From Methanolobus psychrotolerans (GTDB lineage: Archaea > Halobacteriota > Methanosarcinia > Methanosarcinales > Methanosarcinaceae): a stretch of 43,736 nucleotides of DNA. The DNA is taken from positions 1 to 43,736 of the forward strand of contig NZ_MBKP01000029.1 of assembly GCF_002243045.1 (NCBI RefSeq), read 5' to 3'. The notes under the pieces were generated by a model. The model made no database searches and had not been told where the DNA came from. It worked only from the letters and a program-made list of their open reading frames with translations. Shown here in pieces: positions 1-43,736 of this stretch. The stretch's first letter is position 1. Each line of letters opens with the position of its first letter. The position numbers and the translations under genes are program-made.

Positions 1-128
1 ATCTCTTCCAGATGCTTGACACGTTCTTCCAGTTTTTCTATTATCAAAAATAGCTGAGTAACAAGTTCGACGACTGCCTCAGGACCAGCATCATAAACTG
101 CAAGTATTTCTTCCCGTTCTATACAAAT
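1..128 (-). CDS. IS66-family transposase, N-terminal fragment
   Basis: On the minus strand the reading frame gives EREEILAVYDAGPEAVVELV, then a leucine/glutamate-rich helix ending KLEERVKHLEE. This matches the start of archaeal IS66 transposases, whose coiled coil follows an 'EILAxYxAGPEAVV' segment. The gene continues beyond the left edge. No ATG, GTG or TTG lies in frame: a GAGGGG ribosome binding site is followed by ATT (126-128), TGT and ATA codons, so the start is a non-standard codon or the copy is damaged. The matching C-terminus of an IS66 transposase lies at the other edge of the window, belonging to another copy. Confidence 0.7.
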   Translation of the reverse strand, partial: MCIEREEILAVYDAGPEAVVELVTQLFLIIEKLEERVKHLEE

Positions 129-224
129 CCCCTCTGATCAATAAAATCTTTTTTCTGAACGTTAAAATGAGGTCATAGTATATTGATTTTTACTTTAGTG
201 CTGGAAGGATGGCTGAATAGTTAC
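1..224 (-). mobile_element. IS66-family element, transposase 5' end (partial, runs off left edge)
   Basis: This is the start-proximal end of an IS66-type element read leftwards. The outer end is an inverted repeat at 203-224; on the minus strand it begins GTAACTATTCAGCC, and the same 14 bases begin the opposite IS66 end at 43507. Only about 75 bases separate the repeat from the transposase start, so there is no room for tnpA/tnpB. This suggests the single-gene (ISBst12-like) type of IS66. Confidence 0.8.
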
Positions 225-508
225 ATTTTTCTTACAATAGCACGTAGGGATTTGATAGTTAATTGTGGGATTCGAGGAACCCCGTAGTAAACAGTATGCA
301 TGGGGTTGACAACCAGCAGCCACCTGTCGTGTACAGTAAGAACACTAGACCAATAACTACTCCCCAACCATTTTTCCCCAAAACCATAACTACAACTCAA
401 TTTGAAGTTTAGACAATTATTTAATAAGTTAACTTACATTACCATACAATAGCTGACAGACTAGCAGCAATCATAAACTTGAACAGATTAACAATTATGG
501 AGAACTTT
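225..508. other. Intergenic region next to IS66; no gene recognised
   Basis: No supported gene lies between the IS66 end and the lipoprotein gene. A short open frame around 260-410 has no start signal or recognisable similarity. The AT-rich stretch at 415-435 (tttaataagttaac) could hold the promoter of the downstream lipoprotein gene, but I see no clear TATA box at a diagnostic distance. Confidence 0.4.
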
Positions 509-1303
509 ATGAAACGAATTATACTAGTATTCCTTCTGGCACTCGTCATTCTCAGTGCGGGATGTACAGAAGAACAAAATAATACACCGGAGATATCCGA
601 TGACGCTGTCATCACCCTTTTGACATACGGAGCATACTCTCCAGCTGAGATGGCGGTGAGTGAACTTGTTATTAACTCCACCACGGTTAATCTGAGCTAC
701 TACAACTATGAGCATGAACTGACAGCCAGATACATCAAACCAATTGACGAGGAAACTCGCAACAACTTGCTTGACCTACTCAGAAATAATGGTTTTACCG
801 GGATGCAAGAACTCTACGAACCACAGAAAGGCCAGCCACTTGTAGTTGACACCGGAACTGCAGAGATCACAGTGACTCAGGACGGAATGACTAAGACCGT
901 AAAGATCGATCCGTACTTCGATGATTACATGCCTGCCAATCTGCGGGAAATAAATGATGCATTGACCTATCTGAGGAGCTATGCCATGTCAATATCTGAG
1001 GACGAAGCAAAAGTGATTGCTGAGGAGTGGATCATGAATGCTCCCACGTACAGTTTTGATGGCTCGGACCTGACATTTGTAGACTACCATTCCGACACCG
1101 AATATCCTTCACAACATACCCTCACCTACACGTTCACCAGCAGCCACGGAGGTTACGGTGACAGGACAGACCAAATGGTCACCCAGGTCGTAACCAACCA
1201 CACAATAGAGATGACATTATACAACAGTAATGTTGTGTTCGCGATCATCGATGGCATATGGGATGAAAGGGAACAGAACATGCTGGAGTCAGTGAAAGTA
1301 TAA
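509..1303 (+). CDS. Predicted lipoprotein, unknown function
   Basis: The product has a basic N-terminus (MKR), a hydrophobic segment and a lipobox LSAGC, then an Asn/Glu-rich linker, so it is probably exported and anchored by a lipid on the Cys. The rest (about 245 residues) is soluble, with no motif I recognise. It contains a segment with alternating Thr and hydrophobic residues, and near the end 'IEMTLYNSNVVFAIIDGIWDE'-like text typical of small secreted methanogen lipoproteins. I chose ATG 509 over the upstream ATGs (479, 497) because GGAG at 499-502 sits about 6 bases before it and it starts directly with the signal peptide. It lies alone between mobile-element remnants. Function unknown. 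Confidence 0.7.
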   Translation: MKRIILVFLLALVILSAGCTEEQNNTPEISDDAVITLLTYGAYSPAEMAVSELVINSTTVNLSYYNYEHELTARYIKPIDEETRNNLLDLLRNNGFTGMQELYEPQKGQPLVVDTGTAEITVTQDGMTKTVKIDPYFDDYMPANLREINDALTYLRSYAMSISEDEAKVIAEEWIMNAPTYSFDGSDLTFVDYHSDTEYPSQHTLTYTFTSSHGGYGDRTDQMVTQVVTNHTIEMTLYNSNVVFAIIDGIWDEREQNMLESVKV

Positions 1304-1338
1304 ACAGTCTGAGAATACATATAAATTTCTACCTGTAC

Positions 1339-1754
1339 CTCACATTCCGCATGTCAACTTAAAATCTAAACACTTTTAATGTAACCGGTTCATTTCATCC
1401 TCATGATCATCTGAGGGGATGAATCAACCGCATGAAAATAACTACAAGATCACTTGCCCATCTGGTCATGGTACTATGCTTATTCCTTTATTCAATTGCG
1501 CAATGGAAATTGAGGACAAAACTAAAGAAGACAGGATATTTTGTCAAAAACCAGGTAGAAAAACCGGTGCAAAATCCTACGATGAGATGGATTTTCTTCC
1601 TTTTCAGGGGAGGTGCTGAAGTTGAGATTGTGATTGAGGCAGCAGTTGAAACAAAGGTGGCAAATATGAAAGATGAATTATGGCAGATATTGGATCTGAT
1701 GGGAGAGGAATGTAGAAAGTATTATATTTGAGGTGAGACCTGCGGAATGTGAGA
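1339..1754 (+). mobile_element. IS1634-type element remnant with both terminal inverted repeats
   Basis: CTCACATTCCGCATGTC at 1339-1355 and GACCTGCGGAATGTGAG at 1738-1754 form a 17-bp inverted repeat with one mismatch. Between them is only the C-terminal end of an IS1634-like transposase. The arrangement is a roughly 416-bp internal-deletion derivative that keeps both ends, i.e. MITE-like and potentially mobilisable in trans. No flanking target duplication is obvious. Confidence 0.65.
1432..1731 (+). pseudogene. IS1634-family transposase, C-terminal remnant
   Basis: The 99-residue frame resembles the C-terminus of IS1634-family (DUF4277-associated) DDE transposases. It shows a hydrophobic 'VMVLCLFLYSIAQWKLR' helix, then 'FVKNQVEKPVQNPTMRWIFF', and ends in 'ECRKYYI', as family members do. 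About 450 upstream residues with the catalytic acidic residues are missing, so it cannot be active. The ATG at 1432 is probably fortuitous. It lies entirely inside the 17-bp inverted repeats, which supports one deletion event. An overlapping frame from 1419 is a shadow. Confidence 0.7.
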
Positions 1755-1843
1755 TTCATCAAATTGATAATCCCCACAAAGCCATATAGTGACCTATTTT
1801 TATAAACGAAATCCATTCTTGTATCAAAATAGAAGCACATAGC

Positions 1844-2062
1844 ATGAAAATAATGGCATTTAAGGGAAGTCCCTTGAAAAATGAGAATAATGCAACACTT
1901 CGGGAGTACGCGCTTAAAGGAGCAGAGACAGAACTGATCCACCTTGTTGATTATACCCTGACTTCCGCCTTTTTAGGCGCATACGCGTCTCTTGATGTGG
2001 AAATATGTGCTTATATTTTACAACATTATTCCGTTTGGCAAGAAGTAAAAATCAAATTCTAG
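1844..2062 (+). pseudogene. Truncated flavodoxin-like NADPH-dependent FMN reductase / iron-sulfur flavoprotein
   Basis: The first ~40 residues (MKIMAFKGSPLKNENNAT, then LREYALKGAETELIHLVDYTL) match the N-terminus of archaeal iron-sulfur flavoproteins/NADPH-dependent FMN reductases. These have a beta-strand followed by the flavin-phosphate loop GSPxKxxNTATL. After about residue 40 similarity stops: the expected CxxCxxC iron-sulfur segment and the remaining ~150 residues are absent, replaced by unrelated sequence up to the stop. The phosphate loop also has Asn-Ala where Asn-Thr-Ala is usual. A decayed gene beside an IS remnant is the simplest reading. Confidence 0.6.
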
Positions 2063-2223
2063 TGGCGTTTTCTATTTACATCTCCTGCTGATATGCGCTT
2101 AAAACTTGGGAACTCAGGTTATACCGTTATCGAGTAAGCTTGATATAAAGTGCAAAATTCACATCTATACTATTAAAAAATCAAAACCTATCAGATATAG
2201 ACGACAACGATTAAAATACAGAT

Positions 2224-2973
2224 TCATATCTTTGAAAGCGCTTCTGTTTTAGCATCCGTGGCTTCAGGGAAATTTGGTCTTGCTTCAATGGCTTCATCGA
2301 AGGAATCAACAGCTTCTTTGTATCTTCCTAACATAGAAAGCACAACACCCTTAAAATAGCACGCCTGTGAAACGTCCGGTTTTAAGGTCGAACTGCCGGT
2401 CAGTGAGATCCATGTAAAACGAGGGAAATTGAAATAAGCTATATCTGCATGATCCTTGGCTTTATTGAAAAGATCAAGGGATTCACCATACCTTCCAAGA
2501 TGAGCCAGACAACTACCCTTGGAACATAATGCCTCAGTAAATTCCGGATCAATTCCAAGTGCCCTGTCAAAAGATTCCATAGCTTCTTCGTATCTTCCAA
2601 GGTAAAAAAGAGCCATACCCCTGTTGGACCAGTTACGGATATTATCCGGGTATATATCCAAAAATGGATCAATGCATCTGAGAGCATCTTCATAGCTTCC
2701 AAGTCTGAAATACACTAATCCTTTACCAGACATTGCCTCGTATAATCTCCTGTGTGCATCCTGTGCCCTATCGTCAAAATTCCGTTTTGAAAAAAAGTCG
2801 CCGATTTTCTCCCACATGTCAGCTGACCTATCATACAAAATGATAGCTTCATCATATCTTTCCATCTCTACAAGCACATTGGCCTTGCTATTCAATTCAG
2901 AAGCTTCTTTTGCACATTGCTTTACTTTATCCTCTGTAGAGCTCTTACCAAGGACTTTACTAAAAATACCCAT
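2224..2973 (-). CDS. Tetratricopeptide repeat (TPR) protein
   Basis: The 249-residue soluble protein is made of degenerate 34-residue TPR units. They are visible as repeated 'LGRYEEAMESFDRALGIDPEF', 'LGRYGESLDLFNKA', 'LGRYKEAVDSFDEAIEARP' and 'LGSYEDALRCIDPFLDIYPDN' helices, with four to five repeats between about residues 25 and 245. TPR solenoids mediate protein-protein contacts; no catalytic domain is present and the partner is unknown. I chose the ATG at 2973 (MGIFSKVLGK) because the longer frame to 3021 adds a Cys/Met-rich stretch unlike the family. It is monocistronic, followed by the tRNA gene upstream on the same strand. Confidence 0.85.
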   Translation of the reverse strand: MGIFSKVLGKSSTEDKVKQCAKEASELNSKANVLVEMERYDEAIILYDRSADMWEKIGDFFSKRNFDDRAQDAHRRLYEAMSGKGLVYFRLGSYEDALRCIDPFLDIYPDNIRNWSNRGMALFYLGRYEEAMESFDRALGIDPEFTEALCSKGSCLAHLGRYGESLDLFNKAKDHADIAYFNFPRFTWISLTGSSTLKPDVSQACYFKGVVLSMLGRYKEAVDSFDEAIEARPNFPEATDAKTEALSKI

Positions 2974-3122
2974 GCACAAACTATGCTCACATAGAAACAT
3001 ATACCTTTTGCAGGACAACATAGCAAATATCTACATAATATATAATGATCATTTGCTTAATAATCATTCTAAAGAAGGTAACAGATAAAAAAACAAACTC
3101 CGGCTTTATATTTAGAATTAAG

Positions 3123-3194
3123 AGCCTCGAGCGGGATTTGAACCCGCGACCTCGTCCTTACCAAGGACGCGCTATACCCCTAAGCCATCGAGGC
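3123..3194 (-). tRNA. tRNA-Thr (anticodon GGT)
   Basis: The minus strand gives a full cloverleaf of 72 bases. Acceptor arms GCCTCGA/TCGAGGC pair perfectly. The anticodon stem CGTCC/GGACG encloses loop TTGGTAA with GGT at 3160-3162. The T arm carries GGTTCGAATCC, and the D arm has GG in the loop. The discriminator is T and CCA is not encoded, which is common in archaea. No intron is seen. Confidence 0.95.
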
Positions 3195-3270
3195 GCAGAA
3201 TCAGTTATGGGGGTGCTTTCCCTTAATACACAGAATCAATTAATAAGTTTTCGGTTGGAAGACCGGTGAT

Positions 3271-3777
3271 TTATAAGCACCAACGATCATCCACCGGGAA
3301 TTTTTCGTTAATCCACATAAGGACACCATTATGATGGACAATGCGGTAGCTTCGGGAAAGGACTTTTTGTGCTCCAAATAATGGAAAGTCTTCGATGATA
3401 TCAATGCCTTCAAAGTCCCTGCGGGTTTCGATATCGTGATCACGCAGTATCCTGCCAATTGGGATGTCGGCTTTCATCATGTCACAGCGCACGCCCTCAG
3501 GCATCTTTTCAATGGCGGACAGGGACCTTGCATACACGTATGAGACCTCACCTGCAGTGAGAGTGACCACACGCTCATTTATGTCTGCGCCCGGACTGAC
3601 ACTAAAGATCTCTGACATCTGCTCATCAGCCGGAATGATATGCTGATACTCCGTCACAACAGCAGTAGGATGTTTGGTCATGATCTCCAGCAGGAAAGTA
3701 ACCGAACCATCAGTTCCTGCACACACCCTCAGACACGTAGGAATATCAAAGCTCTTCAGTTTTTCAAGAAAATCCAT
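3271..3777 (-). CDS. Chorismate pyruvate-lyase-like protein (UbiC-related, DUF98)
   Basis: The 168-residue protein has the pattern of the archaeal/actinobacterial DUF98 branch of chorismate lyases. An N-terminal 'LRVCAGTDGSVTFLLEI' segment is followed by a central 'ARSLSAIEKMPEGVRCDM...PIGRILRDHDIETRRDF' block and a final 'SRSYRIVHHNGVLMWINEKFP' strand. Such enzymes turn chorismate into 4-hydroxybenzoate and pyruvate. In methanogens 4-hydroxybenzoate is the precursor of the methanopterin aryl group, so a role in tetrahydrosarcinapterin synthesis is the likely job (inference; no other methanopterin gene adjoins it). The length is normal and the protein looks cytoplasmic. Confidence 0.75.
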   Translation of the reverse strand: MDFLEKLKSFDIPTCLRVCAGTDGSVTFLLEIMTKHPTAVVTEYQHIIPADEQMSEIFSVSPGADINERVVTLTAGEVSYVYARSLSAIEKMPEGVRCDMMKADIPIGRILRDHDIETRRDFEGIDIIEDFPLFGAQKVLSRSYRIVHHNGVLMWINEKFPVDDRWCL

Positions 3778-3842
3778 GCTAAACGTTCCAGATATTTATT
3801 AAATATGAATGGTTTAATAACTTAAAAAGGAACAAAGGAAAT

Positions 3843-4154
3843 TTACTCGGAAACTTCCTTCTTTGCCTGTTTCAGGCGTTCCTTGGCAGTGTATCCGGTA
3901 GCTGCTAAAAGGAAATCCCTGAAACGTTTGTTAGAGTCAAGAATCAGAGCATCGTCCTTTACAGAAGTATCAGATACCGTATCAACAGCAAGCTTCTTAT
4001 TTTCAATCCACACAGTCAGACTGGAAAGAATCCCGTAAGAAACAATGAGCTTGTCACCGTCCTTCTTGATCTCACCTGGGAAAATCTCTTTCAGGCATTC
4101 GCATATCCTATCCATATCAGGTGTAAAACCACGCTTTAACTTATATTCCTGCAT
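3843..4154 (-). CDS. Small conserved methanogen protein (DUF5611-like)
   Basis: The 103-residue soluble protein starts MQEYKLKRGFTPD and ends in a basic, Lys/Glu-rich helix (KERLKQAKKEVSE). It resembles what I recall as the DUF5611 family of Methanosarcinales, which has no assigned function. Alternating strand-like segments (KLIVSYGILSSLTVWI, KLAVDTVSD) suggest a small alpha/beta fold. It lies 65 bases downstream of the DUF98 gene on the same strand but with its own leader. No catalytic residues are apparent. Confidence 0.65.
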   Translation of the reverse strand: MQEYKLKRGFTPDMDRICECLKEIFPGEIKKDGDKLIVSYGILSSLTVWIENKKLAVDTVSDTSVKDDALILDSNKRFRDFLLAATGYTAKERLKQAKKEVSE

Positions 4155-4300
4155 TTGTATCGTCCCCTGTTATAAGGCTCAAACTGAATAAGAATTCCAG
4201 TATGTACCATGCATCACACTGTTTTTAACCCTATTGGTTATCAGGCAGCAGTATTTGAATGCAAAAACCTAACAATACATTCAGACACATTGCAACACCA

Positions 4301-4996
4301 TCATTGCTGCAACAATATCTGCCCCCTCTCACCGACTATCCTCACAAGAGGAACAGTTTTTGCCACCATTTCCCCAAGCTCTTTCATCTCTGTCCATGAA
4401 GGTGTTGGCTTATTGTGACCCATGAAAGGATCATCAAACTCAGGGTTACTCATGAACTGGTACAACATGACCTCAGAAGCACATTCAATTTCAGGCAGTA
4501 TACGCGGCATCGTTACAGCATTCACATACTCAGGTATTACTCTTATCCAGACCCTCAGCCACTTTCTTTTTGCAATGGACAGTGACTCCTTCAAAAGACT
4601 CACATACTTCATGCTGCGCTCCTCTGACATACCCGTAAGCTCCATTATGCCATTGATATCGTCATTTGCAGTCTTGATCTCAAGCACAAAGCCATTTACC
4701 AGCGGAAATGCACTCTCAAGCACATCAGGCTTCATACCATTTGACTTTAGTATCACATGCTTGCCCATCCTGTGTAGTTCCTCGATCAGAGGCAAGAGGT
4801 CCTTCTGAAGCGTTGGCTCAGCCCCTCCAAGATATACGTTCTCTGTAGTGGACTTACTGGCGTATTTCACCACTTCAGCAACCTCCCACTCCTTCACAGG
4901 CTGATGTATGTGAACGCAATACGGACATTTCATGTTGCACCCGCCAAATTCAATTCTGATTTGTCCCTTCGCCTCTGATAAATCGATTAGTCTCAT
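4301..4996 (-). CDS. Radical SAM enzyme of unknown substrate
   Basis: This 231-residue radical SAM protein has the 4Fe-4S/SAM motif CxxxCxxC at residues 20-27 (GGCNMKCPYC), a 'GGAEPTLQKDLL' glycine-rich SAM-binding segment near residue 57, and a 'VLEIKT' strand. It is close to the minimal radical SAM barrel and has no extra cysteine cluster. It resembles the small pyruvate-formate-lyase-activating/NrdG-like proteins of archaea; the family alone does not tell the substrate. The start at 4996 follows GGAGGG at a good spacing. The neighbours (small unknown proteins) do not reveal a pathway. Confidence 0.75.
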   Translation of the reverse strand: MRLIDLSEAKGQIRIEFGGCNMKCPYCVHIHQPVKEWEVAEVVKYASKSTTENVYLGGAEPTLQKDLLPLIEELHRMGKHVILKSNGMKPDVLESAFPLVNGFVLEIKTANDDINGIMELTGMSEERSMKYVSLLKESLSIAKRKWLRVWIRVIPEYVNAVTMPRILPEIECASEVMLYQFMSNPEFDDPFMGHNKPTPSWTEMKELGEMVAKTVPLVRIVGERGQILLQQ

Positions 4997-5143
4997 TTAT
5001 TCCCTCCGCATATACAATGATTTAAAACATATCCTAACTACATACATTTTTACAACTAACACTATTAATAGCTAAACCCTTTAAAATACAGCGATTACTT
5101 TTTATGTGTATTACACCATCAAACCAGAAAGACGGTGATCACA

Positions 5144-5443
5144 TTGGCAAAAAAACTGCAATTTGAGGATCTTGAAAGATCAAAAAGCAAAAAAGAAGCA
5201 ACGAATGCCGGAGAAGATCTGGATGATCTCTATGACCTTATAATCCCTCCCGGAACCCCATCATACATTATCTATGATCTTGTGGAAGAATTTGAACTTG
5301 AAGCTGTTGGAAGAAAAATAGGAGTTAATATCGTGGAGTGCGATGAAAGAGAATTAATAGCACTCAGGGGAACTCTGGATCAAGTTCAAGCTGCTGAAAA
5401 GTACCTTCATGAAGAACTGCAGGCCTGGATAGAAAGCGATTAA
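5144..5443 (+). CDS. Conserved protein of unknown function
   Basis: The ~99-residue acidic, soluble protein has a variable charged N-terminus (AKKLQFEDLERSKSKKE). It is followed by a compact domain, IIPPGTPSYIIYDLVEEFEL, then a strand-helix pair ending in EKYLHEELQAWIESD. I recognise no family; the alternating pattern could be a small ferredoxin-like or ACT-like fold (guess). I chose the TTG at 5144 because GGTGA at 5134-5138 sits five bases upstream; the GTG at 5135 lies inside that ribosome binding site. The gene converges on the marker 2 gene with a hairpin between them. Confidence 0.65.
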   Translation: MAKKLQFEDLERSKSKKEATNAGEDLDDLYDLIIPPGTPSYIIYDLVEEFELEAVGRKIGVNIVECDERELIALRGTLDQVQAAEKYLHEELQAWIESD

Positions 5444-5455
5444 ATATTGTATATG

Positions 5456-5479
5456 AGGACAGGCTCAATAGCCAGTCCT
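5456..5479. terminator. Hairpin between convergent genes
   Basis: AGGAC-a-GGCT, loop caat, AGCC-a-GTCCT form an inverted repeat with one internal A-A mismatch. It lies exactly between the stops of the two convergent genes, so it is probably a shared transcription end or a stabilising 3' hairpin. Confidence 0.5.
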
Positions 5480-6450
5480 TAAATTCCCGTTATATCATCA
5501 TTTTTTAAGTCAAAGACAATGGCTCTGCCACTATCATCATAAATATCAATGATCTGGCTAATATTGATCTCGCCAATTACAGCAGCCATTAGTCCGGCAT
5601 TCTCAAAGACCTCAGCACACTGTGCAGCATTCTCTGCTTTTGCAGTAACTACGTAACCTGTTGCAGGATATATCTTCAACCACTGCTCAAAATCAACATT
5701 ATCAGGCCGGGGTATCTTTCGAAGATCAACAGAAGCACCCACCCTGCTAACTTCACAGAGCATGCCAAGGGTACCTATCGTGCCAGGGTTGCTTATGTCT
5801 TTCCCGGCAGTTACCAGTTTCTTTTCCCCGATCTCCTGCATGACCATGAAACGCTCACGCACAACAGCAGCTTCCTTAAATGAAGTTGTATCCCAGCTGT
5901 ATGGGGAATTCTGGCCCACCCTGCCATCCATGTCATAGGCAACTATCACCACGTCTCCGGGTCTTGCACTGTCACTTCTGATAACACAGTCCTTTTTTGC
6001 AATACCGATGATTGCAACAGCAAGTGAAGTATAGGGAGTGTCAGGATGCATGTGGCCTCCAACCATGGGCACACCGAACTTCTTGATCCCATCCCTGATA
6101 CCCCTCATGAGCTCTTCAGTAGACTCCGGATCACTTGAAGACATGACATTGACCATCGCAAGTGGACGACCACCCATAGCAGATATATCGTTTACATTGA
6201 CAACGACGGAAGTATAACCTGTCCACCAGGGACTTTTATTTACTATCTTTCCCCATATAGCATCAGCGGCAAAAAGTATGACATCATCAGTCCCAATATC
6301 AATAACAGCGGCATCATCCCCGAAATCATCGATCACCTCGCCGTACTCAGAACGAACCGTTTCGAATATCTTCACAATATCTGCGATTGGCTTCTTCCGG
6401 GTAACTCCTTCAAAATTCCTTAAATTTGCTGCAAGTTCTCCTATATTCAA
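5479..6450 (-). CDS. Methanogenesis marker 2 protein (AIR synthase-like)
   Basis: The 323-residue protein belongs to the PurM/AIR-synthase/SelD/HypE ATP-binding superfamily. Its N-terminus (NIGELAANLRNFEGVTRKKP) and the metal/phosphate-binding 'FGDDAAVID' motif near residue 46 fit the methanogen-specific 'marker 2' group found in nearly all methanogens. The ATP-binding 'GGHMHPDTPY' loop and C-terminal 'GNPGTIGTLGMLCE'-type glycine-rich region ('SNPGTIGTLGML') are present. The reaction is not established; an ATP-dependent modification step tied to methyl-coenzyme M reductase is a common guess. The start is TTG 6450, with AGGTG five bases upstream. It lies just downstream of nifB. Confidence 0.85.
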   Translation of the reverse strand: MNIGELAANLRNFEGVTRKKPIADIVKIFETVRSEYGEVIDDFGDDAAVIDIGTDDVILFAADAIWGKIVNKSPWWTGYTSVVVNVNDISAMGGRPLAMVNVMSSSDPESTEELMRGIRDGIKKFGVPMVGGHMHPDTPYTSLAVAIIGIAKKDCVIRSDSARPGDVVIVAYDMDGRVGQNSPYSWDTTSFKEAAVVRERFMVMQEIGEKKLVTAGKDISNPGTIGTLGMLCEVSRVGASVDLRKIPRPDNVDFEQWLKIYPATGYVVTAKAENAAQCAEVFENAGLMAAVIGEINISQIIDIYDDSGRAIVFDLKNDDITGI

Positions 6451-6556
6451 AAAAACACCTGCACTATAATGATAAAATTTATAAATACAATTGACAAATA
6501 CCTGATAAATATAGAATGTTACTACTATAAAGTAATATAAATTACAGATGAAAGGA

Positions 6557-7495
6557 CTAGGCCTTTTCATCCGGATGCATCTTCTTTTCCATGTCAAGTT
6601 TAATGACATTCCTGCGCTCTTCACTCATCTGTGAGAGATCCTGTCCAATTAGACCGAATGCATCAGACCTGCACTGACGGCAATGCCTCATCTGCTGGAC
6701 ATAAGGCTCGCACTCATTTTGTACAGCCTTGCACTCTGAAGGCGATGGCGGTTCCCTGTCTGCGAATTTTGCCTGACAGATAAGTGGCATCACATTCATG
6801 ATAAAAACACCAAGCTCATTGATCTTCTTGGCGACCTCTATAATATGCTTATCGTTGATACCTGGAACAAGCACAGTATTGACCTTAACAACAAGACCTG
6901 CCTCTACAGCAAGTCTGATGCCCTCCAGTTGATTCTTCACCATTATCTCTGCAGCCTCAATGCCCCTGTATATCTTCCCATGATAGGAAATGTGACCTAT
7001 GAGCTGTGCTTCTATTTCAGGATCAATGGCATTCAATGTAACTGTCAGTGTAGTAACCCCTATCCTCAAAAGGTCAGGCAGTTTCTCAGGCAATGCAAGT
7101 CCGTTGGTACTCAGGCAGAGTGTCACATCCGGGAACTCATTCTTGATTAGCTCCAGTGTCTCAAAGGTCGCGTCATTGGCAAGAGGGTCACCCGGACCTG
7201 CAATACCAACAACCTTGATGAAAGGATAATCCTTCAGCACCTGTCTGGTCTTTTCAAGAGCCTCCTGCGGAGCCAGTACTTCACTGGTAACACCAGGTCT
7301 GCTTTCATTCACGCAGTCAAACTTACGATCACAATAGTTACATTGAATATTGCATTTCGGAGCTACTGCAAGGTGGATTCTTCCAAACTTGTGCTGGGCT
7401 TCTTTAGAATAACAAGGATGTTGTGCAATCACTCTCTTAATGTCATCATCCCTGGAAATTTCTATTTCGCAAATATTTGTTTCTTCAGTTTCCAT
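6557..7495 (-). CDS. nifB: NifB, radical SAM FeMo-cofactor precursor (NifB-co) synthase
   Basis: The 312-residue protein carries the NifB signature 'HPCYSKEAQHKFGRIHLAVAP' (written here with its usual Cys28) followed by CNIQCNYC at residues 48-55, the radical SAM cluster ligands. 'ESRPGVTSEVL', 'GPGDPLAN' and C-terminal 'CRQCRSDAFGLIGQD', which supplies cysteines for the extra clusters, are also present. NifB fuses two 4Fe-4S clusters and inserts a carbide to make the 8Fe core of nitrogenase cofactors. It is the short archaeal form without a C-terminal NafY/NifX domain. Start ATG 7495 has AAGGAGC upstream. No nifHDK lies in the window, so diazotrophy cannot be judged here. Confidence 0.93.
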   Translation of the reverse strand: METEETNICEIEISRDDDIKRVIAQHPCYSKEAQHKFGRIHLAVAPKCNIQCNYCDRKFDCVNESRPGVTSEVLAPQEALEKTRQVLKDYPFIKVVGIAGPGDPLANDATFETLELIKNEFPDVTLCLSTNGLALPEKLPDLLRIGVTTLTVTLNAIDPEIEAQLIGHISYHGKIYRGIEAAEIMVKNQLEGIRLAVEAGLVVKVNTVLVPGINDKHIIEVAKKINELGVFIMNVMPLICQAKFADREPPSPSECKAVQNECEPYVQQMRHCRQCRSDAFGLIGQDLSQMSEERRNVIKLDMEKKMHPDEKA

Positions 7496-7586
7496 AAATA
7501 TAGCTCCTTTGCAGCTCCAATAAACACGGCTCAATTTAAGATAAACTCATAGATATAGTTTTGTATAAACATCCAATCATCGTGCT

Positions 7587-7934
7587 TTACTTACAGGTAC
7601 TTACTTCACACCACTTGCCTTCGCCTTCCCACATTTTTACAGAAAGCGGGAAATGAAGTCGGGATGAAAGTTTTGCATGAACATGTTCACACAGATTCTC
7701 AACACTGGGGAATTCCAGTATGTTATTCAGAAGGACATGATCATATTCCTTAAGAACTTCCTTTATGATCTTCTTGATCTCATAGAAGTCCATAACCATG
7801 CCTGTTTCCTTTTTCTCACCTTCGATCACAACCTCCGTCTTGTAAGTGTGTCCGTGAACTATGCCGCATGTTTCATGCCCCGGAAGATAATGGGCGCTGT
7901 CAATATGATCGATTATTCCAAGTCTCATTTTCAT
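7587..7934 (-). CDS. queD: QueD, 6-carboxy-tetrahydropterin synthase
   Basis: QueD makes 6-carboxytetrahydropterin from dihydroneopterin triphosphate, the first committed step of 7-deazaguanine (preQ0) synthesis; in archaea preQ0 becomes archaeosine in tRNA. The 115-residue protein shows the zinc histidines H15, H27 and H29 (SAHYLPGHETCGIVHGHT), the catalytic Cys23, and the 'MVMDFYEIKKI' and 'DHVLLN' segments typical of the T-fold family. It is the last gene of queC-DUF366-queE-queD, with only one base between the queE stop and this ATG, so it is translationally coupled. Confidence 0.93.
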   Translation of the reverse strand: MKMRLGIIDHIDSAHYLPGHETCGIVHGHTYKTEVVIEGEKKETGMVMDFYEIKKIIKEVLKEYDHVLLNNILEFPSVENLCEHVHAKLSSRLHFPLSVKMWEGEGKWCEVSTCK

Positions 7935-7935
7935 T

Positions 7936-8652
7936 TTATAAACACCCCCACATTTTATGGGTCTGTGGTATTATTCTTGTATCAACATCATTCAGTAAGG
8001 ACTCCTGCAAACCCAGCAGGAAGCCAGGTTCAGGCTGCATGTCCTTCTGCGTCACCGGCTGCAGTATCAGGCTGGATATACAGCCCGATATGGCGCCGAC
8101 AACACCTTCAATATCATCAAACGGTGTATCTTTTGTTACAACTATCTTACAGAAACAATCCCTGTCCTTTGTAACTCTCAAGGTCCTGAAGCACTCAATA
8201 GTACTGTCAAGATGGAGCTCCGGATCCTCAAGCAATGAATGAGGAAGGAGCTTTACGTCACCGGAAACGTAGGATAAACAGTTCTTTATCTTTTTAGCCA
8301 TATGAGGCAATGTCATATTGGATTCCAGGTATAGAGGAATATCCACTTGCAATGAGGATATAAACTCTGCATTAAGCAATGGCTCACCACCGGTTAGTGA
8401 AACTGAATGCAGTCCGGAGAATGATTTTACCATCCCACAGATATCAGCCGGAGAAATAGGATTTTTAACATCCTTAAAAACATTTGCTCCTGCAACATCC
8501 TCAAACCTGCAAAACTTCGTAGCTTCAGCAGGAGTATCACAGTAATTACACTTCAGGTTGCATCCGGTAAAACGAACGAATGCCTGCCTGTATCCCACAT
8601 AAGGACCTTCACCCTGTACTGAGCAGAATACCTCACTGACAGGTACAAACAT
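7936..8652 (-). CDS. queE: QueE, 7-carboxy-7-deazaguanine synthase
   Basis: QueE is the radical SAM ring-contraction enzyme turning 6-carboxytetrahydropterin into 7-carboxy-7-deazaguanine. Visible features are 'EVFCSVQGEGPYVG' near the start (substrate side), the cluster motif CNLKCNYCDT at residues 31-40, and 'SLTGGEPLLN' for SAM binding. The usual archaeal C-terminus is 'LILQPVTQKDMQPEPGF...VRIIPQTHK'-like. The length (238 residues) is normal. The ATG overlaps the stop of the upstream DUF366 gene (TGATG-type overlap at 8650-8654), marking one operon. Confidence 0.93.
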   Translation of the reverse strand: MFVPVSEVFCSVQGEGPYVGYRQAFVRFTGCNLKCNYCDTPAEATKFCRFEDVAGANVFKDVKNPISPADICGMVKSFSGLHSVSLTGGEPLLNAEFISSLQVDIPLYLESNMTLPHMAKKIKNCLSYVSGDVKLLPHSLLEDPELHLDSTIECFRTLRVTKDRDCFCKIVVTKDTPFDDIEGVVGAISGCISSLILQPVTQKDMQPEPGFLLGLQESLLNDVDTRIIPQTHKMWGCL

Positions 8653-9209
8653 CAGATCACATCCAATGGTCTGGATTTTCGAAGATCCAGCTCAATATCA
8701 ATAAACTCATTATAGTAGCTTTTTGCAATCTTTTCCATCAGCTTTAACACGTCATCATTGCAAATCCCGATGTCTTCAAGACTGCCATAGTAGTCGTGCA
8801 TGACATTTATCCCGAAATGGATCTTCTGGGACACTGCAGATGTACTTGCAATAGACACTGTCAGCTTTTTACCATCCACGAAAAGATCATCGCCCTTTCT
8901 GATAAGATCGTTGCGGTATTCAGAAAGCACCTCTGCAACTATGGCCGTGAATAGCCTCTGTCTTGCATATACCAGTTTCAGGTCAGTTGAATCAAAATGC
9001 TCTATGATAAAGTGGACCATGTCTGTGGAAAATATCATATCGCCCTGTTTTTTGTCCTCAAGATCGATCATATGCTCTATCTTAACATCACATCCACCCC
9101 TGAAAGCAATGATGGAGTCCGCCTGGACATCTGCAAGATTATAGGCCCAGAGAGAGGATATCTGGCTGCCGTCATATTCCAGCGTTTTATCGAGAATTAT
9201 ACATTTCAT
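8652..9209 (-). CDS. DUF366 family protein in the archaeosine operon
   Basis: The 185-residue protein matches DUF366 by its opening 'DKTLEYDGSQISSLWAY', then 'DSIIAFRGGCDVKIEHMIDLED' and 'DMVHFIIEHFD' segments. The family is archaeal and thermophile-biased and has no proven activity. Conserved Cys, Asp/Glu and His residues could bind metal or nucleotide (inference). It sits between queC and queE, overlapping queE by one base and 33 bases after queC, so a role in 7-deazaguanine supply (for example an alternative GTP cyclohydrolase-side step or handling of an intermediate) is plausible but unproven. Confidence 0.85.
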   Translation of the reverse strand: MKCIILDKTLEYDGSQISSLWAYNLADVQADSIIAFRGGCDVKIEHMIDLEDKKQGDMIFSTDMVHFIIEHFDSTDLKLVYARQRLFTAIVAEVLSEYRNDLIRKGDDLFVDGKKLTVSIASTSAVSQKIHFGINVMHDYYGSLEDIGICNDDVLKLMEKIAKSYYNEFIDIELDLRKSRPLDVI

Positions 9210-9242
9210 ATTAGTACACCAATAAAAACATTAAGTCTCCTG

Positions 9243-10016
9243 TTAAATTCCAAGCCTGGCAAGCAAAGGATCCTGAACACCTACCATCTCAAAAGCCCTT
9301 CTTCTACGGATACAGCTTTCACACTCACCGCATGGAACATCTGCGCCATGATAGCAACTCCAGCTAAATTCCAATGGTGCCTTTAGTTCAACAGCCTTAG
9401 CAACGATCTCTTTTTTGTCCATGCCTATAAGCGGTGCAAGCACCTTAACACCATTTTGTGTTGAATATGAAAGAGAATCATCAATAGCAGTGATGAAATC
9501 TGCGGAATTATCAGGGAATGTAACAGCTTCTTCTTTGTTAAAACCTACAACTACATACTCACAGCCCATACTTTCAGCAAATGCTGCTGCAATGTTTATG
9601 AGAATACCATTTCGGTTTGGAACCCAGACAGCTTTAGCAGACTGGATAGTTATTAAAGGGTCTGCTTTGTCGGATATTTCTTCGATCTTAAGTGAGGGAA
9701 CTTTCACGTCAGTATTGACAAGGGACGTATTGGTAATCTCCTTCATCCACCTTATGTCAAGAATACTATATTCTATTCCATAGTGTTCACAAACCTTTAC
9801 AGAATTCTCAATTTCACGCTCCACTGAGCGCTGCCCGTAGTTGAATATGAGAGCCTTTTTAACTCCGATCTTTCCCTGAACTGCTGCAATAGCAGTAACA
9901 GAATCAAGACCGCTACTTAACAAAGCAATTGAACTGATAGATAATCCTCCATGAGATGAATAATACTTGAGTAATACTGGAAGATTACTAAAGAAGGACA
10001 CAATATAAAAGACCAT
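9243..10016 (-). CDS. queC: QueC, preQ0 synthase (7-cyano-7-deazaguanine synthase)
   Basis: QueC is an ATP-dependent PP-loop enzyme converting carboxy-deazaguanine and ammonia into preQ0. Visible features are the PP-loop SSGLDS just after 'SIAL', '[19 protein letters not shown]', '[16 protein letters not shown]', and the zinc-binding cysteines in '[25 protein letters not shown]'. The start is uncertain. The only standard codon is ATG 10016, giving a 25-residue hydrophobic extension not normal for QueC. A strong GGAGG at 9946-9950 instead precedes an ATC codon (9936-9938) at ideal spacing, where family members begin. First gene of the que operon; a TATA-like tatattta lies near 10036-10045. Confidence 0.88.
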
Positions 10017-10052
10017 CGTTGAGATTTCAAAACGAATAAATATAGAGCATGT

Positions 10053-10064
10053 AAATATAAATAT
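10053..10064 (+). promoter_or_regulatory. Putative TATA box for ferritin-like gene
   Basis: The AT-only stretch (aaatataaatat) lies about 25-30 bases before a predicted start of transcription near 10085, giving a short leader that still contains the AGAGG ribosome binding site at 10086-10090. It lies in the divergent spacer with queC. Confidence 0.35.
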
Positions 10065-10097
10065 AATAAATACATATATAAATAAAGAGGAATAATT

Positions 10098-10583
10098 TTG
10101 CCAATGATCACCGATAAAATAACTCTTGAAAAGTTACTCCAGAGAATGTACTGGATAGAGACTGAAATGGAACAACTGGGCACATGGGAAGCACGTATCG
10201 AAATGATGGAAGATAATGTAGCAGCCCTTGAAGTGCTTTCTCACGACTCCGATAAACACGGAAACATTGTACAAAAATGGTTAATAATAGGAGACATAAC
10301 TGTTCCAGAAACGGCCCCCTCCGGACTCCCAAAGCACATCTTCGATTTTGAAGGGATGACAAGTAATGAGATGTTCGAAAGAATACTGAAGTATGAAATA
10401 CTCGCAAAGAACGCTTACGAGGATATAAAAAATGCAAACCTAGATGTTATCACTGAATTATTCCCGAATGAAAATGACCAGACTGAATTTATGCAGGATA
10501 TAGAACAACTAATAAAAGACGAAGAGAAACACGCAAATATCTGCAAAAGCAAAATTGGCGGCTTTGCAAAAATAATGTTGTAA
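10098..10583 (+). CDS. Ferritin-like/rubrerythrin-like four-helix protein
   Basis: The 161-residue, strongly acidic, all-helical protein has an '[15 protein letters not shown]' helix and a late '[16 protein letters not shown]' helix. These supply the E...ExxH iron ligands of ferritin-like proteins; a second His/Glu set ([11 protein letters not shown]) occurs near residue 50. The pattern suggests a small non-heme iron protein, perhaps for oxidative-stress defence, but no rubredoxin CxxC is present. Start TTG 10098 is favoured over ATG 10104 because AGAGG ends seven bases before it. It is monocistronic, diverging from queC and converging on the PEF-CTERM gene. Confidence 0.65.
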
Positions 10584-10604
10584 AAACCGCTTTTCAGCGG
10601 TTTT
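10583..10604 (+). terminator. Hairpin terminator
   Basis: AAAACCGC, loop ttttca, GCGGTTTT form a perfect 8-bp stem that begins at the stop of the ferritin-like gene and is followed by T-rich sequence. It probably ends both convergent transcripts. Confidence 0.65.
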
Positions 10605-10617
10605 CATATTTCTTATT

Positions 10618-11064
10618 TTACTGTTTTCTGCCAAAGAAGAATGCCATCCCTATGATTGCTACCATTGGAATCGCAATAGTCGGGAATTCAGGAACTTCCT
10701 GTGTTGCAGGAGAATCGTTTATTGAGTCATCATCAGGTTCGTCTTTTTCCTGCTCTTCCTGTTCTTCCTGCTCTTCCTCTACAAGTTTAGCTGAAGATGC
10801 AGGTATCCCACTTCCACCACCACCAAAATACATCATTGTAGCGACTGGTTCAGGAGCTTCATCGCTTGATTGGTTAGAAGAGACTTCTTTAGTAGGAGTT
10901 GAAGCTGCTTTCTGGGAGACCGTTACAGGATCTTCTAGAATCGGTCCAGAGTTATCAGAGTCGGAAGATTCCTGTGCAGAACCCATCTGGAAATTAACCA
11001 TTCCACTTACTAGCAGAACTGATGCAAACATAATGATAACTGGCAAAATTAATCGTCTATCCAT
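10618..11064 (-). CDS. PEF-CTERM sorting-domain surface protein
   Basis: The 148-residue exported protein has an N-terminal signal segment (MDRRLILPVIIMFASVLLVSG), then a low-complexity Ser/Thr/Glu/Asp linker with a glycine run and an EEQEEQ repeat. Its C-terminus has the tripartite PEF-CTERM pattern: VPEF, a hydrophobic helix (PTIAIPMVAIIGMAFFF) and a short basic tail GRKQ. In Methanosarcinales such tails are recognised by an archaeosortase, which removes the helix and probably attaches the protein to a lipid (family knowledge). No archaeosortase gene is in the window. The body has no folded domain I recognise, so it could be a surface spacer or simple cell-envelope protein. Confidence 0.8.
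   Translation of the reverse strand: MDRRLILPVIIMFASVLLVSGMVNFQMGSAQESSDSDNSGPILEDPVTVSQKAASTPTKEVSSNQSSDEAPEPVATMMYFGGGGSGIPASSAKLVEEEQEEQEEQEKDEPDDDSINDSPATQEVPEFPTIAIPMVAIIGMAFFFGRKQ
10748..10777. repeat. 9-bp tandem repeat coding EEQ units
   Basis: The unit tcctgctct / tcctgttct recurs about 3.3 times inside the PEF-CTERM gene and encodes the EEQEEQEEQE stretch. Copy number could change by slippage without shifting the frame. Confidence 0.6.
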
Positions 11065-11135
11065 ATTGTACCACCTTTAGTTTTTAGCCATGATTCGAAA
11101 CAATGTTACCTAAATTTACTATAAGATGATGATAG

Positions 11136-11145
11136 CTATATAAAC
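11136..11145 (-). promoter_or_regulatory. Putative TATA box upstream of PEF-CTERM gene
   Basis: Minus-strand TTTATATAGC lies 72 bases upstream of the ATG at 11064, which would leave a leader of about 45 bases. It is the best TATA-like match in the divergent spacer 11065-11308. Confidence 0.4.
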
Positions 11146-11308
11146 ATTTGCGTACTTCCGAAAATCATACTCATTATGAAATATGAGATTTGAGAAGTTG
11201 ACACCGGACAAAAAGCATAGCATATGAAATCATTTAAAAAGGAAGAACATTTCAAACTAAAGAGACTATACATAAAGAATGAACAAATGGTAAAATGGGA
11301 GTGACAGA

Positions 11309-13426
11309 TTGAATTTCGAAAAAAAGAATGTTTCAGACAAAAAGAACAAGTTGATTGAAGAGAAAAGTCCTTATCTGCAGCAACATGCCCATAATCCTGT
11401 TGACTGGTACCCATGGGGAGATGAAGCTTTTAAAAAAGCAAACGAAGAGAAGAAACCAATATTCCTTTCAATAGGCTATTCTACCTGCCACTGGTGCCAT
11501 GTGATGGAAAAAGAATCCTTTGAAAACAACACTGTAGCGCAACTTTTGAACGATTCATTCGTTTCTATAAAAGTAGACCGTGAAGAAAGACCTGATATTG
11601 ACAGTATATATATGTCAGTTTGCCAGGCAATCACAGGCAGCGGTGGGTGGCCCCTAACCATCCTGATGACACCGGACAAAAAACCATTCTATGCAGCTAC
11701 CTACATACCCAGGGAAAGCAGATATGGAATTCCCGGAATGATTGATATAATCCCTGCCATAAAGGAACTATGGATCAACAAAAAAGAAGAACTTGTTAAC
11801 AGTGCCGATGCCATTACATCTGCAGTATCCACTTCCGGGAAAAATGAACAGCAAGTAAGTATTGATGAAAATATACTAAAAAAGTCATTCGAACAATTAT
11901 CCGGTTCTTTTGACGACGTGAACGCCGGTTTTGGTAGGGCGCCAAAATTCCCGATACCACACCACCTTACATTTCTACTGAGATACTGGAAAAGAACAGG
12001 CAATTCAAAGGCACTGGAGATGGTAGAAAGAACCTTAAATGCAATGAGAATGGGAGGTATCTATGACCAGATAGGTTTTGGATTCCACCGGTATTCAACA
12101 GATAGACAATGGCTTGTACCTCATTTTGAAAAAATGTTGTATGACCAGGCATTGATGGTTATTGCCTTGTCCGAAACATACCAGGCAACCGGAAATACGG
12201 AGCACAGGAGTACTGCAAAAGAGATATTGACATACCTTAAAAGAGATATGCTATCAAAAGAAGGAGGATTCTACTCCGCCGAAGATGCAGACAGTGAGGG
12301 AGAGGAAGGCAAATTCTACATATGGACAACAGAACAAATTGACGAAATACTTGGAAATGAAGATGCAGCTCTTTTCAAAGACATATTTAATATAAATAAC
12401 GACGGCAACTTCACTGATGAACACGCAAAAGTTCTCAATGGAAAAAATATTCCTCACTTAACAGAGAGCATGAATGAAATTATTTCCCGAAAAACGAATC
12501 ATGTTGAAGCTATCACAGTGTCCCTTGAACGCTCAAGCAGAAAGCTGTTCAATGCCCGAGAGAAACGCATTCGCCCTTCCAAAGATGATAAGATACTCAC
12601 AGACTGGAACGGACTTGCAATCGTTGCACTCTGTAAAGCTGCACAGGCCTTCGATGAAGAAGAATATGCAAAAATGGCCAGAGATGCAGCAGATTTTTTT
12701 ATTAAGAAAATGACAGATAATGATGGAAAGATGAAACACCGATACCGGGAAGGAGAAGCAGCTATCGATGCTTTTCTGGAGGATTATGCCTTTTTCATAT
12801 GGGGACTTATAGAACTTTACCAGACTAATTTTGAAACAAAGTATATTGAGCACGCATTGAAACTCAACAATTATCTTTTGAACCACTTCTACGACAACGA
12901 AGATGGAGGATTCTTTCATACATCAGATGAAGCTGAAGAACTTATATTCCGCAGCAAGGAAGTATATGACGGTGCTATCCCCTCCGGGAACTCTGTGTGT
13001 ATCATGAATCTCCTGAAACTTGCAAAGATTACAGCAGACTCCGAATTTGAGAGTGTTGCCCACAGGACAATAGAGGCCTTTGCAGGGAAGGTAAATGCCG
13101 CCCCCATTGGATATACCCAATTCATGTCCGCCATATCTTTTGCCATGAGAGAGTCAATAGAAATAGTTATTGCCGGCAATCTGGAAGATGCTGAGACCAG
13201 AGACATTATCACATTTATAAATGAGAGATTCATGCCCGAAAAAGTATTACTTTTCAAACATGAAGGAATGGAAGATAAAATTAAAAATATTGCAGTTTAC
13301 ACAAAGGATATGGAAACGATGGATGGAAAGACAACGGTCCACATATGCCACAACCACAACTGCAAACTTCCTTCCAATGATATGGATAATGTAAAGGAAC
13401 ATATAGAAAACCTGTCACACATTTAG
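11309..13426 (+). CDS. YyaL/SSP411-type thioredoxin-domain protein (DUF255)
   Basis: The 705-residue protein starts with the family hallmark ([23 protein letters not shown]) and an N-terminal thioredoxin-like domain with CHWC at residues 60-63 ([15 protein letters not shown]). This is followed by '[14 protein letters not shown]' and '[12 protein letters not shown]'. Residues ~200-600 form the alpha/alpha toroid resembling glycosidase/epimerase folds ([46 protein letters not shown]). The biochemical role is unknown in any organism; a redox-linked function is supposed from the CxxC. Start TTG 11309 has GGAGTGA upstream. It is 11 bases before the F390 synthetase gene, so one operon. Confidence 0.88.
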
Positions 13427-13437
13427 ATAGCAGGCTG

Positions 13438-14799
13438 ATGAATATGACAAACGGAACATTCTATAACCCTGAAATTGAAACCATGGATAGAAGCGAGCTT
13501 GATGCACTGGTGGATGAGAGGATCAGGTACACGGTCAACTATGCTGCAGATAATTCGTTGTTCTATAAAAAATGGTTCCATGAGAACAGTATTAAACCTT
13601 CTGACATCAGGTCACATGAGGATCTCCTGGAACTCCCCATCATCTCAGGAAAGACAATTCGTGAAAACCAGCCCCCGATTGAAAATGAGTTTGGATTTAA
13701 GACTATTGACTGGAAAGATGTGTTCACTGTACACGAAACAAGTGGGACAAGCGGAACACCAAAATCTTTTTTCCTCACATGGGAAGACTGGGAAAGATAC
13801 GCAGAAAAATATGCACGCAGTTTCCGTTCCCAGGGGTTTGGGTCAAACGACCGGGTTATTGTCTGTGCATCCTATGGCATGAACGTAGGTGCAAACACAA
13901 TGACACTTGCAGCCAGGAACATTGGTATGACAATGATCCCTGAAGGAAAATGTACATTCCCTGTGAGAGTAATGGAAGCATACAAACCAACTTCAATTGT
14001 AGGAAGCATCTTCAAGCTAATTCACCTTGCTAAAAGAATGAAGGAGCAGGGAATGGACCCTGCAAGATCCAGCATTGAACGTCTTGTAATTGGAGGAGAA
14101 AGCTTTGCAGAAGAATCAAGGAACTATGTTTCGGAACTATGGGATTGTGAAGTATACAATACATATGGAAGCACAGAGGGAACCATGTGTGGAGAATGCA
14201 CTGAAATAAATGGTTTACATGTTCCTGAGGACCTTGTACATCTGGACGTATATGATCCGCATATGGATAAATTTGTGAAGGATGGAGAGTGCGGCAGGCT
14301 TATACTCACTACTTTACTGCCGGTTGGGGGAAAGAGCGGAAATGTACTTCTCAACTATGATACCGAAGACACTACAGTAGTAGTCGGCCGGGGAAAATGT
14401 GCCTGTGGGCGAACTCATATGAAAATAATGACTCCTCAAAGAGAAGCAGAAACATTCTGGGTATCCGATACCCCCTTTAACCGGGTTGATGTTGAAAAAG
14501 GTGTGTTCCAGAGAGAGAACATGGAATATCTGACCGGCGAGTATGAAGCTTTTCTTTATGGAGGAGAGGATGAAGGAGAAACAACCCTGAGAGTAAGCAT
14601 GGAATGCAATGATCCTCAGAAATGCGATGAAGAACTTATTAAGGAAAATTTCCTCAGATCTTTCTTTTCCTATAAGAAAAACCTGGAGAACTCATACATT
14701 GATGGGAGTCTTAACATCCTGTTCAACTATACAAAACCAAGTGAAATGGAATTCTATCGTGTCAAAGGAAGACCAAAGCGCATTGTCGACAGAAGGTAG
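13438..14799 (+). CDS. ftsA: Coenzyme F390 synthetase (phenylacetate-CoA ligase family)
   Basis: The 453-residue adenylate-forming enzyme has the P-loop-like 'HETSGTSGTPKSFFLTWED' near residue 100 and the 'YNTYGSTEGTMCGECTE' core near 240. A Cys-containing 'GRGKCACGRTHMKIMTP' segment near 320 is typical of phenylacetate-CoA ligase homologs. In methanogens this group includes F390 synthetase, which adenylylates (or guanylylates) the oxidised F420 deazaflavin when oxygen enters the cell; F390 may act as a redox signal. Here 'ftsA' means the F390 synthetase symbol, not the cell-division gene. Co-transcription with a thioredoxin-domain protein fits a redox role. A different acyl-CoA ligase activity cannot be excluded. 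Confidence 0.75.
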   Translation: MNMTNGTFYNPEIETMDRSELDALVDERIRYTVNYAADNSLFYKKWFHENSIKPSDIRSHEDLLELPIISGKTIRENQPPIENEFGFKTIDWKDVFTVHETSGTSGTPKSFFLTWEDWERYAEKYARSFRSQGFGSNDRVIVCASYGMNVGANTMTLAARNIGMTMIPEGKCTFPVRVMEAYKPTSIVGSIFKLIHLAKRMKEQGMDPARSSIERLVIGGESFAEESRNYVSELWDCEVYNTYGSTEGTMCGECTEINGLHVPEDLVHLDVYDPHMDKFVKDGECGRLILTTLLPVGGKSGNVLLNYDTEDTTVVVGRGKCACGRTHMKIMTPQREAETFWVSDTPFNRVDVEKGVFQRENMEYLTGEYEAFLYGGEDEGETTLRVSMECNDPQKCDEELIKENFLRSFFSYKKNLENSYIDGSLNILFNYTKPSEMEFYRVKGRPKRIVDRR

Positions 14800-15219
14800 T
14801 CACAGAAGTGAAATACCCTCCCAGAGAGAGAGATAGAGACTTAAACCCCCCATGAAAACAACAATCCATAATGCAAGGGTGATCTTCATGAGGTTGAAGG
14901 GATTTACAATTGGCTTAATCCTGCCATCAACGGCAAGTTTGATGTATAGAGAGAAAATAATTATGAATATGCCTGCAAGATGATGAAGGTACATCTGGGT
15001 CTTCAGTGAAGAACCTACCCCGATCTCAGTAAGTGTTGACATTGATGGGAACATGAATGCAAGGATGGAAAACAATTGCATAAATACAGCAATGCTCACA
15101 AGCCTGCAGTGTTTCCCTGCAGGGTCTTTTGATACCTGCGATATGGCAACAGCCAGTATGAGGACCGATAAAATTTGTAATAATAGATTGACAAACGCAT
15201 GATTAAACTCTGAGAACAT
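14800..15219 (-). CDS. Small integral membrane protein, four helices
   Basis: The 139-residue protein has four hydrophobic helices (about residues 10-30, 40-60, 75-97, 112-135) and short polar loops. Helix three has a conserved-looking 'YLHHLAGIFIIIF' with two adjacent histidines that could bind heme or metal (inference; similar to DUF420-type proteins, not certain). Its stop codon directly abuts the stop of the convergent F390 synthetase gene, with no base between them. It stands alone; a TATA-like 'atatataaa' lies upstream near 15265. Confidence 0.7.
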   Translation of the reverse strand: MFSEFNHAFVNLLLQILSVLILAVAISQVSKDPAGKHCRLVSIAVFMQLFSILAFMFPSMSTLTEIGVGSSLKTQMYLHHLAGIFIIIFSLYIKLAVDGRIKPIVNPFNLMKITLALWIVVFMGGLSLYLSLWEGISLL

Positions 15220-15291
15220 ATCCTGCGTACCTCCAATTGGTGACTGCGATATGTTTAGTCTGGAATATATAAAAATATTCGCATTTCGGTT

Positions 15292-15990
15292 TTAGAAATT
15301 ACCTTTGTATATCTTCAAACCAGTATCCGAAACTGCAAGGATCCAGGGCTCCATACTATGGGAAGAAGCACGCATTTTCCGTACTCTCATATATCTGTTT
15401 GCAACATTACCTTTAAGATGCAGACCCAGTTCAATAATTCCGTCAGCAAGGTAACCTTCCATACCAGTTGAAGAATCTGCCATATCAGATAGTTTTTCTT
15501 CTTCGAGAATGAGAAACGTTGTGAATTCCTCACGCCTCAGGGTTTCAAGCATTTTATACATATTTTTTCTTAAATCACGAGGCTCTACGCTCAGAAGAGA
15601 ATATAATGCACCAAGAGAATCTATTGCAACGCAGGTACATTTTTCTCCAACATTTTTTTTAAATTGAAGTATGTTTTCTTCAAGGATGCCAAGAAGGTCA
15701 TCTGAAAAGTCATCATACTGTACCCTATAATCACTAAAATCCGAAATATGTAACTTATTGGATAGACTGATACCCATACTACCCATATTCTGCAGATGAT
15801 TCTCTTTACTTTGTTCAAGAGTGACGTATAAGCCGTACTCATCCTGCTGTTCCAGATAATTGGAAAGAACCTGAAAAGTAAAACCTGACTTTAAAGTACC
15901 TGCTGCACCGGTTATAAGCACAACACTGTTTTTGGGTATATCGGTCTTAAAGACCTCATTCAAACCATCTATAGTATCCACAAATCGCAT
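15292..15990 (-). CDS. KaiC-like RecA-superfamily ATPase
   Basis: The 232-residue single-domain protein has the P-loop GAAGTLKS at residues 28-35, a 'LYVTLEQSKENHLQNM' segment with the glutamate typical of KaiC domains, and a Walker B strand ending in Asp near 123 ('CVAIDSLGALYSL'). The residue before the P-loop lysine is Leu rather than Gly; this 'GTLKS' form is common in archaeal KaiC-like proteins, so ATP binding is still likely. Such proteins work as signalling ATPases (FlaH/ArlH is a relative). It is followed upstream on the same strand by a response regulator with PAS and DUF835 domains, suggesting a shared pathway. Confidence 0.82.
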   Translation of the reverse strand: MRFVDTIDGLNEVFKTDIPKNSVVLITGAAGTLKSGFTFQVLSNYLEQQDEYGLYVTLEQSKENHLQNMGSMGISLSNKLHISDFSDYRVQYDDFSDDLLGILEENILQFKKNVGEKCTCVAIDSLGALYSLLSVEPRDLRKNMYKMLETLRREEFTTFLILEEEKLSDMADSSTGMEGYLADGIIELGLHLKGNVANRYMRVRKMRASSHSMEPWILAVSDTGLKIYKGNF

Positions 15991-16106
15991 TATACCCCTC
16001 TTTCTTTACGCTACAAAAAAGAAGTAACAATAATAGAGTCTGAATAATATATATCTTTAATGGCAAAAATGATGAAATATCAAGAGGATAGTAGGTCAAT
16101 CCCACG

Positions 16107-17750
16107 TTAACAGATAGAATCTCCAGATACAGACCTCATCCACCTTTTAAGCAGATGGAACTCTTTCTTTTCAAGTACATTAGAATCCATCTGCAGAATC
16201 ATCCTTGAACTGGATGCCATAATAGTGTCATTGGTCTGTTCTATCAGTTTGACCACTGAGAGAAAATCATTGTCAAGTATCAGGTACTCCAGACCATCCA
16301 TCAAAACGACACCATCGTCTATCTTATTTAAAAAATCAGCGATTGTAGGATATATTCGGAAAAGTTCTGTTGAATCGATGACTTGCTGACCGTTCATTTT
16401 ATTCTTTGTAAGCCAGACAATTGGTGTTTTAGTGATTCCATACATATTGCGGATCTTATCCGGATTCCTCCTTGTAATACAAAGACCGGGCTTCCCACTC
16501 CTGACAAGTTCAGAAAATAACCGATAACTTTGTTCAGAATCCTCACATTCTGAAACATATATATAGCCACCTTCCAGCTCAACCTTAATGTCCCTTACAT
16601 CCCCATCCACATCTTCGGTTAGGGGAGTGATGAATATTCCCCTTAAACGGGAACGATCCTGTAATGTGATAATGAGTCCCTGCTTTCCACCTTCGTCCAC
16701 CAGAAGAGAAGTTGAGACGTTCATCTGGATTTTTTCACCATGTTTTGTGAAAAATATCATTTCAAAGTCTGTTTTATCAGCAAACTCCAACATATCCATG
16801 TTTTCTGCGAATTCCCTTATGGGCCTTGCAATAAGCTCACCCACATCAAAACCAAGAAGGTCTGCTGCATTTTTGTTGGCTGTAACTATTTTTCTTTTAC
16901 TGTCAAGAGATATAATGGCAATCGGTGAGGCTTTTAAAAGATTGTCAAGATATTCATTTGCCCTTTTGATTTTAGATTCCGCTTCAAGCCTTTCTGTAAT
17001 GTCCTCACCTGAAACAAGCAAACCATTTATATTCCCCTCGGAATCTTTCAGTCCAATGTTGGTCCAGCTCATTATTCTCTTTTGCTGATTACTGGTGAGA
17101 AATGGTATTTCAAAATACCCATTCCTGGAACTTTCACCGGATAACAGGCTGTTAAATCTATTTATGGCATTTTCCCGGAAAATATCAGGTACATAGTTGT
17201 CAAACCAGTCATTTCCAATAATCTCATCCTCACTGTAACCGAGAATCTCACAGCCTTTTTTGTTAATTAGCCTGACAATGCCTTTTTCGTCAAGAACAAG
17301 CAGCATTACTCCTGCAAGGTCCAGATAATTCTGCGCCTGGTCCCTTTCCGCTATGAGTTCATCGTGCAGTTTCTTTATCCGGAGAAGAGAGCTAACTCTT
17401 GTTTTAATTTCAAGCCTGTCAAGAGGTTTTGTTAGAAAATCATCAGCACCTGCATTGATACCTTTTATACGATCTTCAAGGCTTGAGAGTGCTGTGACCA
17501 TTACAATCGGGATTAAGCGTGTTTTTTCAGAACCTTTCAGTATTTTACAGACTTCATAACCAGTAATGTCCGGCATCATAAGATCAAGAAGGATTATGTC
17601 AGGATTATGTGACTGCACTTTATCCAGTGCCTCAATTCCACCGGATGCAGAGATAATCTCATAATCATGTGTCAGATAAGCATCAAGCAGCCTGATATTC
17701 ATTGATTCATCATCAACTATCAGCACTTTTCTTTTTTTCTGTTCATCCAT
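16107..17750 (-). CDS. Response regulator with REC, two PAS domains and DUF835
   Basis: The 547-residue cytoplasmic protein starts with a receiver domain (VLIVDDE, phospho-acceptor D56 in LLDLMMP, T86, K108). A PAS domain follows at about 140-260 (RLINKKGCEILGYSEDEIIG), then a second at about 270-385 (TANKNAADLLGFDVGELI). The C-terminal DUF835 domain at about 395-530 has 'GGYIYVSECEDSEQSYRLF', 'RRNPDKIRNMYG', 'TPIVWLTKN' and 'VVLMDGLEYLI'. It has no DNA-binding or kinase domain, so the output is probably by protein contact through DUF835, itself a degenerate KaiC-like fold; the KaiC-like ATPase gene 116 bases downstream is the obvious partner. Start at MDEQKKRKV (17750). Confidence 0.88.
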   Translation of the reverse strand: MDEQKKRKVLIVDDESMNIRLLDAYLTHDYEIISASGGIEALDKVQSHNPDIILLDLMMPDITGYEVCKILKGSEKTRLIPIVMVTALSSLEDRIKGINAGADDFLTKPLDRLEIKTRVSSLLRIKKLHDELIAERDQAQNYLDLAGVMLLVLDEKGIVRLINKKGCEILGYSEDEIIGNDWFDNYVPDIFRENAINRFNSLLSGESSRNGYFEIPFLTSNQQKRIMSWTNIGLKDSEGNINGLLVSGEDITERLEAESKIKRANEYLDNLLKASPIAIISLDSKRKIVTANKNAADLLGFDVGELIARPIREFAENMDMLEFADKTDFEMIFFTKHGEKIQMNVSTSLLVDEGGKQGLIITLQDRSRLRGIFITPLTEDVDGDVRDIKVELEGGYIYVSECEDSEQSYRLFSELVRSGKPGLCITRRNPDKIRNMYGITKTPIVWLTKNKMNGQQVIDSTELFRIYPTIADFLNKIDDGVVLMDGLEYLILDNDFLSVVKLIEQTNDTIMASSSRMILQMDSNVLEKKEFHLLKRWMRSVSGDSIC

Positions 17751-18012
17751 TCCGGTCACTCATAAAAAGCTCTGTCAACACTTAGTGCCTTATTCTAAGA
17801 CATGTCTCAAAACTAAAAGACATTATAATATTTAAGCTATATAAATAAAACCCGAATACAATGAATGAGATCTTATAGCACATTCAACCAAAATTACTGA
17901 AGAACACAACCATTATGCACATGTTTAGGTTTCTATCCTCTTCATCCCGACATATATAATGCTTCCAGATTACAGAATTACAGATTGATACTTGATGAGC
18001 GGGAGAAACTGC

Positions 18013-18699
18013 ATGATAACAAAAATACTGCAGAAACAGATGGATGAAGCTGCAAAGGATATTCGCTATCTTCTTGAAAGAGGATATCAGAGAGATAGTT
18101 CCATCAGGTTTACAGGCGACCATTACTGTCTTGGCAAAAATGAAAGATATATACTTGCACGTACTGTGTTTTCGACAGGAACATCCGCAGAACGCAAAAA
18201 AAAGAAACTTAAATGCGAGGAACTAAAAAGCAGGACACTTCTGATAGATGGGTATAATGTTCTTATCACACTGGAAAGTCTGCTCAAAGGAGAAAAAATG
18301 TGGCTGGCAGATGATTCTTTTGTGAGGGATATAAGGGGAGTGTTCAGGAACCACTCAAATGATCATGTCACTTTCGAAGCTGTCGAGGAAATGTTATGTT
18401 TTCTTTTAAATTCCAGAATAAAAAATGCTGATGTACTATTGGACACCCAGATGAAGAACAGCGGAGAACTGGCCGCATTCATCAGAACAAAAATGGAAGA
18501 ACATTCACTAACCGGTGATGTCAGGACATCAAAACATGTTGACTATGACCTGAAGAACTGCAATCCATCATATGTGGTAGCGACAGCTGATGGGATAGTG
18601 ATTGATGCTGTTAAAAACGTTGTTGATATTCCTGGGTGCATATTAAGAACGTGGAATAATGAGAAAAAGTGTATATCTAAATGTGACCAACAAATCTAA
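18013..18699 (+). CDS. DUF434 (and DUF5616-like) domain protein
   Basis: The 228-residue protein has an N-terminal helical segment with 'DIRYLLERGYQRDSSIRFTGDHYCLGKNERYILARTVFS' (DUF434), followed by 'TLLIDGYNVLITLESLLKGEKMWLADDSFVRD' and 'ADGIVIDAV'. The second part looks like a PIN/NYN-type fold: acidic residues follow 'LLIDGYNV' and 'DVLLDTQMKNSG', suggesting a nuclease-like active site (inference). Archaeal members are uncharacterised. Start ATG 18013 has GGGAG seven bases upstream; earlier in-frame TTG/ATG codons lack one. It is the first gene of a plus-strand run through truD. Confidence 0.75.
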   Translation: MITKILQKQMDEAAKDIRYLLERGYQRDSSIRFTGDHYCLGKNERYILARTVFSTGTSAERKKKKLKCEELKSRTLLIDGYNVLITLESLLKGEKMWLADDSFVRDIRGVFRNHSNDHVTFEAVEEMLCFLLNSRIKNADVLLDTQMKNSGELAAFIRTKMEEHSLTGDVRTSKHVDYDLKNCNPSYVVATADGIVIDAVKNVVDIPGCILRTWNNEKKCISKCDQQI

Positions 18700-18725
18700 T
18701 TATACAGAATACTTTAGGAAGTATC

Positions 18726-19634
18726 ATGAAAAAACTGGGAATAGTGGTTACAGATCCAACGGACTGGACTGCAGACGCATTGATACAGGAAGCCAGGAAA
18801 AGAGATTTTGAAACCTTTTGCCCGGACCTTGGAAAAATGGAAACTTCCATTCAAAAAAACATTGAACATATGACCAGTGAGATCAACCTTTTAGAATTAG
18901 ATGCAATCATTATAAGAGATATAGGGCCGGTGAAGAATGATTCTCATGTTTACCGTTTCAATGTGCTTCAACAACTTGAGGAAAGCGGAGTGACTATAAT
19001 AAATTCCCCGGCTGCCATACAGAATGCGGCAAACAAGTTCAATGCAAGCTGCCTTATTTCAAAAGCTGGCATTCCCACACCTGAAACCTTTGTCACACAG
19101 GAAACAGAAAAGGCCATGAAAATAACCGAAACTCTGGAAGATGTTGTCATCAAACCAGTTTTCGGGTATAAGGGAATAGGAATCAAACGTATAAAAAAGA
19201 ATGAAGTTATAGGTCCGGACGGGATTCCGGAGAAAACAACAGCTTATGACTTTGTTTGTGGTCATATCGAAGAAAAAGGAATGGTTTATATACAGGAATT
19301 CATAGAGAACCCCGGACGGGACATTCGCGCATTTGTTGTTGATGGGAAGGTTATCGGTGCCATATACAGGAACGCACCTGAAGGCTGGTGGCTTAACAAT
19401 CTGAGCCAGGGTGGCACTCCGCAGGAATGCAGGCTTACAGAGGAACAGGAAAATATGTGCATTGGTGCTGCCGGAGCAATTGGGGCAGTATTTGCCGGAG
19501 TTGACATAATTGAAAGTAAGGAAGGATGTTTTGTCCTGGAAGTAAATGCAACTCCTTCGGGAGCAGGTATTTATAAATCCCTGAATATCAATGTTGCAGA
19601 ATACATAATAGACTCCATAGAAAACAGGCTTTAA
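18726..19634 (+). CDS. RimK-type ATP-grasp alpha-L-glutamate ligase (MptN/CofF-like)
   Basis: The 302-residue protein has an N-terminal pre-ATP-grasp domain and an ATP-grasp core: 'NKFNASCLISKAGIPTPETF', 'DVVIKPVFGYKGIGIKRI' for ATP binding, 'YIQEFIENPGRDIRAFVVDGKVIGAIYR', and 'GCFVLEVNATPSGAGI', where Glu and Asn bind magnesium. RimK-family ligases add glutamate. In Methanosarcinales the two known members add glutamate to tetrahydromethanopterin (MptN, giving tetrahydrosarcinapterin) or to F420 (CofF). The sequence alone does not let me choose; MptN is my preference. The gene lies in a run with DUF434 and pth2. Confidence 0.82.
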   Translation: MKKLGIVVTDPTDWTADALIQEARKRDFETFCPDLGKMETSIQKNIEHMTSEINLLELDAIIIRDIGPVKNDSHVYRFNVLQQLEESGVTIINSPAAIQNAANKFNASCLISKAGIPTPETFVTQETEKAMKITETLEDVVIKPVFGYKGIGIKRIKKNEVIGPDGIPEKTTAYDFVCGHIEEKGMVYIQEFIENPGRDIRAFVVDGKVIGAIYRNAPEGWWLNNLSQGGTPQECRLTEEQENMCIGAAGAIGAVFAGVDIIESKEGCFVLEVNATPSGAGIYKSLNINVAEYIIDSIENRL

Positions 19635-19658
19635 GAATGCCTGAAAAAAGGAAGAATA

Positions 19659-20006
19659 ATGACTGAATATAAACAATGCATCGTTATCAGAGACGACCTC
19701 AAATTGTCAAAAGGAAAACTTGCTGTGCAGGTTGCACATGCAGCAGTATCTGCTTCAGAATGGGCAGACCGCACAACCCATGATAAATGGAAAGAAGGGG
19801 GACAGAAGAAAGTTGTACTGAGAGTTGCCACATTGAAAGATATGTTCGAATTAAAGGAAGTAGCTCGGAGACAGGGACTTCCAACGGCACTTATACAGGA
19901 TGCAGGACTTACCGAAATTGCACCGGGAACTGTCACTGTGCTTGGCATCGGGCCTGCAAAAGCAGATGAAATTGATAAGATCACTGGTAACCTAAAACTC
20001 CTGTGA
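19659..20006 (+). CDS. pth2: Peptidyl-tRNA hydrolase, archaeal/eukaryal type (Pth2)
   Basis: The 115-residue protein shows the Pth2 core: '[27 protein letters not shown]' (Lys/His active-site region), '[51 protein letters not shown]' and a C-terminal '[10 protein letters not shown]'. It recycles tRNA from peptidyl-tRNA dropped by ribosomes; cytoplasmic. The length is exactly that of the archaeal enzymes. It is 24 bases after the ATP-grasp gene and 30 before the transglutaminase-like gene, so probably co-transcribed. Confidence 0.95.
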
Positions 20007-20036
20007 GTATCAGGCAATATTCTGCAGAGGGTTAGT

Positions 20037-21215
20037 ATGAAAAAAGAGGATAAAACGAATCTGGCACTATATGCCATGCTATATGCAGCATTAATAATAG
20101 CAACCCTGTCTTCAGGATGCCTTTCCGAACCAATGGGCAAAGTAGGAGATATTTTCAACCCATCGTCTATCAATCTGTTCCAGAATGAAGACTATTACCA
20201 AATAGATACGAATGAGCTTACGACCCCGATTATTCTGACCCAGCCAATATCCATGTATGAGGACAGACCGAGGGACCTTACAGATAGTTTACCGGGTTTT
20301 GAAGTTTCAAGTTACTATTACTACACGCAATTTTATGAAGGAAGCGAGAGTGTAATCAAAGTATACGTGAAAAATATGGGTGATACGCCGGTTTACGTAT
20401 ACCAGTTCGGATTTTTACTGACCCCTGAAAAAGAACGATCACTGCAGGAAACTGGTACAATTATACTTGCTGGCGACGAAAAAAATGTAGGAACAGTATC
20501 AATCAATGTTCCGGATGATCTGGACGAGCTTAAACTCCAGCCCCAAATATCATTGTTTTCGCAAACTAAATCCGGAAAATGGCATGACTACAAGGAGCAA
20601 TATTTTGAAGAAATAACGATAGATGTTTCAGAAATAGCAATTATGCAGAAACAAAAATACATTTCAAACCCTGAGAATATTTTTAATCAGGTTAATAGTA
20701 AAATAGAACCATTTGATGTGGGTGTCCGGACTATGGCTGCAGCTTCTGCGAAGAAATATCCCGGACAATATAACATATACCAGATATGTGCATTGTTCGA
20801 TGACACAAAAGAGAAAATAATATACATCAGTGACCCCAGGGGAAAAGACCTCTGGTCCACACCCAGTGACACAATAACCATTGGTGCAGGAGATTGTGAT
20901 GACTATGCCATTCTTCTGGCATCATTAATAGAGTCTATCGGAGGAACCTCACGAATCTACCTGACTGATACACATGCCTTTACAGCAGTATACATAGGTA
21001 ACAACACAAACGAAATAGGAACTGCAATCGGGAAATACTATGGCTCCGTACCAATATATTATACAACAGATGAATACGGATCATGGTTAATGCTGGATCC
21101 GACATCCAGCATGTATGCAGGGGGACTCCCTGGAGGAACAGCTCCAACTCGTGAAGGATGGACTTTCCTTAATACTACGACAGTCAATGTTATTGATATT
21201 GCACCTCAGAACTAG
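20037..21215 (+). CDS. Lipoprotein with transglutaminase-like cysteine-protease domain
   Basis: The 392-residue exported protein has a hydrophobic N-terminal segment and lipobox LSSGC with Cys28 as the lipid-anchored residue. Residues ~60-215 form a beta-rich domain, probably Ig-like. Residues ~215-370 carry the transglutaminase-core triad: GAGDCDDYA with Cys287, 'TDTHAFTAVYI' with His313, and 'SWLMLDPTSS' with Asp. The family members are mostly peptidases or transglutaminase-like enzymes acting on cell-surface proteins; the substrate is unknown. It sits between pth2 and truD by short gaps, which is probably transcriptional convenience rather than shared function. Confidence 0.82.
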   Translation: MKKEDKTNLALYAMLYAALIIATLSSGCLSEPMGKVGDIFNPSSINLFQNEDYYQIDTNELTTPIILTQPISMYEDRPRDLTDSLPGFEVSSYYYYTQFYEGSESVIKVYVKNMGDTPVYVYQFGFLLTPEKERSLQETGTIILAGDEKNVGTVSINVPDDLDELKLQPQISLFSQTKSGKWHDYKEQYFEEITIDVSEIAIMQKQKYISNPENIFNQVNSKIEPFDVGVRTMAAASAKKYPGQYNIYQICALFDDTKEKIIYISDPRGKDLWSTPSDTITIGAGDCDDYAILLASLIESIGGTSRIYLTDTHAFTAVYIGNNTNEIGTAIGKYYGSVPIYYTTDEYGSWLMLDPTSSMYAGGLPGGTAPTREGWTFLNTTTVNVIDIAPQN

Positions 21216-21226
21216 GATGATTATAA

Positions 21227-22540
21227 ATGATACCACCAATTGAAATAAAGATGGGAATAGAACTTTACGTTACACATGCCGATGGAATTGGAGGTGTGCT
21301 TAGACAGGAACCAGAAGATTTTGTTGTCAGAGAAATAACAAATCGTGAAGAAGGTGACAGCGGGAAATACCTTGTCCTTGAGATGACAAAGACCAACTGG
21401 GATATGCACCACCTTATAAGAGACATTTCACGCAAACTTGGCATCAGTCAGAAAAGGATCGGATTTGCAGGTACAAAGGATAAAAGGGCAAAGACCACAC
21501 AAAAGATCAGCATATATGATGTTTCAGAAAAAGAGATCGAAGACTTCTACCTCAAAGATGTGCAACTGAAGGTAATAGGACGGTCCAGCAGATCCCTTGG
21601 ACTTGGTGACCTGTACGGCAATGAATTTGCCATTACAATAAGAGATATTGATCTTAAACCTATTGAACTTGAAAAAGCCCTTCGTGAAATAACTAAAGAA
21701 ATAGTTGCACTTGGAGGAGTTCCTAACTTTTTTGGGATCCAGAGGTTTGGTGCTATCAGGCCTGTTACCCACATGGTTGGAGAACAGCTTCTAAAAGGTG
21801 ATTTTGAGAAAGCTGCACTTGTATATATTGCACAGTCGTTCCCTGATGAACCAGACGATGTAAGAGAGGCCAGGGATTATGTTTGGGAAACCAGGGATTT
21901 TGCTGAAGGACTAAAAATATATCCGCTGCGCCTTAGATATGAGAGAGCAATGATGCATTACCTTGTAGAGAATCCGGGGGATTTTTCAGGTTCTTTTAGC
22001 GTACTTTCAGAAAATATCAGCAAGATGTTCATACATGCTTACCAGTCATACATCTTCAACCGTATCATCTGCAAAAGAATAGAAAGCAGACTCCCCCTAG
22101 ATAAAGCCCAGAAAGGAGACATCATATGCTTCAAGAACAAGGAAGGTCTGCCTGATGTCACAAAAATGCAGAAGGCTTCTGAAGAGAATATCGATGGAAT
22201 GAATAATCTACTGAGAAGAAGAAGGGCATTTATAACTGCACCCCTTGTTGGATATAGTACCGAGTTTGCATCAGATGTACCGGGAAACCTTGAAAAAGAA
22301 ATATTCAATGAGACCGGAATGCCACAGGAAAACTTCCAAATGACACAACTACCGATGCTTGCATCAAAAGGACTTCGCAGGGAAATGTTGCTCTACTGCG
22401 AACCAAAATATGAAACCGGAGAGGACGACCAGAACCCTGGAAAAAGTAAGACAACACTTACCTTTTCCTTGCCAAAGGGAAGTTATGCAACAACAGTTCT
22501 CAGGGAATACATGAAAACAGAGCCATTAAAAATGAGCTAA
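21227..22540 (+). CDS. truD: TruD, tRNA pseudouridine(13) synthase
   Basis: The enzyme isomerises U13 (and in archaea possibly other sites) of tRNA. The 437-residue length and motifs fit the archaeal TruD group: 'PEDFVVREI' near residue 30, catalytic Asp85 in 'GFAGTKDKRAKTTQ', 'GNEFAITIRDI', 'GGVPNFFGIQRFGAIRPVTH', and the C-terminal 'LPKGSYATTVLREYMK'. A large insertion (about 190-360) is the TRUD domain. It begins 11 bases after the transglutaminase-like gene with a GGATGAT ribosome binding site, and ends at a strong terminator shared with pyrG. Confidence 0.95.
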   Translation: MIPPIEIKMGIELYVTHADGIGGVLRQEPEDFVVREITNREEGDSGKYLVLEMTKTNWDMHHLIRDISRKLGISQKRIGFAGTKDKRAKTTQKISIYDVSEKEIEDFYLKDVQLKVIGRSSRSLGLGDLYGNEFAITIRDIDLKPIELEKALREITKEIVALGGVPNFFGIQRFGAIRPVTHMVGEQLLKGDFEKAALVYIAQSFPDEPDDVREARDYVWETRDFAEGLKIYPLRLRYERAMMHYLVENPGDFSGSFSVLSENISKMFIHAYQSYIFNRIICKRIESRLPLDKAQKGDIICFKNKEGLPDVTKMQKASEENIDGMNNLLRRRRAFITAPLVGYSTEFASDVPGNLEKEIFNETGMPQENFQMTQLPMLASKGLRREMLLYCEPKYETGEDDQNPGKSKTTLTFSLPKGSYATTVLREYMKTEPLKMS

Positions 22541-22562
22541 GCCCACAGAAGTGGGCTTTATT
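22539..22562. terminator. Bidirectional hairpin terminator between truD and pyrG
   Basis: AAGCCCAC, loop agaa, GTGGGCTT form a perfect 8-bp GC-rich stem followed by TTATTTT on the plus strand. It starts at the truD stop and lies just past the pyrG stop, so it can end both converging transcripts. Confidence 0.75.
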
Positions 22563-22571
22563 TTCTGATAT

Positions 22572-24161
22572 CTAATTTTGCTTTTCCACCATTGCCTGAA
22601 CAAAAACCCTGAAAGGTGGTGACGGGTTGCCAGGACGGGACTTGAATTCCGGATGGAACTGTGATCCAAAGAAGAACTTTTTACCGGGAATCTCAGCAAT
22701 TTCCATTCTATTTCTGTTCTTACCGGAAAATACCATTCCGTGGGCTTCGATCTTGTCCACATAATTCGGATTGACCTCATACCTGTGCCTGTGACGTTCT
22801 ACTATCCTGGACTGGCCATATATCTTTTCTGCAAGTGAACCAGGCTTCAGGTCTGCTTCATAATCACCAAGGCGCATTGTTGCACCCATATCAACCACAT
22901 TTTCCTGTTCAGGAAGCAGATCAATAACAGGATAAGGAGTATCTTCATCAAACTCCGTACTGTTGGCATTTTCAAGACCTGCCACGTGCCGGGCAAACTC
23001 GATGACAGACAACTGCATTCCAAGACAAAGACCAAGATATGGGATATCATTTTCCCTGGCAAATTGTATAGCCTTTATCTTGCCCTCAGTACCTCTTTCC
23101 CCAAAACCTCCGGGAACAAGTATACCATCATATTCTGTGAGAGATGAGATTGTTTCAGGGTGCTCTTCAAAGGATTCTGCATTTATCCAGCAGACTTCAT
23201 AATTTACACCGCACTCGATAGCTGCATGTTTAATAGAAGCGCTTATACTCAGGTATGAATCTTCAAGATAAGTATATTTTCCTACAATGCCGATCTTTAC
23301 TCCACCGCTGAGATTATGCATCCTATCTACCATCTTTGCCCAAGAGTCATCTGTTTTTGAGGCGCTGAGGTCAAGATGTTTCATAAGGTAATCAGTAAGT
23401 CCTTCGTTCTCCATCATCAAAGGCACTTCATAAATATCGTCTGCATCATGAGCACTTATAACTGCTTCTTCAGGAACATCACAGAAAAGTGATATCTTGG
23501 AAACAGTGCTTTCAAGCAACGGTTCCTTACATCTTGTCACTATGATATTGGGTTTAAGACCAAGCTCCCTTAACTCTTTTACAGAATGTTGTGTAGGCTT
23601 TGTTTTCTGGTCACCCTGGGGGTCCATGGGCACAAGTGTCACATGTACAAAAGCAATATTTTCCCCTGGCTCCTCCCTATACATCTGCCTTACAGCTTCC
23701 AGAAAAGGCATGCTCTCAATGTCACCAACTGTGCCCCCGACCTCTATCAGACAAATATCAGCCCCGCTCTTGGCAGCAACTTTGCGTATTCTGTCTTTTA
23801 TTTCATTAGTAATGTGCGGAATAATTTGCACAGTCTTCCCAAGATATTCACCCCTGCGTTCCTTGGAAATCACAGATTCATATATTTTTCCGGTTGTAAG
23901 GTTGTGTTCTCTTGTAAGTTCCGTATCAAGGAAACGTTCATAATTTCCAAGATCAAGGTCTACTTCTCCTCCATCTTTGAGAACAAAAACCTCACCATGC
24001 TGAAAAGGACTCATAGTACCTGCATCAATGTTAATATAAGGATCAATCTTGATGGCTGTGACTTTGTGCCCCCTGTTCTTCAGGTTACGCCCGATAGAAG
24101 CAGTGGTAATTCCTTTTCCAAGCCCACTCATTACGCCGCCGGTTACTATGATATATTTCAT
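22572..24161 (-). CDS. pyrG: PyrG, CTP synthase
   Basis: PyrG aminates UTP to CTP using glutamine and ATP. The N-terminal amidoligase domain starts [20 protein letters not shown], with '[28 protein letters not shown]' and '[11 protein letters not shown]'. The C-terminal glutaminase domain carries '[12 protein letters not shown]', nucleophile '[16 protein letters not shown]', and the '[22 protein letters not shown]' His/Glu pair. The 529-residue length is normal. Start ATG 24161 is preferred because GGTGA lies five bases upstream; the longer GTG start would be inside that site. It is downstream of the DUF7524-like and Trm112-like genes in one operon. Confidence 0.97.
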
Positions 24162-24175
24162 ATTATTCACCTTGA

Positions 24176-24889
24176 TTATCGTTTAGATTTAGGAAGTCTT
24201 AATAATAGGTAAGCCATAAAAAATGTCAGTAAAATTGAATAGAATACAGATTGGTAAAAACCAAAGAGTTGCTCCAGATCAATAGATAACACTACAAGAG
24301 CAAGAACAGACACTAGTAACAATAACAGAATAGCCCTGAAAATACTTGACGAATGTGAAGCAGTCAGGCCCAGCACAGATTTAACCATTTCAACAGATAT
24401 GGAGGGGAGCTGAGCACTCCAATGTTCTCCTTCATATATACCAGAAGAAGACTTGGAGGGTTTTGATGATTGGGACGGTTTTGGCTTATAAAAAGCCTCG
24501 TCAACGTCCACAGAAAAACTTTGTTCATTTGGACCCGGATGACCCAGATTAAGGTTAAAGCCCTGTCTTTTGGAACCATATCCAACAGTAATAAAAACCT
24601 GCCCTTTCGTATAGAGCCTCCCATCATATGGAATCCTTGCTATCAAAGGTATATATTCCTCATGCTTAACATAAGGATTGTCTTCCAGAACTGTGATATT
24701 TTCCCGAAGGGCATCACTGACAGATAAATTGACATGGGTCGGTGCGCCATAGTTGATGAGTACAATTTCAAAACTGCGTTCCTCACCAGGAGATATAGGC
24801 AACTCAACAGTATCCGTATCGAATTCCAGCGAATTTACTCCAAGCCTGTTGATATGCACCTGTTGCAATTGAATTTCCCCACATTTCAT
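24176..24889 (-). CDS. DUF7524-like membrane-anchored protein
   Basis: The 237-residue protein has an N-terminal beta-sandwich-like domain (residues ~8-130: [40 protein letters not shown]). A Lys/Ser/Pro-rich linker follows (about 133-150), then two C-terminal transmembrane helices (about 183-203 and 212-230). No signal peptide is seen, so the soluble domain is either cytoplasmic or exported tail-first. It resembles the uncharacterised DUF7524 family also found in haloarchaea. Its ATG overlaps the Trm112-like stop by four bases (ATGA), and 14 bases separate it from pyrG. Confidence 0.65.
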
Positions 24890-25068
24890 TCCCTAAGATC
24901 AGGAGGAAGCATATTTGGTATACCCCCCTCTATGGGATAATATTCATTGCAGACAGAACAATACAGAGTGCCCGATATAACCTCACTTGCATCTTCCTTT
25001 TCTATATTAAGGACAAGATCTCCTTTACATATGGGACATGCAAGAATATCCATAAGGTTCTTTTTCAA
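24886..25068 (-). CDS. Trm112-family zinc-finger-like small protein
   Basis: The ~60-residue protein has the Trm112 fold signature: 'LMDILACPICKGDL' with CPxC, then 'GTLYCSVCNEYYPIEGGIPNMLP' with the second CxxC and the conserved 'YPIxxGIPxMLP' end. Trm112 partners bind and stabilise class I methyltransferases that modify tRNA, rRNA or release factors. Start TTG 25068 is chosen because GGTGA lies five bases before it; GTG 25080 lies upstream of that site. It is the first gene of the operon with the DUF7524-like gene and pyrG. Confidence 0.85.
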   Translation of the reverse strand: MKKNLMDILACPICKGDLVLNIEKEDASEVISGTLYCSVCNEYYPIEGGIPNMLPPDLRE

Positions 25069-25092
25069 CTCGATCACCACCTTTCAATACGT

Positions 25093-25139
25093 TACAATCA
25101 ATATAAGGTTTTTCTATCATGGAACCTATATTGATTGTA
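25093..25139. repeat. Long imperfect palindrome in divergent spacer (possible operator)
   Basis: TACAATCAATATAAGGTT at 25093-25110 and AACCTATATTGATTGTA at 25123-25139 are complementary over 17 bases, with a single extra A in the left arm and a 12-base loop. It sits between the Trm112-like/pyrG operon (minus) and the Gate-domain gene (plus), where a regulator of both could bind. The arms also contain TATA-like sequence. Confidence 0.55.
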
Positions 25140-25216
25140 CTAGTAATGAGAATTCCTGCACAGTATTCTAAAATGAAGAGATAGTTTAATTTACCTTCTT
25201 ACCAGTACAATATTCC

Positions 25217-26155
25217 ATGTTATCCATTTTCCTTATGGTACTGGACTTTGCTGTTCCTATATTGATAATGATATTCTTAGGACTTTTCGGAACAGGCATC
25301 CTTATAGAACTTGGATTCATGCAGAAATTCTCAGGACTTGTCAGTCCACTTTTCAAATACACAAACCTTCCTGATACTTGTGCATCGGCTTTCATGGTCT
25401 CGCTTGGCTCTACGGTAGCTGCAAACGGAATGGTGGTTAATTTCAGAGATAGCGGATGCATCAACGAAAAAGAGACCATGCTTTGCGCATTGCTTAATAG
25501 TACACCTGCATATGTAAGAGAAATAATCACATATCAGATACCAATTGTACTCCCAGCACTCGGACCTGTTGTGGGGGGGTTCTATGTAATGGTATTCATA
25601 TTGACTGCAATCGTTAAGGTCAGTGCAGTGATATTACTTAGCAGAATATTCCTCAAAAAGAACAGATGCGTGTATGCTGAAAATACATCATCAAAGAAGG
25701 TTACCCTTAAAGATGCAATTAAAAGATCCCTGAAACGCAATCGCAAACTGTTCACAAAGATATCAATGATATATATTTCGATGACGACAGTTGTTTTTGT
25801 ACTCAGAGAACGGGGAGCCTTTGAACTATTTAATGTATTGCCGCTTGCAGAACTTTTCGGAATACCTCCGGAAAGTATTGTACCCCTCACCAGCTATGTT
25901 GCAAGCCCCATCCTTGGAATATCGCTATTGGGACCAATGATAAGCAACAACGGAATATCATACATCCAGGCAATGATAGTACTTATGCTTGGAAGTATGT
26001 TTATGCTTCCCATATTCAGTATCAGGACACTTCTGCCACGATACATATCAATATTCGGTTCACGCATAGGGATAAGGATTGTAGTGTTCTCAACAGGGAT
26101 CAGTATATTTGTCCGGTTTTGTATCCTTATTATACTTCTTTCAATAGCCCGCTAA
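25217..26155 (+). CDS. Nucleoside-recognition (Gate) domain membrane protein
   Basis: The 312-residue protein has about seven to eight transmembrane helices in two related halves. The Gate-domain pattern is seen as 'IELGFMQKFSGLVSPLFKYTNLPDTCASAFMVSLGSTVAANGMV' and again 'FGIPPESIVPLTSYVASPILGISLLGPMISNNGIS'. Gate proteins are supposed to transport or sense nucleosides or other small solutes; the methanogen members are uncharacterised. There is no good ribosome binding site before ATG 25217, so the mRNA may be leaderless or start at ATG 25235. It diverges from the pyrG operon with a palindrome between them. Confidence 0.75.
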   Translation: MLSIFLMVLDFAVPILIMIFLGLFGTGILIELGFMQKFSGLVSPLFKYTNLPDTCASAFMVSLGSTVAANGMVVNFRDSGCINEKETMLCALLNSTPAYVREIITYQIPIVLPALGPVVGGFYVMVFILTAIVKVSAVILLSRIFLKKNRCVYAENTSSKKVTLKDAIKRSLKRNRKLFTKISMIYISMTTVVFVLRERGAFELFNVLPLAELFGIPPESIVPLTSYVASPILGISLLGPMISNNGISYIQAMIVLMLGSMFMLPIFSIRTLLPRYISIFGSRIGIRIVVFSTGISIFVRFCILIILLSIAR

Positions 26156-26537
26156 TAGAGAAGTCATATATCTTTTTTTTGAAGATGAACGAAGTCTGCC
26201 ATTTAAACTACTTGTAGGTATTCAAATTAGAATTGGGATTTTAGGATGATATAATATATCTTTCTAATTTAAAGATATTAAAAGTATAGTTTTGTATTTA
26301 TGAAATATCTGATCTACAAATAGAGAGTCTAAATAGTACAAACAATTGGTTTGATTTGCAAAAAATAGTGAAATAATAATCACTCCCAAATTGAGACACA
26401 AAAGTAGAATCAACAATAAATTAATATATTATATTATCCTCTATATAATAACGTGGAGATACAATCCATATTATACCGATATGTCGTGCAATTTTTGCAC
26501 AGGTTATGCAATACCTAAAATGGGAGATATGAATAAA
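26156..26537 (+). promoter_or_regulatory. AT-rich leader/promoter region of the chemotaxis operon
   Basis: This 380-base stretch has no supported gene; a frame running in from 26391 is only an N-terminal extension of CheY with no family similarity. It holds a T-run (ctttttttt, 26170-26178) that may end the upstream transcript. It also holds an 8-bp inverted repeat ATATCTTT/AAAGATAT at 26256-26278, and several TATA-like blocks, of which the run around 26420-26450 is the most promoter-like. The length suggests a long regulated 5' region. Confidence 0.45.
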
Positions 26538-26894
26538 ATGGTAAAAATAATGATTGTGGACGATGCTGCATTTATGCGTATGGTCATAAAGGATATATTA
26601 ACAAAAAATGGTCATGAAGTAGTTGGCGAATGTGTTGATGGCCTTGATGCTGTACAAAAATATCCACAGATAAAACCAGAACTGGTTTTTATGGATATCG
26701 TTATGCCAAATATGGAAGGAATTGATGCTCTCAAAAAAATAATGGAAATGGATCCTGCCGCAAAAGTAGTGATGTGTTCATCCATTGGACAGCAATCAGT
26801 TGTAACTGACGCACTCAAAACCGGAGCACTTGATTTCATAGTTAAGCCGTTTGATGCAGCAAAAGTCCTAGAAGTAATTGGAAAAGTAGTCTAA
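26538..26894 (+). CDS. cheY: CheY chemotaxis response regulator
   Basis: The single receiver domain has about 118 residues. It carries the acidic pocket D8-D9 (MIVDDAAFMR), phospho-acceptor D53 (FMDIVMPNMEG), the switch serine (MCSSIG) and K103 (IVKPFD). Phosphorylated by CheA, archaeal CheY acts on the archaellum motor through CheF. The start is ambiguous: ATG 26529 has GGAG only two bases before it, ATG 26538 about ten, and I prefer the latter. First gene of the operon; the cheB ATG follows after one base. Confidence 0.92.
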   Translation: MVKIMIVDDAAFMRMVIKDILTKNGHEVVGECVDGLDAVQKYPQIKPELVFMDIVMPNMEGIDALKKIMEMDPAAKVVMCSSIGQQSVVTDALKTGALDFIVKPFDAAKVLEVIGKVV

Positions 26895-26895
26895 C

Positions 26896-28002
26896 ATGAC
26901 CATCAATGTACTTGTAGTCGATGACTCCGCGCTCATGCGTAAAGTTGTCTCTGACATCCTGAAAGAAGATCCTGAAATTAACGTAATAGCTACTGCCAGG
27001 AATGGTCTTGAAGCAGTAGAAAAAGTTGAGAAATTCAGGCCGGATGTAGTAACTCTGGACGTTGAGATGCCGGTACTTGATGGATTACACGCTCTTGGAT
27101 ACATAATGAGCGAATGTCCTACACCAGTTGTCATGTTGACAGCAATCGACTCCAGGTCCGCAGAGAGCACACTGAATGCATTTGAGTATGGTGCAGTTGA
27201 TTTCATACAAAAACCATCTGGAAATATTAGTTTAAACATTGTGGATATTGCTATAGAGATCCGCACAAAGGTTAAAATCGCCTCCAAAGTGGACCTGAAA
27301 AAACTCGGGTTCATGGAAGAACACGTGAAAAAATCACGTGAAAATGAAGGAAAAACTTTGCATACTACACAACAGAAGCAGGTAACTCAGAAAAACAAAT
27401 ACTATGCAAGAGGTAAAATCGTTGCTATTGCGTCCTCAACAGGCGGACCGCGTGCACTAGAACAAGTTATTCCCAAATTACCAGGTGACCTGAAAGTTCC
27501 TGTTGTTATAGTCCAGCATATGCCCGCAGGATTTACAGCATCGCTTGCACAAAGACTTGATGCTCAGTCCCAATTGACAGTTACTGAGGCAAAGAACGGG
27601 GATGTGCTTCATGCCGGACATGCATACCTTGCACCTGGAAACTATCACATGGAGATAGTAGCAATGGAAAAAGGTGGCATTTACCATGAAGCTGTTTCAC
27701 TTAACCAGAATCCTCGTGAACATGGTGTCAGACCCTGTGCAAACATACTTTTCAAATCACTGGTGCCTATCTACGGATCAAACATCATAACTGCTGTTTT
27801 GACAGGTATGGGAGCTGATGGTGCTGATGGTGTTGAAGAAATCAAGAAAGCCGGAGGAAAAGCAATTGCAGAGGATGAAAGATCTTGTGTAGTCTATGGT
27901 ATGCCAAAAGCGATCGTACAACGAGGTCTTGCCGACAGTATAGTTCCCCTGGAAAAAGTGTCAAGTGAAATTGTACGGATGCTGGATTCATCAGGTGATT
28001 GA
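26896..28002 (+). CDS. cheB: CheB protein-glutamate methylesterase/deamidase
   Basis: CheB removes methyl groups from receptors and deamidates them. The N-terminal receiver domain (phospho-acceptor D55, LDVEMPVLDG) is joined by a polar linker (~140-172) to the esterase domain. The catalytic triad is visible as Ser181 (IASSTGGPRAL), His208 (IVQHMPAGF) and Asp308 (LTGMGADGADG). The 368-residue length is normal and all catalytic residues are present. It is one base after cheY and before cheA. Confidence 0.96.
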   Translation: MTINVLVVDDSALMRKVVSDILKEDPEINVIATARNGLEAVEKVEKFRPDVVTLDVEMPVLDGLHALGYIMSECPTPVVMLTAIDSRSAESTLNAFEYGAVDFIQKPSGNISLNIVDIAIEIRTKVKIASKVDLKKLGFMEEHVKKSRENEGKTLHTTQQKQVTQKNKYYARGKIVAIASSTGGPRALEQVIPKLPGDLKVPVVIVQHMPAGFTASLAQRLDAQSQLTVTEAKNGDVLHAGHAYLAPGNYHMEIVAMEKGGIYHEAVSLNQNPREHGVRPCANILFKSLVPIYGSNIITAVLTGMGADGADGVEEIKKAGGKAIAEDERSCVVYGMPKAIVQRGLADSIVPLEKVSSEIVRMLDSSGD

Positions 28003-28053
28003 AATGTTTTTGCAAAAGGAGAAGATCATTATGATCTTAGGGTTGGTGTGACC

Positions 28054-30093
28054 ATGGATATGTCAGAATATAAAGAAATTTTTAAAGCAGAATCTGAAGA
28101 ACATCTGCAACAACTTAATGATTCATTGCTGGGGCTTGAACAGAATCCCAACGATCTGGAATACATCAATACCATGTTCCGTTCAGCACACACGTTGAAA
28201 GGGATGTCAGCAACGATGGGATTTAACACCATAGCAGAGCTGACACATGAAATGGAAAATTTAATGGACATGGTCAGAAAGTCACAGGTGATAGTGAGCA
28301 ACGGACTCATAGATGTCCTTTTTGAATGCCTGGATACTCTTGAAGCACTTGTTAACACAGTAGATAGCGGAGAAGAAATAGACATCACTTCCTTACAGGC
28401 CACCCTTTCAAAAGCAATGCAAGGGACACTGCCTATACATGAGATTGCATGTTCAATTGTCGAAAGTACAAGTACTCTTCAAAGCGAGATAGGTACAAAT
28501 TTACAGATAGGAGCAATAATTAGTCCCAAATTAGGTATTGAACTATCTGAATATGAAAAGCAGGAAGTAGAATGCGCTGCAATGGAGGGGAACAGGGTTG
28601 TATCCTTAAAAATAGTTCTTGATGAATCATGCGTTCTTAAATCCGCAAGGTCTACACTTGTACTTATTAATGTCACAAAGATGGGGAAAATAATAAAGTG
28701 TAAACCAAGCGAAGAAGAACTTGAGGATGAAAAATTTGGTTTTGAATTCACAGTAATATTCACTACAAAAAATACGGATGATGAAATAATAGGAAACCTC
28801 AGGAAAATATCCGAAATTAAAGATGTAATTCCCACCACAATTTCGGAAACCTACCATACTGAAGAAAAGCATCTGGATAAAAAAGAAACTGGTGAGGAAA
28901 ACCAGCAAACCAGTTCCAGTGTTAAAAGGTCGGATACAGTAAAGAGCATACAAAGTGTCAGAGTTAATATTGAACGTCTTGATAACCTGATGAACCTTGT
29001 TGGAGAACTTATTATTAACAAGATAAGGCTAAACCAGCTTGCTTCTGACCTTAATGCAAAACATCTGGATGAATCACTTGCCAATCTTGACCGTCTCACA
29101 AATGAGATACAAACAGAAGTTATGGAATCAAGAATGGTTCCTATAGACCAGATATTCAGTAGATTCCCAAGAATGATAAGGGATCTTGCAAAATCAGAAG
29201 GCAAACAGATAAATCTTATCATTGAGGGTCAAGAGATAGAACTTGACAGGACTGTACTCGATGAAATCGGTGACCCACTGGTACACCTGCTGCGTAATGC
29301 AGTAGACCATGGAATTGAACCTGAGGAAGAGCGCAAAAAACTTGGAAAACCTGTTGCAGGACTTGTCAGACTTGCAGCTTCACGTCAGAGAAACAGTGTC
29401 CTTATAGAAGTAGAAGATGACGGAAAAGGAATGGACCCTGCCAATCTGAAAGACATAGCCCTTAAAAAAGGAATACTGACCCGGGAAGAGGTTGACAAAC
29501 TTTCGGACACAGATGCTATGAATCTCATTTTCATGCCCGGTTTTAGTGGGGCTAAAACCATCACCGATGTTTCTGGAAGAGGAGTCGGTATGGATGCTGT
29601 CAAAACAAAGATAGAATCCCTTGGTGGAAGCGTAAAGATCAGTTCTGTGGCTGGCCAGGGAAGCATTATGAAACTACAGCTACCACTGACAGTAGCCATT
29701 ATCCAGTCACTCATGGTTACCGTAGCCGATGAAACATATGCTATACCGTTAAGCAATGTTGTCCGTGACGTCGGAATAAAGTCCAGTGACATAAAAACCA
29801 TAGAAGGAAAAGAAGTAATCCTTCTTAGAGGAGAAGTTCTTCCATTGCTGAGATTGCATGATGTACTTGAATGTACAAAGGAAGAAGAAGATAAAAAGAA
29901 TCTCATCGTCGTTGTTGTTGAAAAGATGGGAAGCAACATCGGATTTGTAGTTGATAATCTTCTTGGACAGCAGGAAGTAATTATTAAAACGCTTGACAAT
30001 AAACTTTTGAAAAATATGAGGGGATTTGCAGGTGCAACCATCCTGGGAGATGGAAGTGTTGCGCTTATCCTGGATATTGCATCATTGATCTAA
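28054..30093 (+). CDS. cheA: CheA chemotaxis histidine kinase
   Basis: The 679-residue multidomain kinase begins with an Hpt domain with phosphorylated His46 (MFRSAHTLKGMSATMGF). A P2-like region (about 145-270) with a flexible linker follows, then the dimerisation helices starting 'SVRVNIERLDNLMNLVGELIINK'. The HATPase has the N box 'LVHLLRNAVDHGIE' and G boxes 'VEDDGKGMD' and 'GRGVGMDAVKTKIESLGG'. A C-terminal CheW-like domain is present (~545-679). All key residues are present. I prefer ATG 28054; the frame opens at GTG 28048, which overlaps the ribosome binding region. As no cheW gene lies in the operon, its own CheW domain is the only coupling domain seen here. Confidence 0.96.
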   Translation: MDMSEYKEIFKAESEEHLQQLNDSLLGLEQNPNDLEYINTMFRSAHTLKGMSATMGFNTIAELTHEMENLMDMVRKSQVIVSNGLIDVLFECLDTLEALVNTVDSGEEIDITSLQATLSKAMQGTLPIHEIACSIVESTSTLQSEIGTNLQIGAIISPKLGIELSEYEKQEVECAAMEGNRVVSLKIVLDESCVLKSARSTLVLINVTKMGKIIKCKPSEEELEDEKFGFEFTVIFTTKNTDDEIIGNLRKISEIKDVIPTTISETYHTEEKHLDKKETGEENQQTSSSVKRSDTVKSIQSVRVNIERLDNLMNLVGELIINKIRLNQLASDLNAKHLDESLANLDRLTNEIQTEVMESRMVPIDQIFSRFPRMIRDLAKSEGKQINLIIEGQEIELDRTVLDEIGDPLVHLLRNAVDHGIEPEEERKKLGKPVAGLVRLAASRQRNSVLIEVEDDGKGMDPANLKDIALKKGILTREEVDKLSDTDAMNLIFMPGFSGAKTITDVSGRGVGMDAVKTKIESLGGSVKISSVAGQGSIMKLQLPLTVAIIQSLMVTVADETYAIPLSNVVRDVGIKSSDIKTIEGKEVILLRGEVLPLLRLHDVLECTKEEEDKKNLIVVVVEKMGSNIGFVVDNLLGQQEVIIKTLDNKLLKNMRGFAGATILGDGSVALILDIASLI

Positions 30094-30108
30094 ATACGAG
30101 GGAATAAT

Positions 30109-30726
30109 ATGGCAGAATTGGACGAAATGGCAAAAGGAGCATTTCAAGAAGCAGGAAACATTGGAATGGGCCATCTGGCTACTTCACTTTCAAAAATGGT
30201 GAATCGGGAAGTAAAGATAGATATCCCTGTTGTTGAAATGCTTACTCTGGATGAAATAATTGCAAAGAGTAATGAAGAAGGAAAAAATAAAAGTGTCATA
30301 GGTATACACTTGCATATGTCCGGAGATGTGGACGGTGGAACTCTTATACTACTCCCAAAATTCTCAGCATTATCATTTTCGGACTTACTTATGAAAAAAT
30401 CCATTGGAACAACAACAAAAATAGAAGAACCGCAGATCAGGAAACTGCGTGAAATGGGAATAAATCTCTGTAGTTCCTACATGCGGGTTGTCAATGAATT
30501 CCTGGGCATCAATCTCATTATAGGAGATCCAAGTATTGATGTAAATATGGAAGGAGTAGGGGATTTCATAAAGAAGGAAATCGGAAACCTTGCTGACAAG
30601 TTTATTGTTGTGAAAGGTGAATGTTTGATACCATCCACAAATTCAAAGAACGAATTTAACATGCTTTTCGAGCCTGGAGCTACAGATATAATAATGGCAG
30701 CTATCATGAAAAAGATGATGGGATAA
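30109..30726 (+). CDS. cheC: CheC-type CheY-P phosphatase, paralog 1 (second site degenerate)
   Basis: CheC proteins dephosphorylate CheY-P through two E-xx-N sites each followed by a Pro 23 residues on. Here site 1 is complete (E14, N17, P40 in 'FQEAGNIGMGHLATSLSKM'). Site 2 keeps E115 and P141 but has Ile118 in place of the catalytic Asn ('LREMGINLCSSYMRVVNEF'). The 205-residue length is normal. It is 15 bases after cheA and 1 base before the FtsA-like gene, so firmly in the operon. Confidence 0.88.
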   Translation: MAELDEMAKGAFQEAGNIGMGHLATSLSKMVNREVKIDIPVVEMLTLDEIIAKSNEEGKNKSVIGIHLHMSGDVDGGTLILLPKFSALSFSDLLMKKSIGTTTKIEEPQIRKLREMGINLCSSYMRVVNEFLGINLIIGDPSIDVNMEGVGDFIKKEIGNLADKFIVVKGECLIPSTNSKNEFNMLFEPGATDIIMAAIMKKMMG

Positions 30727-30727
30727 G

Positions 30728-32848
30728 ATGAACAGTGCCCATTTTGCTCTGGATATTGGAACAAGGACTGTTGTCGGGCTCATTACAGACGATGAGCATC
30801 TCAATATCAAGGCTGCATGCATATATGAACATAATGAACGGAGCATGCAAGATGGACAGATCCATGACGTTGAAAAGGTTGCAAAAGTTGTGGATGCAGT
30901 CAAAACCGATCTGGAAAAGCAAATCGGGCACAAATTATCGGAAGTATCAGTTGCTGTTGCCGGTAGAGCCCTGAAGACATCTAAAGTAAAACGTTCAGTG
31001 GAAATACCCTATAGAGAGATTACAAGAGTGGATATTTCTGAGCTGGAATTTGAAGCTATCGCAAAGGCAGGCAATGAACTTGAAACTGATGAAGGATTTA
31101 ATTGTGTAGGATATTCTGTTGTCAGCTATGAACTGGACGGACAGAGAATATCCAATATCGTAGGCCAGAAAGGAAATCATATTTCTGTGGAAGTACTTGC
31201 AACATTCCTTCCTGAAGCTGTTATCAATAGTATGTTTTCTGTCCTTGACAAATGTTCCCTTAAGGCATCCAGCATTACACTGGAACCTATCGCTGCATTG
31301 AATGTTGCTATACCTACCGATATGCGCAAGCTCAACATCGCACTGGTGGATATCGGGGCAGGCACATCTGATATCGCAATCACTGATAATGGAACTGTCA
31401 TCGGATATGGGATGGTACCTGAAGCAGGAGATGAGATAACTGATTTCATATGTGACTATTATCTTGTAGATTTCAAAAAAGGTGAAATGATAAAACAGTC
31501 ACTGACAAACAATGAAAATATAGAACTGGAAGATATTTTCGGCGTAACATCAGAAATCCCTGTAAGCCAGATTATTTCAGACATAGAAAATGAAGTGGAC
31601 AAACTTGCAATGCATATTGCAGAAGAGATCAAATCCCTCAACAATAAAATACCACGAGCTGTTGTCCTTGTTGGTGGAGGATCGCAGACTGCAGGACTTA
31701 AAGAACATCTTTCAAAACATCTGGAGCTTCCAGTACAAAGAATAGGCTTCCGCCTTCCAAAACAGATAGAAGATTTCACAGATAGTACCGGAAAGGTTAC
31801 TGGAGCTGATATGATAACGCCTCTTGGAATTGCCAGGATGGCCATCCAAAAGAATGGCATCGAGTTTTTAGATGTTTCAGTTAACGGTTCAGAAATACAT
31901 CTGATGGATGTTAATGGACTGTCTGTAATGGACGCTCTTGTTTCCGCAAAAGTTAAACGGCTCTACCCACGTCCAGGAATGGCTGTTAGTTTGAATGTTA
32001 ATTCTAAATTCCATACCATTGAGGGAGAAGTAGGAGAACATGCAAAGATATTGCTTGATGGAAAGGAAGCAAATCTTGCAGACCCCATCCACAAAGGTGC
32101 AGTTATTGATTTTACAGCTCCTGCAGATGGAAGAGATGCACATGTGAAGGTAAAAGACCTGCTGGTCAAATTTAAAATACCACCCATTGTGAGAATAAAG
32201 GTTAATGGTAACGATAAAGAACAAATCCCTTTTGTCAGTATAAATGGTAATCCGGCATTAGCTAATGATAATGTTCCCGACAGAGCACAGATAATTATCA
32301 GACCTCACAGCCTGAAAGATGTCCTGGAACAGGAATACAATACAGAGGACATTGGGATGATCACTGTCACTGTAAATAACCAGATACGATATTTTGACAA
32401 AATGAAGTATATTGTCAAACTCAATGATAATATTATAGATTCATCGGACCTTTCCACCCATATCGTTGAAGATGGTGACGTTATAAACATAGAAAAAACC
32501 GGATTTGAATATAAACTGGAAAATATCCTGAGCAAACCAGAAGAAGGCAGGAAGATTAGTGTTTTCCTTAACGGTGAAGAGGTAGTATTCAACGGATCTC
32601 AGGCACAAATCACCGTGAATGGGAAAAAAGCAACCCTTTCTGACATAATACATTACGGTGACACTATTAATATTAAAAACGGGAAAGAAGCAGACCCTAT
32701 TCTTTCAGACTTATTTGAGTTTATGGATATAAGAAAGGAGGAACTTGTAGGCAAGAGCATGAGGCTTCTTGTAAACAGTGTTCCAGCCCGGTTCACAACC
32801 CCACTGAGAGACGGTAACAATGTGACTATAGAATTTATAGAGGGATAA
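30728..32848 (+). CDS. FtsA/PilM-like actin-fold ATPase with repeated C-terminal domains
   Basis: The 706-residue cytoplasmic protein has an N-terminal half with the actin/FtsA/PilM fold: phosphate-1 'ALDIGTRTVVGL' (7-18), an SHS2/1C subdomain (~72-180, VSVAVAGRALKT...), phosphate-2 'ALVDIGAGTSDIAI' (205-218) and adenosine motif 'VVLVGGGSQTAGL' (312-324). Residues ~380-706 replace the usual short tail with repeats of a '(V/L)NGKxAxLxDxIxxGDxIxI' unit, best seen at 442-462, 564-589, 628-649 and 680-703, likely beta-grasp-like domains. There is no transmembrane segment or amphipathic C-terminal helix. It is embedded between cheC1 and cheR with 1-2-base gaps. FtsA and PilM anchor polymers or pilus machines; a scaffold for the Che array or a motility machine is my inference. 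Confidence 0.85.
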   Translation: MNSAHFALDIGTRTVVGLITDDEHLNIKAACIYEHNERSMQDGQIHDVEKVAKVVDAVKTDLEKQIGHKLSEVSVAVAGRALKTSKVKRSVEIPYREITRVDISELEFEAIAKAGNELETDEGFNCVGYSVVSYELDGQRISNIVGQKGNHISVEVLATFLPEAVINSMFSVLDKCSLKASSITLEPIAALNVAIPTDMRKLNIALVDIGAGTSDIAITDNGTVIGYGMVPEAGDEITDFICDYYLVDFKKGEMIKQSLTNNENIELEDIFGVTSEIPVSQIISDIENEVDKLAMHIAEEIKSLNNKIPRAVVLVGGGSQTAGLKEHLSKHLELPVQRIGFRLPKQIEDFTDSTGKVTGADMITPLGIARMAIQKNGIEFLDVSVNGSEIHLMDVNGLSVMDALVSAKVKRLYPRPGMAVSLNVNSKFHTIEGEVGEHAKILLDGKEANLADPIHKGAVIDFTAPADGRDAHVKVKDLLVKFKIPPIVRIKVNGNDKEQIPFVSINGNPALANDNVPDRAQIIIRPHSLKDVLEQEYNTEDIGMITVTVNNQIRYFDKMKYIVKLNDNIIDSSDLSTHIVEDGDVINIEKTGFEYKLENILSKPEEGRKISVFLNGEEVVFNGSQAQITVNGKKATLSDIIHYGDTINIKNGKEADPILSDLFEFMDIRKEELVGKSMRLLVNSVPARFTTPLRDGNNVTIEFIEG

Positions 32849-32850
32849 AA

Positions 32851-33672
32851 ATGCTTGAAACCATTCAGAAAAAAGATGAGGATTATGAGTTGCTCAAAGT
32901 ACTGATACAGAAGAAACTTGGTTTTAACTGTGAACAATATAAAGACTCACATTTTAAAAGAAGGATTGATGTCAGACTACGTGCAACTAATTCCAAAACA
33001 TACAAAGATTATGTGAAAGTTCTCCAGACTGACGGCGACGAATATCCAGAACTTATGGAAACACTGACAGTCAATGTTACTAACTTCTTCAGGAACACAG
33101 AAGTGTACGATATTGTTGAGAAAGAAGTGTTACCTGCAATTATCAAAGCAAAGAGCAGTGGACTTCGTTCCATACGCATATGGAGCGCAGGATGCTCCAT
33201 CGGAGTTGAAGCATACTCTATTGCAATGTTGCTACACCACATACTGGGTGATGATTTCAAGAAATATAATATTAAAATAACCGGCACAGACATCGATAAA
33301 GAAAGTCTCTTAAAAGCCCAGAAAGGCATTTACTCAAATGCTGAAATGAAAGATGTAAGGCCTGCATTTCTGAACAAGTATTTCACCAGAAGCGGCAACG
33401 ACTACATGATATCTGATGAACTGAAAAAAATTGCACAGTTCAGAAAGCAAGATCTTATTTCCGGTCCAAAAATGAGCGGTTTTGATGCTGTGTTCTGCAG
33501 GAATGTCACCATATATTTCCAGAAAGATCTACAGGAACAGCTCTACATGGATTTCTATAATGCACTTTCAAAGGATGGATTCTTTGTAATGGGAAAAACT
33601 GAAACGCTCATCGGACCTTCAAAAGATATGTATAAAGCGTTCAATTCGAAAGAGAGAATATACCAGAAATGA
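32851..33672 (+). CDS. cheR: CheR receptor methyltransferase
   Basis: CheR transfers methyl groups from S-adenosylmethionine to receptor glutamates. An N-terminal helical domain (HFKRRIDVRLRATNSKTYKDYVKVL) is followed by the catalytic domain: 'LTVNVTNFFRNTEVYD', SAM motif 'IRIWSAGCSIGVEAYSIAM', 'ITGTDIDKESLLKAQKGIY', 'FDAVFCRNVTIYF' and 'VMGKTETLIGP'. The usual 'SAGCSTGEEPYS' reads SAGCSIGVEAYS here, still with the key Gly and Glu. The 273-residue length is normal. It begins two bases after the FtsA-like gene. Substrate receptors are not encoded in the window. Confidence 0.96.
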   Translation: MLETIQKKDEDYELLKVLIQKKLGFNCEQYKDSHFKRRIDVRLRATNSKTYKDYVKVLQTDGDEYPELMETLTVNVTNFFRNTEVYDIVEKEVLPAIIKAKSSGLRSIRIWSAGCSIGVEAYSIAMLLHHILGDDFKKYNIKITGTDIDKESLLKAQKGIYSNAEMKDVRPAFLNKYFTRSGNDYMISDELKKIAQFRKQDLISGPKMSGFDAVFCRNVTIYFQKDLQEQLYMDFYNALSKDGFFVMGKTETLIGPSKDMYKAFNSKERIYQK

Positions 33673-33724
33673 CACTTCATACTTTGTAAGGGATAATATC
33701 TAAAATGCGATTCTGGAGCTAAAC

Positions 33725-34339
33725 ATGAAATATAAAATATCAAACCTGACTGAATTACAGATCAGTGCTTTAAGAGAAATCGTTAACATAGGTGTGGGTA
33801 ATGCTGTCACTTCTCTTTCAAAAATGATCTCAAAAGAAGTCAAAATAGAAGTCCCCGGACTTAAAGTAGAATTGATAGAGAAAGTACCGGAGATTGCAGG
33901 TGGAGCTGACATCATTGTATCAGGAGTTATTATGCACCTGACAGGAGATGTTGAAGGATACATAATGATGATGCTTTCGGAGGAAACGACTGAAACAATA
34001 TGTAATATAATTACTAATGAAGAAAATACCGATATCCTGGATCCATTGAATCAGTCTCTTATAGAAGAAGTTGGACACATACTTGCAGGGTCATATGTCA
34101 GCTCTCTTTCTGATTTCCTGGGACTGAACATTAAAATATCACCACCTATGCAGACATTTGACATGCTTGGTGCCATAATAGATCATATACTCATAGAGAT
34201 GAGTACAAAGGCTCAGCATGCACTGCTTTTTGATACATTGTTCATGATCGAAGGAAATAGAATGAATGGATTGTTCCTGACCTTGTTCGATCCTGATTCA
34301 ATGGATATTATACTTGAACGGATTGATAGAATGATCTGA
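33725..34339 (+). CDS. cheC: CheC-type phosphatase, paralog 2 (second site Asn to His)
   Basis: The 204-residue CheC homolog has site 1 intact (E18, N21, P44 in 'LREIVNIGVGNAVTSLSKM'). In site 2 Glu115 and Pro141 remain but Asn is replaced by His118 ('IEEVGHILAGSYVSSLSDF'). Dephosphorylation by the first site alone is plausible. The gap of about 50 bases from cheR is the largest in this part of the operon. It is more like a classic CheC than paralog 1, and may pair with CheD, which is encoded two genes on. Confidence 0.88.
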   Translation: MKYKISNLTELQISALREIVNIGVGNAVTSLSKMISKEVKIEVPGLKVELIEKVPEIAGGADIIVSGVIMHLTGDVEGYIMMMLSEETTETICNIITNEENTDILDPLNQSLIEEVGHILAGSYVSSLSDFLGLNIKISPPMQTFDMLGAIIDHILIEMSTKAQHALLFDTLFMIEGNRMNGLFLTLFDPDSMDIILERIDRMI

Positions 34340-34353
34340 CAGGAGTGAAATAA

Positions 34354-34968
34354 ATGAACATAGTACTTGACAAATTCTATTATGATGCATTGAATGAAGT
34401 GGGAAACATAGGGATGGGAAATGCAACAACTGCCCTGTCACAACTTGTTGATAAATCAATAAATGTAAGCAGTTCAGCCCTGACATTGCTTAGCGCACAG
34501 GATATCAGCAAGAATGCAAACAAAGACAGGATAGGAGCAATTGTAAGAGTTATGGGCGATATGAACGGAGGATTTATACTCATAATCAGAAAACACCATT
34601 CAGAAGCACTGGCTGAAATGCTTCTTAAAAATAATGCTTCTGAAGATGATGACTATATGAAAAAATCAGCTTTCATCGAAGTTGCTAACATCCTTGCAGG
34701 AAGTTATTATAATGCCCTTTCTAAATTCCTGAATCTGGCAATTGTTCCTTCTGTTCCCAAAATATCTGAAGGAACCGCTGATGAAATATTCACAAAAGCA
34801 AAACAACACATAAACGGGAAAATGGAACACGTATTTGGTCTGACAACACTTTTTGAAGTTGCCGGAGAAGATGAATACCATAGCCTCAGCGGTGACATGT
34901 ACATGTTGCTGGATTCAGCTTCTCTGCAATCCATACTTGGAAGGATAGAAGAAATGCGTACGAGATAA
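34354..34968 (+). CDS. cheC: CheC-type phosphatase, paralog 3 (both E/N sites present)
   Basis: The 204-residue CheC homolog has both E-xx-N pairs: E15/N18 in 'LNEVGNIGMGNATTALSQL' and E109/N112 in 'FIEVANILAGSYYNALSKF'. The Pro after site 2 (P135) is present; that after site 1 is Ser41. It is the best candidate for a fully active CheY-P phosphatase in this operon. The stop is 2 bases before the cheD start, so it is probably the CheD partner. Confidence 0.9.
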   Translation: MNIVLDKFYYDALNEVGNIGMGNATTALSQLVDKSINVSSSALTLLSAQDISKNANKDRIGAIVRVMGDMNGGFILIIRKHHSEALAEMLLKNNASEDDDYMKKSAFIEVANILAGSYYNALSKFLNLAIVPSVPKISEGTADEIFTKAKQHINGKMEHVFGLTTLFEVAGEDEYHSLSGDMYMLLDSASLQSILGRIEEMRTR

Positions 34969-34970
34969 CT

Positions 34971-35444
34971 ATGATAATAGTGGGAATGGCCGATAGTGCT
35001 GTGGCAAGGAAGCCTGTAAAACTTACGACCCTTGGACTTGGGTCATGCGTAGGCATTTCGCTGTATGATAAGAGCACAGGCGTTGGCGGGATGGTGCATA
35101 TTATGCTCCCGAGCATAGAACAGGCACGGTCAAAGGATAACCGTGCAAAATTTGCAGACACGGGCATACCTGCTCTTCTTGATAGCATGGTTGAGGAGGG
35201 TGCTTACAAGCACCGCACTACTGCAAAAATAGCAGGTGGTGCAAGCATGTTCTCATTTAATTCCAATACACAGCTAAATATCGGAGAGCGAAATGTGACG
35301 GCTACAAAGCAGTCACTGAAAGAACTTAGAATTCCCATTATTGCAGAGGATATTGGACTAAATTATGGACGTACTATAATACTTGACACCGAAAACGGAG
35401 AACTTACTGTCAAGAGTGCGCTTAAAGGCATCAAAACATATTAA
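34971..35444 (+). CDS. cheD: CheD receptor deamidase
   Basis: CheD deamidates receptor glutamines and binds CheC to tune its phosphatase. Catalytic residues are Cys26 ('TLGLGSCVGISLYD') and His43 ('GGMVHIMLPS'), with the Thr20-Thr21 pair before the Cys. 'KIAGGASMF' and 'GLNYGRTIILDTENGEL' complete the family pattern. The 157-residue length is normal. It directly follows cheC paralog 3 with a 2-base gap. Confidence 0.95.
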   Translation: MIIVGMADSAVARKPVKLTTLGLGSCVGISLYDKSTGVGGMVHIMLPSIEQARSKDNRAKFADTGIPALLDSMVEEGAYKHRTTAKIAGGASMFSFNSNTQLNIGERNVTATKQSLKELRIPIIAEDIGLNYGRTIILDTENGELTVKSALKGIKTY

Positions 35445-35500
35445 TATATATGTTAACTGAATAATATATGTGCTAAGAATAGAATGTAGGTGGCAGCAGG

Positions 35501-36514
35501 ATGTTAACTCCGGATATAATAATAATACATATCATTTTCATTTCCATAGCGATGGCATGTGGATCAGCAGCTATATATTTCTGGGTCAAGGTATACTTTG
35601 AAACAAAAAAAGGATCTATTGCCTGGTTGCTTCTTGCACTCACATCCATATTTCTTATCACATCAGCCATATTTCCTTCTATTGCAATCAGTCTTCAAGA
35701 TACAGATATTACTGAAACGATATTCCTGTTCCTTGGATTCTGGAGTGCGGTTTACACAAGTATGTTTGCTGCTGCTGGCTTTTTAATGTTTCAGGCATTT
35801 AGGACTGTACCAAGAGAAAAACTTGGTAATTTTCTTATAGAGGGCATGGTATTCACAAAACCTTCTACATCTGAAGATAATGTCAACAACATTCCGGAAG
35901 TTGATCAGATATCCACATTGCTCAGCCGGTCTACATTAATAGAATACACACCCAGGACCAGATACGAAGACTCTGTTATAGAGATCTGCCTGCGCCTTTA
36001 TGGTGAAATGGTAAACACTGTCCTTGTATCCACACAACCACGTACATCCATCTATAAAGAAAAAATAGGAGATCTGATGGATATAGGTGCGATGAAATTC
36101 ATAGAAATATCATCTACAAGCAAACAGGTCGACAATGTTGAAGGAATAATCAAATTGCCAACTGATGAACTTGATAAGTTTTTTGAACTTACCAGCAAGT
36201 TACCTAAAGGTTGTGCGGTAGTCTTTGAACCCCTTAGTCAGCTAATTCTTACAGAGGGAGAAAAAAGGACCTATGAATTTATGTCAGAAATGGTTGAAAG
36301 ATTTGCAGCAAATGAACTACTTCTTGTTGGGATGATCAATAAGACTGCACATGAAGAACAGATTATATCCAGATTTGAAGGTCTATTCTTAAACCTTGCA
36401 GAAGAAGAAGGAACAAAGATCCGCCTCATGAAAGGAGGAAAAGAGGAATACATCCGATTCTATGTCGGAGAAAAATTCTACATGGATCAAAATGTATACG
36501 TTGAACTTGAGTAA
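35501..36514 (+). CDS. Membrane protein with cytoplasmic DUF835/KaiC-like domain
   Basis: The 337-residue protein begins with three transmembrane helices (about residues 5-28, 42-63, 75-98). A linker follows, then a ~190-residue cytoplasmic domain from about 145. That part ('VLVSTQPRTSIYKEKIGDLMDIGAMKFI', 'LPKGCAVVFEPLSQLILTEG', 'ELLLVGMINKTAHEEQIISRFEGLFL') has the strand-helix order of the DUF835 or degenerate KaiC domains, without a P-loop. It could be a membrane input or anchor for the Che complex (inference). TATA-like sequence at 35442-35468 just before it hints at an internal promoter. It lies between cheD and cheC paralog 4 in the same direction. Confidence 0.65.
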   Translation: MLTPDIIIIHIIFISIAMACGSAAIYFWVKVYFETKKGSIAWLLLALTSIFLITSAIFPSIAISLQDTDITETIFLFLGFWSAVYTSMFAAAGFLMFQAFRTVPREKLGNFLIEGMVFTKPSTSEDNVNNIPEVDQISTLLSRSTLIEYTPRTRYEDSVIEICLRLYGEMVNTVLVSTQPRTSIYKEKIGDLMDIGAMKFIEISSTSKQVDNVEGIIKLPTDELDKFFELTSKLPKGCAVVFEPLSQLILTEGEKRTYEFMSEMVERFAANELLLVGMINKTAHEEQIISRFEGLFLNLAEEEGTKIRLMKGGKEEYIRFYVGEKFYMDQNVYVELE

Positions 36515-36531
36515 TGTCAGGAATGAGTTAA

Positions 36532-37158
36532 ATGGATAAACAACTGGACAACTTTTCAATTGATGCCTTAAAGGAGATTGGAAGCATAGGGATGGGGAAT
36601 GCAACCACCTCCCTGTCTAAATTGATTGAAAAACGAGTCCAATTAAATCTGTCCGATGCCAGAATGTTTGAGCCATCAGCCATCATTGACATGATACCTG
36701 AATCAATAACTATGACAGGTATAATGATCCCCATCCATGGAGACATTAATGGTCTTGTGATGTTGCTGTTCGAATTTGGGAATGCTGTTTATCTTAGCAA
36801 CCTATTGTTGCAGAATATTGAGCACGAGGACGACCCGAATCTATATGAATCTGCACTTCTTGAAACTGGAAATATAATTGCAGGATCATACCTTAGTTCA
36901 CTGTCATCGTTCCTTAATCTTAAAATAATGCATTCTGTACCTGATATCAGTATCGGACCTATTATAGATATCCTGAATAGAGGAACATCCATGATAGAAA
37001 ATAAAACTGAAAATATATTGAATATTGAAACTATGTTCATGGTATATTCCTCAGAAAAAGATGTCGGAGCCGGAACGATCTATGGTGATATGTTTCTTTT
37101 GCTTGACTCGCAATCACTTGAAAAGCTGCAAAATTCAATCCAAGGTATGTTGGGATAA
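36532..37158 (+). CDS. cheC: CheC-type phosphatase, paralog 4 (first site degenerate)
   Basis: The 208-residue CheC homolog has site 1 changed: Glu15 remains but Asn is Ser18 and Pro is Ser41 ('LKEIGSIGMGNATTSLSKL'). Site 2 is intact (E111, N114, P137; 'LLETGNIIAGSYLSSLSSF'). It is thus the mirror image of paralogs 1 and 2. It starts 18 bases after the membrane DUF835-like gene and is the last clear Che gene of the operon. Confidence 0.88.
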   Translation: MDKQLDNFSIDALKEIGSIGMGNATTSLSKLIEKRVQLNLSDARMFEPSAIIDMIPESITMTGIMIPIHGDINGLVMLLFEFGNAVYLSNLLLQNIEHEDDPNLYESALLETGNIIAGSYLSSLSSFLNLKIMHSVPDISIGPIIDILNRGTSMIENKTENILNIETMFMVYSSEKDVGAGTIYGDMFLLLDSQSLEKLQNSIQGMLG

Positions 37159-37201
37159 CTTCGGATTGTTGTATTTATTGATTTTTAATGGTTGACCCCT
37201 T

Positions 37202-37732
37202 ATGAAAAATATCTGGACACAACATCTTGAACGATCAAACAAGAAAAATCGTGATAAAGGAACTACGTTCACCAGGATGTTGCATTCCCTTGTAAGAACA
37301 GGAACTGAGACAGATAACTCTATGATACCTACGTTGTTCCTTTCAGGAGACATAGCTTCAGGAGATCTATCTTGTTCTATTGAAGATGATAAAGACATTG
37401 TTTCAGTTATAGAAGACAATAAGGCTATGCTGAGCAATGGAGGTATTAATGCTTCATATGTAGCAGAAACTGAACACATTGTATGGACAGCAAAAAGCCA
37501 GAAAGGACATGAATTGGGATTTGATTCTTTAATTCCTGATTATGTAAGGCTTTTGATGACAGAAGACGGACGACTTGTTCTCAGATACGATGTTGCTGGG
37601 GAGAGCACTTTTGAAATGCCGGTACAGTCAGAGAATGAAGCAATCCAGATAATTTGGGAAGATAACAAAACAACTGAACAATTGTATCCTGACAATCCGG
37701 AATTGAAATGGATTAAAATAGATATAATTTAA
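37202..37732 (+). CDS. Unknown protein at the end of the chemotaxis operon
   Basis: The 176-residue soluble protein is basic over its first ~30 residues (MKNIWTQHLERSNKKNRDKG) and acidic after. It has no transmembrane segment and I recognise no family. A central 'SYVAETEHIVWTAKSQKGHELGFDSLIPDYVRLLM' stretch and a tail 'ELKWIKIDII' suggest an alpha/beta domain. It is 43 bases after cheC paralog 4 on the same strand and may be co-transcribed; a promoter lies after it, before the next gene. Confidence 0.6.
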   Translation: MKNIWTQHLERSNKKNRDKGTTFTRMLHSLVRTGTETDNSMIPTLFLSGDIASGDLSCSIEDDKDIVSVIEDNKAMLSNGGINASYVAETEHIVWTAKSQKGHELGFDSLIPDYVRLLMTEDGRLVLRYDVAGESTFEMPVQSENEAIQIIWEDNKTTEQLYPDNPELKWIKIDII

Positions 37733-37782
37733 TATAATACAATGAATTCAATGGTAAAGAATAAAAACTATAACGGCAATTA

Positions 37783-37792
37783 ATATATAAAT
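37783..37792 (+). promoter_or_regulatory. Putative TATA box of the Cys/His paralog pair
   Basis: ATATATAAAT lies about 50 bases before the ATG at 37841, predicting transcription from about 37812 and a ~28-base leader that contains the AGGAG ribosome binding site at 37826-37830. Spacing fits an archaeal promoter well. Confidence 0.55.
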
Positions 37793-37840
37793 AACGTATA
37801 ATAACTGATCTAACTAAGTACGAAAAGGAGACCTGTAATT

Positions 37841-38467
37841 ATGATGGACATTGCAATTTATTCACTTGTTGATGATATGGTCAGCAAAGCAGGGACGGAA
37901 GGTGTTGTAGAATATTGGCTTCGTGTAGGTGAAAGTTATGCGGAGAGAATGGGGAAGGAAGCATATGTAGGATGGCCCGCTTTTAATGTGGCAATGAAAG
38001 ATGGGAGAACGTCCCTGACAGTTGAGGGAGATGTAAATGTCCAGACTGACCTTGCTATCACTGACAAAGACGGGGATGTCATTGGATATGTATATGCTTT
38101 AAAAGTATGTCCGATGGCACCTACTATGGGAAGATATATTTCCAGGATAGGACCAATTCCTGATTCTGACACTGATGTTGCAGACAGTTATAACAACCGC
38201 ATTCGGGACTCTGCTGTTTCAAATTATTGCATAACCCACCAGAAATTCAGGGAAGTTGCAGCAAACAATATCACTGTTGCAAAACAGGCACTTGAATGCC
38301 TGCAGCTGGCAAATAAAGGAATGACTGGTGAAGTGAAGATGGTGCCTGATAATCTGTCAAGGATCAATGTTGATGAAAGGCACATTAAAAGTATACTGCG
38401 TAATGCATCCTGTGTTTTTGCTCTCATTGTCAAGGGCAAGAGTGCAGGTGAAGGAATGATTGATTAA
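37841..38467 (+). CDS. Cys/His-conserved protein of unknown family, paralog A
   Basis: The 208-residue cytoplasmic protein is paralogous to the next gene. Both share VCP(M/F)...(R/E)YI-RIG, then A-xx-YN-xx-I-xx-SA, C-xx-HQ-x-(F/Y)R-xx-VA, a 'TG' near 160 and a final (A/N)SC before a hydrophobic strand. Here the conserved residues are Cys90, Cys130, His133 and Cys191. The spacing would suit a metal, heme or redox site; it faintly recalls the ATC-hydrolase-type domains, but I cannot assign a family. It has its own promoter and AGGAG site. Placement right after the receptor-less Che operon makes a sensory role possible. Confidence 0.65.
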   Translation: MMDIAIYSLVDDMVSKAGTEGVVEYWLRVGESYAERMGKEAYVGWPAFNVAMKDGRTSLTVEGDVNVQTDLAITDKDGDVIGYVYALKVCPMAPTMGRYISRIGPIPDSDTDVADSYNNRIRDSAVSNYCITHQKFREVAANNITVAKQALECLQLANKGMTGEVKMVPDNLSRINVDERHIKSILRNASCVFALIVKGKSAGEGMID

Positions 38468-38479
38468 TGGTGTGATTAA

Positions 38480-39085
38480 ATGGCTGAAAATATAGGTTCA
38501 AATCCTTTTGTTGATGTATCAGTGTATCTTTTCTTCGAGGACATTTCTGATAAACAGGGTGTAGAAGGCTTTACCAATTACATGGTCGGGCAGGCAGAGT
38601 CCCTTGCAAAATCTGTGCCTGAAGAAGAATACAAGACCTGGGATGATTTTACAAATGCTGTTGTGAATGGGGAATCTGTTCTTTCATCATTTGAAAGTAT
38701 CGGGCAGATTAGCAAGTATGGTTTTGTAACTAAGGTTTGCCCATTTTCCAAGGCTATCAGAGAGTACATAAAGCGAATAGGCAATTTCAATCCGGTACAT
38801 ATGGAAGCAACCGACCATTATAATCACACCATACAGCCTTCTGCTGCACACAGTGCATGTATGATGCACCAGACATACCGCAAGGAAGTGGCAAAGAGGA
38901 TAAAGATCGGTGGAAAACCTTTACAGTATGCACAGATAGCAGCAAAAGCATACACCGGAAAGATAGCACTACCTCCCGAATCCTGGAAGAAGGTATTACT
39001 GGAAAAGGCAGGTATTTCAGAGACGCAGGGATTCATGGAGATGAGAGAGAATAGCTGCCTTTACCTGCTTTACATTGAAGAGTGA
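38480..39085 (+). CDS. Cys/His-conserved protein of unknown family, paralog B
   Basis: The 201-residue paralog of the preceding gene conserves Cys87, Cys127, His130 and Cys193 at matching positions ('TKVCPFSKAIREYIKRIG', 'HSACMMHQTYRKEVAKRI', 'RENSCLYLLYIEE'). It adds histidines (H107, H113, H116, H124) that paralog A lacks, which would change a metal site. No signal or transmembrane segment is present. It starts 12 bases after paralog A, so the two are co-transcribed and may form a heterodimer (inference). Function unknown. Confidence 0.65.
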   Translation: MAENIGSNPFVDVSVYLFFEDISDKQGVEGFTNYMVGQAESLAKSVPEEEYKTWDDFTNAVVNGESVLSSFESIGQISKYGFVTKVCPFSKAIREYIKRIGNFNPVHMEATDHYNHTIQPSAAHSACMMHQTYRKEVAKRIKIGGKPLQYAQIAAKAYTGKIALPPESWKKVLLEKAGISETQGFMEMRENSCLYLLYIEE

Positions 39086-39095
39086 TCTTTGAATT

Positions 39096-39137
39096 GGTTT
39101 AGAGTGGGTAGAGCAAGGTTTATACCACTCTAAAACC
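39096..39137 (+). terminator. Large hairpin between paralog B and the GntP gene
   Basis: GGTTTAGAGTGG (39096-39107) and CCACTCTAAAACC (39125-39137) pair over 12 bases with one bulged base and a 17-base loop, followed by GATTTTCT. It probably ends or attenuates transcription into the permease gene, whose ATG is only 12 bases further. Confidence 0.55.
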
Positions 39138-39149
39138 GATTTTCTATTG

Positions 39150-40436
39150 ATGCAAGCTATAATTGTTTTCTTTTTATCCCTTCTAATAATACTATATCTT
39201 ACCGCAAGGTTGAGACTACATCCATTTTTAAGCCTCATTATCACATCTGTTATTGCAGGCCTGCTTGCAGGTGAGGCATCGACAACTATTGATGCAATAA
39301 CCAGTGGAATGGGAAGGGTATTTTCCAATTTCGCAATAATAATCACTGCAGGAAGTATAATCGGACTCATACTCCACAGGACAGGCGGGGCAAAACTCAT
39401 TGCATCCGATGTAATAAATATATCCAGAAAGCCATTGATGGGGCTGAATTTATTGGGATTCATCTTTGCAGTGCCGCTTATGTGCTGTATCCTGGCCTAT
39501 GTAGTATTCATCCCGGTTGCCAGGGAAATAAGAATTAAGCAAGGCTATTCTAAAGTACTCACTGCATCAGCTCTGGTTTTTGGAACTCTGGCATCATACA
39601 ATCTTGTGTACCCTTCCCCTGTTATCTATTCGGCAGCTTTTGAGCTTGGAATTCTTAAGAGCGACATATTGCTGCCGGGAATAATCATTGCATTCATTGT
39701 ATCTATGGCAGGATATTTTTACGCCACGAGGTTTTGCAGATTTGGGGACTTGAATGACTTTTTACAGGATAGTGAAGATGAACAGGTTGCCATTAAAGCG
39801 TCAAGTACTGGAAGAGTTGCCGCCTATATGCCAATTGGGATTCCTGTCGCGCTCATACTTGCTGATGTGTTTACAGATATTCCCCTGTTTGACCTTCTGG
39901 GAGAGCCGGATCTTGCCCTGCTTATCGGAGTGGTTCTTTCCATGGTGTTTGCATACAGGCAATATAGTCTTGATATTGTCAGGGAATTGCTGGAGAAAGC
40001 TGTAAAAAGAAGTGGTGTGGTTATTCTTGATATGTGCGGAGGAGGTGCTCTTGGAGCAACCCTTGCCATGACAGGAGTCGGGAATGAGATGGGAAAACTA
40101 CTGACTGGTCTGGATATGCCGGCAATACTTGTTCCTTTTCTTATTGCCGTTGCGATACAGAGTGTTCAGGGTTCCCGTGTTGTCACAATGCTGGTGGCAC
40201 CTTCTATAGTGATACCACTTGTCCCTGTGCTTGGACTTCCACCGGTGATTGTTCTCTTTTCAATGGCTTCGGGAACCTTCCTTATATCACACTTCAACGA
40301 CCCGTTCTTCTGGATCTATAAGGACCTGGCAGAACTGGAGACCTCCGAGGTTCTGAGAAGTTATACGCTGGGTGGGGTTGGGATGGGAGGGTGCAGTTTG
40401 GTGCTGACTGGTTTGGCGTATCTGTTGTTCTACTGA
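39150..40436 (+). CDS. GntP-family organic-acid permease
   Basis: The 428-residue protein has about twelve transmembrane helices and the GntP family look: N-terminal 'LRLHPFLSLIITSVIAGLLAG', 'IITAGSIIGLILHRTGGAKLIA', and the C-terminal half 'VAIQSVQGSRVVTMLVAPS' plus 'LISHFNDPFFWIYKDL'. GntP members are proton symporters for gluconate and related hydroxy acids; in a methanogen the substrate is unclear and could be a compatible solute or carboxylate. The ATG at 39150 is taken, with the TTG just before it as an alternative. It is separated from the upstream gene by a hairpin. Confidence 0.85.
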   Translation: MQAIIVFFLSLLIILYLTARLRLHPFLSLIITSVIAGLLAGEASTTIDAITSGMGRVFSNFAIIITAGSIIGLILHRTGGAKLIASDVINISRKPLMGLNLLGFIFAVPLMCCILAYVVFIPVAREIRIKQGYSKVLTASALVFGTLASYNLVYPSPVIYSAAFELGILKSDILLPGIIIAFIVSMAGYFYATRFCRFGDLNDFLQDSEDEQVAIKASSTGRVAAYMPIGIPVALILADVFTDIPLFDLLGEPDLALLIGVVLSMVFAYRQYSLDIVRELLEKAVKRSGVVILDMCGGGALGATLAMTGVGNEMGKLLTGLDMPAILVPFLIAVAIQSVQGSRVVTMLVAPSIVIPLVPVLGLPPVIVLFSMASGTFLISHFNDPFFWIYKDLAELETSEVLRSYTLGGVGMGGCSLVLTGLAYLLFY

Positions 40437-40560
40437 TAAAAAATGAACTGGTATTTGAATGAATCAAGTTTTCAACTGCAGTAAAGAGAGCATGTAATTG
40501 ATGCGGAACAACTATTTTGAGTATTACAATAGCATTAGATTCAAACATACATACTAATAA

Positions 40561-40707
40561 TTAATCATAGTATTCGGTAGAAAATCTTTCTCTTCCAGTT
40601 ATAAGACTATTTTCGAAAAGTTTAATCGCTTCATCTTCACTCAGTTCGATCAATTTAATCTGAGATGAATAAGTTACATTGATAAGTACATTAGTACCCA
40701 GAAACAT
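40561..40707 (-). CDS. Short open frame, probably a gene remnant
   Basis: The 48-residue frame starts at ATG 40707 (MFLGTNVLINVTYSS...) and contains a well-formed helix ELSEDEAIKLFENSLITGRE. The start recalls a PIN-domain opening (LDTNVLI) with Gly where the catalytic Asp is expected, but the rest does not continue as PIN. It has no clear ribosome binding site. Likely a remnant in the degraded region 40437-40910; a true small protein is possible. The rest of that stretch shows no gene. Confidence 0.3.
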   Translation of the reverse strand: MFLGTNVLINVTYSSQIKLIELSEDEAIKLFENSLITGRERFSTEYYD

Positions 40708-40912
40708 TTTAGAACTTTCCTTTTCCTTTCATTGATCTCCTATAGCTCTTTAGCCTCATGAATTTGCCTAGAACTTTTTTCCTTTTGATTTTAGCTAATA
40801 CTTTTGAAGTTTTTCATAAAAATGGTGATTGTTCACACTATTGGATTCAACAATGATCTTAATTCAATAGATTCAATCCTCTAAATCAATTATCTTAGGA
40901 TTAAGTTCCGCA

Positions 40913-41321
40913 AAACCTGCAATGGCATTGCTAAAACTATGCCATAAAACTCGCAAATCAAAGTACTATGTAATGGACAAGGGATACGATTCGGAATATA
41001 TATATATATTCGCTAACAAGAGAGCAACTAGATGCGATAGCTATGATTCCTTTGAGACAAAGAAAAAGAATCAAAGGTAAGTATCGTAGAAAAATGGTAT
41101 GAGAATTTGATGAAGAATTATATCATAACAGAAATCTGGTTGAAACGATGTTCTCTGTTCTAAAACGAAAATATGGGGAAGAAATCAGAGCTAAAAAGTA
41201 CTGGAATCAAGCAAAAGAGGTTAAATTCAAGTTATTAATCCATAACCTTGACAGATATGTCAAGGTTATATTTATTATTCAAATGAGGATTTCTACAGAG
41301 CCTGCATTTGAATATCATTGA
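40913..41321 (+). pseudogene. IS5-family transposase, C-terminal part, frameshifted
   Basis: Two frames together read as an IS5/ISH-type transposase C-terminus: 'KTRKSKYYVMDKGYDSEYIY' in one, then 'REQLDAIAMIPLRQRKRIKGKYRRKM', stop, '[36 protein letters not shown]' and '[13 protein letters not shown]' in the other. The frame changes at the (AT)n tract at 40995-41009, a likely slippage site. An in-frame TGA at 41100-41102 replaces the usual Arg codon of 'REFDE'. Everything N-terminal is missing. It is dead, and it marks the left side of the archaeocin island. Confidence 0.8.
41242..41269. repeat. Perfect 12-bp inverted repeat
   Basis: ATAACCTTGACA, loop gata, TGTCAAGGTTAT, followed by an AT-rich run. 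It lies in the 3' part of the IS5-type pseudogene and about 55 bases beyond the stop of the convergent CcdA gene, so it may now work as a transcription end for the cassette. Confidence 0.55.
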
Positions 41322-41323
41322 GA

Positions 41324-42346
41324 TTAAGTAAATAATATCCATCCTCCAATGAGTACCAATATTCCACCGCTTATAATTTTAACATATGTTCGATATTCAC
41401 GAATCTGCTTTGATAAAGTATATCCGCCTACCAACCCAACACCAATAAATGGGGTAAGTATGCCGATTGAAAATGTAAATAATAACACGATGTTTCCAAA
41501 TGTTCCCTGATCAACTGTATTATTAAATAATACCAATAACATTGGTAAAGTACATGGAACTTTTACAAAGGAAAACAATATTCCTAATAAAAATAGTCCT
41601 GATATAGTACGTACATATTTTTGAGCTATGTTTTGAAAATATACATCGAAATGAATAGGAGTTTTGATTATTCCGATAAAAGATAATCCAATCCCAATTA
41701 CAATTATTCCGACAATAGATGAAAATATGGTTAAATCTGGAAGTGTTTGTTTAAATATAATCAACATTGTTCCAATTACCATATATGCTACAATCAATCC
41801 GCTTCCAAATATAAGGGCATTAAACATACCACTTCTTGATGATGTGCTTGTGCCTGCAGTAAAACTTAAGATAAATCCAAGTATTGCCATTAAGCATGGT
41901 GACAATCCTGCAAATAATCCAAATGTATAAGCCATGATAATATTCATAGGCTGATCATCATTTTCATGTATAATTGGCATATCGTTATTTTTGTAGATGG
42001 GCATTGAATCATTGTTGAGATGCATATCAATTGCAGATTGTAGCGACTCTTCGGTTATTTCGATACGTGAAATTATAGTATAATTGTTTACTACGATAGC
42101 AGGTACATCATAAAATGAATATTGCTTCCATTCTTCAAACCCAGATACAGTATTGACATTTATCTTTGTAATAGTGATATTATCATTTTGGATTTCAATT
42201 TGATTAATAATTGGTTCAGATAATTGACAATCAGAACATCCAGGTTGATAGAAGTATCGAATTTCAACAGGTTGAGCAGATACACTAAATGTCATTGAAA
42301 ATAGTAAAATTATAGTAATTAACCCAAATAATTTCGCATTTAGCAT
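41324..42346 (-). CDS. Secreted thioredoxin-like domain fused to CcdA/DsbD membrane domain
   Basis: The 340-residue protein has a signal peptide (residues ~1-24, ending SVSA). An extracytoplasmic thioredoxin-like domain follows (~26-112) with active site CSDC at Cys37/Cys40 and the cis-Pro segment 'YDVPAIVV'. A polar linker leads to a CcdA domain with six helices (~135-340). The paired membrane cysteines Cys151 ('GLFAGLSPCLMA') and Cys265 ('VKVPCTLP') carry electrons across the membrane. The layout is a mini-DsbD, for disulfide exchange outside the cell. It ends an operon-like run behind a ten-cysteine secreted peptide precursor, so its likely job is folding that peptide (inference). GGAGAA precedes the ATG. 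Confidence 0.88.
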   Translation of the reverse strand: MLNAKLFGLITIILLFSMTFSVSAQPVEIRYFYQPGCSDCQLSEPIINQIEIQNDNITITKINVNTVSGFEEWKQYSFYDVPAIVVNNYTIISRIEITEESLQSAIDMHLNNDSMPIYKNNDMPIIHENDDQPMNIIMAYTFGLFAGLSPCLMAILGFILSFTAGTSTSSRSGMFNALIFGSGLIVAYMVIGTMLIIFKQTLPDLTIFSSIVGIIVIGIGLSFIGIIKTPIHFDVYFQNIAQKYVRTISGLFLLGILFSFVKVPCTLPMLLVLFNNTVDQGTFGNIVLLFTFSIGILTPFIGVGLVGGYTLSKQIREYRTYVKIISGGILVLIGGWILFT

Positions 42347-42376
42347 GATATCAAATTCTCCATATACGATCGTAGT

Positions 42377-42580
42377 TTATTGTATTAAGAAAATGTAAAT
42401 TAACCCACCAATTAAGTAAACAAGTGGGTACATTAATGCATTAATCGGGGTTTTGTTTATTTCTCCAAAAGTGTACCATATACCAACATATTTTTTTGGT
42501 TTATATTTCCGAAGATAGAATGGATATTGAGTTAGTAAAATCATTATAAATACGGACAATAGTAAAGAACCAAGCAACAT
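42377..42580 (-). CDS. Small two-helix membrane protein, candidate immunity protein
   Basis: The 67-residue protein has two transmembrane helices (about residues 2-20 and 47-66) joined by a basic loop (RKYKPKKY). No family is recognised. Small basic two-helix membrane proteins beside bacteriocin genes often give immunity, and this one lies between the halocin-like precursor (92 bases downstream of it) and the thioredoxin-CcdA gene (30 bases upstream of it), all on one strand. The role is therefore guessed from position only. A ribosome binding site GGAGAT lies about 8 bases before ATG 42580. Confidence 0.6.
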   Translation of the reverse strand: MLLGSLLLSVFIMILLTQYPFYLRKYKPKKYVGIWYTFGEINKTPINALMYPLVYLIGGLIYIFLIQ

Positions 42581-42625
42581 ATTATTTAAATCTCCAATGT
42601 TTAACCATGCGATTCACAAAAAATA

Positions 42626-42657
42626 ATATTTACCAATGGGATTCCATTGGTAAATAT
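42626..42657. terminator. Perfect 14-bp hairpin behind the archaeocin gene
   Basis: ATATTTACCAATGG, loop gatt, CCATTGGTAAATAT, placed 16 bases beyond the precursor stop. It has no T-run of its own but lies in AT-rich sequence. It could be an intra-operon terminator or an mRNA-stabilising hairpin that lets the precursor be made in excess over the downstream proteins. Confidence 0.6.
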
Positions 42658-42672
42658 AACATTGTTATATAT

Positions 42673-43437
42673 TTAACAATACTGTGAACAGGCAATGTCG
42701 ACAGTGTTATGTGTTCCATATATGCACAATACAATGAATACAGCTCCACATATTGGTCCACATGCAGGAAATGCAGGACCTGTAAATGCTGCACAACCAA
42801 GCGCGCAAGTAGCTATGCCAGTCAATCCACACCCAATACCATAGATATAGTCATACATACTTTTACAGATGTCACAATCCATACTCGTTGACTCCATGGT
42901 TGCATTCAGATTCTTTGAAACAGCCAATTCTCCATTCAGATATAGGTTACCATTCTTGTTCTCAACAATTGTTTTCTTTTCAACACCATTGATGAATTCA
43001 AAAATATCTGCTTTTCCATATCCATCTTTTATTTCAATAACCATGTTACCAACCATGGTTGTTTCTGTATTTGAAATAAATAGAACTTTGGCTGTGTTTT
43101 TAGTATCATCTGATATTGCAGGTATGGTTACAATTGTTGTTTTTGGCGCATCAATAGTCTTTGGTTCTATTGTTTGAACGACCATGTCGCTATATTGTAC
43201 CTCAAATCCCTTGTCTTGGATATCTTTGATCACAGTTCTTGCGTCTTCATCAAGAGTCATATCCAATAACGCGCTTAATTCACCAAGGCTCCCCTCAGTC
43301 TCAATTGTAAAATTTTCTGCAATACCTGCTTCAAGTTCTGACATTGATTTTGGTACACATGCTGATGCTGGAATTGTCAGTGCAATCAATAACATCATGG
43401 TTACAAAAATGGTACCAACTTTAGATTTTATGTTCAT
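42673..43437 (-). CDS. Halocin C8-like archaeocin precursor
   Basis: The 254-residue precursor has a Sec-type signal peptide (MNIKSK..., hydrophobic to about residue 23, ending PASA before Cys27). A hydrophilic middle region follows (~28-180, strand-rich, no cysteine), and then a C-terminal core of about 68 residues. The core has exactly ten cysteines at 188, 191, 203, 211, 215, 226, 230, 238, 250 and 254, among Gly/Ala/Pro-rich hydrophobic stretches ('GIGCGLTGIATCALGC', 'PACGPICGAVFIVLC'), ending CSQYC. Halocin C8 of haloarchaea is likewise released from the C-terminus of a long precursor, has ten cysteines in five disulfides and opens with CxxC; its N-terminal part gives immunity. The precursor here uses Sec, not Tat. 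Confidence 0.82.
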   Translation of the reverse strand: MNIKSKVGTIFVTMMLLIALTIPASACVPKSMSELEAGIAENFTIETEGSLGELSALLDMTLDEDARTVIKDIQDKGFEVQYSDMVVQTIEPKTIDAPKTTIVTIPAISDDTKNTAKVLFISNTETTMVGNMVIEIKDGYGKADIFEFINGVEKKTIVENKNGNLYLNGELAVSKNLNATMESTSMDCDICKSMYDYIYGIGCGLTGIATCALGCAAFTGPAFPACGPICGAVFIVLCIYGTHNTVDIACSQYC

Positions 43438-43490
43438 TCTTTGTTTACCTCGTTTAACTATTCAAGAGGCAAGGTTACCCAAACTTTAAA

Positions 43491-43501
43491 CTATATTAAA
43501 G
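43491..43501 (-). promoter_or_regulatory. Putative TATA box of the archaeocin precursor gene
   Basis: Minus-strand CTTTAATATAG lies 54-64 bases before ATG 43437, predicting transcription from near 43465 and a short leader holding the GAGGTAA ribosome binding site. The IS66 end begins only 6 bases upstream of it, so the natural sequence upstream of the TATA box has been replaced by the insertion element. Confidence 0.45.
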
Positions 43502-43506
43502 CAAAC

Positions 43507-43736
43507 GTAACTATTCAGCCTAGCTCCCTTCCACCAAGCTGATTTCTCTCTCTACGATCAATTCTGCAATATTGGAATAAGTGAACCCTCATAGAATATT
43601 GCATTAATTGAGTCTATAACAGACATGGAATTCTTGCTAACAGTAGAAACGTATCCTCTTATCCGGCAGAAATTTCTCGCACCTTGTTCACTACGGAAGG
43701 TACCGGATATCTTCTGTTGTACTTTCGTCATTCTGA
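43507..43736 (-). mobile_element. IS66-family element, transposase 3' end (partial, runs off right edge)
   Basis: The inverted repeat GTAACTATTCAGCC plus a diverging tail to 43532 (CCTTCC shared with the other end) marks the outer end. The transposase stop is 26 bases inside it. The element is oriented so that transcription runs out of it into the archaeocin gene. The eight bases outside this end (aagcaaac) differ from those outside the left-edge end (atttttct), so the two ends do not share a target duplication. Confidence 0.82.
43558..43736 (-). CDS. IS66-family transposase, C-terminal fragment
   Basis: On the minus strand the frame reads 'RMTKVQQKISGTFRSEQGA', then 'RNFCRIRGYVSTVSKNSMSV' and 'IDSINAIFYEGSLIPILQN' to a TGA at 43558-43560. 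'KISGxFRSxxGAxxFCRIRGYxSTxxKNxxxVxDSIxxxF' is the diagnostic C-terminus of IS66 transposases. The rest of the gene is beyond the right edge. No defect is visible in this part. Confidence 0.88.
   Translation of the reverse strand, partial: RMTKVQQKISGTFRSEQGARNFCRIRGYVSTVSKNSMSVIDSINAIFYEGSLIPILQN

Follow-up and report, generated by a model that had tools for sequence, protein, structure and literature searches.

A putative archaeocin cassette with its own thioredoxin-CcdA protein in Methanolobus psychrotolerans

Three genes lie at positions 41324-43437 of the window (the whole stretch of DNA analysed, 43,736 nucleotides of a Methanolobus psychrotolerans contig), all on the minus strand and in the order precursor, 67-aa protein, thioredoxin-CcdA fusion (Trx-CcdA). 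The first-pass annotation had proposed a three-gene, same-direction cassette here, and all three open reading frames are present at the place and in the order that it gave. A GGAG or GAGG ribosome-binding site precedes the ATG of each gene, the gaps between the genes are 92 bases (precursor to 67-aa gene) and 30 bases (67-aa gene to Trx-CcdA), and the G+C content of the cassette stretch is 32%, compared with 40% in the rest of the window. The leader/promoter region (43443..43513, minus strand) is 71 bp long and AT-rich, with a TATA-like box and a GAGG before the ATG. Between the precursor and the 67-aa gene is a terminator- or attenuator-like hairpin with a T-run (42626..42657, minus strand); read along the transcript (42657..42626), it consists of a 14-bp stem followed by TATTTTTTG, with a folding energy of -17 kcal/mol. 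This hairpin weakens the case for simple co-transcription of the cassette, and the 67-aa gene and Trx-CcdA may be expressed through read-through past it, not equally with the precursor. Broken transposase-like ORFs, recognised by eye and without a Pfam match, lie to the left of the cassette (40900-41321, plus strand).

The precursor gene (42673..43437, minus strand) encodes a 254-aa, halocin-C8-like, Cys-rich prepropeptide of the Sec type, as judged from its ORF, its TIGR04450 and TIGR04449 matches and its homologs. A signal peptide of approximately residues 1-26 (43360..43437), with a cleavage site placed by eye between ASA and C, precedes a pro-region of about 160 residues (approximately residues 27-185; 42883..43359), delimited from alignments and from the TIGR04450 match to residues 132-238. 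The presumed mature peptide, defined by Cys positions and the ranking of cores, is a C-terminal core of approximately residues 186-254 with 10 Cys (42676..42882). Cysteines are at positions 27, 188, 191, 203, 211, 215, 226, 230, 238, 250, and 254, ten of them within the last 67 residues, and this prepro architecture with a 10-Cys C-terminal core of about 70 aa is that expected of the halocin-C8-like class. Against NCBIfam, the precursor reaches 23.3 bits with TIGR04450 (an immunity/bacteriocin fusion model; E 4.1e-5, cut-off 27 bits) and 14.6 bits with TIGR04449 (the halocin C8 domain; E 0.05, cut-off 24 bits), whereas the cassette relatives L073 and L069 clearly exceed the TIGR04449 cut-off (48.2 and 42.8 bits); the window precursor is therefore a divergent relative of halocin C8 that falls short of scored membership in the family. 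Motif scans of genome_contigs and viral_contigs using the precursor alone gave no matches, a PDB search returned no similar chain at a useful E-value, and the AlphaFold2 model is of low confidence (pLDDT 45).

The 340-aa Trx-CcdA (41324..42346, minus strand), assigned from its ORF, PF13386, and orthologs, is an exported thioredoxin domain fused to a CcdA/DsbD_2 membrane domain. It starts with a signal sequence, followed by a thioredoxin-like domain (approximately residues 27-110; 42017..42268) with a CSDC motif at 37-40; this domain is placed by a weak match to Thioredoxin_3 (PF13192, E 1e-3, under its cut-off) and a low-confidence AlphaFold2 model of the protein (pLDDT 44), in which the thioredoxin part has a beta-alpha-beta pattern. 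The six-helix domain (41339..41932), which contains Cys151 and Cys265, matches DsbD_2 (PF13386) over residues 139-336 (E 4.5e-10, 40.2 bits against a gathering threshold of 24.9). Residues C37, C40, C151, and C265 are invariant across 22 orthologs, and the protein thus combines a thioredoxin CxxC with a pair of redox cysteines in the membrane domain, one per half, as expected of a reductant transporter. In its six-helix DsbD_2 domain, two membrane cysteines, extracytoplasmic thioredoxin fusion, and four invariant redox cysteines, it resembles DsbD/CcdA proteins, but its thioredoxin domain is N-terminal and genome context ties it to peptide cassettes. Matches to Trx-CcdA in 185 genomes of the order fall into two groups: a close subfamily, with E-values of about 1e-90 or better, and another, widespread family at about E 1e-30. 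The active site is mostly CHDC in the former and CLKC in most members read of the latter. The Methanolobus psychrotolerans genome encodes both kinds.

Between these two genes, the 67-aa gene (42377..42580, minus strand; supported by ORF and homologs) encodes a candidate immunity protein, a basic membrane protein (5 K, 1 R, 1 E) with a pair of hydrophobic helices. No Pfam or NCBIfam profile matches it, and its family shares the core motif YPFYLxKYKPxxYxGxWxxxGExxxxPxxA, with Y19, P20, F21, Y22, K27, Y31, G33, W35, G39, P45, A48, and P52 invariant in nine sequences. The gene is present in 7 of 111 Methanosarcinaceae genomes; a scan with the family alignment found 2 loci in genome_contigs and none in viral_contigs, and plasmid searches with this protein and with Trx-CcdA gave no match.

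The same three genes occur in the same order in another genus of Methanosarcinaceae (genome G002; loci L003, L046, L059), with identities to the window proteins of 37% (precursor), 46% (67-aa protein), and 51% (Trx-CcdA). The shared gene order and the again 67-aa length of the small protein argue that the cassette is more than a chance arrangement. An artefact of spurious ORFs was considered and rejected, since the full cassette is conserved across genera. To look for linkage, precursor-like ORFs were defined as same-strand ORFs within 4 kb with an N-terminal hydrophobic stretch and seven or more Cys among the C-terminal 100 residues. Such ORFs are found at 18 of 24 close Trx-CcdA loci, at none of 20 loci from the other family, and at none of 20 loci drawn at random from cassette-bearing genomes, counts that are not independent because the loci are phylogenetically related. 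Two of the six close loci without an ORF passing this heuristic (L068, L076) have truncated or frameshifted precursors. Among the 111 Methanosarcinaceae genomes, 21 contain both a precursor and a close Trx-CcdA, 2 the precursor only (a remnant in G024 and a fragment in G074), 2 the Trx-CcdA only, and 86 neither (Fisher p 2.6e-18, a statistic that ignores shared ancestry). The co-occurrence of precursor homologs with Trx-CcdA, which the first-pass annotation had proposed as a check, is therefore strongly positive, and the neighbourhoods read, only partly annotated, did not show the placement beside cytochrome-maturation genes that it had named as contrary evidence.

More distant full-length Trx-CcdA orthologs (42-44% identity) extend to three further families of the phylum. 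Four of ten such loci have an upstream Cys-rich precursor with cassette genes between (L242, L245, L249, L250), three encode proteins with a precursor-like leader (L244, L246, L247), and no precursor was found at the remaining three (L241, L243, L248). L242 has a type B core; L245, L249, and L250 have a type C core and, in the same gene order as L065, L066, and L070 of the Methanosarcinaceae, run from precursor through lipoprotein and six-helix protein to Trx-CcdA. Many cassettes, including those at L048, L066, and L071, are disrupted by stop codons, frameshifts, or insertions and lie beside intact ones, pointing to fast turnover.

At least five kinds of core are associated with Trx-CcdA: a C8-like kind, the window kind, and at least three others without a named family (for core types B, C, D, and E, no match to a named bacteriocin family exceeds its cut-off). 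The Trx-CcdA tree follows taxon and not core type, with at least five core types beside one Trx-CcdA clade, and near-identical Trx-CcdA proteins are found beside differing cores (L073 versus L064; L070, L068, and L071). The genes between precursor and Trx-CcdA, on the other hand, go with the kind of core: type D with a small membrane protein of 95 aa, or one like it, and a 391-aa protein, type E with a 103-aa three-helix protein and a lipoprotein. This taxon-wise Trx-CcdA and core-wise set of small genes is what one would expect if the maturation enzyme were shared and the immunity gene cognate to its core. A second cassette in the Methanolobus psychrotolerans genome (L082, G000:C21, 466-3604, minus strand) encodes a 212-aa type D Cys-rich precursor, a 66-aa two-helix protein, a 392-aa protein, and Trx-CcdA, and its 71-bp leader/promoter is 97% identical to that of the window cassette. 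Precursor leaders are also alike across core kinds, and together these similarities suggest an exchange of cores behind a common front. The contig ends next to the two cassettes (window 43505-43736 and L082 4887-5115) are 97% identical, and the repeat at both ends resembles by eye the C-terminus of an IS66-type transposase, a short fragment without a Pfam match; the assembly probably breaks at this shared IS66-type-like repeat. At L079 (3107-4354), a 415-aa protein upstream of Trx-CcdA combines a precursor-type leader with a different, less Cys-rich C-terminus, which would be like a polymorphic-toxin swap of the C-terminal part.

The immunity role that had been proposed for the 67-aa protein gains indirect backing. 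When cores were ranked against the window core, the top three were exactly the three others with a 67-aa gene directly after the precursor, suggesting that this small membrane protein goes with one type of precursor and is encoded next to it, as in the immunity class; simple common descent of the operon could also account for this pairing. A precursor of the window's core type followed by a 67-aa homolog is also present in another family (G133; L057). A Methanococcoides genome (G024; L004, L045, L060) has a precursor cut down to 73 aa and no Trx-CcdA downstream, yet its 67-aa gene is intact, with 85% identity to the window copy and a pairwise dN/dS of about 0.2 against it. Such retention without a complete precursor would suit an immunity gene. 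Besides full cassettes and decayed precursors, the contexts of the 67-aa gene include positions between other cassettes (L075, L077) and positions directly after an ABC-2 permease/ATPase pair (L055 4395-6291, L056 4049-6181) in genomes without a precursor match. This last context may reflect resistance or export, and L055 and L056 are candidate stand-alone resistance loci.

The halocin C8 precursor (ProC8) is reported to use the Tat pathway for export (PMC11509114), and a twin-arginine motif is clear in at least 8 of 10 haloarchaeal C8-like precursors read. None of 28 methanogen precursors has the [STND]RRxPhi motif, and the window precursor lacks an RR motif altogether. A search for TatC gave no match in several cassette genomes (G017, G033, G035, G036, G062, G104, G109); TatC is present in the Methanolobus psychrotolerans genome. 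No Trx-CcdA was found within the stretches read around haloarchaeal C8-like loci, and two loci of other lineages (L128, L129) have C8-like precursors with Sec-like signals and no Trx-CcdA nearby. Halocin-C8 loci without Trx-CcdA, some of them Sec-like, indicate that this protein is not universally needed. VKOR was found in 1 of 90 Methanosarcinaceae genomes, and DsbB was not found in the genome of Methanolobus psychrotolerans. Folding outside the cell after Sec export would explain a dedicated redox partner.

Taken together, the cassette is probably (we estimate about 0.74) a modular methanogen bacteriocin (archaeocin) operon, with a constant disulfide-shuffling Trx-CcdA and a swappable toxin with its cognate immunity gene. 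In the scheme that we infer, the precursor would leave the cell unfolded through the Sec pathway and lose its signal peptide, and the Cys-rich C-terminal core would form about five disulfides outside the membrane. The CcdA cysteine pair would relay cytoplasmic electrons to the exported thioredoxin domain, which, held reduced, would reshuffle wrong disulfides. A general extracellular protease would then free the core of about 70 residues, which might attack related archaea, while protection of the producer would fall to the 67-aa membrane protein, possibly helped by the pro-region. The whole would work as a kit in which Trx-CcdA is constant and the precursor core and the adjacent small membrane genes are swappable. 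The system had been described as self-contained; this is too strong, since the cassette includes neither a dedicated exporter nor a dedicated protease. On balance we also favour a wider, previously unrecognised platform in the Methanosarcinaceae and at least three other families of its phylum, in which one Trx-CcdA lineage would serve as a universal extracellular shuffling module for at least five unrelated-looking, leader-sharing cores. These cores would be swapped in the manner of polymorphic toxins, each bringing its own small membrane immunity genes, and the system would replace the Tat export and cytoplasmic folding of haloarchaeal halocins.

Several features of this reading can be explained otherwise. 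CcdA is known from cytochrome-c maturation, and a separate Trx-CcdA family is widespread in the genomes searched, so that the protein might be a general cytochrome-c or envelope redox protein placed beside the precursor by chance or co-transfer. This is highly improbable, as Trx-CcdA presence tracks precursor presence across the 111 genomes, the window's own genome has both kinds, and the association recurs in other families; the absence of precursors from all 20 other-family loci, against 18 of 24 close-family loci, led us to reject cytochrome maturation as its main role. It had been left open whether Trx-CcdA oxidises or isomerises the peptide. The scarcity of VKOR and the lack of a DsbB match imply that another oxidant is needed, and an oxidase that passes electrons inward and forms disulfides could provide it. 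However, characterised CcdA/DsbD proteins normally carry reductant from the cytoplasm, the more reducing side, outward; an oxidase is thus unlikely, and isomerisation is the likeliest role and the better fit of the two.

The remaining alternatives concern the peptide and its small neighbour. Toxicity is itself part of what we infer, and with core types B, C, D, and E outside the named bacteriocin families, the Cys-rich proteins might be secreted signalling, adhesion, or metal/redox-buffering proteins with a thiol-redox partner. We regard this as quite unlikely, since C8-type members score above the halocin C8 domain cut-off, and the loci combine a conserved leader with very variable cores, often decay, and carry small cognate membrane genes, a pattern typical of bacteriocin systems and not of housekeeping proteins. 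Somewhat more plausible, yet still doubtful, is that immunity resides in the pro-region and that the 67-aa protein aids export or anchors Trx-CcdA. HalI, the halocin C8 counterpart of the pro-region, is an immunity peptide and a precedent for this (PMC11509114); C8-type precursors at L047, L048, and L069 directly precede Trx-CcdA with no gene between, and the ABC-2 neighbourhoods of L055 and L056 would suit an export role. On the other side, the 67-aa gene goes with core type, whereas a generic export factor should track Trx-CcdA or the leader, and it is kept at L060 despite the truncated precursor and absent Trx-CcdA.

Modular archaeocin operons of this kind would have both known and new elements. 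Sublancin with BdbAB is one bacteriocin operon with its own thiol-disulfide oxidoreductase. Another is pediocin PA-1, whose thiol oxidoreductase PedC raises pediocin potency (PMC4919988); it shares with the cassette an oxidoreductase and an immunity protein (a candidate here), but is bacterial, with a separate oxidoreductase, no CcdA electron feed, a dedicated ABC exporter, and fewer disulfides. Halocin C8 (HalC8-HalI; TIGR04449, TIGR04450) is likewise an archaeal prepropeptide with a long pro-region and, at the C-terminus, a Cys-rich core of some 70 residues and 10 Cys; it differs from the window precursor, which is Sec-type, not Tat, with a core diverged to below the family cut-offs, and which has a small membrane protein and then a Trx-CcdA encoded downstream, the latter not found at halocin-C8 loci read elsewhere. 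The first-pass annotation did not recognise the combination as described, and this holds in part: halocin-C8-like peptides, the two TIGR families, and bacteriocin operons with thiol oxidoreductases are already known, while a dedicated coupling of Trx-CcdA with an archaeal bacteriocin was not found in the literature searched, which lacked a key survey of archaeal antimicrobials. To our knowledge, hardly any work has been done on the peptide weapons of methanogens, and this kind of Trx-CcdA now provides a genomic marker for finding candidates even when the core is unrecognisable. The cassette also points to a testable way in which a strict anaerobe in which no VKOR or DsbB was found could fold secreted peptides with five disulfides, and suggests that the choice between Sec and Tat export decides the need for an external disulfide helper. 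At L058, in a distant family of archaea, a 194-aa protein with 15 Cys (GVGCLGVCCYVAPPLCPTCAWLC...; 1614-2198, minus strand) that matches no known protein family is encoded three genes upstream of a 67-aa homolog.

Follow-up and report, generated by a model that had tools for sequence, protein, structure and literature searches.

Does the cysteine-rich reading frame near the end of a Methanolobus psychrotolerans contig encode an archaeocin of the halocin C8 kind, and do the genes next to it belong to the same system? Only halocins and sulfolobicins are named as described archaeocins in the introduction of a 2023 paper (PMC10105419), and a 2025 paper remarks that landmark genes are too scarce for finding the antibacterial weapons of archaea through guilt by association (PMC12352652). 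We analysed the stretch of 43,736 nucleotides that makes up the whole of contig C51 (the window; genome total 3.16 Mb) and compared its terminal cassette with loci from other genomes, designated below by L numbers. New here are the make-up of the cassette, the association of the precursors with a clade of CcdA proteins, the combination of one leader and promoter with several cores, and the mirror spacing of the cysteines. The following features were assigned:

42673..43437, minus strand: archaeocin-like precursor, 254 aa, ATG start (ORF, domain hits, homologues, profile-profile comparison)
43360..43437, minus strand: signal peptide, residues 1-26, ending P-A-S-A before C27
42877..43359, minus strand: propeptide/carrier domain, residues 27-187 (predicted helix-loop-helix plus beta strands)
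42676..42876, minus strand: ten-Cys core peptide, residues 188-254, 67 aa (Cys spacing 3,12,8,4|11|4,8,12,4)
42377..42580, minus strand: membrane protein of 67 aa (two hydrophobic segments), candidate for the immunity function
41324..42346, minus strand: secreted thioredoxin domain fused to a CcdA/DsbD_2 transmembrane domain, Trx-CcdA (domain hits, clade profile)
43459..43490, minus strand: promoter/leader 32-mer with the TATA-like TTTAAA and the 5'UTR start (genome word count)
43448..43471, minus strand: 5'UTR stem, CCTC pairing with GAGG of the likely Shine-Dalgarno sequence
43506..43736, minus strand: 3' fragment of an IS66-type transposase at the contig end, directly next to the promoter (homologues)

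Precursor gene and cassette

The precursor signal is hydrophobic and of the Sec type, ending PASA|C27, and no RR of a twin-arginine motif was detected within residues 1-26. Residues 28-187 are free of Cys, C27 being the only one outside the core, and the core has exactly ten, with CDIC at its start and CSQYC at its end. The archaeocin-like layout described previously (Sec signal, Cys-free middle region, ten-Cys C-terminus with CxxC and CxxxC ends) was thus confirmed, except that the core has 67 residues and not about 68. C27 and the P..A-C motif (P23, A26, C27) are invariant among the 21 precursors compared, so that a lipoprotein-type anchor through C27 is possible. The propeptide model has a pLDDT of about 75-90 across residues 41-160, with a helix-loop-helix at residues 50-75, and the AlphaFold2 model of the core (pLDDT 79) has four helices and makes its turn where the mirror axis lies. 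Full-length homologues of the precursor, including one with 37% identity in a Methanosarcinaceae MAG, together with the mirror-symmetric Cys spacing and the conserved cassette with its conserved promoter, argue that the ORF does not occur by chance.

The gene order precursor, 67-aa membrane protein, Trx-CcdA was also detected in L006/L043. The GC content of the cassette locus is 32% vs 40% (about 4.5 sd), and further cassette genes may be missing, because the contig stops 300 bp upstream. Downstream of the cassette, at 40922-41321 of the window, short ORFs resemble decayed IS transposase pieces, and a tandem pair of paralogous-looking ORFs (208 and 201 aa) is located at 37841-39085; neither region gave a Pfam match.

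Relationship to halocin C8

The NCBIfam model of the halocin C8 domain, TIGR04449, aligned to the C-terminal domain of the precursor from end to end (residues 188-253 vs model positions 1-68 of 69) with 14.6 bits (E 0.051), below the curated cut-off of 24 bits; the HMM comparison proposed in the preliminary description thus gave an end-to-end alignment at a sub-threshold score. Profile-profile comparison was performed with a window-type profile built from the window precursor and L006. The whole profile matched the methanogen precursors with E 2.8e-22 and the haloarchaeal and related precursors with E 7.6e-10, and the core-only comparison gave E 1.3e-7 and 5.6e-7, respectively, the best of 20 column shuffles being 0.011. 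For the N-terminal part the match was significant to the methanogen precursors (E 8.9e-13) and short of significance to the haloarchaeal ones (E 0.033), and the methanogen and haloarchaeal N-terminal parts matched each other with E 4.2e-6. These results by part suggest a divergent relative of halocin C8 that is linked to it via methanogen intermediates. By sequence comparison the window precursor is therefore a divergent halocin C8 relative, although the curated threshold places it outside the family, and the kinship claimed earlier is upheld by the end-to-end match and the significant profile-profile comparisons. A tblastn search of plasmids detected a Natrinema protein of the same layout, a distant halocin-like match from haloarchaea and the only one among the plasmids.

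Like halocin C8 (ProC8/HalI; TIGR04449, NF040679), the window protein is a long, apparently exported precursor with a C-terminal, Gly/Ala-rich core of ten Cys, which begins with CxxC and has Cys as its last residue, and the propeptide pattern is related via the methanogen intermediates. It differs in its Sec-type signal, ProC8 carrying a Tat export signal (PMC11509114), in the core, where two canonical Cys are gone and another pair is gained, and in the cassette, which adds a Trx-CcdA of its own together with a small membrane protein. At the loci examined that are haloarchaeal or otherwise not of the methanogen type, no copy of either was detected within 1.5 kb. TIGR04450 (Gpos_C8_like, a Gram-positive immunity/bacteriocin fusion) covers the propeptide end and most of the window core (residues 132-238; 23.3 bits, E 4e-5), but the leader part lies outside the match and the score is below the cut-off of 27.

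Among PDB sequences the search detected no relative of the precursor and none of halocin C8, so the Foldseek comparison of the precursor and core models with PDB and viral models, in which nothing was significant, is uninformative. A virus-borne toxin is unsupported, as the viral contigs gave no relative of the precursor or of CcdA.

Predicted disulfide architecture of the core

Relative to the ten canonical halocin C8 positions, the window core is missing C3 and C8 and has gained one extra pair, and its Cys spacing is mirror-symmetric. The spacing is of the same kind in L006 (3,4,8,8,4|7|4,8,8,4,4) and in L087 (4,4,8,4,4|13|4,4,8,4,4). Random Cys placement would yield such symmetry with P of about 6e-4 for the window, 3e-4 for L006 and 3e-6 to 3e-4 for L087, and shuffling the same spacings yields it at about 0.01 to 0.02.

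Comparison of 50 halocin C8-like cores showed that the canonical Cys vary in pairs: C3+C8 are lost in the window and L029, C4+C7 in L023, L017, L145 and L139, and C5+C6 in L030 and L038, the exceptions being one single loss (C6 in L027) and the degenerate L034. For the subgroup with 12 Cys (L030 and L038 among its members), C4 and C5 were positioned by hand, since the automatic alignment shifts them. Were the seven double losses random pairs, all of them would fall on mirror positions with a probability of 2e-7; counting just four as independent gives 1.5e-4. The preliminary description had held that Cys positions not conserved among homologues would speak against the assignment; taken literally they are not conserved, yet this is misleading, because they change in mirror pairs. 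In the haloarchaeal cores of L128 and L135, each of the two terminal Cys is doubled (ICC...WCC), so that one more pair has been gained jointly.

Steps of 4 and 8 between Cys suit helix turns, and with the mirror spacing and the structure model we infer that the halocin C8-like core is a helical hairpin zipped by nested disulfides, with the predicted pairs C188-C254, C191-C250, C203-C238, C211-C230 and C215-C226. Such a hairpin may resemble saposin-like and alpha-hairpinin peptides; Foldseek gave no match. The ladder model is confined to the halocin C8-like and C21-type cores, because mirror symmetry does not hold in the other core types.

A clade of thioredoxin-CcdA proteins adjoining the precursors

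In the three Trx-CcdA proteins compared, the thioredoxin CxxC (C37xxC40) and C151 and C265 of the CcdA domain are invariant. The CcdA profile search detected paralogues in 172 of the 186 genomes, and the scores leave a gap between the full-length archaeocin-clade members (>230 bits) and the housekeeping copies (<140 bits). The housekeeping thioredoxin-CcdA (DsbD_2) proteins of Methanosarcinales have the same domain order, but do not adjoin a Cys-rich precursor. The window protein scored 617 bits on the clade profile, being itself one seed of the model, and its precursor lies 327 bp upstream.

As a precursor we counted any ORF with a signal sequence and 8 or more Cys in its final 90 residues, on the same strand and upstream of CcdA. 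Such an ORF was detected at 18 of 27 clade loci and at none of 24 control loci; these counts are the safer statement, since the corresponding Fisher p of 1.7e-7 is optimistic because related strains are included. Under the strict test, 6-9 of the 27 clade loci have no upstream precursor. At two further clade loci (L093, L099) the precursor has a mis-set start, and at L094 it is located downstream. The window Trx-CcdA thus belongs to a distinct clade that adjoins secreted precursors of 8-14 Cys.

Neighbours that recur at the archaeocin loci L088-L113 and are absent from the controls include a LolA-like lipoprotein (13 loci), a membrane-anchored winged-helix regulator (11), a DUF3108-like lipoprotein (11), a 216-aa multi-helix membrane protein (10) and a Yip1-domain protein (6).

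One leader with several cores

The precursors form one similarity cluster (25 loci vs 0 of 22 control loci) with cores of different Cys spacing. L088b and L048 share 65% identity over 167 aa of leader and propeptide, yet their core spacings differ. Besides the halocin C8-like class, we distinguished the class 4,4,8,4,4|13|4,4,8,4,4 (L087, L095, L097b, L100), the class 9,2,7,8,3,7,9,6,12 (L088a, L092), the class 3,11,4,12,3,10,2,3,2,8,7 (L094, L097a, L110, with L096, L106b and L089 as probable relatives) and the class 4,2,7,7,4,3,9,3,3,7,4 (L088b). The cores scanned outside the halocin C8-like class gave no Pfam or NCBIfam match above cut-off. One leader and promoter/5'-UTR is therefore combined with several unrelated-looking Cys cores, mostly of no known family. 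A profile covering all precursor types matched in 44 of the order's 186 genomes, and many of the weaker matches were confined to the leader.

The genome of the window has a second cassette (L087) on contig C21, with the precursor at 2966-3604 and CcdA at 466-1443; within 466-3604 of that contig, a 12-Cys precursor of perfectly palindromic spacing is accompanied by a membrane protein of 66 aa, a lipoprotein-like protein of 392 aa and the clade CcdA.

Promoter and 5'UTR

The 110 bp upstream of the precursors are conserved across those with differing cores. This region has a TATA-like TTTAAA at about -50 and, at nearly all precursor loci, an operator-like palindrome GCC-N4/5-GGC at about -80 to -93. 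The 5'UTR sequence TGCCTC(TT) pairs with (AA)GAGG of the likely Shine-Dalgarno sequence, and the stem is present in most of 20 relatives, with a summed length of 102 vs a maximum of 87 in 500 shuffles (folding z -1.4 to -2.5). Across the genome the 32-base promoter/UTR word has exactly two occurrences, one ahead of the window precursor and one ahead of the C21 precursor.

In the window, the IS66 fragment stands where other loci have the GCC-N4-GGC palindrome, and a 96.5% identical copy of the fragment was detected at the end of contig C21. The edge between IS66 and the promoter may be genuine, or the assembly may have ended there at a repeat. The short IS66 end itself had no Pfam match and was assigned through longer homologues that Pfam calls IS66.

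Candidate immunity

Relatives of the 67-aa membrane protein were found in only 8 of the 186 genomes: four lie beside a window-type precursor, which is broken in two cases (L007, L009), two lie beside another core type (L097, L098), and two are in Methanolobus genomes (L167, L168) with no precursor nearby. Retention beside broken or missing toxins is the pattern expected of an immunity gene, and it suggests that the 67-aa protein is an immunity candidate at least as good as the N-terminal part of the precursor. A HalI-like immunity role of the propeptide is also possible, because a helix-loop-helix is predicted in it and that of HalI is reported to be essential for immunity in the title of Mei et al. 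2008, which PMC11509114 cites. At L167 (4395-6700) and L168 (4549-6693) the orphan 67-aa protein is encoded directly behind an ABC-2 permease and ATPase.

Proposed function and alternatives

The likely product of the locus is, in our view, a halocin C8-like archaeocin stapled by disulfides, with putative killing activity and with genes for its maturation and immunity encoded alongside. The precursor, which has the signal sequence, would be exported through Sec, its N-terminal part perhaps staying tethered to the membrane through the invariant C27, and cleavage would release the last 67 residues. The core would then fold to a helical hairpin with five nested disulfides, while Trx-CcdA could pass electrons over the membrane for making, reshuffling or proofreading these bonds outside the anaerobic cell. 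The freed hydrophobic hairpin may attack the membranes of related archaea, and the producer would be protected by the 67-aa membrane protein and/or the propeptide. Across Methanosarcinales, the common leader, promoter and CcdA would serve different Cys cores in the manner of polymorphic toxins.

Alternatively, the core could be a metal- or redox-active secreted peptide (a metal scavenger or redox mediator), the thiols of which are kept reduced by Trx-CcdA, with no role in antagonism. CcdA/DsbD and thioredoxin systems also work in cytochrome/haem and metal handling, where these domains are frequent, and at least ten Cys per core, an anaerobic host and a LolA-like lipoprotein at many loci would be consistent with such a peptide. 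We regard it as unlikely, since helix-spaced mirror Cys and their pairwise loss suit structural disulfides rather than metal clusters, the precursor is homologous to that of halocin C8, fast core exchange and patchy presence are typical of conflict genes, and orphan copies of the small membrane protein occur beside an ABC-2 exporter. Even less probable is a signalling pheromone or sibling-control peptide, with the leader, promoter and membrane partners forming a sensing circuit: the common promoter, the operator-like palindrome, the 5'UTR stem across the ribosome-binding site and the recurrent membrane-anchored winged-helix regulators could all belong to such a circuit, but signals are usually conserved among receiver strains and these cores are strongly divergent, the kinship is to halocin C8, and a toxin is equally expected to be regulated.

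We give as little weight to the idea that the locus is a decayed, non-functional remnant, in which IS66 has disrupted the promoter region of a gene that is in the course of being lost. The IS66 fragment abuts the promoter, the operator-like palindrome of other loci is missing in the window, and the relatives L007 and L009 are broken; against this, the frames of precursor, membrane protein and CcdA are intact with the catalytic Cys present, the TATA-like box and the UTR stem are exactly kept, and the junction is perhaps an assembly end at a repeat.

The archaeocin interpretation can be extended, with somewhat less confidence than for the locus itself, to the order. On balance we favour a polymorphic peptide-toxin system in Methanosarcinales, in which one leader/propeptide, a promoter with a 5'UTR switch and a dedicated Trx-CcdA would serve many interchangeable disulfide-rich cores, including the nested ladders of the halocin C8-like kind and cores of no known relative, and the CcdA clade would be a landmark for finding archaeocins independently of core homology. 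Polymorphic toxin systems of bacteria and archaea likewise have a conserved N-terminal module, swappable C-terminal toxic ends and adjoining immunity genes; the present system differs in having short disulfide-rich peptides and a common thiol-disulfide enzyme, not enzymatic toxin domains.

Distribution and significance

Scores of TIGR04449 above the cut-off were obtained in 9 of the order's 186 genomes, Methanolobus vulcani PL 12/M among them, in 25 of 393 genomes sampled across the phylum, other archaeal families included, and in 42 of 391 genomes sampled from the class to which G363 belongs (here treated as the haloarchaea). The suggestion that methanogens would be a new producer group is therefore not sustained, because the model is above cut-off in other Methanosarcinaceae as well as in other families. 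The Methanosarcinaceae precursors (M. vulcani L044/L107; Methanosarcina L106, L105, L103) share the leader, the propeptide, an 8-12-Cys core and the CcdA clade with the window, but they keep the canonical C3/C8 rung or have lost another pair, and most are without the small membrane protein (A2-type) of the window cassette. A full-text literature search on halocin C8 with methanogens, thioredoxin or DsbD returned nothing on point, and earlier comparative work may already list methanogen loci.

Methanogens, which are key to the carbon cycle, are probably armed with a varied family of peptides, and if so they hold a diverse arsenal for which the CcdA clade and the common promoter would provide the landmarks that searches for archaeal weapons call for. 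The nested-disulfide prediction would offer a structure of halocin C8-like peptides that can be tested, and the cassette would exemplify how strict anaerobes make secreted peptides with many disulfides by means of a redox enzyme dedicated to them.

One MAG contig labelled candidate division WOR-3 bacterium (L048, JAGLZA010000417.1) encodes a 12-Cys halocin C8-like precursor with 27.5 bits, above the cut-off, together with the clade CcdA and a leader of the Methanosarcinales type, suggesting either transfer or mis-binning.
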